Shown here: positions 1-64,000 of the stretch, in pieces
How positions within the stretch are numbered: position 1 is the stretch's first letter
Layout of the letters: every line of letters begins with the position of its first letter
The notes under the pieces: model-generated
The model's input: only the letters and a program-made list of their open reading frames with translations
What the model was told of the DNA's origin: nothing
Database searches by the model: none
Origin: Glycomyces albidus
GTDB taxonomy: Bacteria > Actinomycetota > Actinomycetes > Mycobacteriales > Micromonosporaceae
Assembly: GCF_009451885.1 (NCBI RefSeq)
Contig: NZ_WIAO01000014.1
Coordinates: 62,001-126,000 of the forward strand
Reading direction: 5' to 3'
Length of the DNA stretch: 64,000 bases
Position numbers and translations under genes: made by a program

Positions 1-438
1 CGCGGCGAGGATGAAGTACGCGGAGGCCATGGAGCCGAAGGCGACCATCCAGATGCAGGCGAGGTGCAGGCCGGGCATGAGGCGGTCCCAGCCGAAGATC
101 CACACGCCGATGAAGGTGGATTCGAGGAAGAACGCCATGAGCGCCTCGAACGCGAGGGGCGCGCCGAAGACGTCGCCGACGAAGCGCGAGTACGCCGACC
201 AGTTCATGCCGAACTGGAACTCCTGGACGATGCCGGTGACCACGCCCATGGCGATGTTGATGAGGAAGAGCTTGCCCCAGAACTTCGTCGCGCGAAGGTA
301 CGCGGTCGAGCCGGTGGTGCGCCACATGGTCTGCAGGATCGCGACGAGGAGCGAGAGGCCGATGGTGACGGGCACGAACAGGAAGTGGTAGACGGTCGTG
401 ACGCCGAACTGAATCCGCGCCAAGTCGAGAACGTCCAT
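1..438 (-). CDS. cydA: Cytochrome bd ubiquinol oxidase subunit I (N-terminal part)
   Basis: Quinol oxidase subunit of the membrane cytochrome bd terminal oxidase. The gene starts with ATG at 438 and runs off the window at base 1, so only about 146 N-terminal residues are visible. The segment [10 protein letters not shown] carries the conserved His (residue 18) that ligates a high-spin haem in this family. [20 protein letters not shown] and the following helices ending [11 protein letters not shown] are typical CydA. No frameshift is seen. A cydB gene would be expected beyond base 1. A 16-bp palindrome lies about 50 bp upstream. Confidence 0.93.
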
Positions 439-485
439 TACGCCCCAATCGCCCGTTGAATTCCTGAGTCCGATTATCGTGGCAG

Positions 486-501
486 CTTGGGCGATCCCAA
501 G
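486..501. promoter_or_regulatory. Perfect palindrome upstream of cydA, candidate operator
   Basis: CTTGGG-CGAT-CCCAAG is a perfect 6+4+6 inverted repeat in the 149-bp gap between the divergent cydA and proC starts. It lies 48 bp from the cydA start and 87 bp from proC. It does not match a Rex box. The regulator is unknown. Confidence 0.35.
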
Positions 502-587
502 GGGACGAAACGCGCAATGCATCGAGTTTTCGCGTTGCCGCCCGGCGAGGCACAATCGATGGGCAGTCGATTGCGTGAGGAGACGTG

Positions 588-1394
588 ATGCGGAGAGTCG
601 CAGTGCTGGGCGCCGGGAAGATGGGCCAGGCCATCGTGTCGGGCCTGCTTCGCGCGGGCTGGTCGAAGGACGCGGTCGTGGCCACGGCCCGCAGCGAGGA
701 GCGCGCGGCGGCGCTGCGCGAGCAGTACGGGGTCCGGGTGGAGCCGAACGCGGCGGCGGTGGCGCAGGCCGACGTCGTGGTGGTCGCGGTGAAGCCGCAG
801 GACGCGGCGGCGCTGCTCGACGAGCTCTCAGGCGCGTTCTCGTCGGCGGCCCCGGTGGTGAGCATCTGCGCGGGTCTTCCGGTGGCGTTCTTCGAGAAGC
901 GGCTGCCGGACGCGACGCCGGTGGTGCGGGCGATGCCGAACACGCCGGCGCTGGTCGACGAGGCGATGACGGTCCTCTCTCCGGGCACGCACGCCGACGA
1001 GCGGTGCCTCGACGCGGTCGAGGAGCTGTTCAAGCCGCTCGGGCGCACGCTCGTGGTCGACGAGAAGCACCAGGACGCGGTCACCGCGATCTCGGGCTCG
1101 GGCCCGGCGTACTTCTACTACCTGGCCGAGGCGATGACCGAGGCGGGCGTCCTCATGGGACTGCCGCGGGAGGTCAGCAAGGAGCTGGTCACGCAGACCG
1201 CGCTCGGCGCGGCGCGGATGCTCCGCGAGAGCGGCGAGTCCCCGGTGGCGCTGCGCGAGGCGGTCGAGTCCCCGGCCGGGACGACGATCAGCGCGGTCCG
1301 GCAGCTCGAGAACCACCGGGCGCGCTCGGCGGTGACGGACGCGATCGAGGCGGCACGGGACCGGGCGCGCGAGATCGCCGATGAATATGCGTAG
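588..1394 (+). CDS. proC: Pyrroline-5-carboxylate reductase
   Basis: Last step of proline synthesis: NAD(P)H reduction of 1-pyrroline-5-carboxylate, in the cytoplasm. The protein is 268 aa, the usual size. An N-terminal Rossmann motif [11 protein letters not shown] is followed by the P5CR signature, with [14 protein letters not shown] and the C-terminal [11 protein letters not shown] helix. ATG at 588 is chosen over GTG at 585 because GAGGAG at 577-582 gives a 5-nt spacing to 588. It is a single-gene unit, and the next gene begins about 130 bp later. Confidence 0.96.
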
Positions 1395-1526
1395 CTCGCC
1401 GGAGCGGCCAGGGGTACGGCTGCGTAGCCTCCCGGAGCGCCCGGGGGCGAGGTCGCGCGGTTTGTCAAGGCGTGCAGGGCGACGGGTGCAGAAGCGTCTA
1501 TACACCGGAACTGGAACGCTGCTCTA

Positions 1527-2045
1527 ATGGCGGGTATGCGTGAAATTCGACGGGGCCGGTTCGAGGAACTCGACGGTCCGACGGTGTTCGCCCTGGCCCG
1601 GCTGCGGCAGTCGGTGTTCGTGGTCGAGCAGGAATGCCCCTACCCGGACCTCGACGAGCACGACACGGCGCCGGAGACGGTCCACTTCTGGGCGGTCGGC
1701 GACGGCCCCGGGGAGGCGGTCGCCTGCCTGCGGCTCCTGCGCGACACCGGCGGCCACGGCCCCGTCGCGGCGCGGACGTTCGACGACCGCGCCCTCGTCG
1801 GCGGCGCCGCCGAGGGACGGTGGCGGATCGGCCGGGTCTGCTGCGCTCCGGCCGAGCGCGGCACGGGGCTGAGCGGACGGCTCATGACGGCGGCGCTCGA
1901 GACGGCGGGCCCGGAGGCCGAGCTGGTCCTCGACTCGCAGACGTACGCGGCGGGGTTCTACCGCAAGTACGGCTTCACCGAGGACGGCGAGGAGTACCTC
2001 GAGGACGGCATCCCGCACGTGCCGATGCGCCGACCGGGAAAGTGA
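1527..2045 (+). CDS. GNAT family acetyltransferase, ElaA-like
   Basis: Predicted cytoplasmic acetyl-CoA-dependent N-acyltransferase, 172 aa, substrate unknown. The N-terminal LARLRQSVFVVEQECPYPDL and the acetyl-CoA-binding block RIGRVCCAPAERGTGLSGRL match the ElaA subgroup of GNAT proteins, as does the C-terminal YAAGFYRKYGF. An alternative ATG lies three codons in, at 1536. It is convergent with the xylanase gene, and a strong hairpin at 2141-2183 separates them. Confidence 0.82.
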   Translation: MAGMREIRRGRFEELDGPTVFALARLRQSVFVVEQECPYPDLDEHDTAPETVHFWAVGDGPGEAVACLRLLRDTGGHGPVAARTFDDRALVGGAAEGRWRIGRVCCAPAERGTGLSGRLMTAALETAGPEAELVLDSQTYAAGFYRKYGFTEDGEEYLEDGIPHVPMRRPGK

Positions 2046-2140
2046 CCTGCCCGGAACAACCGGTAGGGACCCCGGGCCGCCACCCTGCGGCGGACCACCG
2101 ACGAACGAGCGTTCGCCGACGCCACGCGTTCGCGCGGAAA

Positions 2141-2183
2141 GCCCGGGAGCGGGGCCCCGGATCTGTATGCCCCGCTCCCGGGC
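2141..2183. terminator. Strong hairpin between convergent genes
   Basis: A 14-bp perfect stem (2141-2154 with 2170-2183) and a 15-nt loop, between the convergent GNAT and xylanase genes. On the minus strand it is followed by CTTTCC, so it most likely ends the xylanase transcript. Confidence 0.6.
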
Positions 2184-2205
2184 GGCTCCTTCCGGCCGGT
2201 GCGGT

Positions 2206-3801
2206 CTAGGACTCGCCGGCCGCCTCCGGCGCCGGCTCGAGCCGGCTCGGGTCGACGACGCCCCAGTAGGCGGGCTTCGCCTGGAGGCGGTCGTCGAAGA
2301 ACAGGGGCGCCTCGTGGGGGCGCGAGACCGGCCAGCTCCGCAGCCATGAGACCGCGTCGTACAGGCCCCACATCGTCACCGACTCGAGCAGGTGCGCGCG
2401 CTCGCGCAGGACCTCGAACAGCTCCTTGTAGTACCAGCCCTGGGCGATCAGGCGCTCGGGCGGCGTCGAGGGCAGCGACTCCTCCATGTAGTCCGAGACC
2501 GACACGTCGAGCTCGGTGACGGCCTGGAGCACCCGCAGGCGCTTGAACGCGTCGATGGTGTCGCCGAGGAGCTGCGGGTCGCGCTTGTAGTCGACGTGGG
2601 CCTGGTGGCCGACCCCGTCGACCGGGACCCGCTTGCGCTTGAGGTCCTGCACCAGGTTGAACATCGCCTCGCGCTTGTCGGGGAACTCGGTGTTGTAGTC
2701 GTTGATGAAGAGCTTGACCCGGCGCGGCAGGACCCGGCGGGCGATCTTGAAGACCTCGCCGATGTAGGCGCCGCCGCCGAAGATCTCGTACCAGCGCGAG
2801 CGGCGCAGCCCGTCGGTCTGCTCGGGGTCGACGACCTCGTTCACGACGTCCCAGGCCCAGACGCGGCGGCCGTAGTGCTCGGCGATGGCGGTGACGTGGG
2901 CTTCGAACCGGTCGAGGATGAGCGCCTGGTGCTCGGGGGTGTTCTGGAGCGGGTTCCCGTCGGCGTCGTCGAACCACCATGCGGGGGTCTGGTTGTGCCA
3001 CAGCAGGGTGTGGCCGTAGACGCGCATGCCGTTGGCCTCGGCGAACGCCACGATCTGGTCGGCCCGGGTGAAGTCGAAGACGCCCTCGGTCGGCTGGATC
3101 GCGTCGGGTTTCATCTGGTTGCCGGTCGTGACCTGCGCGAAGTGCTTCGCGAGGAGTTCGGCGGGTCTGCCGACGACCTCGAGCGGCTCGACGGCGCAGC
3201 CGATCGGGAAGTCGCATTCGAGGAAGTCCTTGAGCGGCACCAGGTCCTGGATCTCGGGCTCCTCGATGCGGGTGAGCGTGAAGTTGTCGACCAGGACGGG
3301 CGTGAGGCTGGAGTCGGACTCGACGTAGAACTGGAGCTGGTCGGCGGCCTGACTGACCGAGTACGTGCCGGTGAACTCGGTCCAGGCGTCGGGGGTGACG
3401 GCGGTGTTCCACTTGACCGACTCGTAGGCGGTCGATCCGGCGGCGTCGCGCTGCACGGTGGTCCGCAGGTCGGCCGCGTCCGAGCCGGACGGCAGGCGCA
3501 GCAGGACGCGGAGCTGGTAGCGGACGCCGACTTCGATGTGGGCGGTGATGTCGATGGCGGCGCCGTTCCAGGTGGCGGTGCGGCCTTCGACCAGGAGGCT
3601 TCCTTCGGCGTTCACCGAGAGGGCGACCGGGCCGCGGGCGTACCAGCCTTCGGTGGTGCCGGAGGAGAAGTCGGTGGCGAGCAGCAGCTCGTCGGCGTGC
3701 GCGGCGGTCGCGAAGCCGAACGGGAGGACCGCGGCGCCGCCGGCGACGGCGGCCCCGGTGAGGACCGCGCGGCGGCTGGCCTGCGGGGAGGGGCTGGGCA
3801 T
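2206..3801 (-). CDS. Secreted endo-1,4-beta-xylanase, GH10 with N-terminal carbohydrate-binding module
   Basis: Extracellular hydrolysis of xylan. The protein is 531 aa. A twin-arginine-type signal is seen (SRRAVLTG, then a hydrophobic stretch to about residue 36). A beta-sandwich of the CBM4/9 type covers about residues 38-180, followed by a GH10 barrel at about 190-515. The acid/base Glu322 is in WDVVNEV and the nucleophile Glu430 is in AVTELDVSV; GHTLLWHNQ and FINDYN are also conserved. ATG at 3801 is chosen because AAAGGAG precedes it by 6 nt; the longer frame upstream has no such site. Repeated GAAA/TTTC boxes lie about 90 bp upstream. A hairpin follows the stop. Confidence 0.94.
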   Translation of the reverse strand: MPSPSPQASRRAVLTGAAVAGGAAVLPFGFATAAHADELLLATDFSSGTTEGWYARGPVALSVNAEGSLLVEGRTATWNGAAIDITAHIEVGVRYQLRVLLRLPSGSDAADLRTTVQRDAAGSTAYESVKWNTAVTPDAWTEFTGTYSVSQAADQLQFYVESDSSLTPVLVDNFTLTRIEEPEIQDLVPLKDFLECDFPIGCAVEPLEVVGRPAELLAKHFAQVTTGNQMKPDAIQPTEGVFDFTRADQIVAFAEANGMRVYGHTLLWHNQTPAWWFDDADGNPLQNTPEHQALILDRFEAHVTAIAEHYGRRVWAWDVVNEVVDPEQTDGLRRSRWYEIFGGGAYIGEVFKIARRVLPRRVKLFINDYNTEFPDKREAMFNLVQDLKRKRVPVDGVGHQAHVDYKRDPQLLGDTIDAFKRLRVLQAVTELDVSVSDYMEESLPSTPPERLIAQGWYYKELFEVLRERAHLLESVTMWGLYDAVSWLRSWPVSRPHEAPLFFDDRLQAKPAYWGVVDPSRLEPAPEAAGES

Positions 3802-3883
3802 GGACGCTCCTTTGCGGTGAGGGGACGCCGCGGGCGGGGGAGTCGGGGGTGCCGGACCGCGACTGGACGCTTCCAACGAAGAC

Positions 3884-3930
3884 CGAAACTCTCGGAAACT
3901 TTCGTTCAAAGTATTGATATGTTACGATCC
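3884..3930 (-). promoter_or_regulatory. Xylanase promoter region with GAAA/TTTC inverted repeats
   Basis: GAAA-C-TTTC at 3895-3903 is a perfect 4+1+4 inverted repeat. An adjacent imperfect copy CCGAAACTCTCGG lies at 3883-3895. GAAA-N-TTTC boxes are known upstream of Streptomyces xylanase genes. An AT-rich stretch (3906-3925) on its far side could hold the minus-strand promoter. The assignment is by motif resemblance only. Confidence 0.45.
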
Positions 3931-4002
3931 TCTCGTCGGCGCTGTCAAGGCGGCGGCATACCACTGTGGCGGAGATGTGAGGGGCTCTGCCGCAAGAAGA
4001 AA

Positions 4003-4026
4003 GGGGGCCGGCGAAAGCCGGCCCCC
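4003..4026 (-). terminator. Rho-independent terminator of bfr
   Basis: A 10-bp perfect stem GGGGGCCGGC/GCCGGCCCCC with a GAAA loop, 17 bp after the bfr stop. On the minus strand it is followed by TTTCTTCTT. Confidence 0.88.
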
Positions 4027-4043
4027 TCCACGCGCTCGCAGCC

Positions 4044-4526
4044 CTACGCTTCCTCGGGCTGCTCGATGAGGGACTGGATGTACAGCGCCTCGCCGATCTT
4101 CTCGATGATGTCGAGCTGGGTGTCCAGGTAGTCGATGTGGTGCTCCTCGTCCTTGAGGATCGACTCGAAGAGGTCGCGGGAGACGTAGTCCTTGACCGAC
4201 TCCATGTGCTCGATGCCGCGCTTGAGCCGGTCGATCGCCTCGACCTCGATCTGGCGGTCGCACTCGAAGATCTCCTTGACGGAGGTGCCGATGCGCAGCG
4301 GGAAGAGTCGCTGGTAGTTCGGCATGCCGTCGAGGAACAGGATGCGGTCGGTGAGGATCTCGGCGTGGCGCATCTCGTCCATCGACTCGGCCCTGGTGTA
4401 CTTCGCCAGCTTCGTGTAGCCCCAGTTCTCCTGCAGCTTGTAGTGCAGGAAGTACTGGTTGATGGCGGTCAGCTCCGCGGTCAGCTGCTCGTTGAGGAAT
4501 TCGATGACCTGCTTGTCACCCTGCAT
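4044..4526 (-). CDS. bfr: Bacterioferritin
   Basis: Iron-storage 24-mer protein that oxidises Fe(II) and holds a ferric core in the cytoplasm. It is 160 aa, full length. The ferroxidase ligands are all present (Glu18, Glu51, His54, Glu94, Glu127, His130), as is Met52, the haem-bridging ligand of bacterioferritins. The bacterioferritin-associated ferredoxin gene is directly upstream on the same strand, 162 bp away. A candidate iron box lies in that gap, so bfr probably has its own iron-responsive promoter. A terminator follows. Confidence 0.97.
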   Translation of the reverse strand: MQGDKQVIEFLNEQLTAELTAINQYFLHYKLQENWGYTKLAKYTRAESMDEMRHAEILTDRILFLDGMPNYQRLFPLRIGTSVKEIFECDRQIEVEAIDRLKRGIEHMESVKDYVSRDLFESILKDEEHHIDYLDTQLDIIEKIGEALYIQSLIEQPEEA

Positions 4527-4622
4527 GGCTGATCCTTCCCGGTCCTACAGTCGCCGGTCCGGCGACCGGTGACCCCAGACTAGGACCAGAACGGCGTCCA
4601 TATCCAGCCAGGAATACCTAAA

Positions 4623-4641
4623 ATAGGACAACCTATCCTAA
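4623..4641 (-). promoter_or_regulatory. Candidate IdeR/DmdR iron box of bfr
   Basis: On the minus strand TTAGGATAGGTTGTCCTAT matches the actinobacterial iron box TTAGGTTAGGCTAACCTAA at 14 of 19 positions (hand count). It lies 97 bp upstream of the bfr start. In mycobacteria IdeR activates bacterioferritin genes from boxes upstream of the promoter. Confidence 0.65.
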
Positions 4642-4688
4642 GGGAGGGAATCCTAAAGGGACCGGAAAATCCCGTTAAAGCCGGGGAA

Positions 4689-4874
4689 TCAGGCGGCCGC
4701 CGGGACCGAGTCCGTGAAGTAGCTCTCGATCATGTCGACCAGGCGCTCGTGGCACGTGCCGCAGCTCGTCCCGGCGTCGCAGGCCTCGCCGATGGCCTCT
4801 TGGGTATGCGCGCCGGCGCTGATACAGGCGCGGACCTCGTTCTCGTGGACCGCGTGGCAGATGCAGGCGTACAC
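4689..4874 (-). CDS. bfd: Bacterioferritin-associated [2Fe-2S] ferredoxin
   Basis: Small cytoplasmic [2Fe-2S] protein that delivers electrons to bacterioferritin for iron release. It is 61 aa. The cluster Cys pairs are CIC near residues 4-6 and SCGTC near 37-41, in the usual Bfd spacing. It starts with GTG at 4874, preceded by GGAGG at about 4884-4888. It lies just upstream of bfr on the same strand with its own iron box. A 3'-terminal DSVPAAA tail is not conserved. Confidence 0.92.
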   Translation of the reverse strand: MYACICHAVHENEVRACISAGAHTQEAIGEACDAGTSCGTCHERLVDMIESYFTDSVPAAA

Positions 4875-4907
4875 GCACCGACCTCCGGAAGGTTAGGCAG
4901 GACTAAG

Positions 4908-4926
4908 GAAGGCATGCCTAACCTAT
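4908..4926 (-). promoter_or_regulatory. Candidate iron box upstream of bfd
   Basis: Minus-strand ATAGGTTAGGCATGCCTTC matches the iron-box consensus at 13 of 19 positions, with an intact left half TAGGTTAGGC. A second partial half-site, TTAG, lies just downstream. It is 34 bp upstream of the bfd start, where bound IdeR could block the promoter. Confidence 0.6.
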
Positions 4927-4960
4927 CCGAGGAAGGGGCGATCGGCAACCGTCCCTTCGG

Positions 4961-5974
4961 TCACTTCCCCAGCAGCGTGCCCAGGACCTTCACCGCGTGC
5001 TCGATCCCGGCGTCGTCCACGTCGAGGTGCGTGAGCATCCGGCCCCAGTCGGCGCCGAGCACCGAGATCTTCACGCCCTGGTCCGCGGCGGCCGCCGCGA
5101 CGCGCGCGATCTCGGGGATGCGCACGAGCACGATGTTGGTCTCGACCTGAGCGGCGTCGCAGATCCCGAACGGCTCGAGCGAGCGGGCGAGGCGCCGGGC
5201 GCGGGCGTGGTCCTCGCCGAGGCGGTCGATGTGGTTCGCCAGCGCGTAGCGCCCGGCCGCCGCGAGGAACCCCGCCTGGCGCATGCCGCCGCCGAGGCGC
5301 TTGCGGATGACGCGGGCGCGCTGGGCGCGCTCGGCGTCGGTGATGAGGAGGGAGCCGACGGGGGCGCCGAGGCCCTTGGAGAGGCACACGGAGACGGTGT
5401 CGAAGAGGCGGCCGTACTCGTCGAAGGGGACGCCGGTGGCCGCGTGGGCGTTCCAGATGCGGGCGCCGTCGAGGTGGAGGCCGAGGCCGTAGGCGTCGGC
5501 GAGGTCGCGGAGGCGCCGGAGCTCCTCGATCGGCTGGACGGTGCCGCCGCCGATGTTGTGGGTGTTCTCGACGGCGATGGCGCGGGTGACGGTGACGTAG
5601 GGGTTGGGGCGGTTGATGAGCGGTTCGACCAGACGCGCGTCCACGCGGCCGTTCGGGCCGGCCCAGGTACGGGTGGAGATGCCGCCGAGGGCGGCGGCGG
5701 CGCCCATCTCGAAGTTGACGACGTGGGCTTTGACGTCGCACAGGAGTTCTTCGCCGGGGCGGACGAGGAGCTGCAGGCCGATCTGGTTGGCCATGGAGCC
5801 GGTCGGGGTGAAGACGGCGGCTTCCTTGCCGAAGAGGGCGGCGGCCTCGGCTTCGAGGGCGTTGACGCTGGGGTCTTCGCCGTAGACGTCGTCGCCGACG
5901 CCGGCGCTCGCCATGGCTTCGAGCATGCCCGGGGTCGGGCGGGTCACGGTGTCGGAACGGAGGTCGACGATCAT
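4961..5974 (-). CDS. ltaE: Low-specificity L-threonine aldolase
   Basis: PLP enzyme cleaving threonine (and allo-threonine) to glycine and acetaldehyde. It is 337 aa. The N-terminal VDLRSDTVTRPT is the family signature. The substrate/PLP region ENTHNIGGGTV, HLDGARIWNA and Lys200 in VCLSKGLGAP (Schiff-base lysine) are all present. It is a single gene on the minus strand, between bfd and an uncharacterised gene. Beta-eliminating lyases share the fold, but the SDTVT start favours the aldolase. Confidence 0.93.
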   Translation of the reverse strand: MIVDLRSDTVTRPTPGMLEAMASAGVGDDVYGEDPSVNALEAEAAALFGKEAAVFTPTGSMANQIGLQLLVRPGEELLCDVKAHVVNFEMGAAAALGGISTRTWAGPNGRVDARLVEPLINRPNPYVTVTRAIAVENTHNIGGGTVQPIEELRRLRDLADAYGLGLHLDGARIWNAHAATGVPFDEYGRLFDTVSVCLSKGLGAPVGSLLITDAERAQRARVIRKRLGGGMRQAGFLAAAGRYALANHIDRLGEDHARARRLARSLEPFGICDAAQVETNIVLVRIPEIARVAAAAADQGVKISVLGADWGRMLTHLDVDDAGIEHAVKVLGTLLGK

Positions 5975-6082
5975 GGTGCCGATTCTAGCCGCGCGGCTAG
6001 GGTCGGCCGGAGTCGTCGGACCGCGCCGCTGACCGGCGCCTCTGTCGACGCCTCGGGCCGGCGCGGCGCCGAAGCGCGGGTC

Positions 6083-7093
6083 CTAGTACGGGCTGTCGCC
6101 GCTGCCGATGCCGAGAACGGGCAGGTACATGCGCTCGCCGTCGGCGGTGAAGCCGTCGTAGACGATGTCGAACAGGTCCTGGATGCCGAAGGCCCGCAGG
6201 GCGTCCACCATCATGTGGGCGGCCTGGTTGGTGGCGGTGCGGTCGGTGGAGTTGAAGGTCCGGGACCAGTTCGGCTGGGTGCCGCTGGGGGCGCGGAAGC
6301 CCATGCTCGGCAGGTTCGACAGGCCGGAGCGCCAGGCGCCGCTGACGGCGGCGCTGGCCTCGACGCGGAGGCCGTCGTCGACGAACGCGGCGACGTACCG
6401 GGCGGACCAGTCGCTGGTGCGCAGGAGCACGGTGCCGGAGGTGTCGACGACCGGGACGTCGGCGGCCATGTCCTGGAGGAGCGAGCTGAGGCGCTCGGTG
6501 AACTCGCCCATGTCGTGGACGGCGGGCTCGGGCGGGCGCTGGCCCGGGCGGGCGTAGGCGGCCCAGCCGGAGATGTCGCCCTTGCCGATGGCGTGGGCTT
6601 CGAGCTGCTCGAACAGGTCCGGGGAGAGCAGGCGGAGGGTGACGCCGCCGTGGAAGCGGCGCAGGTGGAGTTCGAAGATGAGGCCGTCGCGGTACCAGCG
6701 GATCCAGGGGCCGCCGTCGCCGCCGCGGATCTCGGGGGCGCCGAGTTCGGCCATCATGGTCCGCAGGACTTCGCGGAAGATGAGGGTGCGGTGGTTCTCG
6801 CCCTGGCGGCCGCGTTCGGCGGACCGGAGGACCATGACCTCGATGGAGTAGAAGTCGGCGCGGCCGGAGACCGGGGTCTGGGGCGGGACCGAGTCGGCGA
6901 TGGCGTTGCCGGTGTCGTAGCCGGTCTCGGCGCGCCACATGCCGATGTCGACCTCCGCGGAGCGGACCTGCCAGCCGAGGTCGGTCATGGCGCGGGTGAG
7001 GTCGCCCTTGTTCCAGCGGCCGAAGTCGGTTTTTCGGGCCCGGCGGAGCAGGTCGACGAGCTGCGATTCACTGATCCGATGTGTGCCGAGCAT
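6083..7093 (-). CDS. Conserved actinobacterial protein of unknown function
   Basis: I do not recognise this protein. It is 336 aa from ATG 7093; a TTG at 7108 adds five residues and has a similarly weak ribosome site. No signal peptide or membrane segment is visible. An N-terminal part (about 1-50, LVDLLRRARKTDFGRWNKGD) could bind nucleic acid or protein. The middle contains WIRWYRDGLIFELHLRRFHG and the C-terminal half ends in a conserved-looking FDIVYDGFTADGERMYLPV. It resembles the standalone chaperone-like or DUF proteins common in filamentous actinomycetes. No functional neighbour points to a role. Confidence 0.7.
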   Translation of the reverse strand: MLGTHRISESQLVDLLRRARKTDFGRWNKGDLTRAMTDLGWQVRSAEVDIGMWRAETGYDTGNAIADSVPPQTPVSGRADFYSIEVMVLRSAERGRQGENHRTLIFREVLRTMMAELGAPEIRGGDGGPWIRWYRDGLIFELHLRRFHGGVTLRLLSPDLFEQLEAHAIGKGDISGWAAYARPGQRPPEPAVHDMGEFTERLSSLLQDMAADVPVVDTSGTVLLRTSDWSARYVAAFVDDGLRVEASAAVSGAWRSGLSNLPSMGFRAPSGTQPNWSRTFNSTDRTATNQAAHMMVDALRAFGIQDLFDIVYDGFTADGERMYLPVLGIGSGDSPY

Positions 7094-7206
7094 CCGGTAC
7101 CGTGCCAATCCGTCCGTAGTTGGGGCTGCGGGCCTGGAACCCGGCGGGCCACTGCGGTTAGGGTAGCCTTGCCTCGGATACCGGGTCGAGAGGTGAGGGG
7201 CGGGAG

Positions 7207-7890
7207 TTGTCCGATATTGTGCGGCAAGACACGCTCGTCAGCCTACTAGGCGGGAAGCGCGGCGCCATCGACGCCACCGCCCCGCTCGTGGTGTTCGTCC
7301 TCACCTGGCTCCTGACCGGCAACTCGATCGCATGGGCGGCTTCGGCCTCACTGCTGTCGGCCGGCGTGATCGCGGTGGTGCGGCTCAAGCAGCGGCGCAA
7401 GCCCCGCGCGGTCGTCCTCGGCCTGCTGAGCGTCGCGGTCGCGGCGCTGATCGTCCTCTACACGGGACGCGCGCAGGACATCCTCCTCCCCCGGATCGTC
7501 TCGAACGCGGCCAGCGCCCTCGTCTGGGCCGGCTTCATCGTCTTCCGCCGACCGCTCCTGGGACTCATCGTCGGCGGCCTCCTCGGTCAGCGCACCCAGT
7601 GGCGCCTCGACCCGGCCCTGCTGCGCGCGTACTCCCTCGCCTCCTGGGTCTGGGTGGCGATGTACGCGCTGCGCGTCGCGATCCTCACCCCGTTCTGGAA
7701 CAGCGACAGCGACGACTTCGCGGTCATCGGCGGCGGCCTCGCGCAGGTCGTCCTCTCCTGGCCCCTGCTCGTCCTGTGCCTCATCGCGAGCGGGTGGGTC
7801 ATCAAGGCGGCCCTCCCCGACGGCCACCCGGGCCTGCGCCACCCGGTGGCCCCGGCCGGGTCCCCGGCTCCGGAGCAGTCAGTCTCGTAA
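7207..7890 (+). CDS. DUF3159 family integral membrane protein
   Basis: Predicted inner-membrane protein of 227 aa with about six hydrophobic segments. LGGKRGAIDATAPLVVFVL at the N-terminus and LVWAGFIVFRRPLLGLIVG with the TQWRLDPALLRAYSLASWVW block are the DUF3159 pattern, which is found almost only in actinobacteria. Function is unknown. TTG at 7207 is taken as the start because GAGGTGAGG lies 7-8 nt upstream; GTG at 7219 is an alternative. It is divergent from the preceding gene. Confidence 0.85.
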   Translation: MSDIVRQDTLVSLLGGKRGAIDATAPLVVFVLTWLLTGNSIAWAASASLLSAGVIAVVRLKQRRKPRAVVLGLLSVAVAALIVLYTGRAQDILLPRIVSNAASALVWAGFIVFRRPLLGLIVGGLLGQRTQWRLDPALLRAYSLASWVWVAMYALRVAILTPFWNSDSDDFAVIGGGLAQVVLSWPLLVLCLIASGWVIKAALPDGHPGLRHPVAPAGSPAPEQSVS

Positions 7891-8020
7891 TCGGATGCGT
7901 TGCGGCGCAATGGTTCAGGCTTCGGTCGGAATGCCGACACTGTCCGTTCGGGGACATCGGCGGCGGCGCGGACGCCCTAGGCTCGTTCAGATGAAGCGGC
8001 CGCCGGATCGGGAGAAGCTC

Positions 8021-8518
8021 ATGGACGACGTCGAGACCATGTCGGAATCGCAGGTGCGGACCGCGATCGAAGAGGCGCACCGGAACATCGACGCGGCGCG
8101 GGCGACGCTGGTGCAGGCCGACACGAAGGCGTCGCTGCTCGCGGCCGGCGCGTTCCCGGTGGCCGCCGTGCTGCTCGCGACGCCTTCTTTAGTGGAGCCG
8201 CGGGGCAGCAGCACGGTCTTCGCCTGGACCGCCGCGGCGGTGATGCTGCTGGGCGTCGTGTTCCTGGGCTCGGCGATCTGGCCGCGGCTGTCGGGGAGGA
8301 CGGGGCTCCGCGCGGCGGCCGGCGTCGCCCACGACCGGATCGAGGCGAACTTCCGCCGCATGGCCCGGGACCCCGAGGTGCGCCTCCGGTTCGCGGTCGA
8401 GGAATGCCGTCTGCTGTCGACGCTGGCGGTGACCAAGTTCCAGCGGCTCCGGGCCGCCATCGTCTGCTTCGCGATCGCCGGGGCGCTCATCATCGCCACC
8501 GCTGTCGCGCTGCGATGA
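8021..8518 (+). CDS. Pycsar-effector-like (PycTM) membrane protein, orphan
   Basis: 165 aa, with an N-terminal helix, two central membrane segments (about 47-66 and 72-92) and a last one near the C-terminus. The motif ATLVQADTKASLLAAGAF before the first membrane segment is the hallmark of the PycTM domain of Pycsar anti-phage effectors. GGGAG at 8010-8014 with 6-nt spacing selects ATG 8021; an in-frame ATG at 7991 sits just after a possible -10 (TAGGCT). No uridylate or cytidylate cyclase gene is adjacent, so a defence role is not established. Confidence 0.7.
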   Translation: MDDVETMSESQVRTAIEEAHRNIDAARATLVQADTKASLLAAGAFPVAAVLLATPSLVEPRGSSTVFAWTAAAVMLLGVVFLGSAIWPRLSGRTGLRAAAGVAHDRIEANFRRMARDPEVRLRFAVEECRLLSTLAVTKFQRLRAAIVCFAIAGALIIATAVALR

Positions 8519-8621
8519 CCCGGCGCGGCCGTGAACGGTTGGTGGACACGGGTTTGCGGGGACCGGATAGGGTCTGTGGGGTAGCGCGCAGCTGCAGCCC
8601 CTCGATGGATTCGGACTTGGT

Positions 8622-9236
8622 GTGATCGAGCGACCTGTCACTCGCGGCTCCGGCGGTGTGGTCGCTGCGGAGTCGGGGTTCGTCAATGTGCCGAACGCGG
8701 TGACGCTGGTGCGGACGGTCGTGTCGGTCGGGCTGGCGGTGCCGGCGATCGTGCAGGAGAGCATGTGGCTGGCGGTGGCGGCGTACCTGGTCTACTGGGT
8801 CGGCGACATGCTGGACGGGATGACGGCGCGGTGGCTGGGGCAGGAGACGCGGGCCGGGGCCGTGTTCGACATCGTGTCCGACCGGGCGTGCACCTCCCTG
8901 TGCGCGGCGGCGTTGATCGTGCTGCTGCCGGGCATGGCGCTGCCGGTCGGGATCTTCCTGGCGCAGTTCATGGTCGTCGACTGCATGCTGAGCCTCGCGT
9001 TCCTGTGCTGGCCCATCAGCAGCCCCAACTACTTCTACGAGGTCCACCGCGGCGTGTACCGGTGGAACTGGTCGCCGCCGGCGAAGGCGCTGAACACGGG
9101 CGGACTGGTCGTGCTGGTCCTGGTGTCGCCCACGCCGTTGTGGCCGGCGCTGTTCGCGGTGGCGGTGGCCGCGGTGAAGGTGGCGTCGCTCGTCGCGGTG
9201 GGGCGGCTCCTGGCGGACGAGTCGGCCCGCGCGTGA
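8622..9236 (+). CDS. CDP-alcohol phosphatidyltransferase family protein
   Basis: Membrane enzyme that transfers a phosphatidyl group from a CDP-lipid to an alcohol, in phospholipid synthesis. It is 204 aa with about five or six membrane helices. The full signature D-x2-DG-x2-AR-x8-G-x3-D-x3-D is present (GDMLDGMTARWLGQETRAG, then FDIVSD). The acceptor alcohol cannot be read from sequence. It starts with GTG at 8622. Its stop overlaps the start of the next membrane protein (GTGA), so the two are translated together. Confidence 0.88.
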   Translation: MIERPVTRGSGGVVAAESGFVNVPNAVTLVRTVVSVGLAVPAIVQESMWLAVAAYLVYWVGDMLDGMTARWLGQETRAGAVFDIVSDRACTSLCAAALIVLLPGMALPVGIFLAQFMVVDCMLSLAFLCWPISSPNYFYEVHRGVYRWNWSPPAKALNTGGLVVLVLVSPTPLWPALFAVAVAAVKVASLVAVGRLLADESARA

Positions 9237-9757
9237 TCGCCGCGTACGCCTCGACGTTCCTGACGGCGCTCGTGTCGGCGTTCGTGCCGGTCACGCCGAT
9301 CGAGCCTTACCTGATCGGGTTGGCGGCGCTGACGGGGTACGGGCCGATCGGGCTGGGGATCGCCGCCGCCGTCGGGCAGACCATCGGGAAGACCGTGATC
9401 TTCCTCGGCGCCCGCGGCGTGTTCCGGTCCGAGCGGGTGCGGGGCTGGCTCGCCGCGGTCGCCGAGCGCAAGCGGCGGCGCGGGCCGCGGCCCGCGTCGC
9501 CGATGCGCGAGCGCATGAGCCGGCTGGGCGGGCCGCTGCGCCGCGCCGGCGCGAAGCTGACGGCGCTGCTCGAGCGGCCCGCGCTGACGCTGCCGGTCCT
9601 GCTGCTGAGCGCGTTCATCGGGCTGCCGCCGCTGCTGGCGACCAGTGTCTACATCGCCGGGACCGGGATGCGGACGCCGGTGTTCGCCGGCGTCTGCCTC
9701 GTCGGGCGGGCGGCCCGGTTCATCGTCCTCGCGTACGCGCCGCAGCTCGTTCTCTGA
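9233..9757 (+). CDS. Small integral membrane protein, VTT/YqaA-like
   Basis: 174 aa, with hydrophobic segments at both ends and a basic middle loop (about 70-110, rich in Arg). The segment PVTPIEPYLIGLAALTGYGP and the following GQTIGKTVIFLGARG resemble the SNARE-associated/DedA-like (VTT) membrane proteins, some of which scramble phospholipids. It starts with GTG at 9233 inside the stop of the phosphatidyltransferase gene. Its last 38 bp overlap the 3' end of the convergent beta-galactosidase gene. Family assignment is moderate. Confidence 0.72.
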   Translation: MIAAYASTFLTALVSAFVPVTPIEPYLIGLAALTGYGPIGLGIAAAVGQTIGKTVIFLGARGVFRSERVRGWLAAVAERKRRRGPRPASPMRERMSRLGGPLRRAGAKLTALLERPALTLPVLLLSAFIGLPPLLATSVYIAGTGMRTPVFAGVCLVGRAARFIVLAYAPQLVL

Positions 9758-11726
9758 TCACCGCCGTCTCCCCGGCGTCGAGCGTCGAGGCCGGCGTCCA
9801 GGGCCGGCCCGACAGGAGGTCCTCGCCGGTCGCGTCCACGCGCTGCGGTGCGCCGGTGTGGTTGAGCGCGAACAGGTACGTGCGGCCGTCCGCGTGGCGG
9901 CGGCGGACGAGTTCGAGGCCCGCCGGGGCGTCGGCGGTGATGCCGAGCCGGTCGAGGAGCGGGCCGAGGTCGGTCGGGCGGGTCGCGAGGTACCAGACCT
10001 CGCCGTCGCCGAGGCGGCGGCGGAAGACCGCGCCCGTGGACGGGTACTCGGTGAAGGAGGCGACCACGTCGGCGTCGATCGGGTGCGCCGCCTCGGACCA
10101 GGTCCGGCCCTCGGTGCCGTCGTCGAGGGCGATCGTCGCGCCCTCCGGGAGCGGCGCGAACTCCTCGACGCGGACCCCGACGAGGTCGCGGATCGCGCCG
10201 GGCGGTCCCGGGTGGACGTGCTCGTTGCGGTCGGCGATCCCCGAGTAGGGGCCGATGACGAGGGTGCCGCCGCGCTCGACGTAGCCGCGCAGGTGCGCGT
10301 CGGAGTCGAGGAGGTACAGGTGCGGGGCGAACACGAACTCGTAGCCGCCGAGGTCCCACGCGGGGTTCACCACATCGGTGGTGACGCCGCGGCGCCACAG
10401 GGCCGCGTGCCAGCGCCGGATCTCGGGGTACGAGGCCATGTCGGAGGACGGCTGGCCCGGGGTCGCCGCGGCCCAGCACGACTCGAAGTCGAGGAGGACC
10501 GCGGCCCGCGAGACCACTGTGGATCCCTTGATCTCGGCGAGCCGCTGGAGCTGCGCGCCGAACGCCTTCACTTCGCGGAAGACCTTCGAGTCCGGGCCGC
10601 CGTGCGGGAGCATCGCCGAGTGGTACCGCTCGGCGCCGTACCGCGAAGCGCGCCACTGGAAGAACATGGCGCCCTCCGAGCCGCGGGCGACGTAGGAGAG
10701 CGAGTGGCGGAGCTGGTCGCCGGGCCGCTTGGCGAAGTAGCCGCGGCGCCAGGCGCTGGAGTTCGCGGCCTGCTCCATCAGGAGCCACGGCGAGCCGCCG
10801 GCGAGGCCGCGGGAGGCGTCGGCGCCGAAGGCGACCTGGGCGGGCCACTCGATGTCGCTCTCGTGCTCGGGGATGAGGTAGTGGTCGGTGGCGACGAGGC
10901 GGTTCGGGCCGGTCATGTGCTCGCCCCAGCGGTGGTAGTCGAGCCCGGAGAAGTCGCCGGTGACCATGAGGTTCGTCGTGATCGGCTTGTCGGGGCTCCG
11001 CTTCGCGATCGCGTCGGCCTCGGACCTGAAGAGGGCGAGGAGCGCGTCGGAGCCGAACCGCCGCCAGTCGAGGACGAGGCCCGGGTTGGGGGTCTCGGCG
11101 CTGATCCGCGGCGGCAGGACCTGGGACCAGTCGGTGAAGGTCTGGGACCAGAACGTGGTGCCCCAGGCGTGGTTGAGGCCGTCGAGGGAGCCGTGGCGGT
11201 CCCGGAGCCAGGCCCGGAAGGCGTCGGCGGCGAGGTCGCAGAAGCAGGAGCGGTAGTACTCGTTGCCGACGTGCCACATGGCGAGCGCGGGGTGGGCGGC
11301 GTACCGCTCGGCGAGGCGGGACGCCATCTCGACGACGGCCTCCTGGTACGCGGGCGCGTGCGGGCAGTACTCGGCGCGGGCGCCGGGGTTCAGGCGCACG
11401 CCTTCGGCGTTGACCGGGAGCGTCTCGGGGTGGCGCTGGGAGAACCACGGCGGCGGCGAGGCGGTGGCGGTCGCGAGGTCGGCCTTGATCCCCGCCCCGG
11501 CGAGGAGGTCCATGATCGCGTCGAGGCGCGCGAAGTCCCACTCGCCCGGACCGGGGTTGATGCCGGCCCAGGCGAAGATGTTGACGCTGACGAGGTTGAC
11601 GCCGGCGTCGCGCATGAGCCGGACGTCCTCGTCCCAGACTTCGCGCGGCCACTGCTCGGGGTTGTAGTCGCCGCCGTAGGCGAGGCCTTCGATCGTGGGG
11701 ATGATGTCGGTGTTCGGATGCGGCAC
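9720..11726 (-). CDS. Beta-galactosidase, glycoside hydrolase family 42
   Basis: Cytoplasmic hydrolysis of beta-galactosides. It is 668 aa, the usual GH42 size. The N-terminal barrel has YGGDYNPEQWP, the acid/base Glu156 in MWHVGNEYY and the nucleophile Glu318 in WLLMEQAANSSAW. A trimerisation domain (FESCWAA onward) and a C-terminal beta domain follow. No secretion signal is seen. It starts with GTG at 11726, with GAAGGG about 11 nt upstream. No sugar transporter or LacI regulator is adjacent. Confidence 0.95.
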   Translation of the reverse strand: MPHPNTDIIPTIEGLAYGGDYNPEQWPREVWDEDVRLMRDAGVNLVSVNIFAWAGINPGPGEWDFARLDAIMDLLAGAGIKADLATATASPPPWFSQRHPETLPVNAEGVRLNPGARAEYCPHAPAYQEAVVEMASRLAERYAAHPALAMWHVGNEYYRSCFCDLAADAFRAWLRDRHGSLDGLNHAWGTTFWSQTFTDWSQVLPPRISAETPNPGLVLDWRRFGSDALLALFRSEADAIAKRSPDKPITTNLMVTGDFSGLDYHRWGEHMTGPNRLVATDHYLIPEHESDIEWPAQVAFGADASRGLAGGSPWLLMEQAANSSAWRRGYFAKRPGDQLRHSLSYVARGSEGAMFFQWRASRYGAERYHSAMLPHGGPDSKVFREVKAFGAQLQRLAEIKGSTVVSRAAVLLDFESCWAAATPGQPSSDMASYPEIRRWHAALWRRGVTTDVVNPAWDLGGYEFVFAPHLYLLDSDAHLRGYVERGGTLVIGPYSGIADRNEHVHPGPPGAIRDLVGVRVEEFAPLPEGATIALDDGTEGRTWSEAAHPIDADVVASFTEYPSTGAVFRRRLGDGEVWYLATRPTDLGPLLDRLGITADAPAGLELVRRRHADGRTYLFALNHTGAPQRVDATGEDLLSGRPWTPASTLDAGETAVIRERAAARTRGR

Positions 11727-11930
11727 TGCGGCGGAGCCCTTCGGTGTCGGCGGATCCAGATCGTCGGAAAGCGTATTCAGGATGATGCCCCGACCATGCC
11801 CTGCGGGTCAAGCTCGTCGCGGGATGAAAACGGATCGGATCGGCAATCGCATACCGGCGCAGCGCCGCTCGACACTTTCAGAAGCCCCGGTTCGCGTCAG
11901 CGCCTTCCCCGATGACGCCGGCCGATGCCT

Positions 11931-12455
11931 TCACACGCCTTCGCGGCGCGGCGAGCGCCCGTGGCGGTACCCCTCCCAGAGGCTGCGCATGACGAAGATC
12001 TTCTCGTCGAGCTCGTCGTCGGCCGAGAGCGCGCGGCCCGAGTAGGGGGCCCCGAGCCGCCACGGCTTCTGCGCCGGGTCGTTCAGGTAGACGACCGGGA
12101 CGGTCCGCCCGGCGCGCCGCTCGGCGCGGATGTCCGCCACCTCGGTCCAGGCGGCGTACCGTTCGGCCTTCGAAGCCCCTTGCGGCCCATTGGACTCCAG
12201 CGGGTGGATCCCCCGCTCGTCGAGGACCACGCCGTGCCGGCGAGCCCCGGCGTAGGCGACCGCGAGGGCCACCGCGGCGGCGACGAGGACGAGCCCGCCG
12301 AGGGTGAGGCGGTACCAGTGGCCGACCACGAGCATGTAGAGCGCGGCCGGGACGAGCGCCACGAGCGCGGCGACTCCGCCGAGGAACAGCGCGCGGCCGA
12401 CGACCTGCCGCGTCGTCGGACGGAATGTGATCTTGACGGCCACGCTCACCCCCAC
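11931..12455 (-). CDS. Two-helix membrane protein with a PH-like cytosolic domain
   Basis: 174 aa. Two membrane segments (about 20-40 and 48-68) are followed by a soluble domain beginning HGVVLDERGIHPLE, the pattern of bacterial PH-like (bPH) proteins, with AAWTEVADIRAERR in the strand-turn region. The start is uncertain: GTG at 12455, or GTG at 12443 with GGGGTGAGC in front. It is divergent from a second PH-like membrane protein. No function can be given. Confidence 0.68.
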   Translation of the reverse strand: MGVSVAVKITFRPTTRQVVGRALFLGGVAALVALVPAALYMLVVGHWYRLTLGGLVLVAAAVALAVAYAGARRHGVVLDERGIHPLESNGPQGASKAERYAAWTEVADIRAERRAGRTVPVVYLNDPAQKPWRLGAPYSGRALSADDELDEKIFVMRSLWEGYRHGRSPRREGV

Positions 12456-12578
12456 CAGGCTCGTACCGCTGCCGATGAGCTGATCGTGCCACGCCGTAGC
12501 CGCACGTCAAGCGACAATCCGACAGAAACCGGACCGGCACCCCGCGGCCTGCGCGCCCGCGTGTGTCAATCTGGACGC

Positions 12579-13022
12579 ATGACGTCCGCAGACTCCCCGC
12601 TCCCGACCCGCCGACTGCGCGTGCGCCGCTCCGCGGCGATCACCGGCGCGGCCTTCGTGGCCTGGCTGACGGTGGCGCCGCTGTCCTTCTCGCTCATCGT
12701 GGAGCGGCCGCTCTGGGGCCCGCTCTCGGCCGTCCTCGGCGTCGTCCTGCTCTTCGCGCCTGTAGCGGTCTCGATGTGGGCCTGGCGCTCCGGAGTGGAC
12801 GTCACCACCGACGGCATCGTCGTCCGCGGCATGTTCACCGCCCGCGAGATCCCCTGGAGGCACATCGACGGCTTCGCCACCGGCGACGAGGGCGTCCAGG
12901 CCATACTCGCCGACCAGTCCCAGGTCAGACTCGACCCGCTCAAGCCCGAGAACCTACCGCAGGTCCTCGAGATCGGCGGCCAGGAGCTCCGCGAGGACGC
13001 CCCCGCCGAAGGCGAACGGTGA
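12579..13022 (+). CDS. Membrane protein with bacterial PH domain (bPH_6-like)
   Basis: 147 aa. An N-terminal Arg-rich cytosolic tail and two membrane helices (about 20-40 and 50-70) precede a C-terminal PH domain with VDVTTDGIVVRGMFTAREI and PWRHIDGFATG. This matches the family around mycobacterial low-molecular-weight antigen 6 (PF10756-type). Starting at ATG 12579 there is no clear ribosome site, so the mRNA may be leaderless. It faces the other PH-like gene head to head, 123 bp apart. Confidence 0.75.
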   Translation: MTSADSPLPTRRLRVRRSAAITGAAFVAWLTVAPLSFSLIVERPLWGPLSAVLGVVLLFAPVAVSMWAWRSGVDVTTDGIVVRGMFTAREIPWRHIDGFATGDEGVQAILADQSQVRLDPLKPENLPQVLEIGGQELREDAPAEGER

Positions 13023-13057
13023 GCGCCGGGTCGTGAGCGTCGCGCGGTGAGCCGCCC

Positions 13058-14014
13058 CTAGTAGCCGTCCGCCACCACGTTCCGCAGGGGCTCTCCCGCT
13101 GCGGCCCTGCGGATCTGGGCTCCGACGGGGGCGTAGGCGCGGGCGATGGTGCCGTCGACCGAGGCGGCGACGTGCGGGGTGATGATCGCGCCCTCCAGGT
13201 CCCACAGCGGGTGGTCCTCAGGGAGCGGCTCGGGGTCGACCACGTCGAGGGCGCACTTCAGACGGCCCGAGGCGACCTCGGCGACGAGGGCGTCGGTGTC
13301 GACGATGGGGCCGCGCGCGGCGTTGACCAGGAGCGCGCCGTCCTTCATGCGGGACAGGAACTTCGCGTCCACCAGGCCGCGGGTGGCGTCGGTCAGCGGA
13401 AGGATCAGGACCACCACGTCGGCGGCCGGCAGGAGGTCCTCGACCGCGTCGATCGGGTGGACGCCGGGGCGGGCGCGGCGGGCGACCTTGTCGACCTCGG
13501 CACCGAGCGCGGCCAGGACCGCGGCGACCCGCTCGCCGATGTCGCCGGCGCCGACGATGAGGGCGCGCTTGCCGACGATCGTGGTCGTGAACTCGACCTT
13601 CCACTCGTGCCGGAGCTGCTGCCGGGCGAACACGTCGAAGCCGCGCATCGACGCGAGGACCGCGCCGACGGTCCACTCGGCGGTCGTCCCCGAGTGCACG
13701 CCCTGCGCGTCGCACAGGGCCACGCCCGGCGGGACCACCGGGACCCACACCTCGGCGCCCGCGCTCAGGAGCTGGATCGCCTTCAGCGACGTCATGTCCC
13801 GCAGCGGCGTGGTGAGCTTCGACTGGGCCAGGAAGGGAGGGATCCAGAACTCGACCGTCGACGGGTCGGACGGATAGCCCGACTTCCCGTCGTACACCTC
13901 GACCTCGACGTCCGCGGGGAGCTCGCCCAGCAGGGCGCGGCCTTCTTCATGGGCGATCCAGACTTTCACAGGTCCCAAGCGTAATGGAAGCAATCGGTTT
14001 CGCCACTCCGGCAT
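13058..14014 (-). CDS. D-isomer-specific 2-hydroxyacid dehydrogenase
   Basis: NAD(P)-dependent reduction of a 2-keto acid, substrate unknown; 318 aa. The Rossmann motif is VGAGDIGERVAAVLAALG. The catalytic trio is an Arg in NAARGPIVD, a Glu in DVVDPEPLPEDHPLW and a His in ITPHVAASVDG. ATG at 14014 is selected by GGGAGG 6 nt upstream, although a GTG at 13969 would start at the first conserved strand. It lies alone between convergent and divergent neighbours. Confidence 0.9.
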   Translation of the reverse strand: MPEWRNRLLPLRLGPVKVWIAHEEGRALLGELPADVEVEVYDGKSGYPSDPSTVEFWIPPFLAQSKLTTPLRDMTSLKAIQLLSAGAEVWVPVVPPGVALCDAQGVHSGTTAEWTVGAVLASMRGFDVFARQQLRHEWKVEFTTTIVGKRALIVGAGDIGERVAAVLAALGAEVDKVARRARPGVHPIDAVEDLLPAADVVVLILPLTDATRGLVDAKFLSRMKDGALLVNAARGPIVDTDALVAEVASGRLKCALDVVDPEPLPEDHPLWDLEGAIITPHVAASVDGTIARAYAPVGAQIRRAAAGEPLRNVVADGY

Positions 14015-14097
14015 AAAACGCCTCCCGATCGGGGACCCCCGGGGCGGTGAAAAGCGGCATCAGTTCCCGGTCACCCCATGCCTATAAGGTTGGGGCC

Positions 14098-15249
14098 ATG
14101 CGCAGGTTGCTCTCGGCCGCGGCTGCGGCCGCCGCCGCACTCTCCCTCGCCTCGTGCTCGTTCGGCGAGCCGCCCGAACCGGAGACCGGCCGGCCGCCGA
14201 ACCTGCCGTCGCCCTCCGACGCGCCCGAGAGCCCGGCCACGTTCATCGACGTCGTCGCCGACGGACTCGACGTGCCGTGGGGCCTCGACTTCCTGCCCGA
14301 CGGCACCGCCATCGTCGGCGAGCGCAGCGGCCGGATCCTCCGGATCCCCATCGCCGCCGACGGCACCCCCGGCACTCCCGAGGAGCTCCGCACCGTCGAC
14401 GTGGAGGCCACCGGTGAAGGCGGGCTCCTCGGCCTCGCCGTCTCCCCCGGCTACGCCGAGGACCACTCGGTGTTCGTCTACTACACGACCGGCGAGGACA
14501 ACCGGATCGCCCGCATCGACACCGCGAGCGACGCCGCGCCCGAACCGATCCTGACCGGAATCCCGGCCGGGCCCGAGCACAACGGCGGCGCCCTCGACTT
14601 CGGCCCCGACGGGTTCCTGTACGCCGCCACCGGCGACGCCGGGGACGGGGGCAACTCCCAGGACCCGGAATCCCTGGGCGGCAAGATCCTCCGCATCACC
14701 ACCGCAGGCGAACCCGCCGAAGGCAACCCGGACGCCGCCTCCCCCGTCTACGCGCTCGGGCTCCGCAACGTCCAGGGCCTCGCCTGGAACGCCGCCGGAG
14801 CCCTGTACGCCACCGAGTTCGGCCAGGACGTGGCCGACGAGGTCAACCTCATCGAGCCCGGCGCGAACTACGGCTGGCCCCACTTCGAGGGGCCGGGCAC
14901 CGACTCGGCGTACCGGGACCCGGTCGTCACCTGGGAGCCCTTCGAGGCCTCCTGCGCCGGCGCGGTCTTCCTCGGGGACTCCCTCGTCACCGCCTGCCTG
15001 CGCGGGCAGCGGCTCTGGGTCGTCCAGTTCGACGGGTCCGGCGCACCCGCCGGCGAGCCGCAAGCGGCGATCGTCAGCGAATTCGGTCGACTACGATCGG
15101 TCGCGATGGGCCCCGACGGGATGCTGTGGGTGACGACCTCCAACCGCGACGGCCGCTGCGTCGAAGAGCGCGGCTGCACCGCCGACGAGACCGACGACCG
15201 CATCATCCGCTTCTCCACCAGCTACGCCGCACAGGGAAGGGTCTTATGA
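14098..15249 (+). CDS. Sorbosone/glucose dehydrogenase-type beta-propeller lipoprotein
   Basis: 383 aa exported lipoprotein. The signal ends in the lipobox LASC, then SFGEPPEPE as a linker. The rest is a six-bladed propeller of the glucose/sorbosone dehydrogenase (GSDH, PQQ-type) family: DVPWGLDFLPDG, GLLGLAVSPGY, HNGGALDFGPDGFLYAATGD, LGLRNVQGLAWN and GANYGWPHFEG are conserved. Whether it binds PQQ is unknown. ATG 14098 follows a -10-like TATAAGGT closely, so the leader is short. Its stop overlaps the next start (ATGA). Confidence 0.9.
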   Translation: MRRLLSAAAAAAAALSLASCSFGEPPEPETGRPPNLPSPSDAPESPATFIDVVADGLDVPWGLDFLPDGTAIVGERSGRILRIPIAADGTPGTPEELRTVDVEATGEGGLLGLAVSPGYAEDHSVFVYYTTGEDNRIARIDTASDAAPEPILTGIPAGPEHNGGALDFGPDGFLYAATGDAGDGGNSQDPESLGGKILRITTAGEPAEGNPDAASPVYALGLRNVQGLAWNAAGALYATEFGQDVADEVNLIEPGANYGWPHFEGPGTDSAYRDPVVTWEPFEASCAGAVFLGDSLVTACLRGQRLWVVQFDGSGAPAGEPQAAIVSEFGRLRSVAMGPDGMLWVTTSNRDGRCVEERGCTADETDDRIIRFSTSYAAQGRVL

Positions 15250-16820
15250 GCGATCAGTCCAGCTCCATGCGCCGCCTCCGCACCGCCGCCCGCCAGTCCG
15301 GGCGGCGCGCGAGATCCTTGTGGCGCAAGGCGAGAGCGGGCTGGTCGCGCTTCCGCAGCAGGCCCGGGGCCCGGCGCGCCGCCGTCGTCGCCGCGGTCCT
15401 GCTCCTCGGCACCGGCGCCGCCGCGGCCGGCCTGGCGCTCGTCGGCGGCACCGAGGCCGACATCGGGCCGTTCGACACCACCGTGGCCCTCCACCCGGAC
15501 GTCGGCGGCGAGACCGTCGTGAACATCCCGCCGCTCGGCGACATCGTGTTCGACAGCCACGACGGGCCCGTGGGCCTGAACCTGACGCTCGACTCGGTCG
15601 ACCCGATCGAGGCGCGGCAGATCATGAACTCTCCCGACGGCTTCACCGTCGCCTCCGAGAACCTCGCCACCGAGGTCACCGACGCCGTCATCCGCGTCGC
15701 CGTCGAAGCGCTCGCGATCGTGACCCTGTGCGGGCTCCTCGTCGGCGCCCTCGCGTTCCGCAACATGCGCCGCGCGCTGCTCACCGGGCTCACCTCACTG
15801 GCCGTGACCGCGGCGATCTGCGGCTACGCGGCGTCCACCCTGCGCGCCGAGTCCATCTCGCAGCCGCGGTACGAGGGGCTGCTCACCTACGCGCCCAGCG
15901 TGGTCGGCAGCGCCGAGGACATCGCCGAGAACTACGAGGAGTACGTCTCCGACCTCCAGCAGATCGTCACCAACATCTCCGGGTTCTACACGCTCGCGAT
16001 GAACATGCCGCAGGTCGGCATCGAGGACGACTCGATCAAGGTCCTCCACGTCTCCGACCTGCACCTGAACCCGTCCGCATGGCACCTGATGGAGACCGTC
16101 GTCGGCCAGTTCGACATCGACGCGGTCGCCGACACCGGCGACATGAACGACTGGGGCTCCGAGCAGGAGGCCGAGATCTTCTCGCAGGGCGTCGAGCAGA
16201 TCGACGTGCCGTACGTGTTCGTCAAGGGCAACCACGACTCGGCGACGACCGTGGCCGCCCTGGCCGCCTACGACAACGTCGTGGTCCTCGACGGCGAGGT
16301 CCGCGAGATCGCCGGGCTCGAGTTCGCCGGGGTCGCCGACCCGCGCTTCACCCCCGACAAGGGCAACCAGCCGACGAGCGAGTACGCCGAGCAGATGCTC
16401 GTCGAGTCCGGGGAGCGGCTCGCGGCCGCGATCGAGGAGGCCGGCGGCGCCGACGTCGCCATGGTCCACGAGCCCCCGATGGCCCCGCCCCTCGCCGGGA
16501 CGGTCCCGCTGGTCCTGGCCGGGCACATGCACGAGCGGTCGGTCTCGGACCTCGGCGACGGCACCATGCTCATGGTCGAGGGCTCCACCGGCGCGGCCGG
16601 GCTGCGCGCCTTCACGTCCTCGGACGCGATGAAGATGGAGATGGACATCCTCTACTTCGACCCGGCCACGAAGGCGCTCACCGCGTACGACTCGATCTCG
16701 GTCGGCTCCGCCGGCGAGGGCGACGTGACCCTCGACCGGACCGTGATCCCCACCGAGGACCAGGTCGACGGGGGCGAGCTGCAGAGCGGCACCGAGACGA
16801 CGAGCCCCCAGCAGGACTGA
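15246..16820 (+). CDS. Membrane-anchored metallophosphoesterase
   Basis: 524 aa. A basic N-terminus and one membrane helix (about 44-66) lead to an extracellular stretch. Two further helices follow near 152-190. The C-terminal calcineurin-like phosphoesterase domain has VLHVSDLHLNP, ADTGDMNDWG, VFVKGNHDS and LVLAGHMHE, which together supply the dimetal ligands. It is probably exposed outside the membrane. It is translationally coupled to the beta-propeller lipoprotein through ATGA at 15246-15249. A strong terminator follows. Confidence 0.88.
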   Translation: MSDQSSSMRRLRTAARQSGRRARSLWRKARAGWSRFRSRPGARRAAVVAAVLLLGTGAAAAGLALVGGTEADIGPFDTTVALHPDVGGETVVNIPPLGDIVFDSHDGPVGLNLTLDSVDPIEARQIMNSPDGFTVASENLATEVTDAVIRVAVEALAIVTLCGLLVGALAFRNMRRALLTGLTSLAVTAAICGYAASTLRAESISQPRYEGLLTYAPSVVGSAEDIAENYEEYVSDLQQIVTNISGFYTLAMNMPQVGIEDDSIKVLHVSDLHLNPSAWHLMETVVGQFDIDAVADTGDMNDWGSEQEAEIFSQGVEQIDVPYVFVKGNHDSATTVAALAAYDNVVVLDGEVREIAGLEFAGVADPRFTPDKGNQPTSEYAEQMLVESGERLAAAIEEAGGADVAMVHEPPMAPPLAGTVPLVLAGHMHERSVSDLGDGTMLMVEGSTGAAGLRAFTSSDAMKMEMDILYFDPATKALTAYDSISVGSAGEGDVTLDRTVIPTEDQVDGGELQSGTETTSPQQD

Positions 16821-16825
16821 AGCGG

Positions 16826-16866
16826 GCGGAAAGCCCCCGGCGCGATGCGCGCCGGGGGCTTTCCGC
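16826..16866. terminator. Bidirectional terminator between phosphoesterase and mgtE
   Basis: A perfect 19-bp stem (16826-16844 with 16848-16866) with a 3-nt ATG loop, between two convergent genes. The lower stem contains GGAAAG/CTTTCC, so both strands have a short T stretch within the arm. Confidence 0.85.
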
Positions 16867-16873
16867 TTGCGGC

Positions 16874-18220
16874 TCAACCGGTCAGGGCCGGTCCGAGGAC
16901 CAGGGCCGCGACCGAGAAGTAGATGAGCAGCCCGGTCGCGTCGCACAGCGTCGAGACCATCGGGGCCGAGACCAGGGCCGGGTCGATGCCGACCTTCTTC
17001 GCCAGGAGCGGCAGGAGCGAGCCGACGAACGTCGACCAGGTGCAGATGCACAGCAGCGTCACGGCGATGATGAGCCCGATGTCCCAGCCGTAGACGACGC
17101 CGACGACCGGGCCGCCGACGGCCGCGAGCATGGCGCCCAGGAGGAAGCCCACGCGCGACTCCCGCCAGGTGATCCGGAACGCGTCGGAGAACCGGACCTC
17201 GCCGACGGCCATGGCGCGGATGATCGTCACCGACGCCTGGGAGCCGGAGTTCCCGCCCGTGCCGGTGAGCAGCGAGATGAACACCGCCAGGACCGTGACG
17301 TTCGCGAGGTACCCCTCGAAGGCGTTGAGCACCGTCACCGTCAGCGAGGCCGAGACGGCGAGCACGAGGAGCCACATGGCGCGCTTGCGCGCCAGCATGA
17401 ACACGCCCGCGGACAGGTACGGCCGCTCCAGCGGCTCGGAGGCACCGCCTCGGGCGGCGTCCTCGGTGTCCTCGGCCTCGAGGACCTCCATGGCGTCGTC
17501 CCAGGTGATGAGGCCGACGAGCCGGTCCTCGTGGTCCACGACCGGCAGCGCGTTGAGGTTGGCCTCCTGGATGAGGCGCGCGGCCTCCTCCTGGTCGGTG
17601 TCGGTGGAGACCTGGTAGTGCTCGCTCGCGATGAGCTCGGCGACGGCGGTGTCCGGGTCGGCGCTGACGAGGTCGGCCAGGGTGACGGTGCCGAGGAGCT
17701 TGCGGTGCCCGTCGGTCACCGGCAGCACGTCGAGGTGCCGGGGGCGCTCGCGCAGGTGCCGGATGCGCTCGATCGCCGCGGCGGCGGACATCGACGCGCG
17801 CAGCGACACGTAGTCGGGCGTCATGATGCGCCCGGCCGACTCGGGGTCGTACCCGAGGAGCTGGGCGGTCTGGCGCCGGTCGGCGGCGCTCAACTGGGAC
17901 TGGAACCGGGTCGCGACCTTGGCGGGCATCTCGTCGAAGAGCTTGGCCCGGTCGTCGGCCTCCATGGACTCGAGCAGGTCCCGCACGAAGTCGGACTTGA
18001 GTCCGTCGAGCAGCTCCTGCTGGTGGACGGTGTCGAGCTCCTCGAAGACGGCGAGCGCGCGGTCCTTGGGGAGCAGCCGGAACCTGAGCGCCTGCTCCGC
18101 GAGGTCCATGCGGGGGAGCTCTTCGGCGAGTTCGACGGTCGAGGTGTCGGCGAGTTCGAGCCGGAGTGCAGCGAGTTCGTCGACCGCTGCGGGCGAAATG
18201 GGCTGAATGGTCGTTGCCAT
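16874..18220 (-). CDS. mgtE: Magnesium transporter MgtE
   Basis: Mg2+-gated magnesium channel of the cytoplasmic membrane. It is 448 aa, full length. The N domain covers about 20-130 (repeats of LPxxLAxxxF type). Paired CBS domains cover about 135-255 (MTPDYVSLR, HLDVLPVTDG, ALPVVDHEDRLVGLITWDD). Five membrane helices follow, with GTGGNSGSQAS, the family pore signature. Its own start has GGAGGTGG about 10 nt upstream. A 32-codon leader ORF and alternative hairpins precede it. A terminator shared with the convergent gene follows. Confidence 0.95.
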   Translation of the reverse strand: MATTIQPISPAAVDELAALRLELADTSTVELAEELPRMDLAEQALRFRLLPKDRALAVFEELDTVHQQELLDGLKSDFVRDLLESMEADDRAKLFDEMPAKVATRFQSQLSAADRRQTAQLLGYDPESAGRIMTPDYVSLRASMSAAAAIERIRHLRERPRHLDVLPVTDGHRKLLGTVTLADLVSADPDTAVAELIASEHYQVSTDTDQEEAARLIQEANLNALPVVDHEDRLVGLITWDDAMEVLEAEDTEDAARGGASEPLERPYLSAGVFMLARKRAMWLLVLAVSASLTVTVLNAFEGYLANVTVLAVFISLLTGTGGNSGSQASVTIIRAMAVGEVRFSDAFRITWRESRVGFLLGAMLAAVGGPVVGVVYGWDIGLIIAVTLLCICTWSTFVGSLLPLLAKKVGIDPALVSAPMVSTLCDATGLLIYFSVAALVLGPALTG

Positions 18221-18250
18221 GCGTCAGCCACCTCCTAACACGAGGAAAGG

Positions 18251-18360
18251 GCCGTGCCCCGGCTCGCGAGACTGGCGAGCCGTCGATCAACCCATCGACG
18301 CGCAAGAAGAGATGCGCAGGTCAGGCGGCCCTCTCCACGATAAGAGGGCGCGAGGCACGG
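18251..18360 (-). promoter_or_regulatory. Alternative RNA structures in the mgtE leader
   Basis: Three pairings are visible. GGCTCGC/GCGAGCC is at 18261-18267 with 18275-18281. CGTCGAT/ATCGACG is at 18281-18287 with 18294-18300. A long-range CCGTGCC/GGCACGG pairs 18252-18258 with 18354-18360. The last joins the middle of the leader ORF to a segment near the mgtE ribosome site, so ribosomes on the leader ORF would prevent it. The pairings are read by eye, without energies. Confidence 0.5.
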
Positions 18361-18419
18361 TGAAGCCGGAAAGGGAAGAACACGTCGGTATCTCGACTGG
18401 ATCCGGGGTCGTCGCCCAT
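18321..18419 (-). CDS. Leader peptide (uORF) of mgtE
   Basis: A 32-codon ORF starting at ATG 18419 with an excellent ribosome site (GAGGAGGTGAGG, 3-5 nt upstream) and ending at TGA 18321, 100 nt before mgtE. The peptide begins MGDDPGSSRD and contains FFPF near residue 14. An acidic/proline run close to the start is also the key feature of enterobacterial MgtL, where it destabilises ribosomes at low Mg2+. The analogy is inference. The start signal is better than that of many real genes in the window. Confidence 0.6.
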   Translation of the reverse strand: MGDDPGSSRDTDVFFPFRLHRASRPLIVERAA

Positions 18420-18550
18420 GGCCCTCACCTCCTCGGGTCGCAACTGCACCTGCCGCTTCAGGGTACTCCGCCGCTGTGAAGAACATCGCTCTGTGGGGTT
18501 CCCAAAGACTCGCGGCTCACACTGGGACTGAACGGACGGTGAACGCAAAA

Positions 18551-18574
18551 GGGCCGGATCAGTCGATCCGGCCC
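18551..18574 (-). terminator. Terminator of gatCAB
   Basis: A 10-bp perfect stem GGGCCGGATC/GATCCGGCCC with a 4-nt loop, 13 bp after the gatB stop. It is followed on the minus strand by TTTTGCG. Confidence 0.9.
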
Positions 18575-18587
18575 CCGCTTCGGTGGA

Positions 18588-20075
18588 CTATCCGAGCTTG
18601 TCCAGGATGATCTGGCGGACCGTGCCGGCGTCGGCCTGGCCCTTGGTGGCCTTCATGACCGCGCCGATGAGGACGCCGGCGGCGGCGTGGGTGCCGCCGC
18701 GGATCTTGTCGGCGACGGCCGGGTTCGCAGCGATGGCCTCGTCGACGGCGGCTTCGAGCGCGCCGGTGTCGGAGACGACCTCGAGGCCGCGCTTGGCCGC
18801 GACGTCGGACGGGGAGCCCTCGCCGGCGAGGACGCCGTCGATGACCTGGCGGGCCAGCTTGTCGTTGAGCCGGCCGTCGTCGACCATGCCCTGGAGCTCG
18901 GCGACCTCCGCGGGCGTGATCCGCATGGCGGCGAGCTCCTCGCCGGACTCGTTGGCGCGGCGGGAGAGCTCGCCGAGCCACCACTTGACGGCCGCGGACG
19001 GCGTGGCGCCGGCGGCGACGGTGGCCTCGATGAGGTCCACGGCGTCGGCGTTGACGACCGACTGCATCTCCTTGTCCCCCAAGGACCACGCGGCCTGGAG
19101 GCGCTCGCGGCGCTTGCGCGGGAGTTCGGGCAGCGAGGCGCGGAGCTCCTCGACCCATTCGCGGGACGGCTCCATGACGGCGAGGTCCGGCTCGGGGAAG
19201 TACCGGTAGTCGGTGGCCTCCTCCTTGGAGCGGCCGGGGCTGGTCTCGCCGGTGGTCTCGTGGAAGTGGCGGGTCTCCTGGAAGATCCGCTCGCCGGCGT
19301 CGAGGAGCGCCGACTGGCGGCGGACCTCGTAGCGGACGGCGCGTTCGACCGAGCGCAGCGAGTTCACGTTCTTGGTCTCGGTGCGGGTGCCCCACTCCTC
19401 GCCGGGCCGGTTCAGCGAGAGGTTGACGTCGCAGCGCAGGGAGCCCTGCTCCATGCGGACGTCGGAGACGCCGAGGGAGCGGACGATGTCGCGCAGCTCG
19501 GCGGTGTAGGCGCGGGCGACCTCGGGCGCGAGTGCGCCGGTGCCCGGCACGGGCTTGGTGACGATCTCCACCAGCGGGATGCCGGCGCGGTTGTAGTCCA
19601 CGAGGGACTCGGTGGCGCCGTGGATGCGGCCGGTGGTGCCGCCGACGTGGAGGGTCTTGCCGGTGTCCTCCTCGAGGTGCACGCGCTCGATCTCGACGCG
19701 GTACGCCTTGCCGTCCACGACCACGTCGACGTAGCCGTCTTCGCAGAGCGGCTCCTCGTACTGGCTGGTCTGGAAGTTCTTCGGCATGTCCGGGTAGAAG
19801 TAGTTCTTCCGGGCGAAGCGGGTCCACTCGGCGATGCGGCAGTTGAGCGCCAGGCCGATCTTGATGGTGGCCTCGACGGCGGCCTTGTTGGCGACCGGGA
19901 GGGCGCCGGGCAGGGCCAGGCAGACCGGGCACACCTGGGTGTTGGGCTCGGCGCCGAAGGCGGTCGAGCAGCCGCAGAACATCTTGGTGTTCGTGTCGAG
20001 CTCGATGTGCGTCTCGAGGCCGAGGACGGGCTCGTAGGTCGCGACGGCCTGCTCGAAGGTGTTCAACTTCGTCAT
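18588..20075 (-). CDS. gatB: Asp-tRNA(Asn)/Glu-tRNA(Gln) amidotransferase subunit B
   Basis: tRNA-binding kinase subunit of GatCAB, which makes Gln-tRNA(Gln) and, in some species, Asn-tRNA(Asn) by transamidation. It is 495 aa. The N-terminal cradle starts [16 protein letters not shown], with the zinc ligand region CGCSTAF and CPVCLALPG, and [15 protein letters not shown]. The C-terminal YqeY-like tail carries the tRNA-binding helices. ATG 20075 is chosen over a GTG at 20090, with GGGAAG 8 nt upstream. It starts 4 nt after gatA and ends at a terminator. Confidence 0.97.
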
Positions 20076-20079
20076 GTGC

Positions 20080-21609
<1,530 letters not shown>

Positions 21610-21613
21610 GCGC

Positions 21614-21913
21614 TTATGCCTCCTCGTCGAGGATGCGCGGGACGCGGAAGCGGTCCTCGAAGGTGTCGGGGCCGCCGGCGAGCGCGGCGTCGCGGGGCAG
21701 GGACGGCTGGGGCTGGTCTTCCCGGAACACGTTCACCAGCGGCACCGCGTGCGAGGTCGGCTGGACGCCGTCCGTGTCCACTTCGGCGAGCGTCTTCATC
21801 GACTGGAGGATGACGTCGAGCTGGCCGGCGAAGGCGTCGAGCTCTTCATCGGTGACCTCGAGGCGGGCGAGCCGCGCCAGGTGCGCGACTTCCTCGCGAG
21901 AAATCGTACTCAC
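21614..21913 (-). CDS. gatC: Asp-tRNA(Asn)/Glu-tRNA(Gln) amidotransferase subunit C
   Basis: Small subunit that belts GatA to GatB. It is 99 aa, the normal size. The N-terminal [20 protein letters not shown] and the C-terminal [21 protein letters not shown] are conserved. It starts with GTG at 21913. It is the first gene of the gatCAB operon; its promoter must lie in the 353-bp gap upstream. Confidence 0.95.
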
Positions 21914-22129
21914 GACAGGTGTTTCCTAACGGTTACTAGCTGCGGGAAGACCAGTCGAGTCTAGTGCCGTGCGCGGCGGCGGCCCGAGGCGGGCACGGCG
22001 CGTGCGGGAGCGCGTCATACCGCGGCGGCCGCCGGGTGCGGCGGCGCAGGCCGGTACTCGTGTCGTCACGGATCGAGCAGGCCGGAATCCACCCCCTAGC
22101 CGATTCGAATGTGACGTGATACTCTCTCG

Positions 22130-22266
22130 GTACTGGTTCGGAACGGGTTTCCTGGTTTCCTTTCTGTTTCCTTGCTAAGAACGAGTCGGTGGGTGTTCCG
22201 ACTTGTGGTGGTGTTCTCGAGCCAGTGCGGGCCCCGGGCGTTCGTCCGGGGCCCATTTCTTTTGCC
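22130..22266 (+). ncRNA. Candidate small RNA on the plus strand
   Basis: In the gap between gatC and the ABC exporter, no reading frame looks real, yet the plus strand has a -10-like GATACT (22118-22123) and a 9-bp stem-loop (22181-22189 with 22198-22206). A strong terminator-type hairpin (22229-22237 with 22246-22254) followed by TTTCTTTT comes next. Both flanking genes run on the minus strand and so cannot use this terminator. The 5' end is approximate. It does not match a known actinobacterial RNA that I recognise. Confidence 0.45.
22229..22263 (+). terminator. Plus-strand Rho-independent terminator without an assigned gene
   Basis: A 9-bp perfect stem GGGCCCCGG/CCGGGGCCC with an 8-nt loop, followed on the plus strand by ATTTCTTTT. 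On the minus strand no T run follows, so it does not serve the exporter gene. Confidence 0.75.
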
Positions 22267-24105
22267 CTACAACGGGTTCCCCGCGGACGCAAGATCCTCC
22301 TCCCGGTGCTCCGGTTCGCCGTCGTCGGCGTCCGCCCGGTTCTCGGCCCCGCCGTGCCAGGCCCGCCAGAGGGCGGCGTAGTGGCCGTCGAGGGCGATGA
22401 GCTCGTCGTGGCTGCCGAGTTCGGCGACGCGGCCGTCCTCGACGACGGCGATGCGGTCGGCGTCGTGGGCGGTGTGGAGCCGGTGGGCGATCGCGATCAC
22501 GGTGCGGCCCTCCAGGACCGCGGCGAGGGCCCGCTCGGTGTCGCGGGCGGCCCGCGGGTCGAGCATCGCGGTGGCCTCGTCGAGGATCACCACGTCGGGG
22601 TCGGCGAGGATGATGCGCGCGAGCGCGATCTGCTGCGCGGAGGCGGCGTCGAGTTCGCGGGCCTTGCCGCCCAGGGCGGTGTCGAGTCCGTCGGGCAGGT
22701 CGAAGGCCCAGTCGGCGCCGACGGCGGCGAGCGCGTCGTTCAGTTCCGCGTCCGAGGCGTCGGCTCTGGCCAGGATGAGGTTGTCGCGCAGGGAGGCCGT
22801 GAAGACGTGGTGCTCCTGGGTGACGAGGGTGACGCGGCGGCGGCGCTCGTCGAGCGGGAGTGCGGCGACGTCGACGCCGCCGATGGCCGCGCGGCCTTCG
22901 CGGGGCGTGTCGGAGCCGGAGATGAGGCGGGCGAGAGTGGACTTGCCGGCGCCGGAGGGTCCGACGACGGCGAGGCGCTGGCCGGCGGGGACGCTGAGGG
23001 TGACGCCGTGGAGGACGTCGCGGGTGCCGGAGGGGTAGGCGTAGCGGACGTCGATGAGGTCGACGGTGCCGTCGACGGGCCGCTCGGCGGTGGCGTTCGC
23101 TTCGGTGTCCTCGGCTTCGGCGACGCCTTCGATGCGGGACATGGCGGCGAAGCCGCGCTGGACCTTCTCGACCCACATGAGGATGTGGTCGATCGGGAAC
23201 ATGATCTGGCGGGTGAGGACCGCGCAGGAGGCGACGGTGCCGATGGTGACCGCGCCGTCGAAGTAGAGTGCGCCGCCGACCAGGAGCACGGTCGCGGTCG
23301 GGAGGGCGTAGGCGCCGTCGAGAAACGGGAAGAACACGCTGCGCAGGAACAGGGTGTAGCGGGCGGCGGCCCAGTGGCGAGCGACGGTGGCGTCGCCGGC
23401 GGCGTCGCGGCGGTCGCGGAGGCGGTAGGTCTCGGTGGTGCGGGCGCCGTCGGCGGAGGCGCCGATGGTGTCGCCGATGGCGGATTCGGCCTGGCGTTCG
23501 TTGAGGTAGCCGGTGCGGGCGCGCTTGAGGTACCAGCGGGTGCCGATGAACAGGGGCGGGACGACGACGAGCATGCACAGGCCCAGCAGCGGGCTGGCCC
23601 AGAGCATGGCGCCGAGGAAGACGATGACCTTGAGGATCGAGACGGTGATCTGCGGGAGGCCGTCGCGGAAGAGCACGCCGGCTTCGGGGACGTCGGCGGA
23701 GGAGCGGGTCATGAGGTCGCCGGAGCCGGCCTGTTCGACGACGGGCATCGGCAGGCGGAGGGCGCGGTCGACGAACTCGACGCGCATGCGCGCGGAGAGG
23801 CGTTCGCCGAGGCGGTGGGAGACGAAGGTCCCGGCCCAGGTGAAGCCGATGACGGCGGCGATGGAGGCGACGAGGCCGAGGGCGAGCCGGTCGATGGCGC
23901 CGGTGCCGGAGCCGGCGGTGAGCCGGTCGAGCATCTCGCCGAGGAGGAGGGGCGCGACCGCGGCGGCGACGGCGGCGACGAGGTGGAGTCCCACGGCGAC
24001 GGCGGCGCGGCGCTTCTCGGTCAGGAGGAGCCGCAGGAAGGCGCGGCGGACCGCGGGGGTGTCGGCGACGGGGAGCTGCCCGGCGGCGGGGGCGGTGGTG
24101 CTCAT
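22267..24105 (-). CDS. ABC exporter half-transporter with degenerate signature motif
   Basis: 612 aa, with six membrane helices (about 30-310) then a nucleotide-binding domain. Walker A is intact (VGPSGAGKST, Lys389), as is Walker B (DVVILDEATAMLD, Glu510). The ABC signature, normally LSGGQ, reads LDAAS (485-489). It starts with ATG at 24105 inside the stop of its partner (ATGA), so the two form a heterodimer. With the partner's intact LSGGQ it makes one competent ATP site. Substrate is unknown; no regulator is adjacent. The C-terminal tail is acidic. Confidence 0.9.
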   Translation of the reverse strand: MSTTAPAAGQLPVADTPAVRRAFLRLLLTEKRRAAVAVGLHLVAAVAAAVAPLLLGEMLDRLTAGSGTGAIDRLALGLVASIAAVIGFTWAGTFVSHRLGERLSARMRVEFVDRALRLPMPVVEQAGSGDLMTRSSADVPEAGVLFRDGLPQITVSILKVIVFLGAMLWASPLLGLCMLVVVPPLFIGTRWYLKRARTGYLNERQAESAIGDTIGASADGARTTETYRLRDRRDAAGDATVARHWAAARYTLFLRSVFFPFLDGAYALPTATVLLVGGALYFDGAVTIGTVASCAVLTRQIMFPIDHILMWVEKVQRGFAAMSRIEGVAEAEDTEANATAERPVDGTVDLIDVRYAYPSGTRDVLHGVTLSVPAGQRLAVVGPSGAGKSTLARLISGSDTPREGRAAIGGVDVAALPLDERRRRVTLVTQEHHVFTASLRDNLILARADASDAELNDALAAVGADWAFDLPDGLDTALGGKARELDAASAQQIALARIILADPDVVILDEATAMLDPRAARDTERALAAVLEGRTVIAIAHRLHTAHDADRIAVVEDGRVAELGSHDELIALDGHYAALWRAWHGGAENRADADDGEPEHREEDLASAGNPL

Positions 24106-25838
24106 GCTTCCTCCCGGGAGACGAGTGCGCGGTAGTCGGGGTGCTCGGCGGCGAGCTCGTGGTGGGTGCCGGTGGCGATGACCTTGCCGCCCTGGACGAA
24201 GGCGACGCGGTCGGCGCGGCCGAGCCACAAGGGCGAGGTGGTGGCGACCGCGGTGGCGAGGCCGGCGCGGGTCTCGGTGAGGCGGTCGACGATGCGGGCC
24301 TCGGTGTGGGAGTCGACCGCGGAGGTCGGCTCGTGGAGCAGGAGCGCTTCGGGGGCGGCGGCGAGGGCGCGGGCGAGCCGCAGGCGCTGCCGCTGGCCGC
24401 CGGAGAGGGTGCGGGCCTGGTTGTCGAGTTCGGAGTCGAGGCCGTCGGGGAGGGATTCGACGACGTCGGCGGCGGAGGCGGCTTCGATGGCGGATGCGAC
24501 TCGGGTCTCGCCGTCGCGGGCGGCGATCGTGGAGGCGAGGGTGCCGGCGAAGAGGTAGGCGTCGTGTTCGGCGACGAGGACGCGGCGGCGCAGTTCGTCG
24601 CGGTCGAGCCCCGAGACGGGGACGCCGCCGAAGCGGGCTTCGGATTCGGCGTAGCCGCCGAGGCGGTCGAAGACGCGGGCGACCTGGTCGGAGTCGGCGG
24701 AGGCGACGGCGAGGAGTTCGCCGCCTTCGACGGTGAGGCCGGAGTCGGGGTCGTGGAGTTCGGCGCCGGCCGCGGGGCCGGGGAGGGTCTGGGCGGGGGT
24801 CTCGCGTTCGGGCGTGTTCAGCAGTTCGCAGACCTTGCCGGCGGCGACGCGGCCTTCGATGATGCGGTAGGTGCATCCGATGAGCCAGTGGACGGGCAGC
24901 AGGAGTGCGCTGGTGTAGCCGAACGCGGCGACCATCTGGCCGGGGGTGAGGTCGCCGGCGGCGACCTGTCGGGCGGCGATCCAGATGACGACGCCGAGGA
25001 GGACCGCGGGGGTGCCTTCGCCGAGGGCGTTGAGCCACGCCTGCGGTCCGGCGACTTTGAACCCGGCTTCGCGCAGGGCCTCGGAGTCCTTGCGGTAGGA
25101 GGCGGTGAAGCGGGCCTCGCCGCCGATGCCGCGCAGGACCCGCAGGCCGGAGACGATGTCGGAGGCGCGGTCGGTGATGTCGCCGACGCGTTCGCGGTAG
25201 GCCTCCTGGCGGTCCTGGAGCTTGTTGAGGACCGGGCCGGTGATGAGGCCGACGGCGAAGACGCCGACGAAGATGGTGAGGCCGAGCGCGACCGAGGTGT
25301 TGAACAGGAGCACGCCGACGGCGATGAGGCCGATGAGGCACCCGGCGGTGGGCGAGAGGGAGTCGACGGCCCAGGAGATGCGGTTGATGTCGGTGGCGCC
25401 GACCGAGACGACCTCGCCGGTGGTGACCTTCTGCCGCAGCTCGTCGCCGAGGCGGTTGACCTTGCGGGTGGCGAGCTGGAGGGTGCGGTAGGACGCGTCC
25501 ATGCGCCAGTAGACGGTGAGGCGGTGGGACCACACGATCATCCCGGCGGTGGCGAAGCCGGCGAGGACCATGGCGGCGGCCCAGAACGCGAGGGCGCCCC
25601 AGTCGCGTTCGCGCAGGCCGTGGTCGACCGCGCCGGTCAGGAAGTACGGGAGGACCGGGAGCGAGCCGAGGGCGAGGCCGGAGGTGATGAGCGCGGCGAT
25701 CGCGAGGCCCTTGTCGCGGGTGGCGAGCCAGGCGAGGAAGCGCCAGGGGCTCGACGGCGGTTCCTGGGGGTCGCCTCGCGTGCCGTCCGGGCGCAGCGGA
25801 TCGGGGAGCGGGAATTCGGGAGCGCGGAGGAACCTCAC
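24102..25838 (-). CDS. ABC exporter half-transporter with degenerate Walker A
   Basis: 578 aa. Six membrane helices cover about 45-320, then a nucleotide-binding domain whose Walker A is unrecognisable (VASADSDQVA, no Lys) and whose Walker B Asp is replaced by His (LLLHEPTSAVD, His502). The signature LSGGQRQR (478-485) is intact. It is the first gene of the exporter pair. GTG 25838 is preceded by TTGCCC, an 18-bp spacer and TACGCT, leaving only a few bases of leader, so the mRNA is probably leaderless. Confidence 0.88.
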   Translation of the reverse strand: MRFLRAPEFPLPDPLRPDGTRGDPQEPPSSPWRFLAWLATRDKGLAIAALITSGLALGSLPVLPYFLTGAVDHGLRERDWGALAFWAAAMVLAGFATAGMIVWSHRLTVYWRMDASYRTLQLATRKVNRLGDELRQKVTTGEVVSVGATDINRISWAVDSLSPTAGCLIGLIAVGVLLFNTSVALGLTIFVGVFAVGLITGPVLNKLQDRQEAYRERVGDITDRASDIVSGLRVLRGIGGEARFTASYRKDSEALREAGFKVAGPQAWLNALGEGTPAVLLGVVIWIAARQVAAGDLTPGQMVAAFGYTSALLLPVHWLIGCTYRIIEGRVAAGKVCELLNTPERETPAQTLPGPAAGAELHDPDSGLTVEGGELLAVASADSDQVARVFDRLGGYAESEARFGGVPVSGLDRDELRRRVLVAEHDAYLFAGTLASTIAARDGETRVASAIEAASAADVVESLPDGLDSELDNQARTLSGGQRQRLRLARALAAAPEALLLHEPTSAVDSHTEARIVDRLTETRAGLATAVATTSPLWLGRADRVAFVQGGKVIATGTHHELAAEHPDYRALVSREEA

Positions 25839-26181
25839 TTGCCGAGCGTAAAGGGAGGGTCCGACAGCGGGCAATCGATTAAGTGGCGATGTGAGCTTTG
25901 ACCTGGTGTTCCGCCGTGGGCGAACACGATCGGGCCGGCGGGGGCCGCATCGCGGACGTACGCGGACCGATCGGCGCTTTCCGCGCACCGATCCCGTACA
26001 CTGCTCACGTTTCACATACCCATCGGAAACGCCTTGGGCCGCAGCGCACCGCGACGGCCCGACCCTCTGCAGGCCCGTCACCGCCGACGCGCATCGCACG
26101 GCTGTCGCGCTCCAGCCCGGCGCCGTCCGGGCCGGCGGGCGACCGCCTTCCGCCACCGCAACGACCGACTGGAGCGATCTC
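25839..26181. other. Intergenic region between divergent genes
   Basis: No gene is supported here. On the minus side it holds the exporter promoter (-10 TACGCT at about 25845-25850, -35 TTGCCC 18 bp further). On the plus side TACACT at 25997-26002 is a possible -10, which would leave a leader of about 170 nt before the hydrolase-fold gene. I see no tRNA or recognisable riboswitch in that leader. Confidence 0.4.
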
Positions 26182-26769
26182 GTGCCGACGCTGCACTCCG
26201 AAGACCTGCTGCGCCAACCGGAGCCGGAGTGGACCGGCGAGCGCTGGGGCGCCGAGGGCCGGCCGGTGCTGCTGCTGACCGAGAGCGGTGACGACCGCTC
26301 GGCGTGGTGGCCGGTGGCCGCGCGCCTCGCCGAGGACCTCGCGGTGGCAGTGCTGGACCTGCCCGAGGACGGGCCGATCGGCGACCAGGCCGAGACGCTC
26401 GCGCAGTTCGTCGCGAACCTGGGGACGCGGGCGCCGGTGGTCGTCGGGCACGGGCGGGCCGCGATCGTCGCGTCGCTGTTCGCGGCCCGGTATGTGGCGC
26501 ACGGGGTGGTGAGCGTCGAGCAGGCGCTCGACGGTCCGGGCGGGGACCCGGACGCGGATGCGGCGCTGGCCGAGATCGCGGCCGGGCCGCGGCGGATCGA
26601 GTGCCGGTACCTCGCGGTGTTCGGGTCGGCTCCGGCGCCCGGCTACCCGGCGTGGCTGGAGGCGCGGGTCCCGGGCGCGGTGTGCGCGGTCTACGGGACC
26701 GGGGACCGGTTCCCGCATCTGAGCGATCCCGAGCGGTTCATCGAGGACGTGAGCGCGCTGGCGGTGTAG
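26182..26769 (+). CDS. Alpha/beta-hydrolase-fold protein lacking catalytic residues
   Basis: 195 aa, small for the fold. The pattern VLLLTESGDDRSAWWPVAARL and VVVGHGRAAIVASLFAARY corresponds to the oxyanion strand and nucleophile elbow, but the elbow reads GHGRA instead of GHSxG, so the Ser is missing. Near the C-terminus the usual GHFPHL reads DRFPHLSDPERF, so the catalytic His is replaced by Arg. It may be a binding or regulatory protein. GTG 26182 is selected by GGAG 7 nt upstream; the frame continues upstream without a ribosome site. Confidence 0.72.
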   Translation: MPTLHSEDLLRQPEPEWTGERWGAEGRPVLLLTESGDDRSAWWPVAARLAEDLAVAVLDLPEDGPIGDQAETLAQFVANLGTRAPVVVGHGRAAIVASLFAARYVAHGVVSVEQALDGPGGDPDADAALAEIAAGPRRIECRYLAVFGSAPAPGYPAWLEARVPGAVCAVYGTGDRFPHLSDPERFIEDVSALAV

Positions 26770-26843
26770 GGCCTGCCGCGCCGGCCGAGGCCCGGATCGG
26801 ACCGTCCGCCCAACGGAGCGAACGGGTCCGGAACCGATTACAT

Positions 26844-26896
26844 GGAGTTTTATTTCATCAGAGTGCTTCTCAACGAAGAAAAACTCCGCTATGGTC
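26844..26896 (+). promoter_or_regulatory. AT-rich promoter with 8-bp inverted repeat upstream of the cell-wall peptidase gene
   Basis: GGAGTTTT (26844-26851) is mirrored by AAAACTCC (26881-26888) across a 29-bp AT-rich interval. TATGGT at 26891-26896 is a good -10. The repeat would cover the -35 region. The leader to ATG 26997 is about 95 nt. Confidence 0.4.
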
Positions 26897-26996
26897 TGAA
26901 TCACCTCGGCTCAGCTTCAACCCCGACCGATCCCCGGTCCGCCCGCGGCGGCCCATCGGCACCGCCGCACCAGGAATTCCGAAGGGACGCAATCGC

Positions 26997-27875
26997 ATGA
27001 CCCACCAAGACTCGCGGATCCCCCGCTCCCGACGCTGGGTGCTCTCCCGCGCCCTGATGGTCGGCGGCGCGGTGACCGCCGCCGCCGTCCCCTCCGTGTT
27101 CGCCCTCCAGTCGGCGAGCGCGGCGACGACGGTCGACATGGAGCTCGTGCTCGTGGCCGCGATGGTCGACCCGCAGAAGTCCGGCACCGGAACCACGCTC
27201 AACGCGGCGGCGTCGGTGAAGGCCGTCGAGCAGGCGCTCGACGCCAAGAACTTCCTCGCTGCGTCCTACGTGGACGGTCACTACGGCAGCTCCACGATCG
27301 CCGCGTACGCGGCCTGGCAGCGGTCCCTCGGGTACAGCGGCCTCGACGCCAACGGCATCCCCGGTCCCACCTCCTTGACGAAGCTCGGCACCGACACCGG
27401 CGTGTTCTCCGTGACCCGCCAGGTCAGCATCGGATCGAACTCGGACTCCTACGGCGGCAGGCGGGTCAACACCCGCACCAGGAACATGCTCGCCGCCGCC
27501 GACGCGAAGCTCTCCTGGAGCCTCGCCCTCACGCAGGGCTCCTACACCACCGGGAACCCGAGCTCGGCGGGCACGCACGACGGCGGCGGGGTCGTCGACG
27601 TCAGCGTGTCCGGCATGACGGCGACCCAGCGCTGGCAGACCGTCAAGGCCCTCCGCGACGTCGGCTTCGCGGCCTGGCTGCGCACGCCTGAACAGGGCTT
27701 CAGCTACCACATCCACGCCAATGCGATCGGCGACACCGACATGGTCGACGTCGCCCGCGCGCAGGTCCACGACTACTTCTACGGCAAGAACGGCCTCGCG
27801 AGCCACGCGGCCGACAACACCCCCAGCGCCTACCGGGGCTCGTTCACCTGGTGGGAGCAGTACAAGCGGAGCTGA
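26997..27875 (+). CDS. Secreted peptidoglycan-binding peptidase, M15-like
   Basis: 292 aa. A twin-arginine signal (RSRRWVLSRAL then a hydrophobic core to about residue 42) exports it. A peptidoglycan-binding fold follows, about 60-135 (VDGHYGSSTIAAYAAWQRSLGYSG). The C-terminal domain has GTHDGGGVVDVSV and FSYHIHANAIGD, which resemble the zinc ligands of D-Ala-D-Ala/M15-type peptidases. It probably cuts cell-wall peptides. ATG 26997 has GAAGGG 10 nt upstream. A 14-bp hairpin follows. Confidence 0.85.
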   Translation: MTHQDSRIPRSRRWVLSRALMVGGAVTAAAVPSVFALQSASAATTVDMELVLVAAMVDPQKSGTGTTLNAAASVKAVEQALDAKNFLAASYVDGHYGSSTIAAYAAWQRSLGYSGLDANGIPGPTSLTKLGTDTGVFSVTRQVSIGSNSDSYGGRRVNTRTRNMLAAADAKLSWSLALTQGSYTTGNPSSAGTHDGGGVVDVSVSGMTATQRWQTVKALRDVGFAAWLRTPEQGFSYHIHANAIGDTDMVDVARAQVHDYFYGKNGLASHAADNTPSAYRGSFTWWEQYKRS

Positions 27876-27898
27876 CAGAGCTCGAGAAGGAAAGACCG

Positions 27899-27931
27899 GC
27901 GGGCGGGGCCACACAATGGCCCCGCCCGCCG
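27899..27931. terminator. Strong hairpin between convergent genes
   Basis: A perfect 14-bp stem (27899-27912 with 27918-27931) and a 5-nt loop, 24 bp after the peptidase stop. The convergent receiver-domain gene ends at 27999. No T run follows on either side. Confidence 0.7.
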
Positions 27932-27998
27932 CTTCGCGTCCGGGACCGTCGGGCGAGCCGGCGGCGCCGCAGCGGCCGGGGCTCGCCTCTGATCGGCG

Positions 27999-29234
27999 CT
28001 AGTCGCCTCTGAGCCGGTCGAGCCAGGTGCCGCCCTGGTTCTGTGCGAGCCGGCTGCGGCGCGTGCCGACGAAGTCGACCACCGCGTCCACCAGTTCCTC
28101 GGGGCTGTCGGTGACCTTCGCGGCGCGCGGGTGGACGCTCGGAATCGCTCCGAGATCGCTCGAGTAGATGATCCCTGGAGTCGGTACGCCGGCTTCGACC
28201 ATGCGGTCGAGGAGGACAATGCCGGCGGTCGCCCCATCGGCTTCGGAACCGCGCCTCATGTCGGTGATGACCAGGTCGTAGGGCTTCTCCTTGAGCGCCA
28301 GCACGGCACGGGCTGTGGAGACGACGGCGTCCACGGTGATTCCGGCGGTCCTGAAGAGACGGATGAGCGACTCGTTCCCCTCCGGGTGGTCGTCGACCCA
28401 GAGGATCGCGCCGCCGTTGAGGAGGTCGGCCGAGAGTGCGAGGCGGGTGGCCGCGCGGAGGCCGCGCTGGGCGTCGGCCGAGGTGTACGCGGGCGGCTGC
28501 TGGTACGGCGGGAGCGGGACGGATCCGGGGTAGGCGCTCTGGTTGTTCGGCAGCGGCGGGGCGTAGTACGTGGTCGGCGGCGGCGCGAACTGGTAGGCCG
28601 GGATGTCGGGGTTCGCCGGGCGCGGCTCGGTGAGGGGGCCGGCGGGGTCGTCGTTCGGCTTGGCGCCGTTGGCGTTCGCTCCGGTCGCCGGCTCGTCGGC
28701 CGGCGGGGTGTTCGGGGGGCGGAGGGGGGCGGGCTCGGTCTGGACCGGTTCCTCGGAGGTCTCGTCCGCTTCGTCGGCGGTGTCGAGCACCTGCTTCGGC
28801 GGCGCGACCCGGGCGGACGCCCCCGTGTCGGTCCCGGCCTGCCGGCCGCCGGGAGCGGCGACGCCGTAGGGCGCAGCACCTCCCGGTGCGGCGCGGTAGG
28901 GCTGAGGGCCGCCCGGTGCGACGCCGTACGGCTGGGCGCTGCCCGGTGCGCTCCCGAACTGCGACGGGACGCCGTAGGCCGGCTGCTGGACCGGCGGCGG
29001 CGCCTGGAAGGCCGCGTTCCAGTCCGGCAGAGGCGGCTGCGGGCTGCGGTGGGACGCCTCCTCGATGGCCTGCTGTGCGAGTTCGACGGTGACCCAAGGG
29101 GTCTCGACCTTGGTCATTCGCGGGGCCTGCTGCGTGAAGATGCGCTTGGCGACGGCCAGCGCGATGAACCCGAAACCGATCCAGAGGAAGGCGGGGAGCA
29201 CCTTGATCAGCTCGATCCAGATGGCTTCGCTCAT
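27999..29234 (-). CDS. Membrane-tethered receiver-domain protein
   Basis: 411 aa. One membrane helix (about 8-30) is followed by a long Pro/Ala/Gln-rich disordered linker (about 60-280). A C-terminal CheY-like receiver domain covers about 285-400: ILWVDDHPEGN gives the acidic pocket, LVITDMRRG the phospho-Asp, IIYSSD the Ser/Thr and AAKVTDSPEEL the Lys. There is no output domain and no kinase nearby. ATG 29234 has GGAG 7-8 nt upstream. It may recruit a cytosolic partner to the membrane on phosphorylation. Confidence 0.78.
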   Translation of the reverse strand: MSEAIWIELIKVLPAFLWIGFGFIALAVAKRIFTQQAPRMTKVETPWVTVELAQQAIEEASHRSPQPPLPDWNAAFQAPPPVQQPAYGVPSQFGSAPGSAQPYGVAPGGPQPYRAAPGGAAPYGVAAPGGRQAGTDTGASARVAPPKQVLDTADEADETSEEPVQTEPAPLRPPNTPPADEPATGANANGAKPNDDPAGPLTEPRPANPDIPAYQFAPPPTTYYAPPLPNNQSAYPGSVPLPPYQQPPAYTSADAQRGLRAATRLALSADLLNGGAILWVDDHPEGNESLIRLFRTAGITVDAVVSTARAVLALKEKPYDLVITDMRRGSEADGATAGIVLLDRMVEAGVPTPGIIYSSDLGAIPSVHPRAAKVTDSPEELVDAVVDFVGTRRSRLAQNQGGTWLDRLRGD

Positions 29235-29513
29235 GAATGGCTCCAACAGAGGGGGTTCCGGGCCGGGCGATTCAACCTTAATCGGATCGGGCCCGTCCGG
29301 TGGATCCGGGTGTGAGCCGCCCATGGTGTGCGGCTCAAGCCGAAACGCGGGAGGCCCCTGGTACGGGAACGGCATAAGGGGGCGCCGACAGCGCAGGAAA
29401 CGGACGAGCCGGACCGGCCGAGTGCAGCGACCGGTCCGGCGCGCCCGTTCCGCCGCCGGTGAGGACGGCCGGGCCGGCGCGCCCTTGCGCAACCGGTCCG
29501 GCTCGCCCTTCCG

Positions 29514-30311
29514 CTAGCGGGTGAGCGCTTTGTAGAGGGCGATCCAGCGGTCGGGCGGGACGAGGCCGACCGGGGCGTCCTTCGCGATGCCGGCCTCGGC
29601 GCAGGCGCGGGCCGCGGCGCGGGCGGGGACGGCCTGGCGCAGGGAGGCCGCGAGGGAGCCGCCGATGCCGGTGAAGCCGAGGGCGACCAGGTCGCGGTAG
29701 TCGGCGAGGTCGCGCCGGGGCAGCAGCGGCTCAGGCCGCCGTCGCAGGTGGAGGACGGCCGCGTCGACTTTGGGGACCGGCCGGAACCGGTGGCGGCCGA
29801 TGCGCATCCCGAGCGCGAGTTCGTGCTCGGGCCAGGCGTCGACGGCGAGTTTGGACCAGCGGCCGTAATCGCCGGTGTGCTTGCGGGCGAACTCGAGCTG
29901 GACGACCAGGCTCGCGGTGGTGAGCGAGCGGGCGTCCAGGCACCAGCGGACGATGTCGGTGGTGATCGCGAAGGGCACGTTGGCGACGACGCGGAACGGC
30001 TCCCGCGGCGGACGGGCGTCGCGGAAGTCGCCGGTGTGGAGCCGGAAGTGCTCGTGGTGGCCGAAGCGGGAGCGCAGGCGCTCGGCGAAGTGCCGGTCCT
30101 TCTCGTAGGCGATCACGCGGCGGGCGCGGTCCAGGAGCGGCCCGGTGAGCATGCCGCCGCCGGGGCCGGCCTCGACGACGAGGTCGTCGGGTCCGACGTC
30201 CGCGGCGAGGCGGCGCGCCAGGTGCGCGTCGGCGAGGAAGTTCTGGGACAGGCGCTTGCGGTCGGAGACGCCGCGGGACTCGCGGGCGCGCGGGAACTGG
30301 CTGCGGGACAT
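29514..30311 (-). CDS. Erm-family 23S rRNA (adenine-N6) methyltransferase
   Basis: 265 aa SAM-dependent enzyme of the family that methylates A2058 of 23S rRNA and gives macrolide-lincosamide-streptogramin B resistance. Motifs are RKRLSQNFLAD, VVEAGPGGGMLT (SAM), VVANVPFAIT (catalytic NxPF) and LVVQLEFARKHTGDYGRWS. The last is characteristic of actinobacterial Erm rather than the KsgA housekeeping dimethylase. GGAGG lies 7 nt before ATG 30311. A leader peptide and mutually exclusive hairpins lie upstream. Confidence 0.9.
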   Translation of the reverse strand: MSRSQFPRARESRGVSDRKRLSQNFLADAHLARRLAADVGPDDLVVEAGPGGGMLTGPLLDRARRVIAYEKDRHFAERLRSRFGHHEHFRLHTGDFRDARPPREPFRVVANVPFAITTDIVRWCLDARSLTTASLVVQLEFARKHTGDYGRWSKLAVDAWPEHELALGMRIGRHRFRPVPKVDAAVLHLRRRPEPLLPRRDLADYRDLVALGFTGIGGSLAASLRQAVPARAAARACAEAGIAKDAPVGLVPPDRWIALYKALTR

Positions 30312-30377
30312 CGGAATCCTCCAGGCGGAGTAGTCGAATCAGGTCGATCGATTCGCCTAGACCGCGCAGCGGCGCAG

Positions 30378-30450
30378 CGGTGCGTGCAGAAGGCACCGTT
30401 CAAGACCGGCGGCAGCCGGGAAGAGAGCGCGTGCGGGGCCTAGGCCGCCG
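30378..30450 (-). promoter_or_regulatory. Alternative hairpins in the erm leader
   Basis: The end of the leader ORF (30444-30450) can pair with 30407-30413 (7 bp). Alternatively 30406-30410 pairs locally with 30415-30419 (5 bp). A further hairpin, 30378-30383 with 30393-30398, lies nearer erm. A ribosome stalled at the Arg-Leu-Arg codons would cover the first arm, which is the usual layout of macrolide attenuators. The pairings are read by eye. Confidence 0.45.
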
Positions 30451-30517
30451 CGCGCAGCCGAATGAAGAAGGTCGGACCGAACGCGGCGCACGCGTTCAAC
30501 CCCGGTGATCCTGACAT
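30440..30517 (-). CDS. Leader peptide of the erm gene
   Basis: A 25-codon ORF from ATG 30517 to TAG 30440, 128 bp before erm. The C-terminal part reads PTFFIRLRAAA. Arg-x-Arg (RLR, residues 20-22) is the +X+ motif at which macrolide-bound ribosomes stall, as in ErmDL. A promoter (TCGACA, 17 bp, TAACCT) ends 7 nt before the ATG, so the leader is translated from the transcript's 5' end. There is no ribosome site, as expected for a leaderless start. Confidence 0.68.
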   Translation of the reverse strand: MSGSPGLNACAAFGPTFFIRLRAAA

Positions 30518-30524
30518 GGCGGCC

Positions 30525-30553
30525 AGGTTACCCGACGGGGCGATCGGTGTCGA
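30525..30553 (-). promoter_or_regulatory. Promoter of the erm leader transcript
   Basis: Minus strand: -35 TCGACA (30548-30553), an exact 17-bp spacer and -10 TAACCT (30525-30530). The leader ATG begins 7 nt after the -10, so transcription should start at or next to it. There is no AT-rich WhiB7-type element next to the -35. Confidence 0.65.
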
Positions 30554-30586
30554 GCGGTTATCGCGGCCGCCGGTGCGCCCCGCCCC

Positions 30587-32101
30587 TCACCTCGAGGCGG
30601 CGCCGCGGTCCCTGACGCGGATCGGGCCGGTGTCGCCGGTCGAGTAGCGCCCGGGCACGTGCAGGCGAAGGACGGCCTCGCCGGCCCAGTCGGGGACCGA
30701 GCCGGGCCGGGACGCGGCGGCCATCGTCGCGAACGCCAGCGGGACCGTCCACAGTGCCGGCTGCGCGAGCAGGATCGACCAGGTGCCGGGCGGCAGGTCG
30801 AGGATCACCGACGCCAGCGCCGCGCCGGTGGAGGAGGCGGCGCCGACGAGAAGCCCGGCCGTGGCGCCGGTCGCGGTGAGGCCGCGCCACCAGATCCCGA
30901 GGGTCAGCAGCGGGCAGAACGTGGAGGCGGCGACGGCGAAGGCCCAGCCGACCAGGACGTTGATATCGACGTCGGCGGCCGGGAGCGACAGCACCACCGC
31001 GAGGGCGGTGCCGGCGAGGACCCCCAGGCGCAGCTTGGAGAGCGAGCCGCCGAACAGGTCGTGCGAGAGGCCCCCGGCGAGCGCGAGCAGCAGCCCCGAG
31101 GACGTCGACAGGAACGCCGCGAACGCGCCCGCGGCGACGAGCGCGGTGAGGACCGCGCCCACGGTGCCCGGCGCGATCGCCTCGGGCACGAGCACCGGGA
31201 CGACGTCGGTCTCCTCGGGGTTCGGGACGACGATGCGTCCCAGGAGGCCGTAGACGATCGGGAACAGGTAGAACAGGCTGAGCAGGACGATCACCGAGAC
31301 GGCGACCCGGCGGGCCGCGCGGGCGCCGGCGACGGTGTGGAAGCGCATCACGACGTGCGGGAGTCCCATGGCGCCCAAGGTGGTCGCCACCAGGACCGAC
31401 ACGGTCGCCAGGACCGAGTGGCCCGAGCCGTCGAGGTCGAGCAGCGGCCGGGCCCAGTCCGGGTCGGGGCCGGTGGTGGCGAGGGCGGCTTCGCGGCGGT
31501 CGGTTCCGGCCAGGACGATGAGCACGATCGCGGGGCCGGCGATGAACACGAGCTTCACGATGTAGTGGAACGCCTGCACGTAGGTCGCCGAGCGCATCCC
31601 GCCGACCGCGATCGTGGAGGAGACGACGAGGCCGGCGCCGATGACGCCGATCCAGTACGGGATGCCGGAGACGAGTTCGAGGACGACTCCGGCGGCCTTG
31701 AACTGCGGCAGCAGGTACAGCAGCATGATCACCAGGACGACGAGGCCGCACATGCGGCGGATGCGCGGTGAGCCGAGCCGGTACTCGGCGAAGTCGGGGA
31801 CGGTGTAGGCGCCGCTGCGGCGCATCGGCCCGGCGACGAGGGCCGCGACGAGCACGTACCCGGCGGTGAAGCCCACGGCGTACCACATCGCGCCGACGCC
31901 GTTCTTGACGAGCAGGCCCGCGAGGCCGAGTACCGAAGCGGCCGAGACGTACTCCCCCGCGATCGCGAGCGCGTTCCAGCCGGGCACGATCGAGCGGGAG
32001 GCCACCAGGAAGTCCGGTGTGGAGCGGGCGGCGCGCACGCCCCACACGCCGATGACGACGCTGGCGATGAGCACCAGCATGATCGCGGCCAGGCCGAGCA
32101 T
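30587..32101 (-). CDS. Sodium/solute symporter (SSS family), carboxylate type
   Basis: 504 aa with about 13 membrane helices, probably importing a short carboxylate with Na+ or H+. DFLVASRSIVPGWNALAIAGEYVSAAS, SATYVQAFHYIVK, MGLPHVVMRFHTV and the Ser-rich FLSTSSGLLLALAGGLSHD helix are typical of the acetate/monocarboxylate branch of SSS. Its ATG (32101) shares one base with the stop of the small membrane protein before it (TGATG). It is the last gene of the LytS/LytTR chain, so it is the likely target of that sensor. Confidence 0.88.
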   Translation of the reverse strand: MLGLAAIMLVLIASVVIGVWGVRAARSTPDFLVASRSIVPGWNALAIAGEYVSAASVLGLAGLLVKNGVGAMWYAVGFTAGYVLVAALVAGPMRRSGAYTVPDFAEYRLGSPRIRRMCGLVVLVIMLLYLLPQFKAAGVVLELVSGIPYWIGVIGAGLVVSSTIAVGGMRSATYVQAFHYIVKLVFIAGPAIVLIVLAGTDRREAALATTGPDPDWARPLLDLDGSGHSVLATVSVLVATTLGAMGLPHVVMRFHTVAGARAARRVAVSVIVLLSLFYLFPIVYGLLGRIVVPNPEETDVVPVLVPEAIAPGTVGAVLTALVAAGAFAAFLSTSSGLLLALAGGLSHDLFGGSLSKLRLGVLAGTALAVVLSLPAADVDINVLVGWAFAVAASTFCPLLTLGIWWRGLTATGATAGLLVGAASSTGAALASVILDLPPGTWSILLAQPALWTVPLAFATMAAASRPGSVPDWAGEAVLRLHVPGRYSTGDTGPIRVRDRGAASR

Positions 32102-32454
32102 CAGGGGCCGTCCGTGTCGTGGTCGGCCTCGACGCGTTCGGCGCGGCGCACGTGGACGGCGGCGAGGACCAGGAGGACCGGGTAGGGCGCGAAGAACAGG
32201 ACGGCCCAGCCGAGCCGGCCGGGGACGACCGCGGCGGCGGTGAGCAGCGCGGCTAGTGCGACGGCGAGCGCGGCGGCGGTGCCGGCGGCGAGGCGGCGCT
32301 GGCGTCGGAGGGCGCGTTCGGCGGCGACGAGGTCGATCGCGGAGGAGGGGATCGGGGGCCGCCCGGCGAGGTGGCTCAACCGGCCCATGGCGTCCGCCCC
32401 GCGCCGCTGCGCGAGGCGGGTCTGGGGGCTCGTGACGCGGACGCGTTGGATCAC
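32101..32454 (-). CDS. Small two-helix membrane protein, partner of the symporter
   Basis: 117 aa. A basic cytosolic N-terminus is followed by two membrane helices (about 53-73 and 77-97). It is not clearly a DUF485 protein, but occupies the place DUF485 proteins take before acetate symporters (as at 36726-37079). It starts with GTG at 32454, overlapping the stop of the repeat-built frame upstream (GTGA). Its TGA shares a base with the symporter ATG. GGAG lies 10 nt before the start. Confidence 0.72.
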   Translation of the reverse strand: MIQRVRVTSPQTRLAQRRGADAMGRLSHLAGRPPIPSSAIDLVAAERALRRQRRLAAGTAAALAVALAALLTAAAVVPGRLGWAVLFFAPYPVLLVLAAVHVRRAERVEADHDTDGP

Positions 32455-32810
32455 GGCGCGGACTCCAGTCCGGCGAGCGGCGGGCGGGTGCGGTGCGGCG
32501 ATCCCATCGGGCACCGGGTGCGGTGCGGTACACCTGGGCGGCGCATCCGGTGTGCAGTCATCGAACAGGGGGTCCGAGGCAACGCCGCCACCGCGCGGCG
32601 GGTGCAATGCAACTCCGGCATAGCGCGACAGATGCGGTGCGGCACCCCAGCCGAGCGGCGGGTCCATTGCAATTCCGGCATCGGGCAGCGGGTGCGGTGC
32701 GGCACCTCTGGCCGGCGGCTCGTCCAGTGCCACGCCGGCACCGGGCAGCGGGTGCGGTGCGGCGTCCCCGCCGGGCGGCGGGGGGCGGCGGTCGGGCGCG
32801 TGCGGGTCAT
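32451..32810 (-). CDS. Repeat-built small ORF 2, bridging regulator and membrane protein
   Basis: A 119-codon frame whose ATG (32810) overlaps the regulator's TGA (ATGA) and whose TGA (32451) overlaps the next GTG (GTGA). Residues 16-75 are three exact 20-residue (60-bp) units of the form VPHRTRCPMPELQWTRRSAG; a degenerate 18-residue unit and two partial ones follow. The peptide is Arg/Pro-rich with Cys, His and Trp and has no known domain. It may be translated, or may be a repeat element that keeps ribosomes moving across the gap. The ribosome site is weak. Confidence 0.5.
   Translation of the reverse strand: MTRTRPTAAPRRPAGTPHRTRCPVPAWHWTSRRPEVPHRTRCPMPELQWTRRSAGVPHRICRAMPELHCTRRAVAALPRTPCSMTAHRMRRPGVPHRTRCPMGSPHRTRPPLAGLESAP
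32470..32765. repeat. Tandem 60-bp repeat array 2 (MIRU-like)
   Basis: Units run 32706-32765, 32646-32705 and 32586-32645, then decay toward 32470. On the plus strand each is recognised by a GGGTGCGGTGCGGC-type core. The array fills almost the whole interval between the response-regulator stop and the next start. Confidence 0.8.
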
Positions 32811-33550
32811 GAGTCGCCGCGCACCGCTTGGAGGAGGCGTTCGCGCAGCAGACGCGAGTGGCGGCGGCTGACGGGCACTTCGCCGGCGCCGGTGACGGCG
32901 ACGAGGCCGGCCGTGGAGGTCACGCGCAGTTCGGTGATGGCGGCGAGGTTGACCAGGAACGAGCGGTGGGCGCGCACGAATCCAGCGGCGTCCCAGACCT
33001 CTTCGAGGTAGGTGAGGGACTGGCGCAGCAGGTGCGAGTGCTGTCCTGAGTGGAGCCTCACGTAGTCGCCGTGGGCTTCGGCGTAGGCGATGTCGTCGCG
33101 CCGCACGAACACGGTCCGCCCGGCGAGCTCGACCTGGACGACGGCGAGGTCGTCGGCCTTGTCCCCCGCCGGGGCCGGGCCGGAGCGGCGGCCGATGCGG
33201 GCGACGGCCTCGGCGAGTCGCTCGGGCCGGAACGGCTTGAGCAGGTAGTCGACCGCGCCGAGCCCGAACGCCTCGACGGCGTGGTTGTCGTAGGCGGTGA
33301 CGAAGACGATCGCGGGCGGGTGCGAGAGCCGCCGCAGGATGCGGGCGACGTCGATCCCGGTCAGGCCGGGCATGGCGATGTCGAGGAACGCGGCGTCGAA
33401 GGTGCCCTCGCCGAGGAGGCGCACCGCTTCGTCGCCGCCGGCGGCGCACTGGACGTCGCCGACGCTCGGCTGCTCGGCGAGCTGCCCGGCGAGCTCGGCG
33501 CGGGTCGAGGGCTCGTCCTCGACGACGAGGATGCGCAGACCGCCGCTCAT
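32807..33550 (-). CDS. LytTR-family response regulator
   Basis: 247 aa DNA-binding regulator. The receiver domain is at about 5-120, with EDE (11-13), phospho-Asp57 (AFLDIAMPG), Thr in FVTAYDN and Lys in YLLKPF. A LytTR domain occupies about 145-245 (FVRRDDIAYAEAHGDYVRLHS, FVRAHRSFLVNL). GGGAG lies 6 nt before ATG 33550. Its start overlaps the stop of one repeat-built frame and its stop overlaps the start of another. It is paired with the LytS-type kinase upstream. Confidence 0.94.
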   Translation of the reverse strand: MSGGLRILVVEDEPSTRAELAGQLAEQPSVGDVQCAAGGDEAVRLLGEGTFDAAFLDIAMPGLTGIDVARILRRLSHPPAIVFVTAYDNHAVEAFGLGAVDYLLKPFRPERLAEAVARIGRRSGPAPAGDKADDLAVVQVELAGRTVFVRRDDIAYAEAHGDYVRLHSGQHSHLLRQSLTYLEEVWDAAGFVRAHRSFLVNLAAITELRVTSTAGLVAVTGAGEVPVSRRHSRLLRERLLQAVRGDS

Positions 33551-33822
33551 CGCCCGCTCCCGTCCGGTCGGCGAGCGGGCCGGGCGCGAGAGCCGCGTTC
33601 CGACTCCGCGCGAAGCCGTCCCGCCGCGACACGGCGGGCGCCGTGTGAGAGCGACAAGGTGCGGGGACTTCGTTCCGGCTCGGAGAAAAGTCCTGCCGAG
33701 GCACGGCGCGCGAAAGGCGGCCGCATCAAGGTGCCGGAACTCCGTCCCGGCTCGGCGAGGAACACTCCCGGCGCAGGGCGGCGCGCGACATGTGCGCGCG
33801 TCAAGGTGCGGGCGCTGCTCAT
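33547..33822 (-). CDS. Repeat-built small ORF 1, bridging kinase and regulator
   Basis: A 91-codon frame. ATG 33822 overlaps the kinase TGA and TGA 33547 overlaps the regulator ATG, both as ATGA. GAGGAG lies 7 nt before the start. Residues 5-78 are three units of 24-25 residues sharing TL-x5-ARR-x-A-x-G and a (A/S)E(P/S)xR tail. The final 13 residues are unique. No domain is recognised. The same placement, between sensor and regulator, with overlapping starts and stops, is known for MIRU repeats in mycobacterial senX3-regX3. Confidence 0.55.
   Translation of the reverse strand: MSSARTLTRAHVARRPAPGVFLAEPGRSSGTLMRPPFARRASAGLFSEPERSPRTLSLSHGARRVAAGRLRAESERGSRARPARRPDGSGR
33589..33810. repeat. 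Tandem 72-75-bp repeat array 1 (MIRU-like)
   Basis: Three imperfect tandem units: 33736-33810, 33664-33735 and 33589-33663. They fill the interval between the kinase stop and the regulator start. The unit sequence differs from the 60-bp array downstream. Confidence 0.8.
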
Positions 33823-34877
33823 GCGTGGACTCCTCTGGCGTAGCGGGGGATGCGCACGGTGGCCTTGGTGCCCGCGCCGGGCGCGGTGTCGAGCCACAGG
33901 CCGTACTCGGGACCGTAGACGGCCCGCAGGCGCTTGTCGACGTTGGCGAGGCCGATGCGGCCCGAGCCGGCGCGGCTGCCGGTCAGGATCGCCTTGGCCA
34001 CGTCGGGGTCCATCCCGGCGCCGTCGTCCTCGACCTCGATGACGCACAGGGGCCCCTCGGAGAAGCCGCGAACGGCGATGTGGCCGGTGCCGGGCCGGGA
34101 CTCGAAGCCGTGGCGGACGGCGTTCTCGACGATGGGCTGGACCACCAGGAACGGGATGGGCACGGGCAGGACCTCCGGGGCGATGCGCACGGTGATGTCG
34201 AGTCGGTCGTCGAAGCGGGCCCGCTGGAGCTCGAGGTAGGTCTGGACGGCGTGGAGCTCGTCGGCCACCGTCGCGAAGTCCCCGGTCCCCGCGAACGAGT
34301 AGCGGAGGTAGTCGGAGAAGTCGGTGAGGAGCTCGCGGGCGCGCTCGGGGTCGGTGCGGGTGTGGGCGCTGATGGCGGCGAGGGCGTTGTGCATGAAGTG
34401 CGGCGAGATCTGGGCCCTGAGGGTGCGGAGGTCGGCTTCGGCGATGCGTTCGCGGGCCCGGACGAGGTCGGCGTGGTCGAGCGCGCGGGCGACGAGGTCG
34501 GCGGCCTCGGCGAGGTCGGCGTCGCTGACGTCCCCCGAGACGAGCAGGCACCCGGCCAGGTCGCCCGAGACGACGAGCGGGGCCGCGCGCAGCGGCGGCG
34601 CGGTGACCGGTTCGAGGACGTCGAGCGTCTCCACCAGGAGCGCCTGGGCCGCGTCGGGGTCGAGGCTCCCGGCGGTGGCCAGGAGCTTCTCGCAGTCGGC
34701 CAGCGCGACGGCGTCCGCCGCGAGGAGCCGGGCCAGGCGGCGGGCGGCGAGCTGGGCGCCCTTGCCGGTGAGCCCGTCGGCGAGGGCTTCGCCGATCTGG
34801 CGCGACAAGCGCAGCGCGGCGAGGGTCGCCGCGCTGCCGGTCCGCCGTCGCTGGCGGTGAGGGGATCGCGCGATCAC
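33819..34877 (-). CDS. LytS-type histidine kinase, soluble
   Basis: 352 aa. An N-terminal GAF-like region (about 30-140) has no membrane segment, unlike most LytS proteins. The His_kinase domain has AQISPHFMHNALAAI (phospho-His160). The ATPase domain has VVQPIVENAVRHGFE (N box), DDGAGM and GIGLANV-like RIGLANVDKRL. It starts with GTG at 34877, with a TACAGT -10 just upstream, so possibly leaderless. It is the first gene of a six-frame overlapping chain ending in a carboxylate symporter. Its family includes the pyruvate sensors BtsS and YpdA. Confidence 0.92.
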   Translation of the reverse strand: MIARSPHRQRRRTGSAATLAALRLSRQIGEALADGLTGKGAQLAARRLARLLAADAVALADCEKLLATAGSLDPDAAQALLVETLDVLEPVTAPPLRAAPLVVSGDLAGCLLVSGDVSDADLAEAADLVARALDHADLVRARERIAEADLRTLRAQISPHFMHNALAAISAHTRTDPERARELLTDFSDYLRYSFAGTGDFATVADELHAVQTYLELQRARFDDRLDITVRIAPEVLPVPIPFLVVQPIVENAVRHGFESRPGTGHIAVRGFSEGPLCVIEVEDDGAGMDPDVAKAILTGSRAGSGRIGLANVDKRLRAVYGPEYGLWLDTAPGAGTKATVRIPRYARGVHA

Positions 34878-34904
34878 CCTGCCACTGTAACGTGGCGCAC
34901 AGCG

Positions 34905-35036
34905 GGGCCCGTCCAGCGGACGGGCCCGAGGGAGCGGCGGGCGCGCCGGGGACGCCTTGCGGGCCTGGCCTGCGGGAAGAGCGGGCAGGCCAGGCCCTTG
35001 GGGCCGGCGGGGAGGGCCGCCCCGGCCCTCCCCGCC
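34905..35036 (-). terminator. Three consecutive strong hairpins after the actP operon
   Basis: Perfect stems at 35006-35018 with 35024-35036 (13 bp), 34961-34973 with 34985-34997 (13 bp) and 34905-34914 with 34918-34927 (10 bp, 3-nt loop). They sit between the actP stop and the kinase promoter. None has a long T run; together they probably insulate the two operons. Confidence 0.65.
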
Positions 35037-35046
35037 ATCGCGTGGC

Positions 35047-36726
35047 TCAGTGATCCACGGCCCGCTCGGATCCCGCCCCGGTCAGCGCCCTCACCTGGAG
35101 GGTCGCGAACCGGTCGGAGCGGGACTCGTCGCTCATCCGCGTGCCGACCACGGCGCAGATGAGACCGAGCGGGATGGACACCAAGCCGGGGTTCGACATC
35201 GGGAACCATGCGATGTCGACCCCTTCGCCGAGCAGCGAAGTCTCGGCCCCGGAGAAGACCGGGGAGAACACGACGAGCGCGATCGAGGAGATCAGGCCGC
35301 CGTAGATGCCCCACAGGGCGCCGCTGGTGTTGAACCGCTTCCAGAACAGGCTCAGCAGCAGTGTGGGGAGGTTGGCGGAGGCGGCCACGGCGAACGCGAG
35401 GCCCACCAGGAACGCCACGTTCAGGTCCTGCGCGAAGATCGCCAGGAGGATCGCGACGACGCCGATGCCGATCGAGGCGAGCTTGGCGACGCCGACCTCT
35501 TCGCGCTCGGTCGCCTTGCCGTGCCGGATGACCGCGTTGTAGAGGTCGTGGGCCAGCGAGGAGGACGAGGCGATGACCAGGCCGGACACCGTCGAGAGGA
35601 TCGCCGCGAACGCCGCGGAGGCGATGACCGCGAGCATGACCGCACCCAGCGTGGTGCCGCCGACGTCGCCGCCGACGACTTCGGCGAGCTGCGGGGCGGC
35701 GGTGTTCCCGGCCGGGTTCTGCGCCGTGATGGCCTCCACCCCGACGATCGCGGCGGCGCCGAAGCCGAGCACGAGCGTCATCAGGTAGAACGCGCCGATG
35801 AGGCCGATGCCCCAGTTGATCGACTTGCGGGCGACCCGGGCGTCGGGGACGGTGTAGAAGCGGATGAGCACGTGCGGCAGGCCCGCGGTGCCGAGCACCA
35901 GGGCGAGTCCGAGGCTCACGAGGTCGAGCTTGTTCCACATGGTCTGGACGGCGTCCCCCGGCACCTCGACGCCGTAGCGCAGCCCCGGTTCGAGGAAGGC
36001 CGCGCCCTGGCCGGACGCACTGGCGGCGTCGCCGAGGAGGTCGGAGACGTTGAACCCGTACTGGGCGAGCACCATGATCGTGAGGACGGCCGCGCCGCCG
36101 ACCAGGATGATCGCCTGGAAGATCTGGACCCAGGTGTTGCCCTTCATGCCGCCGAGCGCGACATAGAGGGTCATGATGAGCCCGACGAGGACGATGCCGG
36201 CGATCTTGGCGGTCGCGGCGTCCATGCCGAGGTAGGTCTCGCCCTCCTGGATGCCCAGGAGCAGTGCGATGAGCGCGCCGGCGCCGACCATCTGGGCGAG
36301 CAGGTAGAAGATCGAGACGCTCAGCGTGGAGACGGCCGCGGCGGTGCGGACGGGGCGCTGGCGCATCCGGAACGAGAGGACGTCGGCCATGGTGAACCGG
36401 CCGGTGTTCCGCAGCATCTCGGCGACCAGCAGCAGCGCCACGAGCCAGGCGACGAGGAAGCCGATCGAGTAGAGGAAGCCGTCGTAGCCGAACAGGGCGA
36501 TGGTGCCGGCGATGCCGAGGAAGGACGCCGCCGACATGTAGTCGGAGGCGATCGCGAAGCCGTTCTGCCATGAGGAGAAGCTGCGCCCGCCGGAGTGGAA
36601 GTCGGTGGCGGTGCGGGTGTACCGGTGGCCCCAGACCGTGATGCCGATGGTGACGGCGACGGTGGCGAGGAACAGGACCATCGTGAGCGTGCGGCCGGAG
36701 CCTTCGGCCTGCGCGAGGATGTCCAT
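35047..36726 (-). CDS. actP: Cation/acetate symporter, ActP-type
   Basis: 559 aa, about 13 membrane helices, SSS family. DFHSGGRSFSSWQNGFAIASDYMSAAS, ALGGMKGNTWVQIFQAI, AGLPHVLIRFYTVPDARVARKS and ILSTVSGLVIASSSSLAHDLY match ActP/MctC-type acetate and monocarboxylate carriers. Its ATG (36726) shares one base with the stop of the DUF485 gene before it (TGATG). It is likely controlled together with the adjacent LytS/LytTR island. Confidence 0.92.
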   Translation of the reverse strand: MDILAQAEGSGRTLTMVLFLATVAVTIGITVWGHRYTRTATDFHSGGRSFSSWQNGFAIASDYMSAASFLGIAGTIALFGYDGFLYSIGFLVAWLVALLLVAEMLRNTGRFTMADVLSFRMRQRPVRTAAAVSTLSVSIFYLLAQMVGAGALIALLLGIQEGETYLGMDAATAKIAGIVLVGLIMTLYVALGGMKGNTWVQIFQAIILVGGAAVLTIMVLAQYGFNVSDLLGDAASASGQGAAFLEPGLRYGVEVPGDAVQTMWNKLDLVSLGLALVLGTAGLPHVLIRFYTVPDARVARKSINWGIGLIGAFYLMTLVLGFGAAAIVGVEAITAQNPAGNTAAPQLAEVVGGDVGGTTLGAVMLAVIASAAFAAILSTVSGLVIASSSSLAHDLYNAVIRHGKATEREEVGVAKLASIGIGVVAILLAIFAQDLNVAFLVGLAFAVAASANLPTLLLSLFWKRFNTSGALWGIYGGLISSIALVVFSPVFSGAETSLLGEGVDIAWFPMSNPGLVSIPLGLICAVVGTRMSDESRSDRFATLQVRALTGAGSERAVDH

Positions 36727-37079
36727 CAGCGGTCCTCTCCGTAATGGATGGCGTCGTGCAGTTCGATCGCCTTGGGGTCGAAGTTGCGGGAGGCGTAGCG
36801 GGAGTAGCCCCAGGCGATCGCGAAGGTCGACACGAACTGGCCGAGGCCGAAGAGGAGCGCCACGTTCACGTTGCCGAAGACGACCGTCCCCATGAAGTCG
36901 CGGGCGTAGGCGGACAGGAGGACGTAGAGGAGGTACCAGGCGAGGAATCCGATCGTCGCCGGGATGATGAACCGGTACAGGCGGCGCTTGAGGTCGGCGA
37001 AGCGGGGGTCGTCGTGCATGGCGGCGAGCTGCTCGTCGGTGACCTCGGGCGGGGGTCCCTCGCGGGTGGGCGTTGCCAT
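36726..37079 (-). CDS. DUF485 membrane protein (YjcH-like)
   Basis: 117 aa with two membrane helices (about 38-58 and 70-92). HDDPRFADLKRRLYRFIIPATIGF and FGLGQFVSTFAIAWGYSRYASRNFDP are the DUF485 signature. These small proteins almost always precede ActP-type symporters. AAGGAGG lies about 9-10 nt before ATG 37079. It forms a two-gene operon with actP. Confidence 0.95.
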   Translation of the reverse strand: MATPTREGPPPEVTDEQLAAMHDDPRFADLKRRLYRFIIPATIGFLAWYLLYVLLSAYARDFMGTVVFGNVNVALLFGLGQFVSTFAIAWGYSRYASRNFDPKAIELHDAIHYGEDR

Positions 37080-37374
37080 CGGGCCTTCCTCCTTGAAGGG
37101 GTTGCCGTGTCGACGTCATGACTGGCGCGTGTCGGCACGGTGACGGGTTTACAAGGAACCTAAGAGGCCGCGTGGCCCGAGTGAAGTATTGATGTGACGC
37201 GCGTCGCTGGAGTGTCGCCATCCTGCGGCGAGTCTGCGCCGAGCCGCCGCCGAACGGGCGGCGAGCGGTCGGCGAACGGCGCCGGCGGGAAGTACGGGCG
37301 CGAACGATGAATCCGCCCAGCGGGACTCGTCATTACTCGGAAGGCACACCGAGACCGGAAAGAAGCGTGAGCCG

Positions 37375-37791
37375 ATGGCGAGCAAGATGATCTTCCTGAA
37401 CCTGCCCGTGGCCGACCTCCGGAAGTCCAAGGACTTCTACCTCGCCCTCGGCTGGAGCGTGAACCCCGACTTCACGGACGAGAACGCCGCGTGCGTGGTC
37501 GTGGACGACAACATCTGCGTGATGCTCCTCGCCCGCGACTTCTACACGACCTTCGCCGAGCGCCCCATCGCCGACACCGCCAACTACTCGGCCGCCGCAT
37601 ACGCCCTGGCCCTCCCCGAACGCGAGGCCGTCGACGACCTCACCGACGCCGCCCTCATGGCCGGCGGCACCGAGGAGACCTCCAAGAACGACCGCCGCAC
37701 CCAGGAGGCCGAGGTCGGCATGTACGGCCGCACCTTCCTCGACCTCGACGGCCACCAGTGGGAGCCGTTCTACATGCCCTACCCGCAGTAG
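37375..37791 (+). CDS. VOC/glyoxalase superfamily protein
   Basis: 138 aa. MIFLNLPVADLRKSKDFYLALGW at the start and GRTFLDLDGHQWEPFYM at the end are the paired beta-alpha-beta-beta-beta modules of the vicinal-oxygen-chelate fold. A metal-binding Glu (WEPF) is present; the other ligand positions are unclear. The group resembles small 'lactoylglutathione lyase-like' proteins with no tested substrate. It stands alone and is followed by a 17-bp hairpin. Confidence 0.85.
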   Translation: MASKMIFLNLPVADLRKSKDFYLALGWSVNPDFTDENAACVVVDDNICVMLLARDFYTTFAERPIADTANYSAAAYALALPEREAVDDLTDAALMAGGTEETSKNDRRTQEAEVGMYGRTFLDLDGHQWEPFYMPYPQ

Positions 37792-37816
37792 CCTGCGCCC
37801 CGAGGAGTCCAGGAAC

Positions 37817-37855
37817 GCCGACGGCCGCCCCGCTTCATGCGGGGCGGCCGTCGGC
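37817..37855. terminator. Bidirectional 17-bp hairpin
   Basis: A perfect stem (37817-37833 with 37839-37855) and a 5-nt TTCAT loop, between the convergent VOC gene and the DUF234 remnant. Confidence 0.75.
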
Positions 37856-37863
37856 ATGCGGTC

Positions 37864-38430
37864 CTATGCGGAGGGACCGCCCCAGGCGCGCAGCAGCTCC
37901 TCCGGTCCGATGCACCGGACGGCGCCGATGCCGCAGCCGGAGCGGGCGACCGCGAGCAGCGGCGTGTCCTCGTCCGCGCCGGGGAGCCGGGCGCGGTGTG
38001 CGACGAGAGCGGCGAAGTCGCGCTGGTCGAACGGCTTGTTCTCGAGCCACTTGATCGAGCCGACGACCGTGACGCGCCTGGCGACCGGCTCGCGGTCACC
38101 ACCGACGATGTCGATCTCCGGATTGTTCGACCTGGTCCAGTACCCGCCGACCGCATCGGTGCCCTCGGGGAGCAGCTCCGGTGCCAGCCGCCACAGCGCC
38201 TCCCGGACGACCGGTTCGACTGCTCGACCACGCCATGAGGCCCAGCCCTTGCGGATCGACTCGAGCACCAGGTCCCCCCGCCCGCGCTCCACCTTGGAGA
38301 TCGCCCCCGCCAGGAAGTAGAGCCAGAAGCGCAGGTACGGGTCTTCGATGCGGTAGCGGGTCTCCCTGCTGGGGCGGGTCGACAGGGGCAGCTCGGCCCG
38401 GACGCTGCGCCGCTCGGACAGCACCTCCAT
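37864..38430 (-). pseudogene. Truncated DUF234-family ATPase, C-terminal part only
   Basis: 188 codons open from ATG 38430 to TAG 37864. RYRIEDPYLRFWLYFLAGAI, VERGRGDLVLESIRKGWASWRG and FEPVVREAL-like VEPVVREALWRL are the C-terminal DUF234 domain normally fused to an archaeal-type P-loop ATPase. The N-terminal ATPase (about 250 residues) is missing; the LPATG gene lies immediately upstream. This looks like a 5' deletion, though the remaining frame is intact and could be expressed. Confidence 0.6.
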
Positions 38431-38450
38431 TCGCCTCGCCGCGCTTGCGG

Positions 38451-39203
38451 CTACCGCTGCTCGGCGGCTCTTCGACGCGCGAGCACGAGGGCACCCGCGC
38501 CGGTCAGGATCGCGGTCGCGGCGACGGCCAGCGGCAGGGTGGAGCTCGTCCCCGTCGCGGGAAGGGTGTCGGGCTTCGCGCTCGGCGTGGCGGTGGCGGA
38601 CGCGCTCGGTCCGGCGGAGGTCGGGTCCTGCGACGGCGACCGGGACGGCTCGGTCGGCGGGTCGGTGGGCTCCTCCCCCTCCTCGTAGGCGCCCTCCTCG
38701 CCGAGGAAGAGGTAGTACATCGGCGAATCCCAGTACACGTCGTGCACGACGGGGTCGCTCCACGTCCGCACGGAGAAGGGGACCCGGTCCGTCAGGATCG
38801 GAAGGTCGTACACGTGGGCGTTCACGACGAACGGTGCGTCGGCGGTCTCGTCCCCGAGGTTCACGGTGCACTCGATGACGCCTTCGGCGATCGTCCTGCA
38901 GCGGTCCTCATCGGGGTGCTCCCAGAACCACAGCGTGCTCTCGTGGTTCATGATCCAGATCGTCAGCGGCAGGCCCTCGTACGAGGGCGGGTAGTCGGCC
39001 GTCCAGTCCATCGTGAGCCGGTTGTTCCCGACGGCCAGCGGGGCGGCGAGCTCGAAGTCGAGTTCGAGGGGAATGAGCGGAACGAGGTCCTGCTCGGCTT
39101 CGGGCTCGGGTTCCTGGGCGAAGCCGGGTGCGGCCGTGAGGATCGCGGCCGCGGCGATTCCCGCGGCGGCGATCGCCCTCAGGGTTCGGACGGGGGTTCG
39201 CAT
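38451..39203 (-). CDS. Cell-wall-anchored secreted protein with LPATG sorting signal
   Basis: 250 aa. A signal peptide (about 1-30, ending GFAQ) is followed by a soluble domain of unknown type (about 45-175, including WTADYPPSYEGLPLTIWIMN). A Pro/Ser/Thr-rich stalk comes next, then LPATG, a membrane helix and RRRAAEQR. The tail is a sortase signal, so the protein should be covalently attached to the wall. No sortase is in the window. GAGGAG lies 6 nt before ATG 39203. Confidence 0.85.
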   Translation of the reverse strand: MRTPVRTLRAIAAAGIAAAAILTAAPGFAQEPEPEAEQDLVPLIPLELDFELAAPLAVGNNRLTMDWTADYPPSYEGLPLTIWIMNHESTLWFWEHPDEDRCRTIAEGVIECTVNLGDETADAPFVVNAHVYDLPILTDRVPFSVRTWSDPVVHDVYWDSPMYYLFLGEEGAYEEGEEPTDPPTEPSRSPSQDPTSAGPSASATATPSAKPDTLPATGTSSTLPLAVAATAILTGAGALVLARRRAAEQR

Positions 39204-39344
39204 GGGACTCCTCGGGGTGCGACCGGGTGCGTGTCGGTGCCGCGTCGCTCGACGCTTCAGTGTGGACACGCCCGCGGGGGCGTGAACGGTTGCGCCCCGG
39301 CCCGGCCGAATCCCGACCGGACCGGGGCGCGACGGACGCGACAG

Positions 39345-40319
39345 CTACTCGCGGTACTCGTTCGGGAGGCCGAAGAGGGGGAAGAGGCGGGCGGTGTCGA
39401 GGAAGTAGTTGAGGCCGGCGATCTTGCCGTCCTCGAGTTCGAGGACCGTGATCGACCAGGGCTCCCAGACGCCGGGCTCGCCGCTGGGGCGGTAGTGGCC
39501 GAAGGCCGGGAGGCCGTTGGCACCGACGGGGACCAGGCGGGAGTCGCGGCAGGTGGAGCCGGTGCCGAGCATGAACTCGGCGACGCCGGCGTGGCCCTGG
39601 ACCCACAGCGGGAACGGCGGCATCGAGAGGGCGACGTCCTGCGTGCACAGCGCGGTGAGGGCGTCCATGTCGTACGCCTCGAAGGCGCTGACGTAGCCGT
39701 CGACGAGCTTGCGCAGCTCGGCGTCGTCCAGGTCGGCCGACTCGGGCTTGGGCTCGGTGTGGACCTTCTCCATGGTGGCCTTCGCGCGCTGGAGGGCGCT
39801 GTTGACCGAGGCCGGGCTGAGGTGGAGGGCCTCGGCGGTCTCGGCGGCCGAGAAGCGCAGGACCTCGCGCATGAGCATCACGGCGCGCTGCTTGGCCGGC
39901 AGGTGCTGGACGGCGGCGACGAACGCGAGGCGGAGCGTGTCCTTGGCCTCCGCGGCCGCTGCCGGGTCGGCGCCGAAGGCCATCGAGTCGGGGATCGGCT
40001 CGACCCACAGGTAGTCGGGCTCGGGCGCGGGCAGGGGCGCGCCGGCGTCCGAGGCCGGGGCCAGGTCCATCGGCCGGGCCCGCCGCTGCGGGCCCTTGAG
40101 CATGTCCAGGCAGACGTTCGTGGTGATCTTGTAGAGCCACGAGCGCAGCGAGGAGCGGCCCTCGAACGAGTCGTAGGACTTCCAGGCGCGCGTGAACGCG
40201 TCCTGGACGGCGTCCTCGGCCTCGAAGGACGAACCGAGCATGCGGTACGCGTAGGCGCACAGCTCGCGCCGGTGCGGCTCGAACCGGGCCAGCACGTCGT
40301 CGTTGACTTCGATGTTCAT
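39345..40319 (-). CDS. ECF RNA polymerase sigma factor with SnoaL-like C-terminal domain (SigG group)
   Basis: 324 aa. Region 2 is at about 12-75 (AYAYRMLGSSFEAEDAVQDAFTRA) and region 4 at about 150-200 (FSAAETAEALHLSPASVNSALQRAK). A C-terminal SnoaL/NTF2-like domain follows, about 215-320 (YVSAFEAYDMDALTALCTQDV, ending FPLFGLPNEYRE). This layout matches the TIGR02960/SigG group, which lacks a clear anti-sigma gene. None is seen here. ATG 40319 is preferred over a TTG at 40358. Confidence 0.9.
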   Translation of the reverse strand: MNIEVNDDVLARFEPHRRELCAYAYRMLGSSFEAEDAVQDAFTRAWKSYDSFEGRSSLRSWLYKITTNVCLDMLKGPQRRARPMDLAPASDAGAPLPAPEPDYLWVEPIPDSMAFGADPAAAAEAKDTLRLAFVAAVQHLPAKQRAVMLMREVLRFSAAETAEALHLSPASVNSALQRAKATMEKVHTEPKPESADLDDAELRKLVDGYVSAFEAYDMDALTALCTQDVALSMPPFPLWVQGHAGVAEFMLGTGSTCRDSRLVPVGANGLPAFGHYRPSGEPGVWEPWSITVLELEDGKIAGLNYFLDTARLFPLFGLPNEYRE

Positions 40320-40421
40320 GACGACAGCTTCGCACAGGCCACCGACATTCGCGAGCAAGGTTCCGGAACCGCGCGCACAGGTCGGCGGGCCCGGCCGAAC
40401 TCCCTTGTGGCGCTACCGGCT

Positions 40422-42437
40422 TCAGCGGTCCTTGCGCCGGTCGGCCAGCCAGCGTTCGAACGCGTCGGCGCTCATCGGCTTCGCGAAGTGCCAGCCCTGG
40501 CCGGCGTGGCAGCCCCAGTCGTCGAGCTGCTTGCGGACCTTGTCGTCCTCGACGCCCTCGGCGTCCAGGGCCCGGCCCAGGTCGATCGTGGTCGAGACGA
40601 TCGCGGCGTTGTCCGGGTCGTCGACCAGCGAGGTCACGAAGGACTTGTCGATCTTGATCTCGGTGACCGGGAGCCGGCGCAGGTGCTGCATCGAGGAGAA
40701 CCCGGTGCCGAAGTCGTCGAGACTGATGCCCACGCCCAGGTCCGAGAGCCGCTGCACGTTGAGGAGCACGCGCCTCGGGTCGGCCATCAGCGCGGACTCG
40801 GTGATCTCGAGCTGGAACCGCTTCGCGTTCACGCCGTACGCGTCGATGCGCTCGGTCAGGAAGTCGGTGAACTCCGGCGACTGGAGGTCGCGCACGGAGA
40901 CGTTCACGGCCATCCGCAGGTCGTACCCGGCCTCCTTCCAGGCCCGGAGCTGGCGCAGGGCGATGTCGACGACCCGCTCGGTGAGCATCCGCATCACCGA
41001 CGAGTGCTCGGCGGTCTCGATGATCTCGGACGGGTTGACCATGCCGCGCTCGGGATGGCTGTAGCGCAGCAGCGCCTCGGCGCCGATGACCTCGCCGTCG
41101 ACGAGGCGCACCTGCGGCTGGTAGTAGAGGTTGACCCCGGGCGCGTCAGGGTGGTCGAGGGCCCGACGCAGGTCGCCGAGGAGGTGGAGCCGCTCGGGCG
41201 AGTGGTGGTCGAACTCGGCGCCGTAGCGGGTGTACGAGCCGGCCCGCTGCTTCGACTCGTACATCGCGATGTCGGCGTGGCGGAACAGGGTCTGGAAGTC
41301 GGCGCCGTCGTCGGGGAACACCGCGACGCCCACCGAGCCGTCGATCTCGAGGCTGACGTCGCCCAGGACGATCGGGGCGTCCAGGCGGGCGCGGATCTCG
41401 CGGGCGCACTCCATCGGGTCGGTCATGCCGTCGAGCTCGGACCACACGAACGCGAACTCGTCGCCGCCCAGGTGCGCGATGGCCTTGCCGGGCGGGGTGT
41501 CGGTCGTGAAGCGCTTCGCGAGCTCCACCAGGAGCTGGTCGCCGACCTCGTGGCCGAGCGCGGAGTTGACGTCCGCGAACCGGTCGAGGTCGAGGATGAG
41601 CAGCGCCACCGCGGTGTCGGTCTCGGCGGCGTCGGTGAGCTTGCCGTCGACGACCTGCTGGAAGCCCTTGCGGTTGAGCAGTCCCGTCAGCGGGTCGTGG
41701 TCGGCCTCGCGCTCGCGGTCGGCAGCGGTCTGGAGGATCCGGTAGACGCTGAAGATCGGGATCGCCGAGGCGGCCACCAGCCACCACGAGGACATGGCGG
41801 CGGTCGCGAGGATCGGCGCGATCGCGACCTGGGTGGCGCGCAGCGCCCACTCGCTCTTGAGCCACTGCAATGCGAGGTCGCTCCATCCGAGTCCGGTGCG
41901 AAGGCTCTGGCGTCCGGCCACCAGGGCCGAGCTGGTCAGGGTCCACGCGGTGCCGGCCGCGAAGACGGCGAGGAGCTGGTGCGCGGCCCCGCTCCAGGTG
42001 GCCTCGGCGGAGATCGCGCTCCAGACCTGCCAGGCCACGCACAGGGCGACGCCCTGCTGCGAGACGTTGAAGACCATCCGCCAGGCCGAGGAGCCGATCT
42101 GGACGGAGAGGAGCACGATCGCGCCCGACTGGACCACCAGGGCGGGGAGGAAGCCCCAGGTGATCATGGTGGCGAGCACGTACACGAGGTAGATCGACGC
42201 GATCGGCGACATCCACAGGCCGCCCCAGCGGGTGGGGCGGAACTCGGCGATGAGCGCGAGGCCGGCGGTCAGCCAGAACGCGAAGGGCACGTCGAACCAG
42301 CCGCCCTCGAATGCGCCGGCGCGCACGGCGGTGAACCCCGCGCCGGCGATCGCCAATACGGTGACCGCCGACATGAAGCCGTAGTACCGGCCTGGATGCT
42401 CTCTCGGCGCAGTGTTGCGCATGAGCGTCGTGGCCAT
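40422..42437 (-). CDS. Membrane GGDEF-EAL protein for cyclic-di-GMP
   Basis: 671 aa. An N-terminal membrane module (about 20-240, some six to eight helices) is followed by a GGDEF domain with LTGLLNRKGF and HLGGDEFAF intact (about 250-410). An EAL domain comes next, with IGAEALLRYSHPERG, VNVSVRDLQ, LDDFGTGFSS and KIDKSF intact (about 430-665). Both synthesis and hydrolysis of c-di-GMP are possible. GGAGGAG lies 4 nt before ATG 42437. The sensed signal is unknown. Confidence 0.94.
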   Translation of the reverse strand: MATTLMRNTAPREHPGRYYGFMSAVTVLAIAGAGFTAVRAGAFEGGWFDVPFAFWLTAGLALIAEFRPTRWGGLWMSPIASIYLVYVLATMITWGFLPALVVQSGAIVLLSVQIGSSAWRMVFNVSQQGVALCVAWQVWSAISAEATWSGAAHQLLAVFAAGTAWTLTSSALVAGRQSLRTGLGWSDLALQWLKSEWALRATQVAIAPILATAAMSSWWLVAASAIPIFSVYRILQTAADREREADHDPLTGLLNRKGFQQVVDGKLTDAAETDTAVALLILDLDRFADVNSALGHEVGDQLLVELAKRFTTDTPPGKAIAHLGGDEFAFVWSELDGMTDPMECAREIRARLDAPIVLGDVSLEIDGSVGVAVFPDDGADFQTLFRHADIAMYESKQRAGSYTRYGAEFDHHSPERLHLLGDLRRALDHPDAPGVNLYYQPQVRLVDGEVIGAEALLRYSHPERGMVNPSEIIETAEHSSVMRMLTERVVDIALRQLRAWKEAGYDLRMAVNVSVRDLQSPEFTDFLTERIDAYGVNAKRFQLEITESALMADPRRVLLNVQRLSDLGVGISLDDFGTGFSSMQHLRRLPVTEIKIDKSFVTSLVDDPDNAAIVSTTIDLGRALDAEGVEDDKVRKQLDDWGCHAGQGWHFAKPMSADAFERWLADRRKDR

Positions 42438-42772
42438 ATCGCTCCTCCCACTGCCACACCGTTCCGCGGCGACGCGCCAGAATCACCTCGGGACGGTCGT
42501 GGCCGACTCCTCTGTCATATCGCGATTTTCGCTCCCAGACAACGCTGGGGGCACATGCGGCACACTTGTGACCAGGCGCGACATGTCCGTGACAGAAACC
42601 GTTCTCCGTACGTCGGCGGCACGACCTCCCGGGTCGGTTTCGGACCCGGCGGCCGCTTCGGGCGGCCGCTCCGAGCCGCGGCCGCGGCAGGGGCGTGCTT
42701 CCACGAGACGACTCTGCCTGGTTCTAACGAGCTTCCCCCCTCAACGGAATACGGATCGTTACCGACTTGTGA
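42438..42772. other. Intergenic region between ligA and the GGDEF-EAL gene
   Basis: 335 bp without a supported gene. It holds the promoter for the GGDEF-EAL gene on the minus strand and an 8-bp inverted repeat GCGGCCGC (42649-42656 with 42662-42669, 5-nt loop). I see no clear terminator for ligA. Confidence 0.4.
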
Positions 42773-45043
<2,271 letters not shown>

Positions 45044-45163
45044 TTATGCCACCGGTCACTTTCCGTTCACGTCCTGATTGCCTTCCCCACCCTTTGGGCC
45101 GCGATGATCGGGCCGGTACGCCCGCCCCGCCCCTCACCTTCCTCAGAAGGAGCCCAGGTCTTG

Positions 45164-46570
45164 GTGACTCTGCAAGGTTCGAACCGCCGCAGCTTCCTGC
45201 GCCGCGGCGCGGCCTCGGCGGGCGGGGGCTTCGCGGCCTCGGCGGTGGAGGGCCTCGCGGTCCGGGCCGCGCGCGCCGCGGACGGCCGGAAGCCGCGCAC
45301 CGCTCCCGGGAACGGCGGCTACGGGCCGCTGCGCGAGCTGACCCGCACCGACGCCGACTCCGGTTTCGCGCAGACGCTGCGGCTGCCGGACGGCTTCGAC
45401 TTCGCGGTGTGCTCCGTCGCGGGGTCGCCGCTGGCCGACGGGTCGGCGACGCCGCCGGCGCACGGCGGCATGGCGTGCTTCCCGACCGGGCGCCGCGGCG
45501 AGTGGCGCCTGGTGCGCGGCCACGGCGTGACCGGCGTCCCGGAGGTCGCCGCAGGCGAGGCCAAGCACCGGTACGACGCGCTCGCCGCGGGCGGCACCAC
45601 GACTTTGGCGGTGTCCTGGAAGGACGGCGCGTTCGCGTTCGAGGGGGCGCGGCGCTCGCTCTCGGGCACGCTCGCGAACCGCTCGGGAGGCGCGACCCCG
45701 TGGGGCTCGTGGCTCTCGTGCGAGGAGGCCACCGCCGGGACCGCGGCCGGCTGGGAGGCCCCGCACGGGTACGTCTTCGAGGTGCCCTCGGATGCCGAAG
45801 CGGAGTCGGAGCCGCTGCCGCTCAAGGAGATGGGCCGGTTCGTGCACGCGGCGGCCGCGGTGGACCCGCGCACCGGCGCGGTGTACCTGACCGAGGACCA
45901 GAACTCGGCCGGGTTCTACCGGTTCCTGCCGAACGTGCCGGGGCGGCTCGCCGAGGGCGGGCGGCTCCAGATGCTGAAGTTCGCGGACGAGTGGAACGCC
46001 GACGCGCGCAGCGGCCGCCGCGCCTCGCGCGCCGTCCACGTCGAGTGGGTCGACGTCGACGACCCCGACCCGGCCGGCGCCGAGGCGAACCCGTACGCGG
46101 TGTTCGACCAGGGCTGGGCGCAGGGCGCGGCCGTGTTCGGCCGGCTCCAGGGCTGCTTCTCCGCGGACGGCGCGGTGTACGCCGCGTCGGTCTCGGGCGG
46201 CGATGAGGGCGAGGGCCAGCTCTGGGAGTTCCGGCCGCGGGGTCTTCGCGGCGGGACGCTCACGCTCGTGTTCGAGTCCCCTGACGCGGCGCTGCTGCCG
46301 TTCCCGGACGCCATCGCGGTGTCCCCGGCCGGGAGACTGGTGCTGTGCGAGGGCACCGGCCGCGAGGCGCCCGTGCTGCGCGGGCTCACGCGCGGCGGCG
46401 AGCTGCTCGAGGTCGCCGGCCACGACGGCACCGCCGTGTGGAGCGGAGCGGTGTTCTCGCCGGACGGGAAGGTGCTCTTCGCGAACCTGCGCGGCGCGGC
46501 CCGCGGCGACCGGGCCGAGCCGGCCCGCACGATCGCGATCTGGGGCCCCTGGGACCGGGGCGTCCTCTAA
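45164..46570 (+). CDS. Secreted PhoX-like (DUF839) phosphatase family protein
   Basis: 468 aa. A Tat signal, NRRSFLRRGAASAGGG, is followed by the DUF839 beta-propeller: GGMACFP, TPWGSWLSCEEA, GRFVHAAAAVDPRTGAVYLTEDQ and FSPDGKVLFANLRG. PhoX enzymes are Ca/Fe-dependent phosphatases; SCEE and TED-type metal ligands are present, but activity is not proven. GTG 45164 (or TTG 45161) has GAAGGAG upstream. A 13-bp hairpin follows the stop. Confidence 0.88.
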   Translation: MTLQGSNRRSFLRRGAASAGGGFAASAVEGLAVRAARAADGRKPRTAPGNGGYGPLRELTRTDADSGFAQTLRLPDGFDFAVCSVAGSPLADGSATPPAHGGMACFPTGRRGEWRLVRGHGVTGVPEVAAGEAKHRYDALAAGGTTTLAVSWKDGAFAFEGARRSLSGTLANRSGGATPWGSWLSCEEATAGTAAGWEAPHGYVFEVPSDAEAESEPLPLKEMGRFVHAAAAVDPRTGAVYLTEDQNSAGFYRFLPNVPGRLAEGGRLQMLKFADEWNADARSGRRASRAVHVEWVDVDDPDPAGAEANPYAVFDQGWAQGAAVFGRLQGCFSADGAVYAASVSGGDEGEGQLWEFRPRGLRGGTLTLVFESPDAALLPFPDAIAVSPAGRLVLCEGTGREAPVLRGLTRGGELLEVAGHDGTAVWSGAVFSPDGKVLFANLRGAARGDRAEPARTIAIWGPWDRGVL

Positions 46571-46588
46571 GGCCTGCTCCTCCGATGA

Positions 46589-46623
46589 GACCGGCCCCGC
46601 GGCCCACGAACGCGGGGCCGGTC
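46589..46623 (+). terminator. Terminator after the PhoX-like gene
   Basis: A perfect 13-bp stem (46589-46601 with 46611-46623), 9-nt loop, 18 bp after the stop. No T run follows. Confidence 0.65.
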
Positions 46624-46679
46624 CTCGTCGTGCCCGAGGCGGGCGAACGGAAGCGTGCCGCCGGTTCCAGGAGTAGCAT

Positions 46680-46729
46680 TTCAACGTGCGTTGAATTCCT
46701 GTGCTACGGTGAATTCATCACTCGTTGAA
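46680..46729 (+). promoter_or_regulatory. Two operators flanking the exporter promoter
   Basis: TTCAACGTGCGTTGAA (46680-46695) is a perfect 7+2+7 palindrome. TTCATCACTCGTTGAA (46714-46729) is a second, partly matching copy 34 bp downstream. The -10-like TACGGT (46705-46710) lies between them. The TetR gene at the end of this operon is the obvious candidate to bind them. Confidence 0.65.
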
Positions 46730-46745
46730 TTCTTTGGAGGCCCCG

Positions 46746-47471
46746 ATGCCGTCCACCCCCGCGATCGTGGTGACCGACCTGGTGGTCGACCGCGGCAAGA
46801 AGCCGGTGCTCAGAAGCGTGTCGACCGAGATCTCGGCGGGCACGGTCACCGGACTGCTCGGGCCCTCGGGCTCGGGCAAGACCACGTTCATCAGGTCGAT
46901 CGTCGGCACCCAGAAGGTCAAGTCCGGGACCGTGCAGGTCCTCGGGCACCCGGCCGGGACGAAGCCGCTGCGCCGCCGCGTCGCCTACGTGACCCAGGAC
47001 GCCTCGATCTACCGCGACCTGTCCGTCAAGGCCAACGTCGCCTACTTCGCGGCGCTCTACGGCCGGAGCCGCCACGAGGCCATGCAGGCCATCGAGGGCG
47101 TCGGCATGGGCGACCACGCCGACAAGCTCGCCGGGAACCTCTCGGGCGGGCAGAAGACCCGCACCTCGCTGGCGTGCGCGCTCGTCATCGAACCCGAGGT
47201 GCTCGTGCTCGACGAGCCCACGGTCGGGCTCGACCCGGTGATCCGCGAGGAGCTGTGGGACCGGTTCCGGGCCCTCGCCGCCGGCGGCGCCACGCTGCTG
47301 GTCTCCAGCCACGTCATGGACGAGGCCGACCGCTGCGACCGGCTCCTGCTGCTGCGCGACGGCGTGTTCATCGCCGACGACACGCCGGCCGACCTGCGCG
47401 CCGCCACCGGGACCGCGAACCTCGAGGCCGCGTTCCTCCACCTCATCCGCGCACTCGAAGGGGTGAACTGA
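46746..47471 (+). CDS. ABC transporter ATP-binding protein, drug-export type
   Basis: 241 aa ATPase of a DrrA-like exporter. Walker A is GPSGSGKTTF, the Q-loop YVTQDASIY, the signature NLSGGQKTRTSL, Walker B VLVLDEPTVGLDP and the H-loop VSSHVMDEADR. GGAGG lies 6 nt before ATG 46746. The permease starts 1 nt after its stop. Expression is probably repressed by the TetR gene in the same operon. Confidence 0.95.
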   Translation: MPSTPAIVVTDLVVDRGKKPVLRSVSTEISAGTVTGLLGPSGSGKTTFIRSIVGTQKVKSGTVQVLGHPAGTKPLRRRVAYVTQDASIYRDLSVKANVAYFAALYGRSRHEAMQAIEGVGMGDHADKLAGNLSGGQKTRTSLACALVIEPEVLVLDEPTVGLDPVIREELWDRFRALAAGGATLLVSSHVMDEADRCDRLLLLRDGVFIADDTPADLRAATGTANLEAAFLHLIRALEGVN

Positions 47472-47472
47472 C

Positions 47473-48210
47473 ATGTCGCCGCGGATCACGTTCATCACCG
47501 CCGGGCGCATCCTGCGCCAGCTCCTCAACGACCACCGCACCGTCGGGCTCATCCTGGCCGTGCCGGCGCTCATCATCGCCCTGATCAGCGCCATCATGGA
47601 CGAGGCACCGCGGGTCTTCGACCAGACCGGCCTGATCCTGCTGGCCGCCTTCCCCTTCATGCTCATGTTCATGATCACCTCGATCACGCTCCTGCGCGAG
47701 CGCACCGGCGGGACGCTCGAACGGCTCATGACCACCCCCACCGGCAAGCTCGACCTGGTGGTCGGCTACGCGATCGCGTTCGGAACCGCGGCCGCGGCCC
47801 AGACCGCGGTGGCGGCCACCGTCGCGTTCTGGTTCCTCGGGCTCGACACGGCCGGTCCGACGTGGGCGGTGTTCCTCATCTGCATCGTCACCGCGCTGTT
47901 CGGGATGGCGCTCGGGCTGTTCGTGTCCGCGTTCGCCACGACCGAGTTCCAGGCGATCCAGTTCATGCCGGTGTTCGTGGTGCCGCAGCTCTTCCTGTGC
48001 GGGCTGATCTGGCCCGCCGACCAGATGGCCGGCTGGCTCCAGGGCGTCTCCGACGCGCTGCCGCTCACGTACGCGGTCAAGGCGCTCACCGAAGTCCAGC
48101 TCAACCCGGACGTCACCGGGGACATGTGGGCCGACCTCGCGGTCGTGCTCGGTGCGGTCGTCGTCGCAACCGTGCTCGGAGCCGCGACCCTCAGGCGGCG
48201 GACCGATTAA
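47473..48210 (+). CDS. ABC-2 type transporter permease
   Basis: 245 aa with six membrane helices. LTSITLLRERTGGTLERLMTTP-like text here reads ITLLRERTGGTLERLMTTP, and GLFVSAFATTEFQAIQFMPV and LPLTYAVKAL are typical of DrrB/ABC-2 permeases. It partners the ATPase immediately upstream. The substrate is probably a lipophilic drug or metabolite, but this is not shown. Confidence 0.93.
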   Translation: MSPRITFITAGRILRQLLNDHRTVGLILAVPALIIALISAIMDEAPRVFDQTGLILLAAFPFMLMFMITSITLLRERTGGTLERLMTTPTGKLDLVVGYAIAFGTAAAAQTAVAATVAFWFLGLDTAGPTWAVFLICIVTALFGMALGLFVSAFATTEFQAIQFMPVFVVPQLFLCGLIWPADQMAGWLQGVSDALPLTYAVKALTEVQLNPDVTGDMWADLAVVLGAVVVATVLGAATLRRRTD

Positions 48211-48220
48211 GGTTCCTCAC

Positions 48221-48841
48221 GTGGCGAGAACCAAGCGGACCGGGCGGCGCTCGGGGAACCCCGACACGAGGTCGGAGATCCTGAGCGCTGCCCGGCGCCT
48301 GTTCGCGGACGAGGGCTTCGAATCGGTGTCCATGCGGCGCATCGCCGGCGAGGCCGGTGTGGACCCGTCGCTCATCCACCACTACTTCGGGTCCAAGGAC
48401 GAGCTGTTCATGGCCGCCATCGAGATCCCGTTCGACCCGGCCCCGGAGGTCGAGGCCGTGCTCAAGAGCGGCGACGTCGACGGCGCGGGCGGGCGGCTCA
48501 TGCACGCGTTCGTCGCGATCTGGGACGGCCCGCACCACGAGAAGCTCCTCGCCGTGGTGCGCACGAGCCTCTCCAAGCCCGCCATGGCGTTCGTGCTGCG
48601 GCAGCTCTTCGAGCACCGGATCGTCAAGACGGTCGAGTCGACCCTGGGCGGCCAGGTCGACCACATCCCGATCCGGGCGAACTTCATCGCCTCCCAGATC
48701 TTCGGCCTGGTCGTGACCCGGTACATCCTCAAACTCGAGCCGATGGCGTCGCTGAGCGAGGCGGAGCTGGCCGAGACGGTCGGCCCGACCATCGACCGGT
48801 ACCTGACGATGCCGGTCGAGCACCTGTCCCGGGAATCCTGA
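48221..48841 (+). CDS. TetR-family repressor of the exporter
   Basis: 206 aa. The N-terminal DNA-binding domain covers about 15-62 (TRSEILSAARRLFADEGFESVSMRRIAGEAGVDPSLIHHYF in overlapping parts), then a ligand-binding helical domain of the TetR_C type. It starts with GTG at 48221, 10 nt after the permease. Being the last gene of the operon, it should repress itself along with the exporter through the two operators at 46680-46729. Confidence 0.93.
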   Translation: MARTKRTGRRSGNPDTRSEILSAARRLFADEGFESVSMRRIAGEAGVDPSLIHHYFGSKDELFMAAIEIPFDPAPEVEAVLKSGDVDGAGGRLMHAFVAIWDGPHHEKLLAVVRTSLSKPAMAFVLRQLFEHRIVKTVESTLGGQVDHIPIRANFIASQIFGLVVTRYILKLEPMASLSEAELAETVGPTIDRYLTMPVEHLSRES

Positions 48842-48908
48842 CGCGATCCTGACGCGACCGGGCCTCGCGTCCGGTCGGGCCCGTGGCGGGCCGCCCTAGA
48901 CTGGCCGC

Positions 48909-49925
48909 ATGCCGATCGTCGACAGCGCCATCTACCGCGAAGGCGCCCGCGAGACCCACCACGTGACCCTCGACCAGACCTACGAGGACCTGCACGAGAA
49001 CGGCGGCTTCGCGTGGATCGGCCTCTACCGCCCCACCGCGGCCGAACTCGCCTCGGTCGCCGAGGAGTTCGAGCTCCACCACCTCGCGATCCAGGACGCG
49101 CGGACCGGGCACCAGCGCCCCAAGCTGGAGCGGTACGGCGAGACCCTGTTCGTGGTGCTGCGCGCGGCCCGCTACCTGGACGAGCCCGAGCAGGTCGAGT
49201 TCGGCGAGGTCCACCTGTTCATCGGACCGAACTTCGCGATCACCATCCGCCACGCCGAGTCCCCGGACCTCGCGAAGGTCCGCAAGCGCATCGAAGGCGA
49301 CCCGGTGCTGTGCGCGCTCGGGCCCCAGGCGGTCCTGTACGCCGTCATGGACGAGGTGGTGCGCGGGTACCGGCCGGTCGTCTCCGGCCTGGAGAACGAC
49401 ATCGACGAGATCGAAGAGGCCATCTTCTCCGGCGACCCGGCCGTCACCCGGCGCACCTACGAGCTGCTGCGCGAGGCGATGGCGTTCCAGCGGGCCACGC
49501 ACCCGCTCGTGGGCGTCCTCAAATCCCTCGAGGCCGGGTACGACAAGTACGCGGTGGACCTGGAGCTGCGCCGCGACATGCGGGACGTGCTCGACAACGT
49601 CCTCCGGACCGTCGAGCGCGCCGACACGTTCCGCACGCTGCTGCAGAACGCGCTCACCGTGCACTCCACGCTCGTGACCCAGGCGCAGAACGAGGAGATG
49701 CACGCGCTCGCGGCGCAGACGCACGAGCAGGGCGACCAGGTCAAGAAGATCAGCTCGTGGGCGGCGATCCTGTTCGCGCCCGGCCTGGTCGGCACCATCT
49801 ACGGCATGAACTTCACCCACATGCCGGAGCTGAACTGGACCTTCGGCTACCCGCTGGCGCTGGGCGTCATGGTCGTCTCGGCCGTCGTCCTGTGGGTGGT
49901 GTTCAGGCGCATCAACTGGCTCTGA
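48909..49925 (+). CDS. corA: CorA-type magnesium/cobalt transporter
   Basis: Pentameric Mg2+ channel, 338 aa. A large soluble N-terminal domain and two C-terminal membrane helices are seen. The first helix ends in the universal selectivity motif GMN (TIYGMNFTHMPEL). The C-terminal RRINWL is also typical. It is the second Mg transporter of the window after mgtE. Its last 14 bp overlap the convergent DUF1918 gene. Confidence 0.95.
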   Translation: MPIVDSAIYREGARETHHVTLDQTYEDLHENGGFAWIGLYRPTAAELASVAEEFELHHLAIQDARTGHQRPKLERYGETLFVVLRAARYLDEPEQVEFGEVHLFIGPNFAITIRHAESPDLAKVRKRIEGDPVLCALGPQAVLYAVMDEVVRGYRPVVSGLENDIDEIEEAIFSGDPAVTRRTYELLREAMAFQRATHPLVGVLKSLEAGYDKYAVDLELRRDMRDVLDNVLRTVERADTFRTLLQNALTVHSTLVTQAQNEEMHALAAQTHEQGDQVKKISSWAAILFAPGLVGTIYGMNFTHMPELNWTFGYPLALGVMVVSAVVLWVVFRRINWL

Positions 49926-50109
49926 GCCCGCGGGGCTCCACGACGCAGTCCGACTCCGGGACCACGACGGCCTCGTGGCCGTCCTCGTAGCGCACCCGGT
50001 ACGGCGGCGCGCCGTCCTCGCCCAGCACCGCCTCGACCTCGGCGACATGGTCCTTCATGCCGACCTGGCGGCCCAGGAAGCGCAGCCGGTCGCCCTTCTT
50101 CACCTGCAC
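49912..50109 (-). CDS. DUF1918 small protein
   Basis: 65 aa, a single SH3-like barrel: VKKGDRLRFLGRQVG, GAPPYRVRYEDGHEAVVVP and SDCVVEP are the DUF1918 pattern, known only from actinobacteria, often as a stress or dodecin-linked protein of unknown role. GTG 50109 is selected by GGAGGGAGG about 9 nt upstream. It overlaps corA by 14 bp, tail to tail. Confidence 0.82.
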   Translation of the reverse strand: MQVKKGDRLRFLGRQVGMKDHVAEVEAVLGEDGAPPYRVRYEDGHEAVVVPESDCVVEPRGLRAS

Positions 50110-50245
50110 GACGATCACCTCCCTCCACCGGACGCGGTCTGACAGGGTCGGCACTTCCAGCGTAGGCGAACCGCGGGCCGGGCGGAACCGCACGGCGAGC
50201 CGCAGCCCGCGCTCGTACGCGACGTCGACGGCCGAGCCGGCCGCG

Positions 50246-50947
50246 CTATATCGCCACGTCGAACGCCGAGCCGACCGCGTACGTCACGATCATCGTGACG
50301 GCGCCGACGGCCGTGATCCGCAGCATCGCCGGGGCCCTCGGGGCGCCGCCGAGCAGCGCCGAGGTGTACCCGGTCAGGGCCAGCGCGGCCACGACGGCGA
50401 TCGCGCAGCCGATCACGCGGATGCCGTCGGGCAGGAGGGTGATCGCGAGCAGCGGCAGCAGCGCGCCGCACGTGAAGCTGATGAACGACGAGATCGCGGC
50501 GTGCCAGGGGTTGGTGAGGTCGTCGGGGTCGAGCCCGAACTCGACGCGGGCGTGGGCGCCCAGCGGGTCCTCTTCGGAGAGCTCGCGGGCGGCCCTGCGG
50601 GCGGTGTGCGCGGACAGGCCGCGGCGCTCGAGGTTCTCGGCGAGCTCGTCCTCGGCTTCGTCGGGGTTCTCCTCGAGTTCGCGCCGCTCGGCCTCGACGA
50701 GCGTGGCCTCGGTGTCGCGCTGGGTCGAGACCGAGGTGTACTCGCCGCCGGCCATCGAGAACGCGCCGGCGACGAGGCCGGCGACGCCGGAGATGAGGAT
50801 GGTGGAGCGGTCGGCCGTCGCGCCCGCGACGCCGATGACGATGCCGGCGACCGAGACGATGCCGTCGTTCGCGCCGAGGACGCCGGCCCGCAGCCAGTTG
50901 AGCCGGCTGCCGACCGTCCGGAGTCCCTCGCCGTCGTGCGCATCCAC
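50246..50947 (-). CDS. VIT1/CCC1-family iron/manganese transporter
   Basis: 233 aa. NWLRAGVLGANDGIVSVAGIVIG and GAFSMAGGEYTSVSTQRDTE are the family signature, followed by a cytosolic metal-binding loop with several Glu (ERRELEENPDEAEDELAENL). Two C-terminal helix pairs follow. Related proteins move Fe2+ or Mn2+ out of the cytoplasm. It starts with GTG at 50947. There is no iron box near it. Confidence 0.92.
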   Translation of the reverse strand: MDAHDGEGLRTVGSRLNWLRAGVLGANDGIVSVAGIVIGVAGATADRSTILISGVAGLVAGAFSMAGGEYTSVSTQRDTEATLVEAERRELEENPDEAEDELAENLERRGLSAHTARRAARELSEEDPLGAHARVEFGLDPDDLTNPWHAAISSFISFTCGALLPLLAITLLPDGIRVIGCAIAVVAALALTGYTSALLGGAPRAPAMLRITAVGAVTMIVTYAVGSAFDVAI

Positions 50948-51123
50948 GCCCTCAGTGAACCACAGGGTTGCACCGGGTGGGTCTTCTCACGGCAGGTCCC
51001 GTATTGCACCACTGTGGGGCGTTATTTCCGGCGACGGAGCGTCACCACTCCATTAGGGACCTTTCCCGGAGTGGTTGACCCGGGATATCCTCGCACTCCC
51101 TCCGATAGAAGGGGCTCAATCAC

Positions 51124-53577
51124 ATGAGCGAACCCGAGAACTCCCCCGCGCCTGGATCAGAGGCCGCCGACGGGCACGAGGCCCGAGGCGAGGCGCAGCC
51201 GGCCGAGACTCCCCCGGCGGAGTCGGCCGGAAACCGCGAGACGGCCGGGGACGCCCCGGCCGAGCACGCGACACCGCTCGACCCGGACCGGAGGCCGGAC
51301 TCGTCCGGCCCGGACGAGCAGCCGGCGCAGGCGCCCCCGCATCACGAGGCGCAACCGCCGGTGCAGCGGGACGGGCACCCGACGCCGCCCGCCCCGGACC
51401 GGCACGCGCCCCCGCATCACCAGGCGCAGCCGCCGGTGCAGCAGGGCGTGCTCGTCACCGCGCCGCAGCATCCCTACGCCCAGCAGCGGCAGCACCAGTA
51501 CTACCAGCAGATGGCCGCGCAGCGGCCGCGGACGGTCCTCCCCAACCCGCGCTGGCACCGGCCCGAGCTGAGCGCCACGCAGACCGCGATCCTCCTCGCC
51601 GGCGCCGTCGCGCTCTTCGGCGCCTGGTCGGCGTTCCCGAACGACGGTGTCGGGATCGGCATGTCGCTCTTCGGCATCGCCATGGTCGCGGTGCCGCTGG
51701 CCATGTCCGGAGAAGACGTGCGCTCCCGGCTCCCGGGCGCGGTCCTGGTCGCCGCGCTGTGGTCGGTGGCCGCGATCCGCGACGCAGGATGGGTCGTCGC
51801 CCTGTGCACGCTCGCCGCGTTCGTGCTGACGCCGCTGGCACTGGCCCCGCAGCACCGCATCGGCGGTACGCTCGTCGCGGTCTGCTTCGGCTGGCTCGAA
51901 GGGCTCGCCGAGTCCTTCAAGTGGGCCGGGCGCGGGCGCCGGTCCGCGGACGGCGCGAACCCGGGCACGGTGCGCATGGCATGGACCGCGGGCGTCACGG
52001 TCGTCCTGCTGCTGGTCTTCGGCGGCCTCTTCGCGGCCGCGGACTCGACGTTCGCCGACCTCGCGGCGCGGCTGCTCCCCGACCTCGACCCGGTCGAGGT
52101 GTTCCTGCGGCTCATGCTCGCGGTGATCCTGTTCGCGGTGGTCCTGGTGTGGACGTACGCGGCGGTCGTCAGGCCCCGCTGGGACGGCGAGGAGGAGCGC
52201 GGGCACCGCACGGTCTCGCGGTTCGAGCTCGCGGTCCCCCTGGGCGCCTTGAACCTCCTGTTCGCGGTGTTCATCGCCGTGCAGCTTCGGGTGTACTTCG
52301 GCGGCGAGGAGTACGTCATGAAGACGTCCGGGCTCACGTTCGCCGAATACGCGCGGCGCGGCTTCTGGGAGCTCAGCGCGGTCGCGGTGCTGGTGTTGGC
52401 GGTCATCGCGATCGCGGCGTGGCTCGCGCCCAAGCGTGCGAAGGCCGACAGGTGGACGGCCCGGGTGATGCTCGGGCTGCTCGCGCTCATGTCGATGGCG
52501 GTGGTCGCGTCGGCGGCGTACCGCATGTACACGTACACCGAGACGTTCGGGCTCACGCGTATGCGGGTCTGGATCTTCACCGTCGAGTTCTGGCTCGCGG
52601 TCCTGTTCGCGCTGGTCCTGGTCGGCTGCTGGAAGCTCCGGGCGAACTGGCTGCCGCGCGCGGTCCTGGCCTCCGGGGCCCTGACGCTCCTGGGCCTGGC
52701 CGCCGCGAATCCTGACGCGCTCATCGCCCGGTACAACATCGACCACGACCACAAGTTGGACCGGTACTACCTCCAGCAGCTCTCGGACGACGCCGTGCCC
52801 GAGTTCGCCGGGCTGGACGACGAGGACTACGCGTGCATGCTCGACGGCCGCTGGGACTCCGACGACCAGGACCTCATGTCGTGGAACCTCGGTTACCAGC
52901 GGGCCCGCGGGTTCCTCGACGACCACCCCGAGGGCGACTCCGAGTCGTGCCTCCAGCCGTCGTTCGACGCCTACGAGACCGAGCCGGACGAGTCGCGCGG
53001 CGGCGAGGACTGGGGCGACGAGGACAGGAGCGGGGAGAGCGGCGGGGAGAGCGCAGAGGCGTGGGTTCCCTCAGGGGACCTGGGCCCGTTCTGGCACTGG
53101 GACACCTGCGCGAGGTACGACCTCGGGCCGGTGACCGAGCTGTTCGGCACTTCGGCGTCGGGCGACCGCGGCGTGGTGTCCGACGACCCGTCGCAGTACG
53201 CCGAAGAACTCGACCCGGCGCTCGGCCAGGGGAACGCGGTCCTGCACTGCGGCTACTACGGCCCGGGGACCCGGTACCTGATGATCGAGACCTACGACTG
53301 GGGCACGCTCGATGCGGCGGTCGCCGGGGCCGCGTCGATGCGGGCCGCCGACGAGGCCGACGGGTTCTCCGCGGTCACGGACATCGCCGAGATCGACGCC
53401 GAGGCCACCGCCGGGTACGTCGCGGTGGTCGAGGGCGAGGTGTACCAGTACACGGAGGTCATGGAGAACCTCGTGGTCGTGGTGACGCTGAGCGACTCGG
53501 CCACCGATGCCTCCGCCCGGCCGATCTGCGACGACCTGGCCTCCCAGTCGTACGCGTTCTTCTCCGAACCGGCCTGA
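51124..53577 (+). CDS. DUF4173 membrane protein with extracellular C-terminal extension
   Basis: 817 aa. A cytosolic N-terminus of about 150 residues is rich in Pro, Gln and His (PPHHEAQPPVQ and PPHHQAQPPVQQ repeats). About 11 membrane helices follow, with the DUF4153/4173 core (FELAVPLGALNLLFAVFIAVQL, TETFGLTRMRVW, NIDHDHKLDRYYLQQLSDDAVP). After residue 570 come an acidic Ser/Gly linker and a soluble domain (about 640-815) with two CxxY/C-type cysteines. This tail is unusual for the family. Function is unknown. Confidence 0.85.
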   Translation: MSEPENSPAPGSEAADGHEARGEAQPAETPPAESAGNRETAGDAPAEHATPLDPDRRPDSSGPDEQPAQAPPHHEAQPPVQRDGHPTPPAPDRHAPPHHQAQPPVQQGVLVTAPQHPYAQQRQHQYYQQMAAQRPRTVLPNPRWHRPELSATQTAILLAGAVALFGAWSAFPNDGVGIGMSLFGIAMVAVPLAMSGEDVRSRLPGAVLVAALWSVAAIRDAGWVVALCTLAAFVLTPLALAPQHRIGGTLVAVCFGWLEGLAESFKWAGRGRRSADGANPGTVRMAWTAGVTVVLLLVFGGLFAAADSTFADLAARLLPDLDPVEVFLRLMLAVILFAVVLVWTYAAVVRPRWDGEEERGHRTVSRFELAVPLGALNLLFAVFIAVQLRVYFGGEEYVMKTSGLTFAEYARRGFWELSAVAVLVLAVIAIAAWLAPKRAKADRWTARVMLGLLALMSMAVVASAAYRMYTYTETFGLTRMRVWIFTVEFWLAVLFALVLVGCWKLRANWLPRAVLASGALTLLGLAAANPDALIARYNIDHDHKLDRYYLQQLSDDAVPEFAGLDDEDYACMLDGRWDSDDQDLMSWNLGYQRARGFLDDHPEGDSESCLQPSFDAYETEPDESRGGEDWGDEDRSGESGGESAEAWVPSGDLGPFWHWDTCARYDLGPVTELFGTSASGDRGVVSDDPSQYAEELDPALGQGNAVLHCGYYGPGTRYLMIETYDWGTLDAAVAGAASMRAADEADGFSAVTDIAEIDAEATAGYVAVVEGEVYQYTEVMENLVVVVTLSDSATDASARPICDDLASQSYAFFSEPA

Positions 53578-53584
53578 TCCGGAT

Positions 53585-53617
53585 CCCGGCGGCGCGACCG
53601 GTCGCGCCGCCGGGTTT
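53585..53617 (+). terminator. Perfect 30-bp palindrome, terminator of the DUF4173 gene
   Basis: Two 15-bp arms (53585-53599 and 53600-53614) without spacer, 8 bp after the stop, followed by TTTCG on the plus strand. Confidence 0.8.
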
Positions 53618-53687
53618 CGAACACCCGTCCTGGACGGTTCGCGAGGTTCGCTTGCATCCGCGGCGTCTGTCCCCATAGGTTCGTCGC

Positions 53688-54341
53688 ATGCTTCGAGTGA
53701 TCGGCGCGGGACTCCCGCGCACCGGGACCATGACCCTCAAGAGCGCCTTGGAGACCCTCCTCGGCGAACCGTGCCACCACATGGCCGAGGTGTTCCAGCG
53801 GCTCGACCGCGACCCGGCCGCGTTCCTCGCGGCGGCCCGCGGCGAACCCACGGACTGGGACGCGGTCTTCGCGGGGTACGCGGCCGCCGTGGACTGGCCG
53901 GCGTCGGCGTTCCACGTCGAGCTCGCGGAGCGGTACCCCGGCGCGGTCGTGGTCCTCTCGCGGCGCGACAGCTTCGACACCTGGTGGAAGAGCTGCAACA
54001 ACACGATCTTCACCGGCATGGACACCCGGAACGACGTCGCCACCCGGGAGTGGTCGGACATGATCGACGCCGTCTGGAGCAAGACGTTCGAAGGCGCCCC
54101 GCGCAGCGACCGGAACGCGGTCGAGGCGGCGTACCACCGCTACCACGAGCGGGTGCGGGAGGCGATCCCCGCGGAGCGGCTCGTCGAGTTCGAGACCGGC
54201 GCCGGCTGGGGGCCGATGTGCGACGCGCTCGGCCTGCCGGTCCCGCAGGAGCCGTTCCCGTACCTGAACACGACGAAGGAGTGGCAGGAGCGCGCCGCTG
54301 GCGACGTGCCGCCCGGCGGCATCGGGGCCGGCGGCCGGTAG
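53688..54341 (+). CDS. Sulfotransferase family protein (Sulfotransfer_4-like)
   Basis: 217 aa. RVIGAGLPRTGTMTLKSAL carries the 5'-phosphosulfate-binding loop (PRTGT) and VVLSRRDSFDTWWKS the 3'-phosphate Ser/Arg pair of PAPS enzymes. The C-terminal NTTKEW is typical of the group-4 sulfotransferases, whose acceptors are mostly unknown. No PAPS-synthesis genes are nearby. It is convergent with the MetE-like gene, only 4 bp away. Confidence 0.85.
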   Translation: MLRVIGAGLPRTGTMTLKSALETLLGEPCHHMAEVFQRLDRDPAAFLAAARGEPTDWDAVFAGYAAAVDWPASAFHVELAERYPGAVVVLSRRDSFDTWWKSCNNTIFTGMDTRNDVATREWSDMIDAVWSKTFEGAPRSDRNAVEAAYHRYHERVREAIPAERLVEFETGAGWGPMCDALGLPVPQEPFPYLNTTKEWQERAAGDVPPGGIGAGGR

Positions 54342-54345
54342 GCGG

Positions 54346-55350
54346 TCAGCCGCGGAGGCGCTTGGCCGCCTCCCGGCTCGCCTCCATCGCGAAGCGGGCG
54401 TAGTCGGGACTCGCCCCGGCCATGCCGCAGGTCGTCGCGATGCTCACCTGGCGCGGCAGCTGCTCGGGCGCGAACCCGAGCCGGTTCCACAGTGCCCGGA
54501 CGCGGTCCGCGGCGGACTTGTCGGCGCCGGGGTGCGGCTGCCCGAGGGCGGGCACGACGCCGGCGACGAGGCGGCCGCCGCGGTCGATGAACTCGCCGAT
54601 GGCGTCCACGCGCGGCACGTCGTCGAGGTCGAGGATCGACAGGTCCAGCGAGACCGCCTGCGCGCCGGCCTCCTGGAGGAGCAGCACGGGCACGTCCGGG
54701 GCGCAGCAGTGCACGACGAGCGGTACGCCGACCGCGTCGGCGACCTCGCGGAGCCGGTCCCGCGCCACCTCGACCGGCACCCGCCGGTAGAAGTCGAGCC
54801 CGGACTCGGTGTTGACCCGGCCCGCCAGCGCGGCGGGCAGGTTCGGTTCGTCGAGCTGGATCGACAAGGCGGCCTTGGGCATCCGGGCCTGGGCGGCGGC
54901 GATGTAGGTGCGCAGGCCCTCGCCGAGGGACGCGGCGATGTCGGCGACCGCGCCGGGGTCGGCGAGCATCGCGCCGCCGGTGCGGCGCCACAGGTTCGCG
55001 GCGAGCGTGAAGGGGCCGACGGCGGTGAGGCGCACGGGCCCGGTCGCGTTCACGTCGAGGAGCGCGTCGAGGTCGCGTTCGAGGAAGTCGGCGGCGCGTC
55101 GGGCGTCGACGCCGGGCAGGTCGGCGATCTCCCAGCGGAAGGCCCACCACTGGACGGGCAGGTCGGCGAGGAGGCCGGCCCCGCGGCCGATCATGTCGGC
55201 GCCGAGCCCGCGGCCGGGCAGCTCGGGCAGGTAGGGCCATTCGGGGAGCTCCCCGAAGACGATGTTGACGGCTTCGCCGATGTCGTTCCCGGGCAGGGAG
55301 CCGACGCCGGTGGCGACGCCTGAGGGGAGGGCTTCAGCGGCGTCAGGCAC
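54346..55350 (-). CDS. Short cobalamin-independent methionine synthase-like protein
   Basis: 334 aa, about the size of the MetE C-terminal domain alone. [40 protein letters not shown] (likely zinc His/Cys) and [11 protein letters not shown] (third Cys) are kept. Such short forms may transfer methyl groups from another donor. GTG 55350 overlaps the end of mnmA by 8 bp. It ends a run: cysteine desulfurase, mnmA, then this gene. Confidence 0.86.
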
Positions 55351-56467
55351 GGGCGGCCGCAAGGGGTTCCGCCGCGCCGTCGGTCGCGCGGTCCGCGGTG
55401 TCGATGGTCCCGGAGGCGAGCACGGCGTCGCCCTGCCCGGCGTCGGGGTCGTAGACGACGAGGGCCTGCCCGGCGGCGACGCCGTAGGCGGGCTTGTGGA
55501 GGCGTGCGGTGAGGCCGCCGTCCTCGACGGCGACCGTGGCGGGGTAGACCTCGCCGTGGGCGCGGAGCTGGATCTCGGCGTCGAAGGCGCCGGTGCGCTC
55601 GGGGGCGAGCCAGACCGGCGCGCCGGTGCGGATGCGGTCGACGCGGAGCGCCTCGCGGGGGCCGACTTCGACGCGGTTGTCGACGGGCGTGATCGACAGG
55701 ACGTAGCGGGGCCTGCCGTCGGCGGCGGGGCGCTTGAGGCCCAGGCCGTGGCGCTGGCCGACGGTGAACTGGTGGGAGCCGTCGTGGCTGCCGAGGACTT
55801 CACCGGTGGCGGAGTCGACGATGTCGCCGGTGGCGCTGCCGAGCCGGTTCTTGAGGAAGCCGGCGGTGTCGCCGTCGGCGATGAAGCAGATGTCGTGGCT
55901 GTCGGGCTTGCGGGCGACGGCGAGGCCGCGCTCCTCGGCTTCGATCCTGACCTGGTCCTTCGGTGTGTCGCCGAGGGGGAACATCGAGTGGGCGAGCTGC
56001 GCGGGGGTGAGCACGGCGAGGACGTAGGACTGGTCCTTGCCGGGGTCGACGGCGCGGCGCAGGAGGCCGTCCTCGCCTTTGCGGGCGTAGTGGCCGGTGG
56101 CGACGGCGTCGAAGCCGAGGGCCATGGCGCGGTCGAGGACGGCGGCGAACTTGATCTTCTCGTTGCAGCGCAGGCACGGGTTCGGGGTGCGCCCGTTCGC
56201 GTACTCGTCGTAGAAGTTCTCCACGACGTCCTCGTGGAAGCGCTCGGCCATGTCCCACACGTAGAAGGGGATGCCGATGACGTCGGCGGCGCGGCGCGCG
56301 TCGCGGGAGTCCTCGATGGTGCAGCAGCCGCGGGCCCCGGTCCGGTAGGTCTGGGGGTTCTTGGACAGCGCCAGGTGGACGCCGGTGACGTCGTGCCCGG
56401 CCTCGACGGCGCGGGCGGCGGCGACGGCCGAGTCGACTCCGCCGCTCATGGCGGCCAGTACTCGCAT
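55343..56467 (-). CDS. mnmA: tRNA-specific 2-thiouridylase
   Basis: Adds sulfur to U34 of tRNA(Glu/Gln/Lys). It is 374 aa. The PP-loop is [12 protein letters not shown]. The catalytic Cys98 is in NPCLRCN and Cys194 in [14 protein letters not shown] and VGQRHGLG are conserved. ATG 56467 has GAGAGG 7 nt upstream; ATG 56482 is possible. It begins 16 bp after the cysteine desulfurase gene, its likely sulfur donor. Confidence 0.96.
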
Positions 56468-56483
56468 TCTCACGCCTCTCATG

Positions 56484-57641
56484 CTACGTAAGGCCGGCGG
56501 TCTTGGCGCGGCGGACGGCTTCGGGGATGGCGGCCACGAGGGCGTCGACGTCGGCTTTCGTGGTGGGCCAGCCGAGCGTGAACCGCAGGGAGGAGCGGGC
56601 GTCGTCGGGGTCGGCGCCCATGGCGAGCAGCACGTGGGAGGGCTGGGCGATCCCGGCCGAGCAGGCCGATCCTGTGGCGCATTCGACACCGGCGGCGTCG
56701 AGGAGCATGAGGAGGGCGTCGCCTTCGCAGCCGGGGAACGAGAGGTGCGCGTTGCCGGGGAGTCGGTGCTCGGGGTCGCCGTTGTAGACGGCGTCGGGGA
56801 CGGCCCGGCGGACGCGGGCGACGAGGTCGTCGCGCAGGGCCGCGAGCCGCTTCGACTCGGTCTCCTGGGTGCGGACGGCGTGGGCCACGGCTTCGGCGAG
56901 CGCGGCGATGCCGGGCACGTCGAGGGTGCCGGAGCGGATCTCCCGCTCCTGCCCGCCGCCGTGCAGGAGCGGGACGGCGGTGACGTCGCGGCGCAGCAGG
57001 AGCGCGCCGGTGCCGGTGGGGCCGCCGAGTTTGTGGCCGGAGAGGGTGAGGGCGGCGGCGCCGGAGGCGGCGAAGTCGACCGGGACGTGGCCGACGGCCT
57101 GGACGGCGTCGGTGTGGACGGGGACGCCGTGGGATTCGGCGAGCGCGGCGATCTCGGCGACCGGCTGGAGGGTGCCGACCTCGTTGTTCGCCCACATGCA
57201 GGTGATGACGGTGATCTCGGCGGCGCGCTCGTCGAGGAGCGCGGCGACCTCGGCGGTGTCGACGCGGCCGATCTTGTCGACGCGCAGTTCGGTGACGTCG
57301 GCCTTCTCGTGGTCACCGAGCCAGGCGACGGCGTCGGCGACGGCGTGGTGCTCGATCGCGGTGGTGACGACGCGGTTGCGCCCCTCGGTGCGGCGGGCCC
57401 AGTGGACGCCCTTGACGGCGAGGTTGTCGGCCTCGGTGCCCGAGCCGGTGAAGATGACCTCGCCGGGTTTGGCGCCGAGGGCCTCCGCGACGCGTTCGCG
57501 GGCCTCTTCGACGGTGCGGCGGGCGGTGCGCCCGGAGCCGTGGAGGGAGGAGGCGTTCCCGAGGGACCGGGCGGTGCGCACGTAGACGTCGAGCGCTTGG
57601 GGGAGCATCGGCGTGGTGGCGGCGTGATCGAGGTAGGCCAT
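56484..57641 (-). CDS. Cysteine desulfurase (IscS/NifS type)
   Basis: 385 aa PLP enzyme that takes sulfur from cysteine. [12 protein letters not shown] at the start, TSGATEAxN-like [12 protein letters not shown], Lys204 ([12 protein letters not shown]) and Cys327 (ATGSACSAG) are present. GGAGAGG lies 3 nt before ATG 57641. It is the first gene of the run that supplies sulfur for tRNA thiolation by MnmA. Confidence 0.96.
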
Positions 57642-57784
57642 GGCCTCTCCAGTCTACGTTCGATCCGCGGAATGCGGCCTTCGCCGTGGCCGACGCGTTG
57701 CGGGTCACGCCCTCCGGCGGCGGCGCCGGGTGTAGCGTGTTCCGGTCCGCGGGACGCGCTTCAGGCGGGCCGAGATGTCGGCCT

Positions 57785-57844
57785 CTGACGCGATGGTCGG
57801 CCCGCGATAGAATCTGACGAATCCTCCTACGTTTCCGGTATAGA
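57785..57844 (+). promoter_or_regulatory. Promoter of the HTH regulator gene
   Basis: -35 CTGACG (57785-57790), exact 17-bp spacer and -10 TAGAAT (57808-57813). A second -35-like CTGACG (57814-57819) with TATAGA (57839-57844) lies just downstream. Confidence 0.55.
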
Positions 57845-57913
57845 GGAGTCGCCGCCCCGAGACCGGGTTGTGAAGCAGACCTCGCAAGCCGAGTCGAGAG
57901 AAAGTGTGTGCCG

Positions 57914-58825
57914 ATGACGCCCGAGCTCGCCGAAGCGCTCCGCACAGGGCCGTTCCACACCGCCCTGCGGGTCGCCATCCAGGCCAGCGGGCTCGGCCTC
58001 GACCGCATCCGGCACCGCCTCGCCATGCGCGGGATCACGGTGTCGACGACGAGCCTGAGCTACTGGCAGTCCGGCCGTTCCCGTCCCGAGCGGGCCGAGT
58101 CCCTCGCGGCCGTCACCGCCCTCGAAGACCTGCTGGAGCTCCCCGCCGGGTCCCTGCGGGTGCTGCTCGGTCCGAAGCGGGCCCGCGGGCCCCGCTCGAT
58201 CCGCGGCCAGCTCCCCCGCCCGGACGCGGTCCTCGGCGGCGACGCGGTCCGCGAGCTGTGCGACCAGGTGCCCGCCTCGCGCGAGCACACGCTCGACATC
58301 TTGAGCCAGCAGGTGGTCGTGCACGTCGACTCGCAGTGGCAGGAGTCGCTGTTCGAGCTGTCGATGCTGGTCCGGGCGAGGCGCGACGATGTGGACCGGT
58401 ACATCCTGCTCTACCGCGGCGACACCGGCTGCGACATCGACGACATCGAGTTCAAACCGGTCCGCGACTGCACCGTCCCGAACGTGCTGCGCCACGCCGA
58501 GGCGCCGGTCGCGTTGGCGGAGATCGTGTTCGACACGCCGCTGCCGAAGGGCGCGACGCACCTGTTCGAGATCGTCGTGCAGGGCAACGGCGGCGTCTCC
58601 AGCGGGCACGGGAACGCGTTCCGGTACCCGGTGGACCAGTACTCGCTCCAGGTGCGGTTCTCGCCGGACGCGGTGCCGAAGCGGGTGTACCGCTTCGCGC
58701 AGTCGAGCCTCCAGCGGGAGAAGCGCGAGACCGGCGACCTGCAGCTGGGTCCGAACCGGACGGTGGCGCTGGCGGAGCCGGTGCCGAGGCCCGGCGCGCT
58801 GGGCATCGGCTGGGAGATCGGCTGA
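57914..58825 (+). CDS. HTH protein with an uncharacterised C-terminal domain
   Basis: 303 aa. Residues about 10-80 form a helix-turn-helix of the XRE type (LRVAIQASGLGLDRIRHRLAMRG, SLSYWQSGRSRPERAE). The rest (about 100-300) is a beta-rich domain that I do not recognise, with SQQVVVHVDSQW and FEIVVQGNGGV. ATG 57914 has GAGAGAAAG 9 nt upstream; GTG 57908 is an alternative. Close relatives seem to be restricted to actinomycetes. Its target is unknown. Confidence 0.75.
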   Translation: MTPELAEALRTGPFHTALRVAIQASGLGLDRIRHRLAMRGITVSTTSLSYWQSGRSRPERAESLAAVTALEDLLELPAGSLRVLLGPKRARGPRSIRGQLPRPDAVLGGDAVRELCDQVPASREHTLDILSQQVVVHVDSQWQESLFELSMLVRARRDDVDRYILLYRGDTGCDIDDIEFKPVRDCTVPNVLRHAEAPVALAEIVFDTPLPKGATHLFEIVVQGNGGVSSGHGNAFRYPVDQYSLQVRFSPDAVPKRVYRFAQSSLQREKRETGDLQLGPNRTVALAEPVPRPGALGIGWEIG

Positions 58826-58836
58826 AGGACGTGCGA

Positions 58837-58868
58837 AAGGGCGCCTTCGGGGAACCGAAGGCGCCCTT
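58837..58868. terminator. Bidirectional terminator
   Basis: A perfect 14-bp stem AAGGGCGCCTTCGG/CCGAAGGCGCCCTT with a 4-nt loop, between the convergent HTH and bioY genes. Confidence 0.85.
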
Positions 58869-58894
58869 GGCGTCTCGTTGCGCGGTCGGCGGGG

Positions 58895-59506
58895 CTAGTC
58901 CTCGTGGCGGAACCGCTTGACGGCCCACCAGGTGCCGGGGAGCAGCAGCGCGGCGAAGACGAGCTTGACGAAGTCGCCGGCGAGGAACGGGACCATGCCC
59001 GCTTCGAGGGCCTGGGAGGCGCTCATGTCGAGGGCGACCGCGAGGTAGGGCACGCCGAAGGCGTACATGATGACGTTGCCGACGACCATGAGGCCGACGG
59101 TCTTCACGATCGTGCGGTCGCCGCCGCGCTCGGCGAGGAAGCCGACCGCGACCGCGGCGGCGAGGAAGCCGATGATGTAGCCGAAGGTCGGCATGGCGTA
59201 GCCGGAGGTGCCCTCGGTGAACCAGGGGACGCCCGCGGCGCCGGCGGCGAGGTAGAGCGCCAGCGCCAGGCCCGCGCGCAGGGGGCCGAAGGCGGCGCCG
59301 ACGAGGAGCACGGTGAACGTGGTGAGCACGAACGGGACCGGGCTGATCTGCGGGATGGTGAACGCGACCTGCGCGGAAGCCCCGACGGCACCGGCGCCGG
59401 CGAGTACGAGCACGGCGTCCCGGGCGATCGCGGCCGCCCGTGTCGAGGCGGGCAGGAGGTCGGCGAGTACGCGGGGCGCGGCGATCGTGGCGGCTGAGGC
59501 GACCAT
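58895..59506 (-). CDS. bioY: Biotin transporter BioY
   Basis: Biotin-binding S component of an ECF transporter. It is 203 aa with six membrane helices. FTIPQISPVPFVLTTFTVLLVGAAFG, AAGVPWFTEGTSGYAMPTFGYIIGF and GNVIMYAFGVPYLA are typical. No BioM or BioN is adjacent, so it uses a shared energy module or acts alone. ATG 59506 has GGAGG 8 nt upstream. A 16-bp palindrome sits about 43 bp upstream. Confidence 0.95.
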   Translation of the reverse strand: MVASAATIAAPRVLADLLPASTRAAAIARDAVLVLAGAGAVGASAQVAFTIPQISPVPFVLTTFTVLLVGAAFGPLRAGLALALYLAAGAAGVPWFTEGTSGYAMPTFGYIIGFLAAAVAVGFLAERGGDRTIVKTVGLMVVGNVIMYAFGVPYLAVALDMSASQALEAGMVPFLAGDFVKLVFAALLLPGTWWAVKRFRHED

Positions 59507-59548
59507 TGCGGATTCCTCCAACATCATCTGTAGGTTCTATATAACGAG

Positions 59549-59564
59549 AGGCTTCCGGAAGCCT
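59549..59564. promoter_or_regulatory. Perfect palindrome in the bioY promoter, candidate operator
   Basis: AGGCTTCCGGAAGCCT is a perfect 16-bp palindrome with no spacer, directly upstream (minus strand) of a TATATA -10-like stretch (59538-59543). Repressor binding there would control biotin uptake. The protein is unknown. Confidence 0.5.
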
Positions 59565-59797
59565 AACGCACCGCTGTTACGACCGCGTGACGGCCCGGCG
59601 GGCCTGCGGCGGGAAGCGATCACCGCGGCTCGGCCGGTCTGCACCGGGCCGGGACCGCCGCCCGGCCGGCACCCCGGCCGCGCAGCGCGTGTCGGCTTCC
59701 CGACATGACGCGGTCGGTACGTTGTAGCGCCCCCGGACCGGCCTTACGCTGCGATGAGCGGTGGGTGCCCCTGTCCCCCAGCGTGCTTGGAGCCGCC

Positions 59798-61012
59798 GTG
59801 ATCCCGCTTGAGACCGACTCCGAAGACCTGCCCGAGGGCATGCCGTACCTCAGGGAGACCCGCCACGACCCTCCGGCCGCGCTCCTCGCGCTCCAGGACC
59901 GGCCGCTGCGGCGCATGAAGTACTACCCGGACGGCGCCGAAGGCTGGCTCGTGACCGGCTACGCCGAGTCCCGCCGGATCCTGTCCGACCCCCGCTTCGT
60001 CACCGGCGAGCGCTTCGTCCGCTCGCCGACCGAGCTGCCGCACTTCTTCGTGTCCTCCTCCGAGCACGTGCCGCCCGGGTTCTTCTTCTTCACCGACCCG
60101 CCCGACCACACCCGCCTGCGGCGCAAGATCACCGGCGCCCTGACCCTCAAGCGCATGAAGGACCTCGGGCCGCGGATCACCGACATCGTCGACGACTCGA
60201 TCGCGGCCCTGCGGGACGCCGGCAGCGGCGCCGACCTCATGCGCGAGTTCGGCCTGCCGGTGCCGTCGCTGGTCATCTGCGAGATGCTCGGCGTCCCGTA
60301 CGCCGACCGCGACCGGTTCCAGCGGACCTCCAACGACATCTTCGACCAGGTGCTGCCCGTCGAGAGGCGCAGCGAGGCGGCGGCGGAGCTGTTCGCCTAC
60401 GTCCGGGAGCTCGTCCCCGCCAAGCGGACCGACCCCGGCGCCGACATGCTCAGCGCCCTCGCCGCCGATGACGACCTCACCGACGACGAGGCCGCCGGCA
60501 TCGGCATGATCCTGCTGCTGGGCGGCCACGAGACCACCGCGAACATGTTCGGGCTGGGCACGCTCGCGCTGCTCGAGCACCCCGACCAGCTCGCCCGGCT
60601 GCGCGCCGAACCCGAGCTGATGGAAGGGGCGGTCGAGGAGCTGCTGCGGTACCTGACCGTCGCCCACGCGGGCATGATGCGGATCGTGAAGGAGGACGCC
60701 GAGATCGACGGGCGGCTCCTGCGGGCGGGCGAGTACATCACCGTCGCACCGCACGCGGCCAACCGCGATCCGGCCCGCTTCGACCGGCCGAACGAGTTCG
60801 ACGTCGGCCGGGACGCCCAGGGCCACATCGCCTTCGGGCACGGCGTGCACCAGTGCGTGGGCCAGCAGCTCGCTCGCGTGGAGATGCGCATCGGCTTCGC
60901 GAGGCTCCTCGCCGCGTTCCCGGGCCTGCGCCTGGCGGTGCCGCCGGAGGAGATCCCGCTGCGCACCGGCATGTTCATCTACGGCGTCGACTCGCTCCCC
61001 GTGGCCTGGTAG
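59798..61012 (+). CDS. Cytochrome P450
   Basis: 404 aa soluble bacterial monooxygenase, probably of the CYP105-like group. The I-helix is LLGGHETTAN (Thr246), the K-helix ExxR is Glu281-Arg284 and the haem loop is FGHGVHQCVG (Cys353). GTG 59798 has TTGGAG 7 nt upstream. A [3Fe-4S] ferredoxin follows 8 bp later and is its likely electron donor. The substrate cannot be read. Confidence 0.95.
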   Translation: MIPLETDSEDLPEGMPYLRETRHDPPAALLALQDRPLRRMKYYPDGAEGWLVTGYAESRRILSDPRFVTGERFVRSPTELPHFFVSSSEHVPPGFFFFTDPPDHTRLRRKITGALTLKRMKDLGPRITDIVDDSIAALRDAGSGADLMREFGLPVPSLVICEMLGVPYADRDRFQRTSNDIFDQVLPVERRSEAAAELFAYVRELVPAKRTDPGADMLSALAADDDLTDDEAAGIGMILLLGGHETTANMFGLGTLALLEHPDQLARLRAEPELMEGAVEELLRYLTVAHAGMMRIVKEDAEIDGRLLRAGEYITVAPHAANRDPARFDRPNEFDVGRDAQGHIAFGHGVHQCVGQQLARVEMRIGFARLLAAFPGLRLAVPPEEIPLRTGMFIYGVDSLPVAW

Positions 61013-61020
61013 GTGGAGCG

Positions 61021-61218
61021 ATGAGGATCGCCGCCGACCGGGAGCGGTGCGCCAGCGCGGGCATGTGCGCGCTGACCGCGCCGGGGGTCTTCGACCAGGA
61101 CGACGAGGACGGCAGGGTGCTCGTGCTCAACGCCGAGCCAGAGGCCGGGGACGCGGAGGAAGCGGCCGACGCGGTCGGGCTGTGCCCCTCGGGCGCGCTG
61201 ACCGTGACGGAGCCGTAG
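61021..61218 (+). CDS. [3Fe-4S] ferredoxin partner of the P450
   Basis: 65 aa. Three cluster Cys (RCASAGMCALTAPGVFD and GLCPSGAL) with the second-position Cys replaced, the pattern of P450-linked ferredoxins in actinomycetes. GGAG lies 2-3 nt before ATG 61021. It is co-transcribed with the P450; no ferredoxin reductase is adjacent. Confidence 0.93.
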   Translation: MRIAADRERCASAGMCALTAPGVFDQDDEDGRVLVLNAEPEAGDAEEAADAVGLCPSGALTVTEP

Positions 61219-61353
61219 CCGCGGAGGCGGCCGGCCGCGGCCGCCGGCCGAGCCGCCGCCCGCTTTGAACGGTGCACGCCGCAGCGGCCCGGATTCGCCC
61301 GCGGGCGCGCAGCCGCGCTCGGCCGGCGGTGCGCCTCTGGTGCGGAACGACCT

Positions 61354-61390
61354 GCGGCCCGGTCCGCGCATCGAGCGGGGACCGGGCCGC
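61354..61390. terminator. Bidirectional hairpin
   Basis: A perfect 12-bp stem (61354-61365 with 61379-61390), 13-nt loop, between the convergent ferredoxin and etfA genes. Confidence 0.7.
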
Positions 61391-61403
61391 GGGGCCTGTC
61401 GTC

Positions 61404-62333
61404 TTACTTGCGCTTCTCGATCTCTTCGAGGGCCTGCGGGAGCACCTGGAAGAGGTCGCCGACGACGCCGAAGTCGGCCATGCCGAAGATCGGGGCGTCG
61501 GCGTCCTTGTTGACGGCCACGATGACCCGCGAGGTCTGCATGCCCGCGCGGTGCTGGATCGCGCCCGAGATGCCCGCGGCGACGTAGAGCTGCGGGCTCA
61601 CGGTCGTCCCGGTCTGGCCGACCTGGAACTTGTGCGGGTAGTAGCCGGCGTCGGTCGCGGCGCGCGAGGCGCCGACCGCGCCGCCGAGGGCGTCGGCCAC
61701 GCGCTCGATGAGCGCGAAGTCCTCGGCCGAGCCGACGCCGCGGCCGCCGGAGACGACGATGCGGGCCTCGGACAGGGCGGGCCGGTCCCCGGCGGGCTCG
61801 TCGACCCGCTGGGCGACCTTGACGCGCTGGTCGGATTCGGCGACGGTGGCGTTCACGGTCTCGACCTCGGGCGAGGACGGGGCCGGGGCCGGCTCGGTGG
61901 CGCCGAGCTTGATCGTGGCGAGCGTGAAGCCCTTGGTGGCCTTGGCCGTCACGATCGTGGTGCCCGCGAAGGCGTCCTGGGTCGCGGTCCCGTCGGGCGC
62001 CAGGCCCGAGAGGTCGGTCATGAGCCCGTTGTCGAGCGCGACGGCCGTGCGGGCCGCGAGGGCCTTGCCCTCGTCGGTGCTCGGCAGCAGGAAGTAGTCC
62101 GGAGCGACCTTGCGCGCCAGGTCGGTCAGGACCGTCGCCTTCGGATCGACGAAGTAGTCGTCGATGCCGGGGGCCTCGACCCGGTAGACCTTGGCGGCGC
62201 CGTACTCGCCCGCGAGCGAGGCGGAGGCGTCGTCGAAGGCGACGGCGGAGACGTCGCCGAGCGTGCGCGCGAGCGTGAGCACCTCGGCGGCGTGTTTGCC
62301 GGAGTTCGGTACGTATACGAGGATGTCGGTCAT
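61404..62333 (-). CDS. etfA: Electron transfer flavoprotein subunit alpha
   Basis: Carries electrons from acyl-CoA dehydrogenases to the respiratory chain. It is 309 aa. The FAD-binding C-terminal half has [55 protein letters not shown] and [18 protein letters not shown]. It follows etfB, 26 bp downstream, in one operon. Confidence 0.97.
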
Positions 62334-62359
62334 GGCGGTCTCACGGTCCTTTCGGCGGC

Positions 62360-63130
62360 TCAGATGAACTTCTCGGCGGCGAGGAATTCGGCGAGGGCGG
62401 TCCCGCCCTGGCCTTCGTCGGTGACGATCTGACCGGCGGTCCGCTCGGGCCGCGCGGCGGCGCCGACGACCTCGTTCGCGGCGGCGGCCTGGCCGGCGGC
62501 CTCGATGCCGAGGTCGGAGAGCTGAAGCGACTCGACCGGCTTGCGCTTGGCGGCCATGATGCCCTTGAGCGACGGGTAGCGCGGCGTGTTGATGGTGTCC
62601 CAGACCGAGACGATCGCGGGCAGGTTCGCGGTGAGCACGTCGTATCCGTTGGCGCGCTGGTGCTCCACGGTGACGGAGGTGCCGTCGGTGTCGATCTTGC
62701 GGGCGCCGGTCAGGGCCGGGGCCCCGGTGCGGGCGGCCAGGAGCTGCGGCATGACGCCCATGTTCGAGTCGGTGGACTCGGCGCCGGCGATGACGAGATC
62801 CCATTCCAGGCGGCCGAGCGCGGCGGCCAGGATCGCGGAGGTGGTCAGCGCGTCCGAGCCGGCGACCGCGTCGTCCTCGATGTGGACGGCCTTGTCGGCG
62901 CCCATGGCGAGGGTCTTGCGGATGGTCTCGGTGGCCTGGCCGGGGCCGAGCGTCAGGACGGTCACCTCGCCGCCGTGGGCCTCTTTGAGCTGGAGCGCGG
63001 CTTCGACGGCGTATTCGTCGAGCTCGCCCATGACGTTGTTGGCGCCGTTGCGGTCGACCCGCAACTGGGCGTCCAGTTGTCTCGCGAGTCCCGAGTCGGG
63101 TACCTGCTTGACCAGAACCACGATGTTCAT
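62360..63130 (-). CDS. etfB: Electron transfer flavoprotein subunit beta
   Basis: AMP-binding subunit of ETF, 256 aa. NIVVLVKQVPDS at the start, NVMGELDEYAVEAALQLKE, TLGPGQATETIRKTLAMGAD, AGAESTDSNMGVMPQLLA and RYPSLKGIMAAKRKP are conserved. GGAGG lies 7 nt before ATG 63130. A palindrome overlaps its promoter. Confidence 0.97.
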   Translation of the reverse strand: MNIVVLVKQVPDSGLARQLDAQLRVDRNGANNVMGELDEYAVEAALQLKEAHGGEVTVLTLGPGQATETIRKTLAMGADKAVHIEDDAVAGSDALTTSAILAAALGRLEWDLVIAGAESTDSNMGVMPQLLAARTGAPALTGARKIDTDGTSVTVEHQRANGYDVLTANLPAIVSVWDTINTPRYPSLKGIMAAKRKPVESLQLSDLGIEAAGQAAAANEVVGAAARPERTAGQIVTDEGQGGTALAEFLAAEKFI

Positions 63131-63228
63131 AGACAACCTCCGAGGTCGTTCCTGTCTCGCCGAACTTGCGGCCCGCGAACTTCGCCGAGCCTGTACTGGG
63201 CCTTGCACCGGCCCTGAGCCTAGGGCCG

Positions 63229-63259
63229 ACTATATCCTACGAAGTTACTATCGAGTAAC
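63229..63259 (-). promoter_or_regulatory. etfBA promoter with perfect palindromic operator
   Basis: GTTACTATCGAGTAAC (63244-63259) is a perfect 6+4+6 palindrome. On the minus strand a -10 TATAGT lies at 63229-63234, so the palindrome covers the -35 region. Such sites are typical of TetR repressors of fatty-acid degradation in actinomycetes. Confidence 0.6.
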
Positions 63260-63325
63260 ACCACGGAGGGCGCAACACCCCGAGCCGTTGTTGTACCGGC
63301 GGCCCCGGGCAGGCATGATTGGGAC

Positions 63326-63649
63326 ATGATCCGCGCGTTCGTCTTCCTCTTCTTGGCGCACCTGGCGCTGGTCATCGCCGCGCTCGCCGACTGCCTTGGG
63401 GGCGAGCACCATCCCCGGAGGCTCACGCGGGCCTGGTGGGTGGTCATCATTCTGTTCGTGCCGGTCGCCGGAGGCGTGCTCTGGTTCTCGGCGGGCCGGG
63501 CCCGGCCGCCGCGGCCGAGGCCAGGCACGGGACGCTCGGGCAGCACCGGCGGACCGAGGAGCCCCAAGGGACCGGTGGCGCCCGACGACGACCCCGACTT
63601 CCTCCGCGACATCGACCGCCGCCTCCGCGACGAGAACAAAGAGGACTGA
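63326..63649 (+). CDS. Small membrane protein with phospholipase-D N-terminal (PLDc_N) domain
   Basis: 107 aa. Two membrane helices (about 4-24 and 36-56) with LADCLGG and RRLTRAWWVVIILFVPVAGGVLWFSAGR match PLDc_N, here as a standalone protein. The C-terminal tail is disordered and charged. Function is unknown. It is convergent with clpX, whose stop adjoins its own. Confidence 0.85.
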   Translation: MIRAFVFLFLAHLALVIAALADCLGGEHHPRRLTRAWWVVIILFVPVAGGVLWFSAGRARPPRPRPGTGRSGSTGGPRSPKGPVAPDDDPDFLRDIDRRLRDENKED

Positions 63650-64000
63650 CTAGGCCGACTTCTCGCGGCGGGGCCGCACGGCCCGCCGCGGCGTGGCCTT
63701 CGTGCGCGGCACGAGCGTCGGATTCACATTGCGGCGCACCACGTCGGCGGTGATCTCGACCCTCGCGACCTCGTCGGCCCGCGAGGGGATCTCGTACATG
63801 ACGGGCTGGAGGACCTCCTCCATGATCGCCCGCAGGCCCCGCGCGCCGGTGCCGCGCAGCAGCGCGGACTCGACGATCGGCTCCAGCGCGTCGTCGGCGA
63901 ACACGAGCTCCACCCCGTCGAGCTCGAGGAGGCGCTGGTACTGCTTGACCAGGGCGTTCCGCGGCTCGGTCAGGATGCGCAGCAGCGCGGCCTTGTCGAG
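63650..64000 (-). CDS. clpX: ATP-dependent Clp protease ATP-binding subunit ClpX (C-terminal part)
   Basis: The unfoldase of ClpXP; 116 C-terminal residues are visible and the rest lies beyond base 64000. [20 protein letters not shown] and [19 protein letters not shown] (sensor-2 Arg region) are characteristic. The last 30 residues are a basic, variable tail. No damage is seen. Confidence 0.95.

What the first reader, a model, noticed from the sequence alone, without database searches (positions are those of the whole stretch)
30587..34877. MIRU-like repeat ORFs built into a LytS/LytTR two-component operon
Six minus-strand frames form an unbroken overlapping chain: kinase, repeat ORF 1, LytTR regulator, repeat ORF 2, small membrane protein, SSS symporter. 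The junctions are ATGA, ATGA, ATGA, GTGA and TGATG. ORF 1 (91 codons) is three 24-25-residue units; ORF 2 (119 codons) starts with three exact 20-residue units. ORF 1 has a proper ribosome site (GAGGAG, 7 nt). Overlap at both ends of both frames would be unlikely if they were ordinary spacers. The layout matches mycobacterial interspersed repetitive units (MIRUs), described between senX3 and regX3, where tandem repeats hold ORFs whose start and stop overlap the neighbouring genes. Here two different unit types occupy one operon, and the regulated gene is a carboxylate symporter. The repeats may set the stoichiometry of kinase, regulator and transporter by controlling coupled translation, or they may encode real small proteins.
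Basis: partly seen in the sequence, partly recalled or inferred. Interest (0 to 1): 0.88.

Follow-up and report, generated by a model that had tools for sequence, protein, structure and literature searches.

The report
Repeat-built relay ORFs between operon genes
In the actinobacterium Glycomyces, two repetitive stretches wedged between operon genes look like inserted DNA whose sequence is free to change but whose reading frame and overlapping start and stop signals are kept, probably so that ribosomes can pass from one gene to the next.

Summary
In detail: kinase, ORF1, LytTR regulator, ORF2, membrane protein and symporter are chained by ATGA, ATGA, ATGA, GTGA and TGATG; ORF2's units are exact in length, not sequence. 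The genus is Glycomyces. Neither array was found again in 22 genomes, and neither looks protein-coding (unit differences are not concentrated at third codon positions). Siblings keep the operon but have dissimilar spacers, or a bare overlap, at the same junctions. Several carry a dispersed ~66-nt repeat (107 hits, 20 of 22 genomes) with a Shine-Dalgarno, between co-directional genes; outside Glycomyces one marginal hit was seen. Spacers share a frame rather than a sequence: of 42 in six junction families, 37 hold an ORF running from the upstream RTGA to within -9..+1 of the next start (shifted frames 9 and 12). Empty and filled arg sites indicate insertion at RTGA overlaps. This is the architecture described for mycobacterial MIRUs. 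Against it: in the window's own genome the rule is weak (12 of 85 RTGA junctions; 7 and 7 shifted), and one other repeat-filled ATGA junction breaks it. The window arrays are best read as long, tandemly grown relays; descent from the dispersed element is unproven, translation untested.

The parts
33819..34877 (-). Sensor histidine kinase gene (His_kinase + HATPase_c); its stop overlaps the ORF1 start (ATGA 33822-33819)
33547..33822 (-). ORF1: 91-codon relay-type ORF made of three 72-75-nt tandem units; ATGA at both ends
33619..33809 (-). Tandem array 1 (TRF period 72, 2.6 copies, score 178)
32807..33550 (-). LytTR response regulator (Response_reg + LytTR)
32451..32810 (-). ORF2: 119-codon relay-type ORF; starts in the ATGA of the regulator stop, ends in the GTGA of the next start
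32595..32782 (-). Tandem array 2 (TRF period 60, 3.1 copies, score 209)
32462..32523 (-). Weak, near full-length match to the dispersed Glycomyces element (model 2-59 of 66, 6.6 bits, E 0.12 in 9 kb, third best of 67 listed), with its GGAGT 7 nt before the GTG start: possible element remnant, noted after the fact
32101..32454 (-). Small membrane protein, no family above its cut-off; GTG start overlaps the ORF2 stop
30587..32101 (-). Sodium:solute symporter (SSF); start overlaps the previous stop (TGATG)

Best explanation
ORF1 and ORF2 are translational relay ORFs: non-protein spacers inserted at former bare RTGA start/stop overlaps between operon genes and grown by tandem duplication. A ribosome finishing the kinase reinitiates at the overlapping ATG, reads the repeat ORF, and terminates on the start codon of the regulator, next to a Shine-Dalgarno carried by the 3' end of the spacer; the same happens between regulator and membrane protein. 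Selection keeps the frame, the absence of stops and the overlaps, not the peptide or the DNA sequence. The kind is MIRU-like. Shown: bare overlaps at the same junctions in siblings, overlaps or short gaps in six outgroup loci, strong spacer turnover, recurrence of frame and overlap, a dispersed element with a Shine-Dalgarno at such junctions, and lack of coding signature. Inferred: that ribosomes really translate the relays, that coupling is the selected function, that insertion is by transposition, and that the window arrays descend from the dispersed element.
For: The regulator was found in all 22 Glycomyces genomes, with kinase, membrane protein and symporter beside it except that no kinase was seen on the short G017 contig. 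Kinase/regulator junction a bare 4-nt overlap in 9 of 21, spacers of 31-342 nt in the other 12; regulator/TM junction -4 in 4 of 22. Spacers >20 nt beginning in RTGA: gap = 1 mod 3 in 20 of 25, or 18 of 23 unique lengths (naive binomial 2e-6 and 1.3e-5); over all 28 spacers >20 nt, interior stops are 3 of 1097 codons in the relay frame against 12 of 1124 and 10 of 1102 in the others. Pooled with argC/argJ, argJ/argB, argF/argR and pgk/tpiA: 37 of 42 relay ORFs end within -9..+1 of the next start, frame-shifted controls 9 and 12 of 42. Bare RTGA in 17 of 21 argC/argJ and 19 of 21 argJ/argB sites; the filled ones have RTGA on both sides. Dispersed element: 107 hits in 20 of 22 genomes; of 59 copies with GGAGTRA, 56 precede a co-oriented coding frame, of 32 other copies 19 do. 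Codon-position GC in ORF1 is 0.73/0.75/0.74 against 0.71-0.84/0.48-0.58/0.94-0.97 in the four genes; unit differences at codon positions 1, 2, 3 are 28/73, 15/71, 25/73 (ORF1) and 15, 15, 16 of 60 (ORF2). Shine-Dalgarno-like motif before the downstream start in 23 of 28 spacers.
Against: In 1.26 Mb of the window's own genome (own gene caller) RTGA-stop pairs show no phase bias in general (31 of 85; 39 of 109 with TTGA included); the relay frame ends at the next start in 12 of 85, shifted frames in 7 and 7 (11 of 29 against 3 and 6 where the next start is XTGA). A repeat-array-filled junction on C34 with ATGA on both sides is out of phase (gap 348, relay stop at -25). Absence of stops is only mildly unusual against shuffles (4 of 300 reach 20 of 20). 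Five of 25 operon spacers are out of frame. Species are related, so the binomials are naive. Similarity of the window arrays to the dispersed element is not significant as a whole (55 and 106 of 500 shuffles reach the score; nhmmer lists no match there at E<=10). Three CTGA spacers (G003, G017, G019) have no start codon overlapping the regulator stop.
Confidence: 0.57

Rival explanations
1. Ordinary locus-specific intergenic minisatellites. GC-rich DNA has few stops and gene ends often carry RTGA, so the open frames and overlaps in this one species are luck.
For: The genome has other strong tandem arrays with unrelated units (5 of 13 listed rows intergenic), one of them filling an ATGA...ATGA junction out of frame. 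No further copy of either window array was found. Both ORF frames extend far into neighbouring genes as chance open frames. Weak or no frame bias genome-wide.
Against: Frame and overlap recur in dissimilar spacers of other species and other operons: 37 of 42 against 9 and 12 in shifted frames.
Confidence: 0.25
2. The spacers act in DNA or RNA without translation: internal promoters, processing or stability elements, or plain insulating DNA with a new Shine-Dalgarno for the next gene.
For: The senX3-regX3 MIRU region is reported to drive senX3-independent regX3 expression (PMC4213456, passages read). A Shine-Dalgarno-like motif precedes the downstream start in 23 of 28 spacers; 62 of 91 anchored element copies carry GGAGT.
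Against: Does not predict recurrence of frame and overlap. No conserved RNA fold in the element and no Rfam match at gathering score in 9 sources.
Confidence: 0.13
3. ORF1 and ORF2 encode real small functional proteins.
For: Intact frames with start signals; ORF1 has a good ribosome site. ORF1 units differ least at second codon positions (15 of 71).
Against: No second-position dip or third-position rise in ORF1 GC, unit differences not concentrated at third positions; negative codon log-odds; no Pfam match for either and no NCBIfam match; no relative found in other Glycomyces genomes at DNA level.
Confidence: 0.05

Closest known systems
Mycobacterial interspersed repetitive units (MIRU)
   Same: Short repeats at gene junctions, described as apparently mobile, inserting at start codons so that an internal ORF is coupled to the next gene with -4 spacing (PMC12548453, one passage read); found inside a two-component operon (senX3-regX3, PMC4213456, passages read); tandem copies.
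   Different: In the genomes sampled the Glycomyces element was found in Glycomyces, plus one marginal hit in another genus of the family; it was not aligned to a MIRU. Its own internal frame is not fixed. The window arrays are longer (88-118 codons between overlaps) with two unrelated unit types.
Termination-reinitiation coupling at ATGA/TGATG overlaps
   Same: Every junction of the chain uses such an overlap; the process is described for bacteria and archaea (PMC6728339, passages read).
   Different: Here a non-gene ORF is interposed and would hand the ribosome on twice.
LytS-type kinase / LytTR regulator operons with a transporter target (BtsSR-BtsT, recalled)
   Same: His_kinase-family kinase, REC-LytTR regulator and a transporter in one operon.
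   Different: No LytS sensor domain reported; BtsR-model score below cut-off (139.7 against 246).

Membership tests
MIRU-like interspersed repeats (works like) | Dispersed in many copies at intergenic junctions of co-directional genes | tested here: met
   Genus element: 107 hits in 20 of 22 genomes; 49 of 59 GGAGTRA copies lie between co-directional frames. Not met by the two window unit types themselves.
MIRU-like interspersed repeats (works like) | Internal ORF overlapping or abutting the neighbours' stop and start | tested here: met
   37 of 42 spacers end within -9..+1 of the next start; both window ORFs end at +1. One array-filled junction of the same genome does not.
MIRU-like interspersed repeats (works like) | Insertion into DTGA coupling sites (target recalled from Supply et al. 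1997, paper not seen) | tested here: met
   Empty argC/argJ and argJ/argB junctions are RTGA overlaps; the six filled ones have RTGA on both sides, as do the nine filled argF/argR ones.
MIRU (the mycobacterial family itself) | Sequence relationship to mycobacterial MIRU | not tested
   No MIRU sequence was fetched or aligned. The element has no match outside Glycomyces in 397 genomes of the order at E<=1e-6 (two candidates scored per genome); whether Mycobacterium was among them is not shown.
Glycomyces dispersed element | Window arrays match the element profile | tested here: inconclusive
   No significant whole match; spacer ends mildly element-like (14 and 39 of 1134 starts, 38 and 204 of 1138 stops score as high); 6.6-bit match at the canonical place in ORF2.
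Genuine small protein genes | Codon signature or purifying selection on the peptide | tested here: not met
MIRU-like interspersed repeats (works like) | Copy number varies by whole units between strains | not testable with these tools
   One genome per species is held. Two tandem element copies in G002 and three in G000 C11 show tandem growth only.

The most novel reading that the evidence does not exclude
Glycomyces has a class of sequence-free, frame-conserved translational relays. DNA of almost any sequence may be inserted or amplified at a start/stop overlap provided it stays a stop-free ORF joining both overlaps, so natural selection here acts on a reading frame that encodes nothing; the window operon holds the longest examples seen in the 1.26 Mb of the genome examined.
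Probability: 0.37. Interest if true: 0.76.

Novelty: new variant of a known kind. Interest (0 to 1): 0.6.

Why it matters
It suggests that MIRU-like architecture exists outside mycobacteria, with empty and filled sites across 22 species as a natural experiment. It offers a direct comparative test of how far selection maintains translational coupling, and it is a warning that conserved open frames need not mean small proteins.

Tried and rejected
Dispersed copies of the window units: searched in the own genome and genus; only part of the first-look candidates were scored in each. The weak secondary hits to array 2 in the own genome (29 read) and 12 further hits in the genus looked like chance matches; 11 of those 12 lie in frames with a coding-like GC pattern, the twelfth (L287) does not. 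ORF1 as diverged element copies: plausible by eye, not significant by profile or shuffles. Hairpin with covariation in the element: suspected by eye, rejected by RNAalifold (2 pairs, none compensatory). An internal peptide in the element: its frame is scattered. Rfam: 0 matches in 9 sources. Invariance of GGAGT.A in alignment A2 is no evidence, because copies were picked for GGAGTRA. Genome-wide phase bias in G000: absent or weak. A clean long target-site duplication: only RTGA plus at most one or two bases repeat, so the insertion mechanism stays open. Literature: no Glycomyces repeat paper or MIRU-like report in other actinobacteria among the rows listed; only open-licence PMC is held. Dropped rows: second G001 operon copy L083; 11 of 102 element copies without both anchors; 44 of those 91 copies lacked a called gene on one or both sides and are outside; three CTGA spacers and two TAG-stop pgk/tpiA spacers are outside the relay counts.

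Unexplained: units within the arrays differ at 68 of 217 (ORF1) and 46 of 180 (ORF2) compared sites, more than third positions of the kinase differ from the four nearest species (13-17%; regulator 14-25%, membrane protein 25-32%), yet those species lack the arrays.

Full report
What is there. The minus strand of window 34877-30587 holds kinase, ORF1, LytTR regulator, ORF2, small membrane protein and symporter in one chain of overlaps: ATGA, ATGA, ATGA, GTGA, TGATG. Pfam supports kinase (His_kinase, HATPase_c), regulator (Response_reg, LytTR) and symporter (SSF); ORF1 and ORF2 match no family, and the membrane protein none above its cut-off. ORF1 consists of three units 75 and 72 nt apart; ORF2 has three 60-nt units in register and two partial ones. 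The arrays are the two best of 18 tandem-repeat rows in the window (scores 178 and 209); shuffled windows reach at most 88 in 20 trials. ORF2's units are exact in length, not in sequence.

Where it comes from. One same-genus record is Glycomyces algeriensis (L145; its contig length, 77067, equals that of G001 contig C13), so the window genome is a Glycomyces. All 22 genomes of the genus hold a match to the regulator. Counting one copy per genome, 21 could be compared at the kinase/regulator junction and 22 at the regulator/membrane-protein junction.

The arrays are local and not protein-like. No other array like either was found in the own genome or the other 21 genomes. In the four nearest species the match to the ORF1 query covers only its first 24-36 bases, the kinase end and the first bases of the spacer. 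Short weak hits elsewhere (E down to 5.6e-6) were read and look like chance matches; only part of the first-look candidates were scored. Codon-position GC is flat in ORF1 (0.73, 0.75, 0.74) and lacks the second-position dip in ORF2 (0.68, 0.75, 0.86), whereas the four genes show 0.71-0.84, 0.48-0.58, 0.94-0.97. Differences between units at codon positions 1, 2 and 3 are 28/73, 15/71, 25/73 in ORF1 and 15, 15, 16 of 60 in ORF2: not concentrated at third positions, though lowest at second positions in ORF1. No clear selection on a peptide is visible.

The junctions across the genus. The kinase/regulator junction is a bare 4-nt overlap in 9 of 21 and a spacer of 31-342 nt in 12. The regulator/membrane-protein junction is a 4-nt overlap in 4 of 22, an 18-19-nt gap in 2 and longer than 20 nt in 16. 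Six outgroup loci (three Streptomyces, Actinophytocola, Amycolatopsis, Nocardiopsis) have overlaps or short gaps at the kinase/regulator junction and short distances after the regulator. Spacers of close relatives (regulator 97-98% identical) look unlike the window's. Yet of 25 spacers longer than 20 nt that begin in RTGA, 20 have a length of 1 mod 3, from 28 to 412 nt, and in all 20 the ORF started by the upstream RTGA runs without a stop to -8, -2 or +1 of the next start codon. Over all 28 spacers longer than 20 nt, stops inside the relay frame number 3 in 1097 codons against 12 in 1124 and 10 in 1102 in the other frames. Dinucleotide shuffles keep on average 16.6 of the 20 in-phase frames open, and 4 of 300 keep all 20, so the phase relation, not openness alone, carries the signal. 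The binomial values (2e-6; 1.3e-5 on 23 unique lengths) ignore relatedness.

A dispersed element at such junctions. Both junctions of G006 and G004, two tandem copies in G002, and other species carry a repeat with the core CCCGCACCCGTCGCCCC..CCGAACCGGAGTRAACGC. One copy used as query gives 107 hits at E<=0.001 in 20 of 22 genomes. A consensus-like query finds only Glycomyces (10 genomes) at E<=1e-6 among 397 genomes and 85 genera of the order, and one marginal other hit (G054, E 3.8e-5) among 150 genomes of the family; only two to six candidates per genome were scored there. Of 102 distinct copies in the fetched loci, 91 had both anchors. Of 59 with GGAGTRA, 56 precede a frame coding in the same direction and 49 lie between two such frames; of the 32 others 19 and 13 do. 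No RNA fold is conserved and Rfam gives nothing in 9 sources. The own genome has seven matches at about E<=0.001, three of them in tandem on C11.

Empty and filled sites elsewhere. Because copies sit between argC and argJ, argJ and argB, argF and argR, and pgk and tpiA (ArgJ, ArgR, ArgB and TpiA supported by NCBIfam; ArgC, ArgF and Pgk named by recall), I fetched these junctions genus-wide. These families were chosen because some species carry the element there, not for their frame. argC/argJ is a bare RTGA overlap in 17 of 21 and filled in 4. argJ/argB is bare in 19 of 21 and filled in 2 (one bare site was mis-called by the script and read from the sequence). argF/argR is overlapping in 12 of 21, some with two possible start codons, and filled in 9, with spacers from 16 to 148 nt. 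pgk/tpiA has 22 rows: one filled site with RTGA, two filled sites after TAG, the rest gaps of 4 nt or less. Filled arg sites show RTGA on both sides. Pooling all six junction families, 42 spacers longer than 12 nt begin in RTGA: 33 are 1 mod 3, and 37 relay ORFs end within -9..+1 of the next start. Starting in the two other frames gives 9 and 12 of 42. Among dispersed copies with called genes on both sides, RTGA and outside this operon, 17 of 28 are in phase (naive P 0.003); this set overlaps the arg and pgk spacers.

Limits. In 1.26 Mb of the own genome, with a simple gene finder of my own, RTGA-stop gene pairs as a whole show no phase bias (31 of 85 at 1 mod 3), pairs with XTGA at both sides 14 of 29. 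The relay ORF ends at the next start in 12 of 85, the shifted frames in 7 and 7; with XTGA at the next start 11 of 29 against 3 and 6. The window's two are the longest of the twelve relay-type junctions (352 and 268 nt, next 160). The same genome has other, unrelated intergenic tandem arrays (5 of 13 strong rows), so tandem growth as such is ordinary there. One of them fills a junction on C34 with ATGA on both sides but is out of phase (gap 348; its relay ORF stops at -25), a clear exception. So the relay rule is seen at the junction families compared across species, not in spacers in general. Descent of the window arrays from the dispersed element is not shown. Profile and shuffle tests fail. 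The spacer ends are only mildly element-like (14, 39 of 1134 and 38, 204 of 1138 genes score as high). A 6.6-bit match at 32523-32462 places its GGAGT 7 nt before the membrane-protein start, as in GTG-start copies, an after-the-fact observation.

Mechanism. I read the spacers as relays for termination-reinitiation. The insertion doubles the RTGA overlap: its upstream copy becomes stop plus new start, its downstream copy stop plus old start, with a Shine-Dalgarno in front (23 of 28 spacers). A recent review describes MIRUs in just these terms, as apparently mobile repeats that insert at start codons with an internal ORF coupled at -4 and little effect on the target gene (PMC12548453, one passage read). 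MIRUs in the senX3-regX3 junction are also reported to drive expression of regX3 (PMC4213456, passages read), a rival function untested here. ATGA/TGATG reinitiation is established (PMC6728339, passages read). The original MIRU paper (Supply et al. 1997) was not seen.

Verdict. Real, MIRU-like in kind, relation to mycobacterial MIRU untested, and a variant in which frame is kept while sequence is not. No experiment on translation exists here.

Noticed in passing
window 30517-30440 (-): A 25-codon ORF (MSGSPGLNACAAFGPTFFIRLRAAA) lies about 130 nt upstream of an Erm-family 23S rRNA methyltransferase gene (29514-30311, NF000499 above cut-off); it could be an attenuator leader.
   Followed up: no
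window 37079-35047 (-): A DUF485 protein and an MctC monocarboxylate transporter (760.6 bits, cut-off 670) lie just upstream of the kinase gene, so two SSS-type carriers flank the two-component genes.
   Followed up: partly
L080, L081, L082 (G003, G017, G019): The regulator carries in-frame insertions (matches of 774, 771 and 861 nt against 741 in the window); in L080, the one aligned, it lies inside the LytTR domain after VRLH. The same species have CTGA, not RTGA, at the regulator stop.
   Followed up: partly
L083 and L075 (G001): The kinase/regulator spacer contains a run of ACGCGA hexamers, and G001 carries the regulator on two contigs with near-identical junctions, possibly an assembly duplicate.
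   Followed up: no
L401, L402, L404, L407, L412, L413: The tpiA frame stays open for about 400 codons upstream, through pgk, in several Glycomyces genomes (662-663 codons in all), although pgk ends with its own stop just before tpiA: a reminder that long open frames are cheap in this DNA.
   Followed up: no
L099 (G012 C209): Six element copies in tandem at 78-nt spacing, most with a different 3' end (GGAGCGGCTTCGCCACGC), a second subtype less tied to start codons.
   Followed up: partly
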